Origin: a virus
DNA length: 22,334 nt
Virus record (IMG/VR): IMGVR_UViG_3300024348_000274
Location: 1-22,334 of that record
Reading direction: 5' to 3' (one strand)
How positions within the stretch are numbered: the first letter of the stretch is position 1; each line of letters begins with the position of its first letter. The notes under the pieces are model-generated. The model made no database searches. It saw only the letters and a program-made list of their open reading frames with translations, and was not told where the DNA came from. Below, one piece after another: positions 1 through 22,334 of this stretch. A program made the position numbers and the translations under genes.

Positions 1-178
1 TTAGATGATTCAATATCAGTCTTACCTTTAAATCGTCATCGTCATCATATCTTTTAAACAATCTTTTCAAATGTTGAAATCGTTTAAGATCGTCATAAAA
101 TTCTTCTGAGGATGCCGCCATTCTAATATCATAGTATTTGGCAGCAAACAGAAGAAAGCTGTCTTCGTCAAGTTTCAT
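1..178 (-). CDS. Conserved small T4-like phage protein, partial (C-terminus outside window)
   Basis: The frame opens with ATG at 178 and runs off the left edge after 59 codons without a stop. It begins MKLDEDSFLLFAAKYYDI and continues through an acidic/basic helical stretch (EEFYDDLKRF, RLILNHL). The pattern of an AAK-YY start, an EEFYDDLKRF helix and an ERLILNHL-like segment resembles a short, widely conserved protein of T4-like marine phages. Its function is unknown to me. A weak Shine-Dalgarno (AAAGGTG) lies 9 bases upstream, and an exact late promoter lies about 53 bases upstream, so late expression is likely. An aspartate run (five D) near residue 50 is a local peculiarity. The family memory is not verified by search. 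Confidence 0.7.
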   Translation of the reverse strand, partial: MKLDEDSFLLFAAKYYDIRMAASSEEFYDDLKRFQHLKRLFKRYDDDDDLKVRLILNHL

Positions 179-200
179 AGTTTATTCACCTTTAGTTAAG

Positions 201-238
201 TATACCGAAGAGCTTTATTGCTCTCCAGTATATTTATA
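201..238 (-). promoter_or_regulatory. Late promoter TATAAATA with 5'-leader stem-loop
   Basis: Minus-strand TATAAATA lies at 238-231, in the gap before the leftmost gene. The downstream leader forms a 13-bp stem including two G-U pairs (about 233-221 with 213-201), loop AATAAA. With T4-type spacing (start about 6 bases after the octamer) the RNA would begin at GAGAGC and fold at once into GAGAGC-AAUAAA-GCUCUU. Confidence 0.75.
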
Positions 239-250
239 ACTATCAGCGGA

Positions 251-1105
251 TTAACTATCAGCTACAACTGCGTCATCAGCTCCATCAACACCAACATCGC
301 CAGCAGTTCCTGCGGCAACTTTCATTGGTACGATAGTTTCAACAACGTGTCTAGTTACACCGTCTGCGGCTGTAAGAGTTTGAGTTCCTACGCCTACAAC
401 TGTAAGTGCCTTAAGACCAGTTGCTCCACCAGCAATAGCATTATTGGCTGTTGTATACAGCTTAATCATGCCAGGACCAACGTTATGCACGTAGACTACA
501 GCGCCGTCTGTTAGACCAGTTACGATTGTTTGACCGCCTCTAGAGTAAGTCACTGCGCTACCATTAGCTAGTACAGTTTGATTGCCGACGCTAATAACAT
601 TGTCAGCTAAATTAACACCACCAGCAGTAGCGTCAAATGACAATACTGTTGCAGGTACAGTTTTAGTGTTGTACTCAACCCAACCAGGAGTCTGAAGACC
701 CTTAGCACGGTTAGCGGCAATACCAGCTTCTGTAGTATCTACGAAGTAAATATCATCCGGTACTTTAACAAAGTTATGACCTGCTCCAACTCCAACACCA
801 GTAAGTGATTTAAGACCTGTTGATGCGTGACCTGTAATAGCGTTTGCTTTAGTATCGTACAACTTGATAGTGTCTGCGTCAACTCGGTTAACGAATACAG
901 TAGCCGCATCAGTCAGACCAGTGATAACAGTACCACCTGCGTCATTGTATTGTACAGCATCGCCAGTAACATAACTATGACCTTGTAGTTTAATTGTATT
1001 TGATGCTAGAACGACCACTGCGGCGTCGGTTGCGTCAAATGATGTAGTTTTTGTATATACCGCAGGCGCTGCCGCCAACGTATCTACTGTTCCCCATAAT
1101 GCCAT
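251..1105 (-). CDS. Virion structural protein with duplicated inserted domain
   Basis: The 284-residue protein begins MALWG and ends in an acidic tail (DDAVVADS). I know this start and end from virion structural proteins of T4-like cyanophages and related marine phages, along with the central FVDTTEAGIAANRAKGLQTP segment and the RHVVETIVPMK stretch. Two similar segments of about 90 residues lie at roughly 22-112 and 155-246. Each has SFDAT, then ITGLTD or IVTGLTD, an IKLY segment, an NAI.G..(S/A)TGLK segment and VGVG. They flank the central conserved part, as if one beta-rich domain had been inserted twice. The start is set by AAGGAG eight bases before ATG. The composition is Gly/Ala/Thr/Val rich with no cysteine, as expected for a capsid or tail surface protein. 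The exact virion location is unknown. Confidence 0.75.
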   Translation of the reverse strand: MALWGTVDTLAAAPAVYTKTTSFDATDAAVVVLASNTIKLQGHSYVTGDAVQYNDAGGTVITGLTDAATVFVNRVDADTIKLYDTKANAITGHASTGLKSLTGVGVGAGHNFVKVPDDIYFVDTTEAGIAANRAKGLQTPGWVEYNTKTVPATVLSFDATAGGVNLADNVISVGNQTVLANGSAVTYSRGGQTIVTGLTDGAVVYVHNVGPGMIKLYTTANNAIAGGATGLKALTVVGVGTQTLTAADGVTRHVVETIVPMKVAAGTAGDVGVDGADDAVVADS

Positions 1106-1106
1106 T

Positions 1107-1268
1107 TCATTTCTCCTTGTTTAAATGGTTCGTTTTTTCATTTTTAATATCTTCAGCTTGATGCATTTGATTAACTCTATCTATATACATCTGTGCTTCA
1201 TACATTGTTGGATGTAGTGGCCAATTATTAGCTACTTCCACCCAAAAGTTTTTTATCCACTCTCTCAT
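1107..1268 (-). CDS. Small hypothetical protein (53 aa)
   Basis: A 53-codon frame starts at ATG 1268, five bases after the stop of the upstream 390-residue gene, and ends one base before the next ATG. It begins MREWIKNFWVEVANNWPLHP and continues as a charged helix ending in Lys/Glu. It fills the only gap in an otherwise tightly packed series, and its tryptophan-rich start is not typical of random sequence. No good ribosome-binding site is visible, so translation would rely on coupling to the upstream gene. I do not recognise the family. Confidence 0.55.
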   Translation of the reverse strand: MREWIKNFWVEVANNWPLHPTMYEAQMYIDRVNQMHQAEDIKNEKTNHLNKEK

Positions 1269-1273
1269 ACTAT

Positions 1274-2446
1274 TTATTGAACATAACAGTTCAACTCGTA
1301 CTTCGAACCCATGTTATACACTTGGATTTGCAAGAATTTGCGAGTTGGCTTGCCGCCTTTAAGTAATTTGATCGAATATCTGTTGGTCTTGTCTTTACTA
1401 GGCTTCTTAGGACCAGTAGCAACTTTATTAGACCAATCATCTTCATCAACGTCATAACCTTGTTTCTTAGCGACTGCAATTGCTTCTTGTACCGCACCGC
1501 TAAAAGTATTGTGATGTAGCTTGTAGTTAGGCGCTTCTTGAAGGTTCTGTTCAGCCATTAATTGATTAGTGACTTCTTCACCTAACATCTTAGAAGCTTG
1601 CTTTAGACCTACAGTTTGGAATTTTCCAGATTCATCTGTGATACGAAACGAGAACTTACCATTATCGAAATTAATTGTCACATCAAACTTCTTGTTGCCT
1701 TTACCACGCATGCCAGATGCAGAGATACTGCCTTTAGCTTTACCCTTGCTGATCTTAGGCGGTCGTGGAGCTTCGTTCAATGCTTTGTCTAGTATAGCTT
1801 CTTCTTTAAGTTGTGCCTTAAGCTTGTCGATCTTCTTCTGCATAGCAAACTTCTTCATCTTAACTGAAGAGGTATTACCGAAGAACGTCTTCATGTACTT
1901 CTCAGTTTGATCGATCTGCTTTTGAATCTTAACTTTATCTACAGAGGCATTCATTGATCCATAGGACTCATTCTGCTTTCGTAGAACTGCTGAGACTTGT
2001 GGATGATTAGATAAACCTCTTTTGATCTTATCAATTGCTTTAACTGCACCAGTCATGTTACCGCCAGCATATCTCTTATCTGACGCAACACCGATTGCCA
2101 TTTTAATTTCTTTAGGCGAAAATCCTTCGTCCATCTGAGTTTCCTCTTTGAAAGTCTTAAGTGTCATGATCATGTCCTTATAAGACTTTGACATAGCGGT
2201 TTGCATCTTCTCTTTAGAGGCAGGCTTGCGTACTTGCGAATATTTGTCTAACGCAATCTTAGCAATATTCATAGGCACTTTTTGAGACTTGCCGTCTGCG
2301 AATTTGATAGGTAAGTTGCCTCTGACATCCATAGACTTCCGTAACTGCATAATGATGTTCATCTTAGCAGATGCTTTATCTTTGTCTGTAGCAACTAGAT
2401 CGAAATCAGCTGGATCAAACTTTTCATTGATTGATTCCTCTGACAC
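1274..2446 (-). CDS. Multidomain head-associated protein with putative prohead-protease sites
   Basis: The 390-residue protein starts at GTG 2446, chosen because a strong GGAGG lies seven bases upstream and no nearby ATG fits. Three modules known to me from marine T4-like phage structural proteins are visible. A lysine-rich first part contains a KRYAGGNMTGAVKAIDKIKRG helix (about 124-144). A middle coiled-coil/Lys-rich part runs to about 225. A C-terminal module (about 310-390) has TFSGAVQEAIAVAKKQGYD and a short beta-rich end. Between modules lie LNE|A (223-226) and LQE|A (302-305), both fitting the T4 gp21 protease consensus (L/I)xE|(A/G), plus a looser MDE|G at 105-108. I infer a protein packaged in, or cut during maturation of, the head. 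The biochemical role is unknown. It is flanked by the zinc-ribbon gene upstream and by virion genes. Confidence 0.65.
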   Translation of the reverse strand: MSEESINEKFDPADFDLVATDKDKASAKMNIIMQLRKSMDVRGNLPIKFADGKSQKVPMNIAKIALDKYSQVRKPASKEKMQTAMSKSYKDMIMTLKTFKEETQMDEGFSPKEIKMAIGVASDKRYAGGNMTGAVKAIDKIKRGLSNHPQVSAVLRKQNESYGSMNASVDKVKIQKQIDQTEKYMKTFFGNTSSVKMKKFAMQKKIDKLKAQLKEEAILDKALNEAPRPPKISKGKAKGSISASGMRGKGNKKFDVTINFDNGKFSFRITDESGKFQTVGLKQASKMLGEEVTNQLMAEQNLQEAPNYKLHHNTFSGAVQEAIAVAKKQGYDVDEDDWSNKVATGPKKPSKDKTNRYSIKLLKGGKPTRKFLQIQVYNMGSKYELNCYVQ

Positions 2447-2448
2447 GT

Positions 2449-3222
2449 CTAGTCCTCCAGTGCTTTAGCGATTGCTTTTCTACGTCTATGCAAATACTTG
2501 TCTGACTCATCTTCATCGCCATCATTATCAAGGTCCTTATCTTTACGATCAGTGAACTTTTTCTTGACAGCTTTTTGATCTACGTCATCCAACTCTTCTT
2601 TGATTCCTTCGCTACATCCACATCCGGTACATGCTTTAAGCATTTCTCTTTGCTCACCACAGTCAGGGCATGCTTCAGTTTTCTTGCTTTCATATGCTTC
2701 GTTTAATTGCTTCTGTACATCTGCGATAGTCTTACATTTAGCATCACAGCCAAGGCTCTTCTTTGCGTATGCAATAAGTTTATCATCTGGTCCAGACATT
2801 TCAACGTTGTCTCCGCCCATACTGGAAGATCCAAGTTTCTTCATCTTGATGCCAGCAGGTGCTTTACCAGTGAAATCGTTTACTTTGATAGTTCCTTCTG
2901 AAACTTCTACAGATTCGTGCTGAGACTTAGAAGCGGCTTTTACAGCAGTCTCTACAGACTTGGCAGCCTTATCTTTTGACGTAATGACTCCGATTTCAGG
3001 AGTAACATCGTCAACTTTACTAGGCTTCTTATCGCCGTCAGTTTTATCTCCTGGTCTTGCCGCAGATTCTGATAGCTCTGCATCAGGCGCATCGGCTACT
3101 TCTACAGCAGGTGTTTCTTGTACAGGCTCTGGAATTTTAAATCCCTGAGAGGAAAGAGAACGAGTGAACGCATCTTCCATACCGGCGGGTAATGGGTTAA
3201 TATCTTGTGGTTTTTTAAACAT
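2449..3222 (-). CDS. Acidic virion-associated protein with zinc-ribbon and EF-hand-like motifs
   Basis: The 257-residue protein has a disordered, Pro/Glu/Ala-rich first 110 residues and then a middle segment with CDAKC (159-163). Next come CPDC (185-188) and CTGCGC (198-203), an arrangement typical of a zinc ribbon. The C-terminal part has an EF-hand/dockerin-like acidic loop (KDKDLDNDGDEDESDKYL, about 227-244) followed by a basic helix (RRRKAIAKALED). The acidic loop plus KYLHRRRKAI ending is familiar from marine T4-like phage proteins. An LNE|A site (173-176) and a VSE|G site (107-110) fit or nearly fit the prohead protease consensus. The start ATG has AGGAG ten bases upstream. The function is not known. 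Metal binding is inferred from motifs only. Confidence 0.6.
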   Translation of the reverse strand: MFKKPQDINPLPAGMEDAFTRSLSSQGFKIPEPVQETPAVEVADAPDAELSESAARPGDKTDGDKKPSKVDDVTPEIGVITSKDKAAKSVETAVKAASKSQHESVEVSEGTIKVNDFTGKAPAGIKMKKLGSSSMGGDNVEMSGPDDKLIAYAKKSLGCDAKCKTIADVQKQLNEAYESKKTEACPDCGEQREMLKACTGCGCSEGIKEELDDVDQKAVKKKFTDRKDKDLDNDGDEDESDKYLHRRRKAIAKALED

Positions 3223-3258
3223 CTCAATGTTCTCCTAATTTGAATTGTGTGTTAATAC

Positions 3259-3266
3259 TATTTATC
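3259..3266 (-). promoter_or_regulatory. Possible variant late promoter (GATAAATA)
   Basis: Minus-strand GATAAATA, one mismatch from TATAAATA, lies in the gap between the 109-aa and 257-aa genes, 37 bases before the ATG at 3222. Position supports a promoter; the mismatch in the first base weakens it. Confidence 0.35.
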
Positions 3267-3269
3267 TTA

Positions 3270-3599
3270 TCAGCTATCTACTTTGGCACTAGCACGCCAT
3301 TGGTAGCAACTCCAATACTTTGCTTTCCACTTAGGACCTGGACTATCACATCCATGTCTGGCTCTGAAACTTTTACGTCTTGCTGGATCATCTCTTTTGA
3401 TCTCAGAGTTAGGATCACCAAAAGTGACCTTAACTACGTTGTTCTTGTCGTTCTTTACGTATACTCCGAACTTGCTTTTTGATCCAGTAGGTAAGCGAAA
3501 GGGATCGTTAAGTGTTACCTTACGACCTTGATATTCGCTCTCCTCTGTCACCAGTTCCTCACAGTTACACTCGTCTAAGAATTTCTGAAAAGTTTTCAT
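3270..3599 (-). CDS. DUF6321-like phage protein with N-terminal capsid-targeting-like peptide
   Basis: The 109-residue protein begins MKTFQKFLDE|C, nearly the T4 internal-protein capsid-targeting peptide MKTYQEFIAE. The remainder holds a conserved basic module with FGVYVKN, KVTFGDPNSEIKRDDPARRK, SFRARHGCDSPGPKWKAKYW and SC. This module recurs in many marine T4-like phages and in my memory corresponds to a DUF6321-type domain. The two conserved cysteines and the Trp/Lys-rich end suggest a compact fold, possibly nucleic-acid or metal binding. The ATG at 3599 overlaps the previous gene's TGA, so the two are translationally coupled. I infer packaging into the head and proteolytic removal of the first ten residues. 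The activity is unknown. Confidence 0.7.
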   Translation of the reverse strand: MKTFQKFLDECNCEELVTEESEYQGRKVTLNDPFRLPTGSKSKFGVYVKNDKNNVVKVTFGDPNSEIKRDDPARRKSFRARHGCDSPGPKWKAKYWSCYQWRASAKVDS

Positions 3600-3832
3600 G
3601 ATTCTTCCTCTTCTTTATTCATCATATATCGATGAGCAGTGTTTAGGTAATCAGCCGCTTTGGTAATCTTGCTTTGTACCCATTCTGGCAGATTCTCTTC
3701 GTCATCGAACATGCCAATCATATGCTCCGCATCTGCAAGAACACCCCTAAGTTGAGTTTTTGCCATGCTACCTTCTCGATCATATTCTTCCGAGTTCTTA
3801 GCTTCTGATACGAATGTTCCGAACGTTTTCAT
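3596..3832 (-). CDS. Short helical protein with capsid-targeting-like N-terminus
   Basis: The 78-residue protein starts MKTFGTFVSE|AKNSEE, again a ten-residue peptide ending in Glu that resembles the T4 internal-protein leader. The body has GSMAKTQLRGVLADAEHMIG and LPEWVQSKITKAADYLNTAH, a helical segment that recurs as a small module in marine T4-like phage proteins. The C-terminus is acidic (NKEEEES). AGGAT lies seven bases before the ATG, and the stop overlaps the next gene's start (ATGA). No enzymatic motif is visible. A structural or DNA-associated internal head component is an inference from the leader and neighbours. Confidence 0.65.
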   Translation of the reverse strand: MKTFGTFVSEAKNSEEYDREGSMAKTQLRGVLADAEHMIGMFDDEENLPEWVQSKITKAADYLNTAHRYMMNKEEEES

Positions 3833-3836
3833 CTTA

Positions 3837-4736
3837 TTATCCTAAAAGTTTTCTGAGAGTTGCTGGACCTGCAACACCGTCTGGTGTAAGTCCGTTTTTA
3901 GATTGATACTCTTTGACTGCTCTTTTAGTGCCAGGACCAAAAATGCCGTCTGCTGTTAAGCCTAACTTAGACTGAACTGCTTTAACAGTATCGTTATTAG
4001 AACCTACTGAGATTGTTACATACTCAACAGATCCTGATTTCTTGCTTGACTTCTTTAGAAGTGGTGCTTTACCCGTCATAATTTTCATGGCAGATTCATA
4101 ACGGCTAGTACGATCCTCTAGACCGATATCTCCACCATTAATCTTTTTAGTCATCTTGACAATATCACACTGATCTGCAATAGCGTTTAACTTAGCTGTC
4201 TTCCAGAACCAGCAGGCTGATTCGATAGCGCCTTTCTCTGTTGCTACATATACGGCAGCCTTCTCAGCAGTCATCTTAACTGTCTTACCGAACTTGGTAT
4301 AATTCTCACGACCAGTAAGTTGCTTTAGTCCACGACCTCTGAATAACCAACCGTCACCGGCTTTAGTATTGCCCATCTTGTACTTACGAAACTCGTCCAT
4401 GTAGACGTAGTTAGCAATCATCTCTGGGTTACGTGCATACTCTTTTGCATTACGCTTAGTACCGCCAGTACCGAAATAGCGACCAAATACACGCTTGAGT
4501 GCATCTTCGCTATAGTTTAAATTCTCTTCTAGTGATCTAAAGTTATTTGATTCGTGGGCACACTGTGCAATAAAACCTGCGATTCTCTCAGGAGTATTAA
4601 TCTCGTACTTAGGAAATATTTCCACCATAGCTTTATACCACATGTTAACTTTGGCATCATCATTGCCAGGTATCATCTCAGCCAGCATTTCTTTTGTGAG
4701 TATGCTGTTACTCTTATTATTTTTATTCCAAAACAT
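3837..4736 (-). CDS. GH19-type endolysin with C-terminal peptidoglycan-binding domain
   Basis: The 299-residue protein's N-terminal catalytic domain (about 12-220) matches the glycoside hydrolase 19 (chitinase/lysozyme) endolysins. It has FIAQCAHESNNFRSLEENLNY with the likely catalytic Glu62 and a second acid near 70-71, then GDGWLFRGRGLKQLTGRENY (127-146). The last 55 residues form a PG_binding_1 repeat (VKAVQSKLGLTADGIFGPGT, then YQSKNGLTPDGVAGPATLRK). It probably cuts the glycan backbone of the host cell wall at lysis, or acts as a virion-associated lysin given its head-protein neighbours. There is no signal peptide, so a holin would be needed for release. The TAATG junction with the upstream ParB-like gene indicates translational coupling. 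Confidence 0.88.
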   Translation of the reverse strand: MFWNKNNKSNSILTKEMLAEMIPGNDDAKVNMWYKAMVEIFPKYEINTPERIAGFIAQCAHESNNFRSLEENLNYSEDALKRVFGRYFGTGGTKRNAKEYARNPEMIANYVYMDEFRKYKMGNTKAGDGWLFRGRGLKQLTGRENYTKFGKTVKMTAEKAAVYVATEKGAIESACWFWKTAKLNAIADQCDIVKMTKKINGGDIGLEDRTSRYESAMKIMTGKAPLLKKSSKKSGSVEYVTISVGSNNDTVKAVQSKLGLTADGIFGPGTKRAVKEYQSKNGLTPDGVAGPATLRKLLG

Positions 4737-5167
4737 TAGTCATTTATCCCTTTTGTAAAAGTTTTATCGAAGCTGTAGACTTGCTTCAAGAGTTCTTTCA
4801 CTTTAACATTTGACTGCATAATATCTATGCTGCCGCCAACATTCTTAGCCGCTAACCATCTGTGATGACCATCTATAATATAGTTATCTGAACTAACAAT
4901 GAGTGGCTTAGCCTTACCCAATGTTCTAATCTTAGATATCTTATCGACTATCTTGTCTACATTAAAATCGCTCTGTGTGGCTTTCAACGTATTAGCCTTC
5001 ACAGTCTTTCTTTGAACACGAACACCGTTTTTCTTAAGATGAACAATAAGTTCATCGTAGTCTTTAGACCTAACCTGAGGCATCTTATCTCTCATTATAC
5101 CGAGAGTGTCCTTAGATTGCGGTCTATCTACCTTAAGTTCGGCAATATATGTTCTAAACTTCTTCAT
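4736..5167 (-). CDS. ParB/sulfiredoxin-fold protein with capsid-targeting-like N-terminus
   Basis: The 143-residue protein begins MKKFRTYIAE|LKVD, a near copy of the T4 capsid-targeting peptide with the I-x-E cut site. The second half contains KPLIVSSDNYIIDGHHRWLA (about 88-106). The DGHHRW signature is that of the ParB/Srx-like nuclease domain, seen in chromosome-partition ParB, DNA-binding nucleases and sulfiredoxins. Neither a helix-turn-helix nor a C-terminal dimer domain is present, so a partition role is unlikely. A nuclease or nucleotide-hydrolysing role in the injected host cell is an inference. Start and stop overlap both neighbours (ATGA upstream, TAATG downstream), tying it to the polyprotein and endolysin genes. 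Confidence 0.75.
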   Translation of the reverse strand: MKKFRTYIAELKVDRPQSKDTLGIMRDKMPQVRSKDYDELIVHLKKNGVRVQRKTVKANTLKATQSDFNVDKIVDKISKIRTLGKAKPLIVSSDNYIIDGHHRWLAAKNVGGSIDIMQSNVKVKELLKQVYSFDKTFTKGIND

Positions 5168-8139
5168 ACTTTGATCACTTTATCCGAAGTGCCGAAGTTC
5201 TTCTTACGCATAATAGTCTTATTGACTACTTCGTATTCGTCTTTTGCTTTGTCGTAGTTGATCACGATTGGCAGATTCAAGTCAGCTTGCATATCTTTCA
5301 GAACTGCTTCGCTATCAGGATTCTGTCTAATCTCAACCGCTTTTCTCTTTGCGATCTTCTTAAAAACTTTTTGTAACTCTGCCACAGTGATTGCAGGCTT
5401 GTTACGATCATCGTTCATGCGATCAGCAAAATGTCGAGTGAATTCGATATCGATCTTAAACTTAGAAAGTAATCGATCACCAAATTTCTCTAGGTCTTGC
5501 AACTGCTTCTGCGTAACGTCTTCGCTGAACATCTCATCAAATGATTCGTTAATACTTTGTCCAGGAGTATCTTTCTTGTAACGCTTAGTAACTTTATCAG
5601 TACCTTTGTCTCCAGCTCCGCCCTCTTCAGTTACCATCTTCGCTAATAGCTTAGAGTCAACGTTTTTGTAGCTTCTAGCGATCTGTGCGGCGTAGTAACC
5701 TACGTCATGTCGCATACTGCCTCTTGGTCCAGTAGTCTCTTTTTTCTTTCTAGAGATTAAATCTTTTAGTGTTTTAAGTGCGTGTTGGTATTGTGTTTTG
5801 TATAGCTTTAGACCTAACTTACCTTTGATCATCTCTGTTGGACTTTTCTCTGTGAATAGTTTCTCAAAGGATTCATCTACACTTTCTTTGGGTACACAAT
5901 TAGGAACTAGCTTGCCGTTTTTCTTCTTCATGCCTTTTTGCTCATGAGAGTCCCAACAAGGGTCGTCTTCTTTAATTGATTTACCTTCGCTGTCATATCC
6001 TGGCTTACCAGCTTTCTCTTTCTTAGAGATAGCAATTGCGGCTCGCTGTGCGGGAGATACGGCACCTTCTTCTAGCTTACCACCTGCATCGATAAATGCG
6101 GCGACAGCCATTTGTTGTTTCTTCTTATCTGATTTACCAGCGAACTGAGGAGCATCTGACTTCTTGAAGTCATCAACCCACGCACCAAGTCCATCAGAGA
6201 CGTTTAACTTTTCTTCTAGATCAACATCTTCTTTACGCACTTTAGCGGCTAAGTCTGAGTCTGCCTTTCCCCAAGTGCCAGACGATTTAGTGATGAAAGA
6301 GTTAACACGTGCAAAGCCCCACTGCTGAGGAGTAGTGCCAGGTCTATGACCAGTTCTCCATGCGGCGATGCCTCTGTTGTAAACTTTTCTCAAGATACCG
6401 AGTGGCATACCAGACTTCTCTGCTTTCTTCTTTAGACCTTCTTCGCCTTTTGCTTCGTCAAGTGTTACTTGATCAAAGATGTCATTAGAAGTTTGCTCGA
6501 TAAAAGAGATTAAATCAGAATCAGATACAAATTCTTCAACTGGATTATTGTTTACTTGACGGACTTTCTTACGTAATTCACGTGTCAGTAGTCCATCCAT
6601 TTCACGCTCATGCTCTCGGCTTAAATTTTGGCGTTCTTGTTTGTGTTGAGTCTTAAGAGTTCTCTCTGCATCAGTCTTGATGGTGATCTCTTCTAAGTCT
6701 TCTTTTTTCTTCTTGAACGCACGGAATCTACCATCGAGCTTTATCTTGCCTTCTTTGTTAACCATTTGATGAAAACGTTGAACCTTAGGAGCTTCGAATG
6801 TCTCATCAAATTGCTGGTCAATCAAGAACGACTCAAAAGATTCGTCATACATTTGATTGTACTTTTTAGTGTGCTTTGACACTTTAGTCTTTGCTTGTGC
6901 ATCACCAGGTGCTGGCTCATATGCGGCAGGGTTATCGTCATCCATCTCAGCACCCTTTTTAAAGTGTGCGTCACGTTTTACTTTAGTAGACTTACCTAAA
7001 CCTTTATGATATACTGCTGGCTGTGTGCCTTTGCGATCTGCAATATCTTTATCTTGACCTACTTTTGGCTCTTCAAACAGATGTGCGAAATGCTCATCGA
7101 ATTGCTCATTAGTAGTCTTCCTACTATTTAACCTAGCGAGGTCTGCTTTACGTACTTGAGGAAGAACTTTTCTAGCGATCTTATCGATAGCGCCTTTCTT
7201 CTTTGCAACACGCTTATCAATAAGCATCTTCTCTGAGGGTGATAGTTTTTGGTAGTTTTCGCCTTTCTTGCCAGCAATCTTCTTACGTATAATCTTAATA
7301 GCGGCTTTACGGGCACGTGCTTTAAGCATAGTCATTGTTGCGGCTTTGTTCATTAAACGCTTACGTGCGGCGGCGATCTTATTCTTGTACTTACGCATTA
7401 CGATGCCACGATTACGGCGCTGTTGTACTGTGAGTACTGCCTCTTCTAATTCCATTTCTTCAGCGATCTTTAATCCACCACGAACCAAGTCGTAGATGTC
7501 TTCTGCGTCTCTCTGTAATTTCTTAGGTAGTCCAGTTGTAAACTTCTTCATGTCGCCTTGAGATGCCAATGATCTCATTTTAGATGCTGACATGCCTGAA
7601 ACGTCATCGGCATCTGGATCACGATCACCAGCAGATACGACTTCTATATCATCGAACTTGTAATCTTTACCGTTATATTTGTTGAGTAGTTCATCAAATT
7701 GCTTGATTCTGTCTGAGCCTACGACCAAAATGACTTTAGAGTACTTTGACTGTAGCTCTTGCATAATTTGAATAATAGTCTTGGATTTAGACTTCTCGAT
7801 CACATTGTTGCCGAATGCTTTCTTGGCAAGCATGATCTTATCGTCATACGCCAAAGGATTCTTCTTAGCATCCTGTGTATGAGATATGTAAACTTTTGGG
7901 ATTGCGGAAGCTTTACGTGCAACATCTTTGATCTTGTTGACTAGCTTTTCATGTCCAACAGTGATTGGATTCATTCTACCCCAACCTAAAACGACAGTCT
8001 TCTCTACGGCTTCGTCAAGTTTAGGATTGATTTCGATAGTGTTCTTTACAAGAACTTCGTCTTCTTTCTCAACTTTTGCTTTAGTTTTCTTCTTGACAAC
8101 CTTCTTCTCGACTGGTGCCGTGTCTTCTATATCGTCCAT
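5164..8139 (-). CDS. 991-aa putative internal head polyprotein: nucleotidyltransferase plus several phage modules
   Basis: After a Lys/Glu-rich start, residues about 47-220 form a cytidylyltransferase-like nucleotidyltransferase. GRMNPITVGHEKL carries the (H/T)xGH-type motif, VILVVGSDR follows, and SGMSASKMR is the second nucleotide-binding motif. Residues 234-345 are extremely Lys/Arg-rich. Later modules are a KEGKIKLDGRFRAF segment (462-475), a DUF5824-like module with AAWRTGHRPGTTPQQWGFAR (592-611) and a SDGLGAWVDDFKKSDAPQF module (648-666). A DPCWDSHEQKGMKKK segment (726-740) and a C-terminal module with FTRHFADRMNDDRNKP and AVLKDMQADLNLPIVI follow. Linkers repeat ESF(E/D)xxF motifs (432, 755, 865) and contain (L/I)xE|(A/G) at 41-44, 231-234, 560-563 and 689-692. 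In other phages these modules occur as separate proteins, which supports a polyprotein. AGAGGAT lies six bases before ATG, downstream of a late promoter. Confidence 0.72.
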   Translation of the reverse strand: MDDIEDTAPVEKKVVKKKTKAKVEKEDEVLVKNTIEINPKLDEAVEKTVVLGWGRMNPITVGHEKLVNKIKDVARKASAIPKVYISHTQDAKKNPLAYDDKIMLAKKAFGNNVIEKSKSKTIIQIMQELQSKYSKVILVVGSDRIKQFDELLNKYNGKDYKFDDIEVVSAGDRDPDADDVSGMSASKMRSLASQGDMKKFTTGLPKKLQRDAEDIYDLVRGGLKIAEEMELEEAVLTVQQRRNRGIVMRKYKNKIAAARKRLMNKAATMTMLKARARKAAIKIIRKKIAGKKGENYQKLSPSEKMLIDKRVAKKKGAIDKIARKVLPQVRKADLARLNSRKTTNEQFDEHFAHLFEEPKVGQDKDIADRKGTQPAVYHKGLGKSTKVKRDAHFKKGAEMDDDNPAAYEPAPGDAQAKTKVSKHTKKYNQMYDESFESFLIDQQFDETFEAPKVQRFHQMVNKEGKIKLDGRFRAFKKKKEDLEEITIKTDAERTLKTQHKQERQNLSREHEREMDGLLTRELRKKVRQVNNNPVEEFVSDSDLISFIEQTSNDIFDQVTLDEAKGEEGLKKKAEKSGMPLGILRKVYNRGIAAWRTGHRPGTTPQQWGFARVNSFITKSSGTWGKADSDLAAKVRKEDVDLEEKLNVSDGLGAWVDDFKKSDAPQFAGKSDKKKQQMAVAAFIDAGGKLEEGAVSPAQRAAIAISKKEKAGKPGYDSEGKSIKEDDPCWDSHEQKGMKKKNGKLVPNCVPKESVDESFEKLFTEKSPTEMIKGKLGLKLYKTQYQHALKTLKDLISRKKKETTGPRGSMRHDVGYYAAQIARSYKNVDSKLLAKMVTEEGGAGDKGTDKVTKRYKKDTPGQSINESFDEMFSEDVTQKQLQDLEKFGDRLLSKFKIDIEFTRHFADRMNDDRNKPAITVAELQKVFKKIAKRKAVEIRQNPDSEAVLKDMQADLNLPIVINYDKAKDEYEVVNKTIMRKKNFGTSDKVIKV

Positions 8140-8195
8140 TTTTATCCTCTTATCGTAGGTTTACCGTGGTCTAACTACAAATGATATTATCATAT

Positions 8196-8232
8196 AGCCC
8201 ACCAATGTGCTAGTGGGCTATCTTTATTTATA
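8196..8232 (-). promoter_or_regulatory. Late promoter TATAAATA with 5'-terminal stem-loop
   Basis: Minus-strand TATAAATA lies at 8232-8225, between the 147-aa gene and the polyprotein gene. A perfect 8-bp stem TAGCCCAC/GTGGGCTA (8221-8214 with 8203-8196) starts about where a T4-type late transcript would start. No U tract follows on the minus strand, so it is a leader hairpin rather than an intrinsic terminator. Confidence 0.78.
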
Positions 8233-8243
8233 ATAAGTTAGTG

Positions 8244-8687
8244 CTATGGCTGAGATTCTACGTGTTGATTATAGGCACTTCTTAACGCTTTAGCTTCTTT
8301 CTCTGCTTCTTCTGCATGTTGTTTAGCGTCTGCTAATGCAGTATTTGCGGCTTCTAATCTGTTCTCAGCCATTCTAGCTTCTTCTTCCATTCGGTGAGAC
8401 ATACGTGCAAAATCTTTAGCATCTTGAGGATTGACCATTACAGGATCATCAAGGCACTCTTCGAACTCTGGGTGTAATGGATGCTCTGCTGCCTCTAACT
8501 CGTAAGCCACGTCTTCTGCTTCTCTATCCATTTGCTCTTGAATTCTCTTCAATGTAATAAAATCTCTGAGTTGAGCGACCAATTTGAGTTTAGTCTCTCT
8601 ACGGTCTAGTTCGATTCCAACACTTCTTCCGTGATCCTCTAACTCGCCTTTGCTCATAGCTTCAAAGCTCTTTTCATGTAAGGTCAT
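8244..8687 (-). CDS. Coiled-coil protein with HeH/SAP-like N-terminus
   Basis: The 147-residue protein has an N-terminal helix-extended-helix-like segment (MSKGELEDHGRSVGIELDRR, then KLKLVAQLRDF, residues about 11-44). It is similar in pattern to HeH/LEM or SAP modules found at the ends of phage virion and DNA-binding proteins. From about 90 to 147 the sequence is a long charged coiled coil with Ala/Glu/Lys heptads. The ATG lies four bases past the stop of the upstream membrane-protein gene, with GGAGA as ribosome-binding site inside that gene's end. The two share the late promoter at 8916-8923. The function is unknown. Confidence 0.6.
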   Translation of the reverse strand: MTLHEKSFEAMSKGELEDHGRSVGIELDRRETKLKLVAQLRDFITLKRIQEQMDREAEDVAYELEAAEHPLHPEFEECLDDPVMVNPQDAKDFARMSHRMEEEARMAENRLEAANTALADAKQHAEEAEKEAKALRSAYNQHVESQP

Positions 8688-8690
8688 AAT

Positions 8691-8852
8691 TTATTTCTCC
8701 GACTTTAAAAATGTCCAGATACCGTATGCTAATCCAGCCCAGGCTGCGATCTTCACGATACCGCCAAATAAGATGACTGCTACACAGCCAGCAATAATAA
8801 CACCAGCGTCTAAGCTAGTTCTCTCTAAAAATCTTTCTTTTAACCAATTCAT
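8691..8852 (-). CDS. Small two-helix membrane protein (53 aa)
   Basis: The start is placed at ATG 8852 because AAAGGAG lies seven bases upstream; a longer frame opening at 8873 lacks such a site. The protein begins MNWLKERFLERTSLDAGVII and then has two hydrophobic stretches (AGVIIAGCVAVILFGGIV and AAWAGLAYGIWTFL) separated by a lysine, ending KSEK. Similar short proteins with a W-KERF-ERTS start occur in marine T4-like phages. Size and topology would suit a holin or a membrane-anchored lysis regulator, but no family evidence ties it to the GH19 lysin 4 kb downstream. The call is membrane protein of unknown role. Confidence 0.68.
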   Translation of the reverse strand: MNWLKERFLERTSLDAGVIIAGCVAVILFGGIVKIAAWAGLAYGIWTFLKSEK

Positions 8853-8870
8853 AATTATCTCCTTTAAATG

Positions 8871-8896
8871 CAAAAAGCAGGCATTGAGCCCGCTTT
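8871..8896 (-). terminator. Intrinsic terminator between late promoter and small membrane gene
   Basis: Minus-strand RNA AAAGCGGG-CUCAAUG-CCUGCUUU forms an 8-bp stem with one G-U pair and is followed by a run of U (UUUUUG). It lies after the promoter at 8923-8916 and before the gene start at 8852, so it could terminate upstream read-through or attenuate the gene. Confidence 0.65.
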
Positions 8897-8915
8897 GTTA
8901 ATTGACTCGTATTAT

Positions 8916-8944
8916 TATTTATAATAGTACGAATACGATGTCAA
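8916..8944 (-). promoter_or_regulatory. Late promoter TATAAATA with upstream TTGACA
   Basis: Minus-strand TATAAATA at 8923-8916 precedes the small membrane-protein gene by 63 bases. A consensus -35 box TTGACA (8944-8939) lies 15 bases upstream of TATAAA, two bases shorter than the best sigma70 spacing, so early activity is possible but weaker than at the other early promoters. Confidence 0.7.
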
Positions 8945-8949
8945 TGCTT

Positions 8950-9135
8950 TTAATCGTCTAACATTACTTGCCGTGCTTCTTTGTGCATTCCCATTGATGT
9001 GAGTTGGGCTGCCGCTCTTGCACGACCAATACGCTCTGAAGATTTGATCCAGGCTTTACCCCACGAACGTAGCTTTTCACACACTGAGCAGTAAGTTTTT
9101 GTTAGGAACAGGTCAACTTTAAATGTAGTACTCAT
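8950..9135 (-). CDS. Small hypothetical protein (61 aa)
   Basis: The 61-residue protein begins MSTTFKVDLFLTKTYCSVCE and ends with a basic helix (WIKSSERIGRARAAAQLTSM and KEARQVMLDD). A CSVC pair near residue 17 could bind metal. ARAAAQLTSMG followed by KEAR is reminiscent of the conserved tail of short DUF1127-associated proteins, but I cannot assign a family. Its ATG overlaps the stop of the DUF1127 gene (ATGA), so the two are coupled and probably act together. A weak AAGGAATC ribosome-binding site lies within the preceding gene. Confidence 0.6.
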   Translation of the reverse strand: MSTTFKVDLFLTKTYCSVCEKLRSWGKAWIKSSERIGRARAAAQLTSMGMHKEARQVMLDD

Positions 9136-9374
9136 ATGTCTAAGATTCCTTTTGGCATTCTGCGGTATAATGGAGCTGTTCTAGCACTATGATCTTCAAG
9201 CATCTCATCAAATTGCTTGTTAGCGATATAGTGAATATCTCCTCTGCATAGTCCAATATCGTTCAGGTCTTTATCTGAAAGTCTTGACAACTCTTTAACA
9301 GTATCTCTACTAGCACGGTATGCAACGTATCTCGCACCCATCATCTTCGTAGCATTAATTAATCTTTCAATCAC
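9132..9374 (-). CDS. DUF1127 (YjiS-like) protein
   Basis: The start is placed at GTG 9374, seven bases after AGGAG. An in-frame ATG at 9389 contains that site and is the alternative. The 80-residue product has a DUF1127 core, RDTVKELSRLSDKDLNDIGL followed by CRGDI (about 37-60). This matches the (E)LxxLsDreLxDIGltRxdI pattern of short proteins common in Alpha- and Gammaproteobacteria. Some cellular DUF1127 proteins affect RNA turnover or phosphate and carbon metabolism. In a phage it may have been captured from the host to steer host RNA metabolism, which is inference. It is followed by a coupled 61-residue gene and preceded by its own late promoter and leader hairpin. Confidence 0.7.
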   Translation of the reverse strand: MIERLINATKMMGARYVAYRASRDTVKELSRLSDKDLNDIGLCRGDIHYIANKQFDEMLEDHSARTAPLYRRMPKGILDI

Positions 9375-9390
9375 AACATGTCTCCTCATA

Positions 9391-9428
9391 TTTGTGCTAT
9401 AGTCTTTTTGACTACACAAATATTTATA
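9391..9428 (-). promoter_or_regulatory. Late promoter TATAAATA with 5'-terminal stem-loop
   Basis: Minus-strand TATAAATA at 9428-9421 is followed by a hairpin TTTGTG-TAGTC-AAAAA-GACTA-(TAG)-CACAAA (9420-9391). The inner 5-bp stem starts close to the T4-type transcription start (about 9415). It drives the DUF1127 and 61-aa genes. The preceding gap 9429-9478 holds no gene and only a weak imperfect hairpin. Confidence 0.76.
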
Positions 9429-9478
9429 GCAGAAACATAGATTTTAGTAATGCGGAGTTGGCATACTCGCCATGCAGT

Positions 9479-10708
9479 TTACTTCTGCCAGCCCTTGATA
9501 TACTCTGGTGAGAAGTTAGCGTGGCTAAACTGTAATCTATCTACCAGTTTAACTGCGTTCTTACCCATACGATCAATAGCAACAAAGCCTTCTTGTTCTG
9601 TAACTCTGTATCCATCTTTAGTTTTCAGGAAAGTACCTATAGATTTTGCCTTATCTAGCTTACGTATAACCATCAACTTAGCTTCAACAATGAGATTGTA
9701 TAATTCAAACAGTGCTACGATCTGAGACTTATCGACATTTGAGAAGTATGACATAACTTCCTTTCGTCTTTCGGTTTTCTTTTCTTTGCCCTTATCTGAC
9801 TTTAGTTTATCAATCTCTTTTTGATAATATGTGTATGTCCAGTCCACTAGACCACTAACGAACTTACTTGGATCTTTGATCTTTTCACCTGCTCGTACTT
9901 GTACGTTCAAGTATGTTTTAACTCTTGTAAGCAACTCTTCGTTCTCTGTTATGCCGTCAAACGTTGCTTTGTTTACTTTGTTGAATTGCTTGCCAGCGGC
10001 GGACAGTAGTAGAGTAACCGCATCTGTCTCTGCCTGTGTCATTGTGGCATTACCTGTCACATCTTTGTAGACCGCATCTACTGACCAGACTGATTTCGAT
10101 CCTTTGAGATTGCTTGCAATCTTCTCTCCAAAAGACGCTGACATTGACTCAAAAGATTTTCCTCTGTAGTTAGTGTGCCAAACCACACCGATCTCGGATC
10201 TGAGGATTTCAGAAGCAAGTTTGCTTTTCGCTGGTATAGCGTAAACAATCGTATTAGGATGGAAAGTAATATGCGGTTCACCATCAATCTGTACCTTTTT
10301 AATATCTTTCTTCGCATAGAGGAAATCACCTTGTATCACTCCTTTAATATTCATAGCTGGCAAATGTTTCAATGCCAGGTTCATTTTTATATTCAAATCT
10401 CCACTAGTATCAGCGTCAACATCCGCTTTAGTCTTATAGACTTTAGGATTCTTGTTGAAGATGCCCTTCTTTGCAACAAAGAACTTACCGTCAGATGGAT
10501 CGATACCTGCAAAAACTGCTGGTGCACCATCCCACTTTACTGTTACGTTAACAGGAGCTTTAGACTTGCCCGCTAACATATCACGCAAAGATCGTAGGTA
10601 ATCTATTGACTGTCTTGCACCATCGACACCTGAATTTAACAGATTGTCCTCGAGATGCTCCATGTGAGTGTTTTTATCTTCTGTGATATATGTGCGTAAA
10701 CTTTTCAT
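9479..10708 (-). CDS. DUF6267-like protein with ligase-type nucleotidyltransferase motifs and capsid-targeting-like N-terminus
   Basis: The 409-residue protein begins MKSLRTYITE|DKNTHMEHLE. The first ten residues match the T4 capsid-targeting pattern with an I-x-E cut site. It resembles the DUF6267 family of marine T4-like phages, including WDGAPAVFAGIDPSDGKFFV, KKGIFNKNPKVYKT and IKGVIQGDFLY. VKWDGAP (57-63) looks like nucleotidyltransferase motif I (KxDG) of DNA/RNA ligases and capping enzymes. EGFV (373-376) and KLVDR (387-391) fall where motifs IV and V would lie, and GVIQGDF (123-129) could serve as motif III, although its spacing is early. Ligase-fold assignment is therefore plausible, not proven. 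Its ATG overlaps the stop of the nuclease-like gene (ATGA), so the two form one unit behind the late promoter at 11827-11834. Confidence 0.75.
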   Translation of the reverse strand: MKSLRTYITEDKNTHMEHLEDNLLNSGVDGARQSIDYLRSLRDMLAGKSKAPVNVTVKWDGAPAVFAGIDPSDGKFFVAKKGIFNKNPKVYKTKADVDADTSGDLNIKMNLALKHLPAMNIKGVIQGDFLYAKKDIKKVQIDGEPHITFHPNTIVYAIPAKSKLASEILRSEIGVVWHTNYRGKSFESMSASFGEKIASNLKGSKSVWSVDAVYKDVTGNATMTQAETDAVTLLLSAAGKQFNKVNKATFDGITENEELLTRVKTYLNVQVRAGEKIKDPSKFVSGLVDWTYTYYQKEIDKLKSDKGKEKKTERRKEVMSYFSNVDKSQIVALFELYNLIVEAKLMVIRKLDKAKSIGTFLKTKDGYRVTEQEGFVAIDRMGKNAVKLVDRLQFSHANFSPEYIKGWQK

Positions 10709-11781
10709 AGTCTTATCTTTAATCCTACTCGTGTAGCGCCACCAGAGGCACCACCATATGTTGCTAGTACGAATGATTTAAACTTTGGCAGTACTTCTGC
10801 TTTTAGAACGTTGCCAGCTTTTCCACCACCCACAAAAAATATTTCAAACGTATCATTAGCTCTGTTGTGTATAACGAAGTAGTCATCTCCACCATCTTTA
10901 AAGTGGTCTAAGATAACCTGTCTAAAGTGCGCTAATGCCACACCGTCTGTTATAGCAAACTCTTTAGGCAGTTTACCTGACTTGATAACTCCATCATCGC
11001 CTGCTAGACCAATAGAAGAATCACGTGAATTGAAAAAGTCTATAAGTCCTACAAAGGTAGAAGGATACTTCTCTCTTTTCATAAGAGCGCCAACGTTACC
11101 CTCTTTGACTTTTAAGTCTCTGATATAAACATCTGCAATATCCTGTATGATCTCAATTTTACGTCCAGATCGTTTAACTGACTTATCGAAGAATGTAATA
11201 GGAGCTGATCTGTTGTTAGTTCCTTTGATCTCGAATTGAGTCTTCTTCTTGGCAATAGTCATAACTAGATCGGGAATAGTTGATCCTGGTCTAGCTGTCT
11301 TGAATTCTGTTTCTACTTCGATGCCTCGTTTGAAGGCAAGGTCTTTGACCTCTACTGCAACCATATCTTGAGTTTTTGATCCTGCTCCTACTCGACCCTG
11401 CGCTCCACCTCCTGGCTTCACGATAGAACTGATAGCAACATATCCGTCTGGTCTTTGATCAAATCCTTTGAGTGAGACAGGTGCGAGAGTTGTACGTCTA
11501 GTAATACCGAACTCTGTCGATCTATGTAATGTAGCAGGAATAGTGAAGTGAACTTTTTCACCTTTCTTCAACTGCTTTACAATCTTGCCTTGATCTGAGT
11601 ACAGTGGAGCAGGCTTTTCCATAGGAAAGCCTTCTTTGAACTTATATCCATTCAACGTTTCTGGAGCATATGTTGTACGCTCACCAGCACCAGTAAATTC
11701 TTTGTTCTTGCCAGGTCCCGAAGGAAAGTTTTTAGGTGAAAATGTAGCCATCTCTGTGAGCCACCCTCTAAATTTTATCAT
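10705..11781 (-). CDS. PD-(D/E)XK nuclease-like protein with capsid-targeting-like N-terminus
   Basis: The 358-residue protein starts MIKFRGWLTE|MATFSPKNFP, matching the capsid-targeting form with an L-x-E cut site. Residues about 55-122 look like a small beta-barrel (SH3-like) segment. Residues 155-187 contain EVETEFKTARPGSTIPDLVM and then TQFEIKG. The arrangement PD (170-171), twelve residues, then E-I-K (184-186), with acidic residues at 157/159, is the core of the PD-(D/E)XK nuclease fold. The rest is a mixed alpha/beta region ending in Gly-rich TYGGASGGATRVGLKIRL. I infer a DNA-cutting or DNA-processing enzyme packaged in the head. A different restriction-endonuclease-like role is possible. 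Only a weak ribosome-binding site is seen. Confidence 0.6.
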   Translation of the reverse strand: MIKFRGWLTEMATFSPKNFPSGPGKNKEFTGAGERTTYAPETLNGYKFKEGFPMEKPAPLYSDQGKIVKQLKKGEKVHFTIPATLHRSTEFGITRRTTLAPVSLKGFDQRPDGYVAISSIVKPGGGAQGRVGAGSKTQDMVAVEVKDLAFKRGIEVETEFKTARPGSTIPDLVMTIAKKKTQFEIKGTNNRSAPITFFDKSVKRSGRKIEIIQDIADVYIRDLKVKEGNVGALMKREKYPSTFVGLIDFFNSRDSSIGLAGDDGVIKSGKLPKEFAITDGVALAHFRQVILDHFKDGGDDYFVIHNRANDTFEIFFVGGGKAGNVLKAEVLPKFKSFVLATYGGASGGATRVGLKIRL

Positions 11782-11826
11782 GTTATCGCTTCTATAATTC
11801 CAGTTGACTGTCTATAGTTGTGAAAC

Positions 11827-11834
11827 TATTTATA
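11827..11834 (-). promoter_or_regulatory. Late promoter TATAAATA
   Basis: Minus-strand TATAAATA directly downstream of the 58-aa gene and 46 bases before the nuclease-like gene. A perfect 6-bp inverted repeat (11814-11829, loop of four) overlaps its 3' end, but it would lie mostly upstream of the expected transcription start. Confidence 0.78.
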
Positions 11835-12006
11835 ATTTCACGTCTATCAGATCATGACTATAAGACTGCAAACGTTGGCACCGCTTCTCCAATAAGCGTT
11901 CTCTTTCAAGCAAATACTCTAGCCTATCAGCTATAGACTTCCAAGGCTCTGTTGTGGTCCAGCTTTGCATTGACCTTAACTTACTAATTATTTGACTATC
12001 AGTCAT
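11830..12006 (-). CDS. Small helical hypothetical protein (58 aa)
   Basis: The start is placed at ATG 12006 because it overlaps the stop of the upstream 45-codon gene as ATGA, the junction type used throughout this window; an in-frame ATG at 12024 is the alternative. The 58-residue product begins MTDSQIISKLRSMQSW and continues as a charged helix (RLEYLLERERLLEKRCQRLQ), probably a coiled coil. The family is not recognised. Its stop region overlaps the late promoter of the next unit. Confidence 0.6.
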   Translation of the reverse strand: MTDSQIISKLRSMQSWTTTEPWKSIADRLEYLLERERLLEKRCQRLQSYSHDLIDVKL

Positions 12007-12140
12007 GATACAATACCGTCCCATCTAAAGAAAGCCACTCGTTCACTGCACCAGTACCATCCTCTATACTTTTGATCTTCTTGTTTCAGATCACTTTCGT
12101 GGTATTCCCTTCCATGTCTGTCTACTATTACATTACTCAT
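12003..12140 (-). CDS. Small hypothetical protein (45 aa)
   Basis: A 45-codon frame begins at ATG 12140 with AGGAAA eight bases upstream and ends in TGA overlapping the next ATG. The product begins MSNVIVDRHGREYHESDLKQ and ends with an aromatic run (RGWYWCSERVAFFRWDG). Good ribosome-binding site, exact fit between neighbours and an ATGA junction support a real gene. No family is recognised. Confidence 0.62.
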   Translation of the reverse strand: MSNVIVDRHGREYHESDLKQEDQKYRGWYWCSERVAFFRWDGIVS

Positions 12141-12149
12141 ATTATTTCC

Positions 12150-12569
12150 TCATTTAGCCATTCTTGCTATTTCTATTGCTTGCTGTTGATTGGTGATTGG
12201 CACGGCATTTGACTTGTGCATTGTGGCGATTCCGACGATGTAGTCTCCGGTGTACACTGGAGCCTCTCTCTTTCTTCCTGCTTCTGGAATTCCATGAACT
12301 GGGCTCTTCGGCGAGACTGATGGGTAATGCGGTTGCGGAACTGTAGGCGTCGGTTCATATGTAACAAATTTCCTTTTAGTTGGTTTTAGTTTACCAGATA
12401 TATATGCAACATATTTATCCAATGTATCGAACTGACATGAGTGCAAGTGTTTGCGCCTCATCTCCTTATTGTATCTTCTCCACTCCACTTCAACTTTAGC
12501 CATGTCGAGTTTCTTTTTCTTACGCTTAGATTTAGGTGCGTAAACGCCTTTGATCATATGCATACTCAT
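12150..12569 (-). CDS. Conserved T4-like phage hypothetical protein with YTGD...GIATMHKSNAVP motif
   Basis: The 139-residue protein has a strongly basic N-terminus (PKSKRKKKKLDMAK), a helical stretch, a proline-rich linker (about 72-95) and a C-terminal module YTGDYIVGIATMHKSNAVPI followed by QQAIEIARMAK. I recall this last module from many marine T4-like phages as a conserved domain of unknown function. GAGG lies seven bases before ATG. The gene is the first behind the overlapping early/late promoter pair at 12591-12626, so it can be made at both stages. Basic and conserved, it could bind nucleic acid, but nothing in the sequence proves that. Confidence 0.7.
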   Translation of the reverse strand: MSMHMIKGVYAPKSKRKKKKLDMAKVEVEWRRYNKEMRRKHLHSCQFDTLDKYVAYISGKLKPTKRKFVTYEPTPTVPQPHYPSVSPKSPVHGIPEAGRKREAPVYTGDYIVGIATMHKSNAVPITNQQQAIEIARMAK

Positions 12570-12590
12570 GATGTAACCTCACACTATTAT

Positions 12591-12626
12591 TATTTATATT
12601 ATGCACCATTATGTGCATTTTGTCAA
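12591..12626 (-). promoter_or_regulatory. Overlapping early (sigma70-type) and late promoters
   Basis: On the minus strand TTGACA (12626-12621), a 17-base spacer and CATAAT (12603-12598, one mismatch from TATAAT) form an early promoter. TATAAATA (12598-12591) follows, sharing one base with the -10 box. A 6-bp inverted repeat ATGCAC/GTGCAT (12601-12618) lies within the spacer and -10 region. Confidence 0.72.
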
Positions 12627-12657
12627 GAATTATTTTAATTTATTTCGATAATATGCA

Positions 12658-12685
12658 TTGACACAGGATATTTTTTGTATAAATA
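12658..12685 (+). promoter_or_regulatory. Plus-strand late promoter TATAAATA with upstream TTGACA
   Basis: Plus-strand TATAAATA at 12678-12685 is the only exact rightward copy noticed. TTGACA (12658-12663) lies 14 bases upstream of TATAAA, too close for a good sigma70 promoter. Together with the leftward promoters at 12591-12626 it makes the gap 12570-12704 a divergent promoter region; nothing else is seen in that gap. Confidence 0.62.
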
Positions 12686-12704
12686 ACAGCATGGGTGCGT
12701 GTTA

Positions 12705-12818
12705 ATGTGTAATACACAAGAGGCAAGTGTGATCGGTAATAATCAACTCACAGAAGGAATAGCATACGTCACATCTTTGATGTCCGTGGGGTTCGGGTAT
12801 GCCACGCAAACTATCTGA
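12705..12818 (+). CDS. Plus-strand mini-ORF (37 aa), only rightward gene in the window
   Basis: A 37-codon frame runs from ATG 12705 to TGA 12816-12818, ending at the first base of a strong terminator. The product begins MCNTQEASVIGNNQLTEGIA and ends with YVTSLMSVGFGYATQTI, a hydrophilic half followed by a mildly hydrophobic Gly-rich half. An exact plus-strand late promoter lies 20 bases upstream. The ribosome-binding site is weak (GGGTG at 12693, seven bases before ATG); GTG 12699 is another possible start. The ATG lies at a 5-bp hairpin (TGTGT/ACACA). The transcript could instead be a non-coding RNA, since gcatac (12762-12767) can pair with gtatgc (12797-12802). The family is unknown. Confidence 0.45.
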   Translation: MCNTQEASVIGNNQLTEGIAYVTSLMSVGFGYATQTI

Positions 12819-12849
12819 AAAAAGGCAATCTTACGACTGCCTTTTTTTT
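12818..12849. terminator. Bidirectional intrinsic terminator
   Basis: A run of A, then GGCA...TGCC, then eight T gives a 10-bp stem (12818-12827 with 12838-12847). It yields U tracts in both directions, and so ends the plus-strand mini-unit and the minus-strand gene that stops at 12853. Confidence 0.88.
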
Positions 12850-12852
12850 GGT

Positions 12853-13020
12853 CTATACTCCACTTTCAACACACTGTAAGACCACTTCAGGATCTTGACT
12901 AGTTCCTTCAGCTAACAATCTAGACATCTCTGTTGCTTTAGAAAGACTTCCTGTATAGTAAACGATCATGTTTTCCTTCTCTAATACCACATACTCGTAA
13001 CACGGCACTAGTGTCAACAT
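12853..13020 (-). CDS. Small hypothetical protein (55 aa)
   Basis: The 55-codon frame starts at ATG 13020, one base after the stop of the upstream gene, with AGGAG seven bases ahead. It ends at TAG just before the bidirectional terminator. The product begins MLTLVPCYEYVVLEKENMIV and continues YYTGSLSKATEMSRLLAEGT, then an acidic end. An internal ATG (MIVYYTGS) preceded by GAAGGAAAAC could be a second start. No family is recognised. The close fit and ribosome-binding site support it. Confidence 0.65.
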   Translation of the reverse strand: MLTLVPCYEYVVLEKENMIVYYTGSLSKATEMSRLLAEGTSQDPEVVLQCVESGV

Positions 13021-13021
13021 T

Positions 13022-13270
13022 TTACTTCTCCTCGAGTCTCGAAAGTCTCTCTTCTAATTCGTCCATTCTCTTAGCGATATTAGGATACTTAGTTTTCCAA
13101 GCAATACCTTCTTTATCTAAAATATCGATACCATATCTTTCTGTTGCCCAGTCAGCTATATTGTCGAACTGGTTGTAGCACCAGACTCCCGCACGAGTGT
13201 CTTTGAACCACTTAGTAGATGCGGCACCTAATAATGACCCAGCTACGTTACTTACAATCCATAACCACAT
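13022..13270 (-). CDS. Membrane-anchored coiled-coil hypothetical protein (82 aa)
   Basis: The N-terminus MWLWIVSNVAGSLLGAASTK is a short hydrophobic segment suited to a membrane anchor or uncleaved signal. The middle (WCYNQFDNIADWATERYGID) and AWKTKYPNIAKRMDELEERL are helical, with a terminal leucine/glutamate coiled coil. The DWA..YGIDILDKE..AW..KYPNIA pattern is familiar from small proteins of marine T4-like phages. GGAGA lies five bases before ATG. It sits just after gp41, so it may be an early membrane protein. No function is assigned. Confidence 0.65.
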   Translation of the reverse strand: MWLWIVSNVAGSLLGAASTKWFKDTRAGVWCYNQFDNIADWATERYGIDILDKEGIAWKTKYPNIAKRMDELEERLSRLEEK

Positions 13271-13286
13271 ATGTTTCTCCTAAATA

Positions 13287-14723
13287 TTATTTTAGTCCGC
13301 CAAAGTCTGGCTTACTCTTTGTTTTATTACTGCGATACGACAATACGTTATCTTTGTTCTCGCTTCGCTCTGCTTTCATTCTATCACCAAAAGAACCTTT
13401 GTCAGCAACTGGAGTGCTAGTATCGTTAACTAGGTCCTGTGCATTGTCTTCTGCATCAAATAGCTTCATCTTAGACCTATCAATGCCGATAACAAATCTC
13501 TTCAGGTAATTGGTATCACCCCATCGATTTTTTAACTGCTTGACCATTAACTGTCCAAGACCTTCAAGTTCTTCTGTAGATATTAAGCCAAACATAAAGT
13601 CAGCAGTAGCAGGTAGACCAAACGACTCTGAAGTATCTTCGAGGTTTAAGTCTGAGCTACTATAACCAGTACGAGTTGTCTGTGTAGCACTCAGAATGGG
13701 AACGTTGAATTCAACTGCAAGACCACGAAGTTCTTCAGCAATTGCTTTGATCAACGTGTAAGAGTTGACATTGGCGCCAGCTTTCATTCTAGAACTAGTA
13801 CATATATTTAGATAATCGATGTACACAATATCAGGAGTAAAGTTCTTCTTCAACTTCAACTCATTCAATAGGTGTCTAAAGTGTGCAGAACCTGCACTAG
13901 CAGTAGGATACTCTTTGACGATTAGTTTACCAGTTGTCTTCGCTTTAACACGATCTGTACGTTTGATAAACACGTCTTTAGGCATCTCAGCTAAACTATC
14001 GATTGTTGTGTTCAATAGGTTAGCATCGATACGTTCAGATATCTTCTCTTCTGCCATCTCCATAGTGATATAGAGTACGTTCTTGCCATCCATAAGATTG
14101 GCTGCCGCACAGTGTGTCATGAACAGAGTTTTACCAACACCAGTACCAGCAAGTGCGATACTCAAAGACTTTCTAGATAGTCCGCCCTTCGTGATCTTAT
14201 TGAACAGATCGAGGTCGAAACCAATCTTATCTTCTTTGCTATGATAGAACTCGTATCGACTTTCGGTGTCTTCTAGAAAGTCATGACCAATAGCTTGATC
14301 AAATGATACGCCTAATGCTTTAGATAAGAGATCAGGAATAGAACCCTTGTCTAGGTCTTTGTGGTTACCGTCAAGCACTAAGATGGCTTCACGAACCGCA
14401 TTGAAGACTGCTTTGTCTTGGCAGAACTTCTCTGTTTTATCTACAATCCAGTCAAGATCAGTTTTGCTGTCATACTCTAGATCGTTGATTAAAGTAACAA
14501 TCTGTTGGTATTGCTCATCACTGATATTGTCTTTTTCTTCGATAGAGATACGCAGGGCTTCCCGAGTGGGAATCCCATTGTAGTCTTGAATATACTGCAC
14601 AATAGATTTATACACCATTTTATCTGTGAAGTCACCAAAGTATTCTTCAGTCAGAAAAGGTATAACTCTTCGCATGTAATCTTCATTATGTAATAAACCC
14701 GCAAGTACGGTATTTTCGATCAT
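13287..14723 (-). CDS. 41: Replicative DNA helicase gp41 (DnaB-like)
   Basis: The 478-residue protein aligns by eye along its length with T4 gp41, the hexameric 5'-3' helicase that unwinds the lagging strand with primase gp61. The N-terminal helical domain (1-150) is followed by the RecA-like motor. That contains Walker A LAGTGVGKTLFMTH (191-204), MEMAEEKISERIDANLL (221-237), the HLLNELKLKKNF segment, Walker B IVYIDYLNIC (299-308) and QTTRTGYSSSDLNLEDTSES with SFGLPATADFM. All of these appear in the gp41 family. The C-terminus is charged and probably disordered. It lies two bases downstream of uvsX, as in T4 (uvsX-41), and is presumably co-transcribed from the uvsX early promoter. Confidence 0.95.
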   Translation of the reverse strand: MIENTVLAGLLHNEDYMRRVIPFLTEEYFGDFTDKMVYKSIVQYIQDYNGIPTREALRISIEEKDNISDEQYQQIVTLINDLEYDSKTDLDWIVDKTEKFCQDKAVFNAVREAILVLDGNHKDLDKGSIPDLLSKALGVSFDQAIGHDFLEDTESRYEFYHSKEDKIGFDLDLFNKITKGGLSRKSLSIALAGTGVGKTLFMTHCAAANLMDGKNVLYITMEMAEEKISERIDANLLNTTIDSLAEMPKDVFIKRTDRVKAKTTGKLIVKEYPTASAGSAHFRHLLNELKLKKNFTPDIVYIDYLNICTSSRMKAGANVNSYTLIKAIAEELRGLAVEFNVPILSATQTTRTGYSSSDLNLEDTSESFGLPATADFMFGLISTEELEGLGQLMVKQLKNRWGDTNYLKRFVIGIDRSKMKLFDAEDNAQDLVNDTSTPVADKGSFGDRMKAERSENKDNVLSYRSNKTKSKPDFGGLK

Positions 14724-14725
14724 TG

Positions 14726-15826
14726 TTATACTGTCTCCTCAGCATTAACGACAGGTGCTTCTTCAACGTGTTCTGGGATCTGACTATCGTCATCACTCAT
14801 AAGACCACTAGAAGCCATTTTGTAACGAGACTCAATATAGTTCGCTAAATCTGTTTTCTGAAACATCATTAACCAGAAGTCTTTGTTATCTACCATTTCT
14901 TTGGCTCGCATCATCTTATCACAGAGAACTTCGCCAGTTGCAGGATTCAATGCTTCGTACCAGCCAACTTTAGGCTTGACTACATAACCACCCTTCTCAG
15001 CAACTTCAAGTAGACCAGACCACTTCATGATACCACCTTCAAAGGTAACCATGATTGGAATCTTAGACTTCTCACGAACGTGTCTTGACTTCTCGATGTT
15101 AATGACGAAGTTATATCCACGAATCTCAGTACCGTCTTTATCTTGTTGACGACCAATAATCCAAATAGCATCAGCAGAGTAATATGCACCAGTACCGCCA
15201 GATACGATATCTTTAGGATACAAGCCAATCTCTTTGTATGTGTGATTAACACAGATCATTGGAATATCTTTAAGATTCAAGTGAGGTGTTACAATACGGA
15301 ACAGAGATTTCATCTGCTTCGCACGTGACATATCAGCTACAGACTTACCATCCATAGCATCGTCTACTTCTTTCTTAGATGCTAAGTTACCGATAGAATC
15401 GATTACGATACATACGTTGTCTTTCTTCTCGAGGTCATTCAACTGCTTAGTGATATCAAACTTCAACTGTTCAACGTCAGTAATCGGTGTATGAATAACT
15501 CGATCCATATCAATGCCGAAAGACTTGAAGTATTCTGGTGGTGTACCAAACTCTGAATCGTAGAATAAGATTACACCGTCTTTATGCTTCTTCTGGTGTG
15601 CGGCTGCCATAAGCAACGCAAACGCAGATTTGAAGTGTTTAGATGGACCCGCTAACATCAGTAGTCCAGGTGAGATGCCACCGTCAACTCTGCCAGACAG
15701 AGCAACGTTTACCATTGGCACAGATGTCGGTGCCATATCTTTCTTACCGAACACTTTCGAGTCCATAATAGGAGCTGTAGACTTGATAGTCGAGTTCCTA
15801 GCTAGTTTTTCCATCAATGATGACAT
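14726..15826 (-). CDS. uvsX: UvsX recombinase (RecA-like)
   Basis: The 366-residue protein is a T4 UvsX homologue, the strand-exchange protein used in recombination-dependent replication and repair. Walker A is the phage-type GPSKHFKS (60-67), Walker B is VCIVIDSIGNLAS (138-150), and the L1/L2 region includes NHTYKEIGLYPKDIVSGGTG. The acidic C-terminal tail (DDDSQIPEHVEEAP) is typical of UvsX and modulates single-strand binding. Length is close to the family norm (about 390). GGAGA lies nine bases before ATG. It has its own perfect host-type promoter at 15867-15895, within the end of the upstream 87-aa gene. Confidence 0.95.
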   Translation of the reverse strand: MSSLMEKLARNSTIKSTAPIMDSKVFGKKDMAPTSVPMVNVALSGRVDGGISPGLLMLAGPSKHFKSAFALLMAAAHQKKHKDGVILFYDSEFGTPPEYFKSFGIDMDRVIHTPITDVEQLKFDITKQLNDLEKKDNVCIVIDSIGNLASKKEVDDAMDGKSVADMSRAKQMKSLFRIVTPHLNLKDIPMICVNHTYKEIGLYPKDIVSGGTGAYYSADAIWIIGRQQDKDGTEIRGYNFVINIEKSRHVREKSKIPIMVTFEGGIMKWSGLLEVAEKGGYVVKPKVGWYEALNPATGEVLCDKMMRAKEMVDNKDFWLMMFQKTDLANYIESRYKMASSGLMSDDDSQIPEHVEEAPVVNAEETV

Positions 15827-15866
15827 TTATAATTCTCCATAGTTTAAATTTTGTTGTACTGAGACC

Positions 15867-15895
15867 ATTATAACACTAACTCATGTAGATGTCAA
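15867..15895 (-). promoter_or_regulatory. Consensus sigma70-type early promoter for uvsX
   Basis: Minus strand TTGACA (15895-15890), 17-base spacer, TATAAT (15872-15867): perfect consensus in both boxes and ideal spacing. The expected start is about 35 bases before the uvsX ATG. It overlaps the last codons of the 87-aa gene. Confidence 0.9.
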
Positions 15896-16139
15896 ACAAT
15901 TTCTTCTCGAATTGTTCGATCTTAGCAGTTCGATTTGGCCAAAGAATGTACTCTTTTTCTGGGTTTGCTTTGAGGTTACTCAGCAGTGGAGTGATTGCAT
16001 TGTACAATTTGTCCAGTTTACCTTGTGCATCCTCTGCTGTGTGATTTAGATCAGTTAGATCCGATTGTGCTTTTTGAACTACCTCTAGTTCTGTTTCATC
16101 GACGGCAGTAAAGCCGAAGTCAAATATATCTTCTGTCAT
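15876..16139 (-). CDS. Conserved T4-like phage protein of unknown function (87 aa)
   Basis: The 87-residue protein begins MTEDIFDFGFTAVDETELEV, has a helical middle and ends with NPEKEYILWPNRTAKIEQF. The DIFDFGFTAVDE start, LDKLYNAI.PLL.NLK.NP middle and EYI.WPNR.KIEQF end are a conserved small protein I associate with the region after gp43 in marine T4-like phages. Its function is unknown; some relatives are annotated as structural, without proof I can check. Its ATG overlaps the gp43 stop (ATGA), with AAGGA nearby, so it is made with the polymerase. Confidence 0.75.
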   Translation of the reverse strand: MTEDIFDFGFTAVDETELEVVQKAQSDLTDLNHTAEDAQGKLDKLYNAITPLLSNLKANPEKEYILWPNRTAKIEQFEKKLFDIYMS

Positions 16140-18643
16140 GAGAAAAATCCTTCTAATGTGTTTATGTACTCTAGTTCCCAGTTTATGGCGTCAGATACCA
16201 TCTTCAATGGGTCTTTGAATGTTTTGTTGAATTGCATATCATAATCAATATGACTATCTAAGTCAAACTCTTTTGGCAAGAACTGTGGGAAAGATATGAT
16301 GTTCTCCATTAAGGGATTAGGCATCTTCATGTAGCAGAACTTGACCTTGCTACCATTCTTGATCTCTTCCATAGACAGCTTCTTTTCTTTCATAAGCTTG
16401 TTGAAAAGTAAGGCACCTCTGACGTGTATAGGAGTACCCTTCTTATATATCGTATGCCTGTCATTCCATTTGTTTATGTCACTGACACCACGAGGAAACG
16501 ATACGTCCTCTGCTGGCAAAGATTTGAACTCTTCATAGAAGTCAGCCACGAATGACTGTAGTTCTGCTTCTGTAGAATTTAGCATGATACTGTAAGCCTT
16601 TTTAAACTTATCACGTACAACTTGAGGAGTAGAGGACTTAACCGCTTCAATACCCATTACCTTAAGCTTAGGCTCTGCGTACTGTACACCCTCATTATTG
16701 TAAACGTTAAGTATATAGCGTTTCTTTGCCATCCAGATACCCTTATCTGCAATAGCCTCACGTGCCATAACCATTCTGTTTTCATAAGCATTCATTTGAG
16801 TAAACATATCATTGTACGACTTCTGTAGAAGAGGCACAAGCTTTTGCTCACATGCTTGATCGATGAACTTTACGGGATCTGTTGGCTTGACTGCATCAAC
16901 AAGAGGTCCCATGTTCACGTATAAAGAGTCAGTATCCATAGCGATAACATAGTCTTCATCATCAGATTTGAGAATAGTATTCAATGCCTTGTTCATGGCT
17001 TTCTCAGCCCACTTGATAGACAACTGACCAGACAGCGTAATGCCCTCTGCAATTCTCATATCGAAGTATCTGAAGTATTGATTGCCTAATGCACCATAAA
17101 GTGAGTTGAGCAAAATCTTAACAGCCTGTTGAGTATTCTCAAGTCTATTTATTTCTCTAAGCATCTCGGGAGACTTCTTCTTCTCATACTCAGATTTGAG
17201 GGAAAGCATGTTGGTTTTAATTTCACGTCTTTCATCGTACAAACCAATAATAATCGTAGGTAATACACCACGAACATCTTTACGATACATAGAGCCATTA
17301 ACAGCCACAGCAACATCACGCTCACGCACATCTTCACGAATAGGATTGTTGAGGTAATGTTCAACACCACTTGCTGTAAAGTCATCATCACCAGTAACCA
17401 GAGTTTCTGGAGACATATTGTATTGAACGATCAAATTAGGATATAGCGAGTTAAGGTCGAACGATGTCACCCATTCAGTCATACCAACTTTAGGCTCTTT
17501 AACATAACCACCAGGATAAGACTCTTTATGCTTACGTGTTGAAGGCGGCACAGCAATCTTTCGCTCACTAAGATATCTATAAATGATTGAATCCCAGATA
17601 CCAGTCGTACCGAACGCATCGTTGTAATTTACACCACCCTTGTATGCCACAATCAGTGCCAAGTCCATGAGACCTGTTTGTATGTCAATCTGATCTACTA
17701 CCTGAACATCACGAATGTTATAGTCGATGAACTTCTGGTGATTGGCTTTATACAAGCCATGCAGAGAACCGTACTCAGAATAAGATAGCTTCTTAGTGCC
17801 TAGAACAACTGCGGCAATATTGTCTAGAGCATAAGATGCTTGATTGCCATAAGTGAAACCAAATTTCTGAAACAGATCAAAGTAATCGACTTGTTGAACA
17901 CCATATATCTCATAAGCATCCATGTCTTTACCCTTGATGCCGATCTGTCGATATTTCGTAATGCCGAAAGGCGAGAACTGCTTAACAATCTTATCGCCAA
18001 GAATACGAGTAGTTCTGTTTATCATGTAAGGGATATCAAATAGCCGAATATTCCAACCAGTGATAATATCTGGACAATTGGCATGCCAGAAGGTTAAGAA
18101 CTTAAGCATGAGGTCGGACTCGTCTGTACATAGACGATATTGTACCATGTACCCGTCTAGATCAAGCTCACAGTCTTCTAGTCGCCATTCACCTAAACCC
18201 CAAACGTGGTAAACTTTAGATGTGCTACTCTTGTATGCGATAGATATGATAGGATGCTTTGCTTCACCAGGCTCTGGAAAGCCATCATCAGATGCGACTT
18301 CAATATCTATATTACCGACATTGATTCGCTTTAGATCATATGAGATTGTGCCAGGATACTTATCCGCAATGAACTGAGCAACGTAGTTGTTGTTACCATA
18401 TATCTTGAAGTTATCCACCGATTCGTATCGCTTATTGAACTCAGTAGCTTCGGACATAGAGTCTAACTGAATGGGCTCAACAGCGGCACCGTCAAACCCC
18501 TTCCATTCGCCAGGACCTTTAGTAGAAGGAACGTACATAGTTGGCTTGAATGGAAACTTCTTGGCAATAGGTTTGCCATCGTCATTATAGCCACGAAACA
18601 ATATGTTATTGCCGTAGCGATTCACACAAGTGTAGAAACTCAA
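16136..18643 (-). CDS. 43: DNA polymerase gp43 (family B)
   Basis: The 835-residue family B replicative polymerase carries all key motifs. Exo I is NIDIEVASDDG with D113 and E115; Exo II is GWNIRLFDIP with N198 and D203; Exo III is YNIRD with Y308 and D312. Polymerase motif A is SFDLNSLYPN with D396, motif B is KILLNSLYGALGN (509-521), and motif C is MDTDSLY with D570 and D572. Proofreading and synthesis residues are therefore intact. The start is TTG 18643, because an in-frame TGA lies 12 bases upstream, no ATG is suitable, GAGG is well placed and the MSFYTCV start fits the family. It is shorter than T4 gp43 (898), as in marine relatives. A near-consensus early promoter lies just upstream. 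Confidence 0.96.
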   Translation of the reverse strand: MSFYTCVNRYGNNILFRGYNDDGKPIAKKFPFKPTMYVPSTKGPGEWKGFDGAAVEPIQLDSMSEATEFNKRYESVDNFKIYGNNNYVAQFIADKYPGTISYDLKRINVGNIDIEVASDDGFPEPGEAKHPIISIAYKSSTSKVYHVWGLGEWRLEDCELDLDGYMVQYRLCTDESDLMLKFLTFWHANCPDIITGWNIRLFDIPYMINRTTRILGDKIVKQFSPFGITKYRQIGIKGKDMDAYEIYGVQQVDYFDLFQKFGFTYGNQASYALDNIAAVVLGTKKLSYSEYGSLHGLYKANHQKFIDYNIRDVQVVDQIDIQTGLMDLALIVAYKGGVNYNDAFGTTGIWDSIIYRYLSERKIAVPPSTRKHKESYPGGYVKEPKVGMTEWVTSFDLNSLYPNLIVQYNMSPETLVTGDDDFTASGVEHYLNNPIREDVRERDVAVAVNGSMYRKDVRGVLPTIIIGLYDERREIKTNMLSLKSEYEKKKSPEMLREINRLENTQQAVKILLNSLYGALGNQYFRYFDMRIAEGITLSGQLSIKWAEKAMNKALNTILKSDDEDYVIAMDTDSLYVNMGPLVDAVKPTDPVKFIDQACEQKLVPLLQKSYNDMFTQMNAYENRMVMAREAIADKGIWMAKKRYILNVYNNEGVQYAEPKLKVMGIEAVKSSTPQVVRDKFKKAYSIMLNSTEAELQSFVADFYEEFKSLPAEDVSFPRGVSDINKWNDRHTIYKKGTPIHVRGALLFNKLMKEKKLSMEEIKNGSKVKFCYMKMPNPLMENIISFPQFLPKEFDLDSHIDYDMQFNKTFKDPLKMVSDAINWELEYINTLEGFFS

Positions 18644-18675
18644 GATATTACCTCATTTTGTATATTATAGTTTAC

Positions 18676-18704
18676 ATTGTACAGTATAAGAAACGTTTTG
18701 TCAA
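18676..18704 (-). promoter_or_regulatory. Near-consensus early promoter for gp43
   Basis: Minus strand TTGACA (18704-18699), 17-base spacer, TACAAT (18681-18676, one mismatch). The start would fall about 25 bases before the TTG start codon of the polymerase gene. Confidence 0.82.
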
Positions 18705-18709
18705 TGCAA

Positions 18710-19846
18710 TTAGTCAGATCGTTCACCGTACCCGTAGTCGATGACTACAGGAAATCTTGGCACTCCATCTGGAGTTAGACCGAAGTATCTCAGTGTAGCC
18801 CAGGTAGGCGACTCACCTGTTTCCCAGAGCTTCTTCAGAACTTCTTGTGTTCCTCTGACTCCAGCACCACAAGTCTCACCACTAGGTAACACTAAAGCAA
18901 ACTTCTTGACGTGACCTGCCCAATTGCCTTGACCTTCAAGCATAGTTACTACTGGAAACTCTTCAGTGATAAACTGCTTGCGTTTTAGCAAACCGTTTGA
19001 TCTTTTGTTTTCGTAACGAGTATTTTGTCTTACCATTTGTCCCTCGTATCCATCAGTCATGTAGTTAGCATATAATTCATCTAACTCTTCCTGATCGACG
19101 GCTAAGGACGTTGGAACTTTCTTTAGATATAGGCAATTGCTGTTGATAACATGATCGATAACAGCAGATCGTATTGAGAACGAATCATTAGGCGACCTAC
19201 TATCTTGTAGATCATAGACGTGGTATTGCACCAAGTTCTTAGACTCTTCTATATCCTCATCAGTAGACTTTAGCTTTCTCACTAATGAGGTAATCTTATT
19301 AAAGTCGTCCTTCAACTCTTGATTATATAGTTCGCCATCTAAAGTCATAGTTGGATTAGCATCTAAGATTGGCTTAACTGCTGACCAAATATGAGGACAA
19401 CTCGTGATGGCTTTACCAGCACGTGTCCACAATCCACTAGAATTCGCAACACATCTAATGCCATCCAATTTAGGCTGACTATATCCAGATGTTACTTGAA
19501 CTCTTTGCTTAGTGTAATCACCAGCAAGCATGGGCTTAAATTTCTCATACGTGTCTACGAGGTTAATGTCGGTAAAGTACTCCTTCTCAGATTTCTTGTC
19601 CCAATTAGCCTGTGCTTCCGCTTCAGCTTGAGTCAATGCACTGGTTGCATTACTTTTACCGACATTTTTAGGAGAGCTTTCTTTCCAACCAGATGTGACC
19701 AATTTGCCGTTTAATATTCCAGCAGTCGATCTAGTGCCTGCGCTCCAGGCATCATCGTATCCTATTTCGATAGTTAGCTCTCTGATTTTGCCTTTACTGT
19801 CTCGCTTGTATAAAGGTGGTAGTTGCTTGGTTATTCCATATTCCAT
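18710..19846 (-). CDS. ATP-dependent DNA ligase
   Basis: The 378-residue protein has the nucleotidyltransferase motifs of ATP-dependent DNA ligases. Motif I is KLDGIR with the AMP-accepting Lys126, motif III is LDGELY (about 170), motif IV is EGQMVR (about 268) and motif V is LLKRKQF (about 286). A C-terminal OB-type segment ends GVPRFPVVIDYGYGERSD. The first 95 residues form an extra domain with WSAGTRSTAGILNGK and ALTQAEAEAQANWDKK, like the WGR-related N-terminal part seen in some phage ligases. It seals nicks left by lagging-strand synthesis and recombination. ATG 19846 is preferred over TTG 19864 because GAGAGAG is eight bases upstream of the ATG. It has a perfect early promoter. Confidence 0.93.
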   Translation of the reverse strand: MEYGITKQLPPLYKRDSKGKIRELTIEIGYDDAWSAGTRSTAGILNGKLVTSGWKESSPKNVGKSNATSALTQAEAEAQANWDKKSEKEYFTDINLVDTYEKFKPMLAGDYTKQRVQVTSGYSQPKLDGIRCVANSSGLWTRAGKAITSCPHIWSAVKPILDANPTMTLDGELYNQELKDDFNKITSLVRKLKSTDEDIEESKNLVQYHVYDLQDSRSPNDSFSIRSAVIDHVINSNCLYLKKVPTSLAVDQEELDELYANYMTDGYEGQMVRQNTRYENKRSNGLLKRKQFITEEFPVVTMLEGQGNWAGHVKKFALVLPSGETCGAGVRGTQEVLKKLWETGESPTWATLRYFGLTPDGVPRFPVVIDYGYGERSD

Positions 19847-19874
19847 AGTGTATATCTCTCTCAATTGAATGTCT

Positions 19875-19903
19875 ATTATAGCACGGTTTTATAGAGTTGT
19901 CAA
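19875..19903 (-). promoter_or_regulatory. Consensus sigma70-type early promoter for the ligase
   Basis: Minus strand TTGACA (19903-19898), 17-base spacer, TATAAT (19880-19875), all consensus. The start would be near 19868, about 20 bases before the ligase ATG. Confidence 0.9.
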
Positions 19904-19921
19904 GCATTTAATTAAAACTAT

Positions 19922-20089
19922 CTACCATCCTGTTTTGATCCTGGTATCAAATTGGTATTGCTTGCATTCTTTGATGGTAGCAGAAACGCCTTCATCGATT
20001 TCTTTTTCACATAGCTTATTCAATTTGGCATTACCTTCAATTGCGCTGATAGTGCCTACCGTTAGTATTACCCAAAATACAATAGTCAT
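19922..20089 (-). CDS. Small secreted or membrane-anchored protein (55 aa)
   Basis: The 55-codon frame starts at ATG 20089 with AGGAG seven bases upstream and ends at TAG 19922-19924. The product begins MTIVFWVILTVGTISAIEGN, a hydrophobic leader or anchor, followed by a soluble part with two cysteines (KLCEKEI and IKECKQY), which could form a disulfide in the periplasm. The gene stands alone between a strong terminator and the ligase promoter. No family is recognised. A host-membrane role is inferred from the leader only. Confidence 0.68.
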   Translation of the reverse strand: MTIVFWVILTVGTISAIEGNAKLNKLCEKEIDEGVSATIKECKQYQFDTRIKTGW

Positions 20090-20110
20090 ACTTTACTCCT
20101 TTTATAAATG

Positions 20111-20142
20111 TAAAAATGCGGAAGTTGTTAAACCTCCGCATT
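20111..20142 (-). terminator. Intrinsic terminator
   Basis: Minus-strand RNA AAUGCGGAGGUU-UAAC-AACUUCCGCAUU makes a 12-bp stem (20142-20131 with 20126-20115, one G-U) followed by UUU, so five U in total. It ends the transcript of the 40-aa gene. Confidence 0.88.
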
Positions 20143-20160
20143 ACAGACGTGTAATCATTC

Positions 20161-20283
20161 TTATGATATGCTACCCAGACAAGTAGCTATTACAAAGACA
20201 CATAATCCGCTCAGTGCTAGTTGTGCAACTGCATCGCAGAAAGTGCCATCGCAACTCTTCAGAAAAGAGATTGCCTTATTCAT
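20161..20283 (-). CDS. Very small hydrophobic cysteine-containing peptide (40 aa)
   Basis: The 40-codon frame starts at ATG 20283 with AGGAG ten bases upstream and ends at TAA, right before the terminator at 20111-20142. The product is MNKAISFLKSCDGTFCDAVA followed by a hydrophobic stretch (LALSGLCVFVIATCLGSIS), with four cysteines in all. One membrane span is likely. It is isolated between two terminators, so it has its own transcript or depends on read-through. No family is recognised; the ribosome-binding site and exact terminator placement support a real gene. Confidence 0.6.
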   Translation of the reverse strand: MNKAISFLKSCDGTFCDAVAQLALSGLCVFVIATCLGSIS

Positions 20284-20315
20284 CAGCTTTTGGCTCCTAT
20301 ACAAATTTTAAGATT

Positions 20316-20340
20316 AAAGGGTGAGACCAAAGCCCCACCC
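20316..20340 (-). terminator. Intrinsic terminator after hsp20
   Basis: Minus-strand RNA GGGUGGGG-CUUUGG-UCUCACCC forms an 8-bp stem with two G-U pairs (20340-20333 with 20326-20319) followed by UUU, nine bases after the hsp20 stop. Confidence 0.75.
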
Positions 20341-20348
20341 CGATTGTA

Positions 20349-20807
20349 CTACTCTTGAAGTAGTTCTTTTTCTCCAGTAGAGAGCTTCTGCCCAATCTTA
20401 ATTTTCTTAGGCTTCTGTTCTTCTGGAATGACATTCTCTAACAAGATACGAAGCATACCATTCTCAAGTCCTGCATCTTTCACAACTACTGTTTCAGCAA
20501 GTGTGAATGTTCTCGTGAATGCACGAGCCGCAATACCTCTATGAATGTACTCTTTATCGGTAGAGTCCTCGACCTTCCCTTCAACTGTTAGAACACCTTC
20601 TTTGACTTGAATGTCAAGAGAGTCATCGGTAAATCCAGCGACTGCCATTTCAACGATGTACGTTGTATCACTTTCTTTAGTGATATTATATGGCGGATAT
20701 TTCTGGGTACCTCTATCAGTTGGCTGATGCATCGCTTGGATGCGTTCAAAGATTCTATCGAATCCTACGGTTGTAAATGGATCGTACTGTGTTTGCATAT
20801 AAGTCAT
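20349..20807 (-). CDS. hsp20: Small heat shock protein Hsp20 (alpha-crystallin family)
   Basis: The 152-residue protein has the IbpA-like N-terminus (DPFTTVGFDRIFERIQ) and an alpha-crystallin domain from about 42 to 133. The domain shows PPYNITKESDTTYIVEMAVA and VKEGVLTVEGKVEDS, then EYIHRGIAARAFTRTFTLAE, then the diagnostic LENGMLRILLEN. The tail holds the family's KPKKIKI segment. Hsp20 holdases bind unfolding proteins; in marine T4-like phages the gene is a common accessory, perhaps aiding scaffold or virion protein folding. CAGGAGG before ATG is a very strong ribosome-binding site. It has a late promoter inside a palindrome and a 3' terminator, so it is a single-gene unit inserted within the replication block. 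Confidence 0.95.
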   Translation of the reverse strand: MTYMQTQYDPFTTVGFDRIFERIQAMHQPTDRGTQKYPPYNITKESDTTYIVEMAVAGFTDDSLDIQVKEGVLTVEGKVEDSTDKEYIHRGIAARAFTRTFTLAETVVVKDAGLENGMLRILLENVIPEEQKPKKIKIGQKLSTGEKELLQE

Positions 20808-20840
20808 ATTGACCTCCTGTTAAGCAAGGGTTATTGTTAT

Positions 20841-20878
20841 GAGTCCCACTTGGGCAACTCACATGTATTTATACATGT
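20841..20878 (-). promoter_or_regulatory. Palindromic late promoter and leader hairpin of hsp20
   Basis: Minus-strand TATAAATA (20873-20866) lies inside the perfect 18-bp palindrome ACATGTATAAATACATGT (20861-20878). The predicted transcript start (about 20860) coincides with the stem GAGU-UG-CCC-AAGU-GGG-ACUC (20860-20841). Confidence 0.75.
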
Positions 20879-20928
20879 TATATGGTAATGTTCTGAAAAA
20901 AGTTCATGATATTTCGTAATAGCATATA

Positions 20929-21117
20929 TTACGTTTTGTCATAGTTGTTCATGATGGACGAGTATATTAGTTGTCGATTCCAGTTCTCATCTGAAGGAAG
21001 AGTATAACTGAAACTGTAAGATAAGTTATCCATGACAACGTGATTTTCAGGAATATCAAAATCTAACTCTAACTGTACGGGCTCTAAATCATAAAACTTA
21101 AAAGATGTCTGATACAT
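20929..21117 (-). CDS. Small hypothetical protein (62 aa)
   Basis: The 62-residue acidic/aromatic protein begins MYQTSFKFYDLEPVQLELDF and continues with VVMDNLSYSFSYTLPSDENW. Alternating hydrophobic residues suggest beta structure. The ATG shares a base with the dUTPase stop (TAATG), with AGGAG eight bases upstream, so it is translationally coupled to dut. I do not recognise a family. The gap from here to the hsp20 promoter (20879-20928) has no gene. Confidence 0.62.
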   Translation of the reverse strand: MYQTSFKFYDLEPVQLELDFDIPENHVVMDNLSYSFSYTLPSDENWNRQLIYSSIMNNYDKT

Positions 21118-21671
21118 TACTGAACTCCTGTAGAACCTAGACCACCAATTCTATCAGTTTTTTCAGTAGGCTCTTCATCTACCTCTACAAACCAAACTCT
21201 ATTGTTTGCCACAATCTCTCCTTGTGCGACTCTATCTCCATCACGTAGCTGAAAAGGTTCGCTAGAAGAATTGAGCAACATAACGTATGTTTGTTGTACG
21301 TAGTCGGCATCCACAATGCCTTCACAGTTTGCTACTGTAATGCCTTGTTTCCAAGCTAGACCAGAACGTGGATGAATTCTTAAAGATTGTATCTCATCTA
21401 GATCAAAAATCAGTCCTGTAGGTACCAGAACTCTTTCTCCAGAGTAGATTGTTATAGAATCTTTATTGTAGCTAACTTTGCGCTTATCATTACGTGTGGT
21501 GATGATAGTGATCGTATCGCCATCTCGCATCGATGCCTTTAGATCAAAGCAGGCAGACCACTCTGTACCGTATACAGGCAGATGTGCCTCTGGAAAAATT
21601 TTGTATATTTTTAGATCGGTCTCAGCATCTAATGAATCGACGGCATGTCGCATATCAGTATCCCTAATCAT
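21117..21671 (-). CDS. dut: dUTPase (dUTP diphosphatase)
   Basis: The 184-residue trimeric dUTPase has all five motifs: I YGTEWSACFDLKA, II PRSGLAWK, III EGIVDADYVQQTYV, IV RVAQGEI and V DRIGGLGSTG. It hydrolyses dUTP to dUMP and pyrophosphate, keeping uracil out of phage DNA and supplying dTMP synthesis. The first 20 residues before LKIYKIFPEAHLP are an extension; the in-frame ATG at codon 7 is an alternative start with AGGG upstream. A beta insertion (about 49-78) follows motif I. It sits 21 bases after regA, inside the replication block, an insertion relative to the T4 order regA-43. Confidence 0.95.
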   Translation of the reverse strand: MIRDTDMRHAVDSLDAETDLKIYKIFPEAHLPVYGTEWSACFDLKASMRDGDTITIITTRNDKRKVSYNKDSITIYSGERVLVPTGLIFDLDEIQSLRIHPRSGLAWKQGITVANCEGIVDADYVQQTYVMLLNSSSEPFQLRDGDRVAQGEIVANNRVWFVEVDEEPTEKTDRIGGLGSTGVQ

Positions 21672-21692
21672 AGTATAATCATCCTTAAAGTG

Positions 21693-22088
21693 TTATCGTT
21701 TTTTGCCTATGCTGTACTTAGCAATAAGTTCCCACTCACCTTTTTCTTTGTGAGGTAGAATCTTAATTTGTGATAATGGAGATGTGGGCTCTTTGATCTT
21801 TTCAGCATCAACAGTCTTCACAAGATCCCATTCTTCTAACAAGGTAACAATCGTATTTCTACGTGCCTTATCTTCTTCTGAGAAATCATTAATCTTACCA
21901 TCTAACATAAACAATTCTTTGAAGTGTACAATGTAGTACTTACCTTGCTTGTGCAAGATATGGCACGATTGAAACAACTTCTGCTCTTTCTTTGAGGCTA
22001 TGCCGATACGAGTTAGAGTCTCTTTAACTTTAAGAAAACTTTCTTCGTTAGGCAGAGTAATCTCTACTAATCTGTCTAATAAGTTCAT
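21693..22088 (-). CDS. regA: RegA translational repressor
   Basis: The 131-residue protein closely follows T4 RegA. VEITLPNEESFLKVKETLTR, IGIASKKEQKLFQSCHILHK and KYYIVHFKELFMLDG all align with the T4 protein, as do the C-terminal EKGEWELIAKYSIG residues. RegA binds initiation regions of many early phage mRNAs, including its own, and blocks ribosome loading, timing the shut-off of replication genes. There are a few extra N-terminal residues relative to T4, and the start has AGGTGG eight bases upstream. The ATGA overlap with gene 62 repeats the T4 62-regA junction. Confidence 0.95.
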   Translation of the reverse strand: MNLLDRLVEITLPNEESFLKVKETLTRIGIASKKEQKLFQSCHILHKQGKYYIVHFKELFMLDGKINDFSEEDKARRNTIVTLLEEWDLVKTVDAEKIKEPTSPLSQIKILPHKEKGEWELIAKYSIGKKR

Positions 22089-22334
22089 TTTTTCAAACCA
22101 CCTGTTTCTTGTTGTTTTTTCATAATTTCTAGTTGATCACTAGACAACAAGGACAGATACTCTTCGCCAACACTTCGGTTACACTCATAGTAGGCACACA
22201 CAATATCTAGTTCCTCATTTCCAGCATTCTTAACCCACTTTGCCCATCGCTTTTTAGGTCTAATGCTATTTATAAGACACTCGTACTGGGGTCGTTTATC
22301 CAGATCGTGGTGCATATTCATTAAGTTTGCGTGA
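22085..22334 (-). CDS. 62: Clamp loader small subunit gp62, partial (N-terminus outside window)
   Basis: The frame is open to the window edge (HANLMNMHHDLDKRPQYECL), so the ATG at 22321 is probably internal rather than the start. The visible 82 codons contain LINSIRPKKRWAKWVKN, then a helical stretch ending SSDQLEIMKKQQETGGLKK. This matches the C-terminal half of T4 gp62, where a similar RGKRYGKWAKL segment is found, and the shorter gp62 proteins of marine relatives. gp62 together with gp44 loads the gp45 sliding clamp. An exact TATAAATA occurs inside this coding sequence at 22274-22267. The next genes to the right should be gp44 and gp45 if T4 order holds. Confidence 0.9.
   Translation of the reverse strand, partial: HANLMNMHHDLDKRPQYECLINSIRPKKRWAKWVKNAGNEELDIVCAYYECNRSVGEEYLSLLSSDQLEIMKKQQETGGLKK

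What the first reader, a model, noticed from the sequence alone, without database searches (positions are those of the whole stretch)
10705..11781. Candidate virion-packaged PD-(D/E)XK nuclease
STIPDLVMTIAKKKTQFEIKG has the PD...ExK core of the restriction-endonuclease-like fold and follows a capsid-targeting-like leader. A nuclease delivered with phage DNA could attack the host chromosome or a rival's DNA, or process the incoming genome. The T4 analogue of injected proteins acting on host defences is IPI, but not by this fold.
Basis: inference. Interest (0 to 1): 0.72.

Follow-up and report, generated by a model that had tools for sequence, protein, structure and literature searches.

The report
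Nuclease packed into phage heads
This gene of a marine T4-like virus of bacteria most likely makes a DNA-cutting enzyme that is packed into the virus head by a removable address tag and delivered with the viral DNA, and the same spot in related viruses holds many different tagged proteins, several of which look like other nucleases.

Summary
The 358-aa ORF (10708-11781, minus strand) carries D171, E184 and K186, invariant in all 30 relatives aligned. An AlphaFold2 model from 33 relatives (mean pLDDT 85) matches PD-(D/E)XK nucleases over residues 130-358 (HhaI, HinP1I, I-Ssp6803I, Hjc, MspI) and an SH3-like domain over 38-124. Three lines support head packaging. (1) The leader MIKFRGWLTE fits the T4 capsid-targeting sequence and gp21 L/I-X-E rule; five window genes carry such leaders (0.12 expected), relatives keep the site although the leader changes, and leaderless relatives start exactly there. 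(2) A T4-type late promoter (TATAAATA) lies 45 nt upstream; such sites precede 27/31 relatives but none of 270 neighbouring gp41, uvsX and gp43 genes. (3) In cyanophage S-SCSM1 a homologue of another family from this gene slot was found in virions by mass spectrometry. The slot is hypervariable: it holds many mutually dissimilar, mostly leader-bearing families, several with nuclease-like motifs. CGCG is nearly absent from the window and close relatives, suggesting but not proving self-avoidance. Target and enzymatic activity are untested.

The parts
10708..11781 (-). precursor of the packaged nuclease, 358 aa (stop codon 10705-10707)
   Evidence: 41 related loci in viral contigs
11752..11781 (-). 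capsid-targeting leader MIKFRGWLTE (residues 1-10); predicted gp21 cut after E10 (LTE|M)
   Evidence: pattern test; T4 rule L/I-X-E and CTS residues 4, 7, 8, 10 from PMC9026906
11410..11670 (-). SH3-like domain, residues 38-124
   Evidence: VIA-align Z 5-6.5 to LytB, SlpA and other SH3-type domains; absent from the core-only relative L052
10708..11394 (-). PD-(D/E)XK nuclease domain, residues 130-358
11269..11271 (-). predicted catalytic D171 (of P170-D171)
   Evidence: invariant
11224..11232 (-). E184-I185-K186 (ExK)
   Evidence: invariant
11827..11834 (-). T4-type late promoter TATAAATA, 45 nt upstream of the start codon
9479..10708 (-). DUF6267 protein with its own leader MKSLRTYITE|DKNTH; 4-nt overlap with the nuclease ORF; K-x-D-G motif
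   Evidence: PF19782 E 2.8e-111; leader
4736..5167 (-). ParB-like protein with leader MKKFRTYIAE|, probably another packaged protein
3596..3832 (-). small protein with leader MKTFGTFVSE| (VSE, not strictly L/I-X-E)
3270..3599 (-). small protein with leader MKTFQKFLDE|
   Evidence: phrog_7595
5164..8139 (-). cytidylyltransferase/NMNAT-type protein; a homologue is a virion protein in S-SCSM1

Best explanation
The gene encodes a DNA endonuclease of the PD-(D/E)XK (restriction-enzyme) fold that travels inside the phage head. It is transcribed late from a T4-type TATAAATA promoter, although it sits among early replication genes. Its first ten residues act as a T4-type capsid-targeting sequence that draws the precursor into the prohead core; the gp21 protease then cuts after LTE10 and leaves the mature enzyme (residues 11-358: an SH3-like domain plus the nuclease) in the head beside the genome. 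It is ejected with the DNA at the next infection and cuts DNA in the new host, most likely host or rival DNA. Shown by computation: conserved active-site residues, predicted fold, leader statistics, late promoter, conserved gene order, hypervariable slot. Shown by others' experiment, for a different family of the same slot: presence in virions. Inferred: cleavage of the leader, ejection, enzymatic activity, target. Self-protection may come from the absence of its site (perhaps CGCG) from the phage genome.
For: Active-site residues D171, E184, K186 invariant. Model pLDDT 85.3; residues 130-358 match HhaI Z 7.5 (161 aligned, 3.9 A), I-Ssp6803I 6.9, HinP1I 6.6 (173 aligned), Hjc 6.0, MspI 5.7. 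Leader: 5/27 window genes against 0.12 expected; F4, W7, L8 and E10 fit the T4 CTS rules (PMC9026906). Relatives with different leaders (MKTFRGYLAE|VATF, MSNLNHYVRQLRPRTESYTPHVDRIQDLFINE|ASF, MLGLKQFINKNTLSE|ASF) keep a Glu-ended site at the same junction, mostly [LI]xE, and leaderless relatives start with MATF at that point. gp21 and gp23 in close relatives. Late promoter within 120 nt in 27/31 slot genes of this family against 0/139 gp41, 0/98 uvsX, 0/33 gp43. Virion proteome: SSCSM1_90, at the equivalent place of S-SCSM1, is a virion protein and a homologue of slot protein L146 (E 4e-18). T4 packages EcoRI and staphylococcal nuclease when they are fused to IPIII or its CTS (PMC9026906).
Against: The fold Z-scores stay under 8, and no Pfam, PHROG, NCBIfam, PADLOC or PDB sequence match supports the fold independently. 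The virion evidence is for another family of the slot in another phage; its authors say that its non-structural proteins may have remained in the suspension after CsCl purification. Some relatives lack a leader: L043 in a contig that has gp21, and L026, L054 and L055, which still have the late promoter. No activity is shown.
Confidence: 0.72

Rival explanations
1. It is a nuclease that works late in the producing cell (resolving branched DNA before packaging, or trimming host DNA); the leader only docks it in the prohead and delivery has no function.
For: Late promoter; Hjc and RecU resolvases among the structural neighbours; leaderless relatives keep the late promoter (L026, L054, L055).
Against: The slot holds many mutually dissimilar families, not what a conserved packaging step would need; leaders are retained on most of them; a slot-family homologue is found in mature virions.
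Confidence: 0.15
2. It processes or protects the phage's own incoming genome (for example repair together with the leader-bearing DUF6267 protein, which has a nucleotidyltransferase-like K-x-D-G motif), not foreign DNA.
For: The nuclease and DUF6267 ORFs overlap by 4 nt and both carry leaders; DUF6267 has the motif KWDG (sequence).
Against: DUF6267 is conserved while the slot gene beside it keeps changing; the nearest folds include site-specific restriction enzymes.
Confidence: 0.1
3. CGCG is missing because the hosts restrict CGCG, not because this nuclease cuts it; the nuclease has another or no specificity. (This competes only with the self-avoidance part of the best explanation, not with packaging.)
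For: On the DUF6267 tree the loss of CGCG follows phage lineage, including one C2-slot contig (L281); independent pairs go about 3 to 0-1, not significant. Eight of 30 testable loci of this family keep CGCG.
Against: Loci with slot proteins of this family or of family C1 lack CGCG in 22/30 and 37/43 cases, against 10/63 for C2 and 0/35 for other slot families; avoidance clusters on the nuclease tree, 4 changes against 7.3 shuffled.
Confidence: 0.5

Closest known systems
T4 internal head proteins (IPI, IPII, IPIII, Alt) and the capsid-targeting sequence
   Same: short N-terminal leader ending in L/I-X-E, late promoter, gp21 in the phage group, packaging with the DNA (inferred here)
   Different: the passenger is a predicted nuclease; the T4 proteins with known roles inhibit restriction (IPI) or ADP-ribosylate host proteins (Alt)
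HhaI / HinP1I / MspI type II restriction endonucleases
   Same: among the best structural matches of residues 130-358
   Different: no sequence match; GCGC, the HhaI and HinP1I site (general knowledge), is not avoided in the close group (O/E 0.92); extra SH3-like domain and head leader
EcoRI and staphylococcal nuclease fused to T4 IPIII or its CTS (laboratory constructs, PMC9026906)
   Same: a nuclease delivered in a phage head by a capsid-targeting leader
   Different: engineered there, natural here
Polyvalent proteins of phages (PMC5512222)
   Same: injected or packaged proteins, some with predicted nuclease domains
   Different: the DNase domains there are ParB-like (not other DNase domains) in large multidomain proteins; this is a smaller REase-fold protein with a T4-type leader
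Slot proteins of cyanophages S-T4 (AXQ70537.1) and S-CAM7 ('type-2 restriction enzyme CviJI'); PHROG phrog_13937
   Same: same gene slot downstream of gp41; a 375-aa S-T4 protein is the best viral structure match
   Different: different sequence family, SHK in place of ExK, no leader in these two

Membership tests
PD-(D/E)XK nuclease superfamily | conserved D and (D/E)-X-K on adjacent strands | tested here: met
   D171, E184, K186 invariant 30/30; strands 172-176 and 179-188 consecutive in the model
PD-(D/E)XK nuclease superfamily | alpha-beta-beta-beta core fold | tested here: met
   H133-151, E156-162, E172-176, E179-188; matches of residues 130-358 are PD-(D/E)XK enzymes, best Z 7.5, under the level of 8 at which Z alone is convincing
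PD-(D/E)XK nuclease superfamily | metal-dependent DNA cleavage | not testable with these tools
   needs a purified protein
HhaI/HinP1I type II restriction enzymes | homology to the family | tested here: inconclusive
   no sequence match in the PDB search but HhaI and HinP1I among the best structural matches
HhaI/HinP1I type II restriction enzymes | self-protection by a cognate methyltransferase | not tested
   no methyltransferase search was made
T4 capsid-targeted internal proteins | 10-19-residue N-terminal propeptide ending in L/I-X-E | tested here: met
   MIKFRGWLTE|; actual cleavage not tested
T4 capsid-targeted internal proteins | prohead protease gp21 in the phage | tested here: met
   PF03420 in close relatives G001, G003, G004; the 22-kb window itself is a fragment without it
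T4 capsid-targeted internal proteins | late expression | tested here: met
   by promoter sequence only: TATAAATA 45 nt upstream; 27/31 relatives against 0/270 replication genes
T4 capsid-targeted internal proteins | presence in the virion | tested here: inconclusive
   published mass spectrometry for a homologue of another family of the slot, SSCSM1_90, not for this protein
Polyvalent proteins | several domains of the recorded set in one chain | tested here: inconclusive
   no Pfam domain recognised

The most novel reading that the evidence does not exclude
The packaged enzyme is a CGCG-specific restriction nuclease without a methyltransferase: the phage is immune because it has purged CGCG from its genome, and it injects the enzyme to destroy unprotected DNA (host or rival). 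Marine T4-like phages swap such injected nucleases at one hypervariable late gene slot.
Probability: 0.3. Interest if true: 0.9.

Novelty: new variant of a known kind. Interest (0 to 1): 0.75.

Why it matters
Injected head proteins of T4-like phages have few known functions. A natural, leader-targeted nuclease, in a gene slot where relatives carry many other leader-bearing families, would make delivery of enzymes from phage heads a widespread and fast-evolving trait of marine phages, and it points to cultured phages (Melnitz, HTVC008M, S-SCSM1) in which this can be tested directly. If the CGCG reading is right, it would also be a restriction enzyme whose owner protects itself by site loss, not methylation.

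Tried and rejected
First structure prediction with 10 close sequences failed (pLDDT 51); 33 diverse sequences solved this. Pfam, PHROGs, NCBIfam and PADLOC, PDB sequence search, tblastn in named phages and two scans of bacterial and archaeal genomes gave no homologue. I expected SSCSM1_90 to be DUF6267; it is instead a slot-family homologue. Profile comparison with S-T4 AXQ70537 gave only a weak match in the SH3-like region (probability 16.5). A loose leader pattern matched 25% of background genes and was dropped for a stricter one taken from the T4 consensus. CGCG as proof of specificity was rejected: lineage explains it about as well. Leaderless relatives were considered as evidence against packaging; the picture is mixed (L043 has gp21 in its contig, others lie on fragments). 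Families not listed among the structural matches are not excluded by that search.

Full report
The window is a 22,334-base virus record of a T4-like phage: on the minus strand it carries gp43 DNA polymerase, UvsX and gp41-type proteins, and its DNA polymerase is closest to Kyanoviridae, best 53% to phage C48C1. The finding is an ORF downstream of gp41 and three small ORFs.

Observation. The ORF is 358 aa from ATG 11781; PD...ExK lies at residues 170-186 as stated. It has no match in Pfam, PHROGs, NCBIfam, PADLOC or PDB sequences, none in named phages and none in two scans of bacterial and archaeal genomes, but 41 distinct loci were found in viral contigs. D171, E184 and K186 are invariant in 30 aligned family members and in the 33-row alignment.

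Fold. With 33 sequences the model reached mean pLDDT 85.3. In the structure-aligned list the rows that cover residues 130-358 are PD-(D/E)XK enzymes: HhaI (Z 7.5), I-Ssp6803I (6.9), HinP1I (6.6), Hjc (6.0), MspI (5.7), SPARDA nucleases, DpnI, PvuII, EcoRV; residues 38-124 match SH3-like domains. Foldseek alone gave no PDB hit below E 0.001 and a best viral hit of E 1.2e-7 to a 375-aa protein of cyanophage S-T4. S-T4 carries a 375-aa gene in the same slot; I did not confirm that the accession is that gene.

Leader. MIKFRGWLTE fits the capsid-targeting sequence of T4: gp21 cuts after L/I-X-E, and CTS residues 4 and 7 serve targeting, 8 and 10 processing (PMC9026906). Five of 27 window genes carry such a leader against 0.12 in shuffles. 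Among relatives, leaders of different sequence keep a Glu-ended site, mostly [LI]xE, at the junction with the first conserved residues, and leaderless relatives begin with Met at that very place. In the window itself the residue after the cut is Met11 of MATF, as if the leader had been placed in front of an old start codon (inference). gp21 (PF03420) and gp23 occur in close relatives.

Late promoter. TATAAATA, the T4 late consensus (general knowledge), occurs 9 times in the window against 1.36 expected, once 45 nt upstream of the nuclease. It, or a one-base variant, lies 23-56 nt upstream in most relatives, within 120 nt of 27/31 slot genes of this family and of most genes of several other slot families (not C1, C5 and C9), but of 0/139 gp41, 0/98 uvsX and 0/33 gp43 genes. 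A late transcription unit thus seems to start inside the replication region.

The slot. In many related phages the order is UvsX, gp41, slot gene, DUF6267, cytidylyltransferase. Clustering the gene upstream of DUF6267 in 109 loci gave 22 groups; some loci are overlapping fetches of one contig, so counts are of loci, not phages. In this family 19 of 33 rows match the strict leader pattern; most of the rest have a longer leader or none. Most members of most larger groups have a leader. Profile comparison links this family's core with groups C1 and C2 (E 3.7e-5 and 2.3e-5, though with probabilities of only 44-51%; C1 with C2 1.2e-14), but found no clear similarity among the other groups. Several of those show a D followed by ExK, SxK or SHK; that they are nucleases rests on such motifs alone, and no model was made for them. 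Others are clearly not nucleases: a HAD phosphatase-like family and a zeta-toxin-like kinase.

Virion evidence. The S-SCSM1 virion proteome (45 proteins, PMC9602691) includes SSCSM1_89 to _93 and _97, labelled virion proteins in GenBank. SSCSM1_90 is homologous to slot protein L146 (25% over 300 aa, E 4e-18) and more weakly to L154, L151 and L150; SSCSM1_91 is homologous to the window's cytidylyltransferase. The authors caution that such proteins may have stayed in the suspension. This is evidence for the slot, not for this protein.

CGCG. It is absent from the window (0 against 19 expected) and from most nuclease-bearing contigs (pooled close group 1 against 170). Loci with this family (22/30) or C1 (37/43) lack it, C2 10/63, other slot families 0/35. 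On a DUF6267 tree the trait follows lineage and independent pairs do not reach significance, so self-avoidance and host restriction remain open.

Verdict. A nuclease of the restriction-enzyme fold, packed by a T4-type leader, is the best reading; its target is not known.

Noticed in passing
slot 5' of DUF6267 in loci L105-L182; window slot 10708-11781: The slot is hypervariable: 22 clusters in 109 loci, most with T4-type leaders; it also holds HAD-phosphatase-like (L116, L133), zeta-toxin-like kinase (L178) and HD-domain-like (L172, by motif only) proteins.
   Followed up: partly
window 4736-5167: A ParB-like protein with leader MKKFRTYIAE|, a second candidate packaged nuclease.
   Followed up: no
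window 5164-8139: The 991-aa cytidylyltransferase-type protein carries several similar ESF(D/E)xxF-like segments (for example YDESFESFL, VDESFEKLF, INESFDEMF); their role is unknown.
   Followed up: no
window 9479-10708 and S-8S56 (L100): DUF6267 shows the same pattern: a leader ending in Glu before KNTHxEH, and a leaderless version starting MAKNTHLEH.
   Followed up: partly
G003 (L063-L065) and G018 (L069-L076): Other strong palindrome losses: TTAA 15 observed against 179 expected in G003, GATC 68 against 566 in G018.
   Followed up: no
L202 (same contig as L041): One contig carries both this family and the C1 slot family in tandem before DUF6267.
   Followed up: no
L053:2988-4050: The relative is interrupted by stop codons after about 200 aa, so it may be a broken or mis-sequenced copy.
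   Followed up: no
L052:7983-8624: A core-only relative lacks the SH3-like domain and marks the domain border near residue 128.
   Followed up: no
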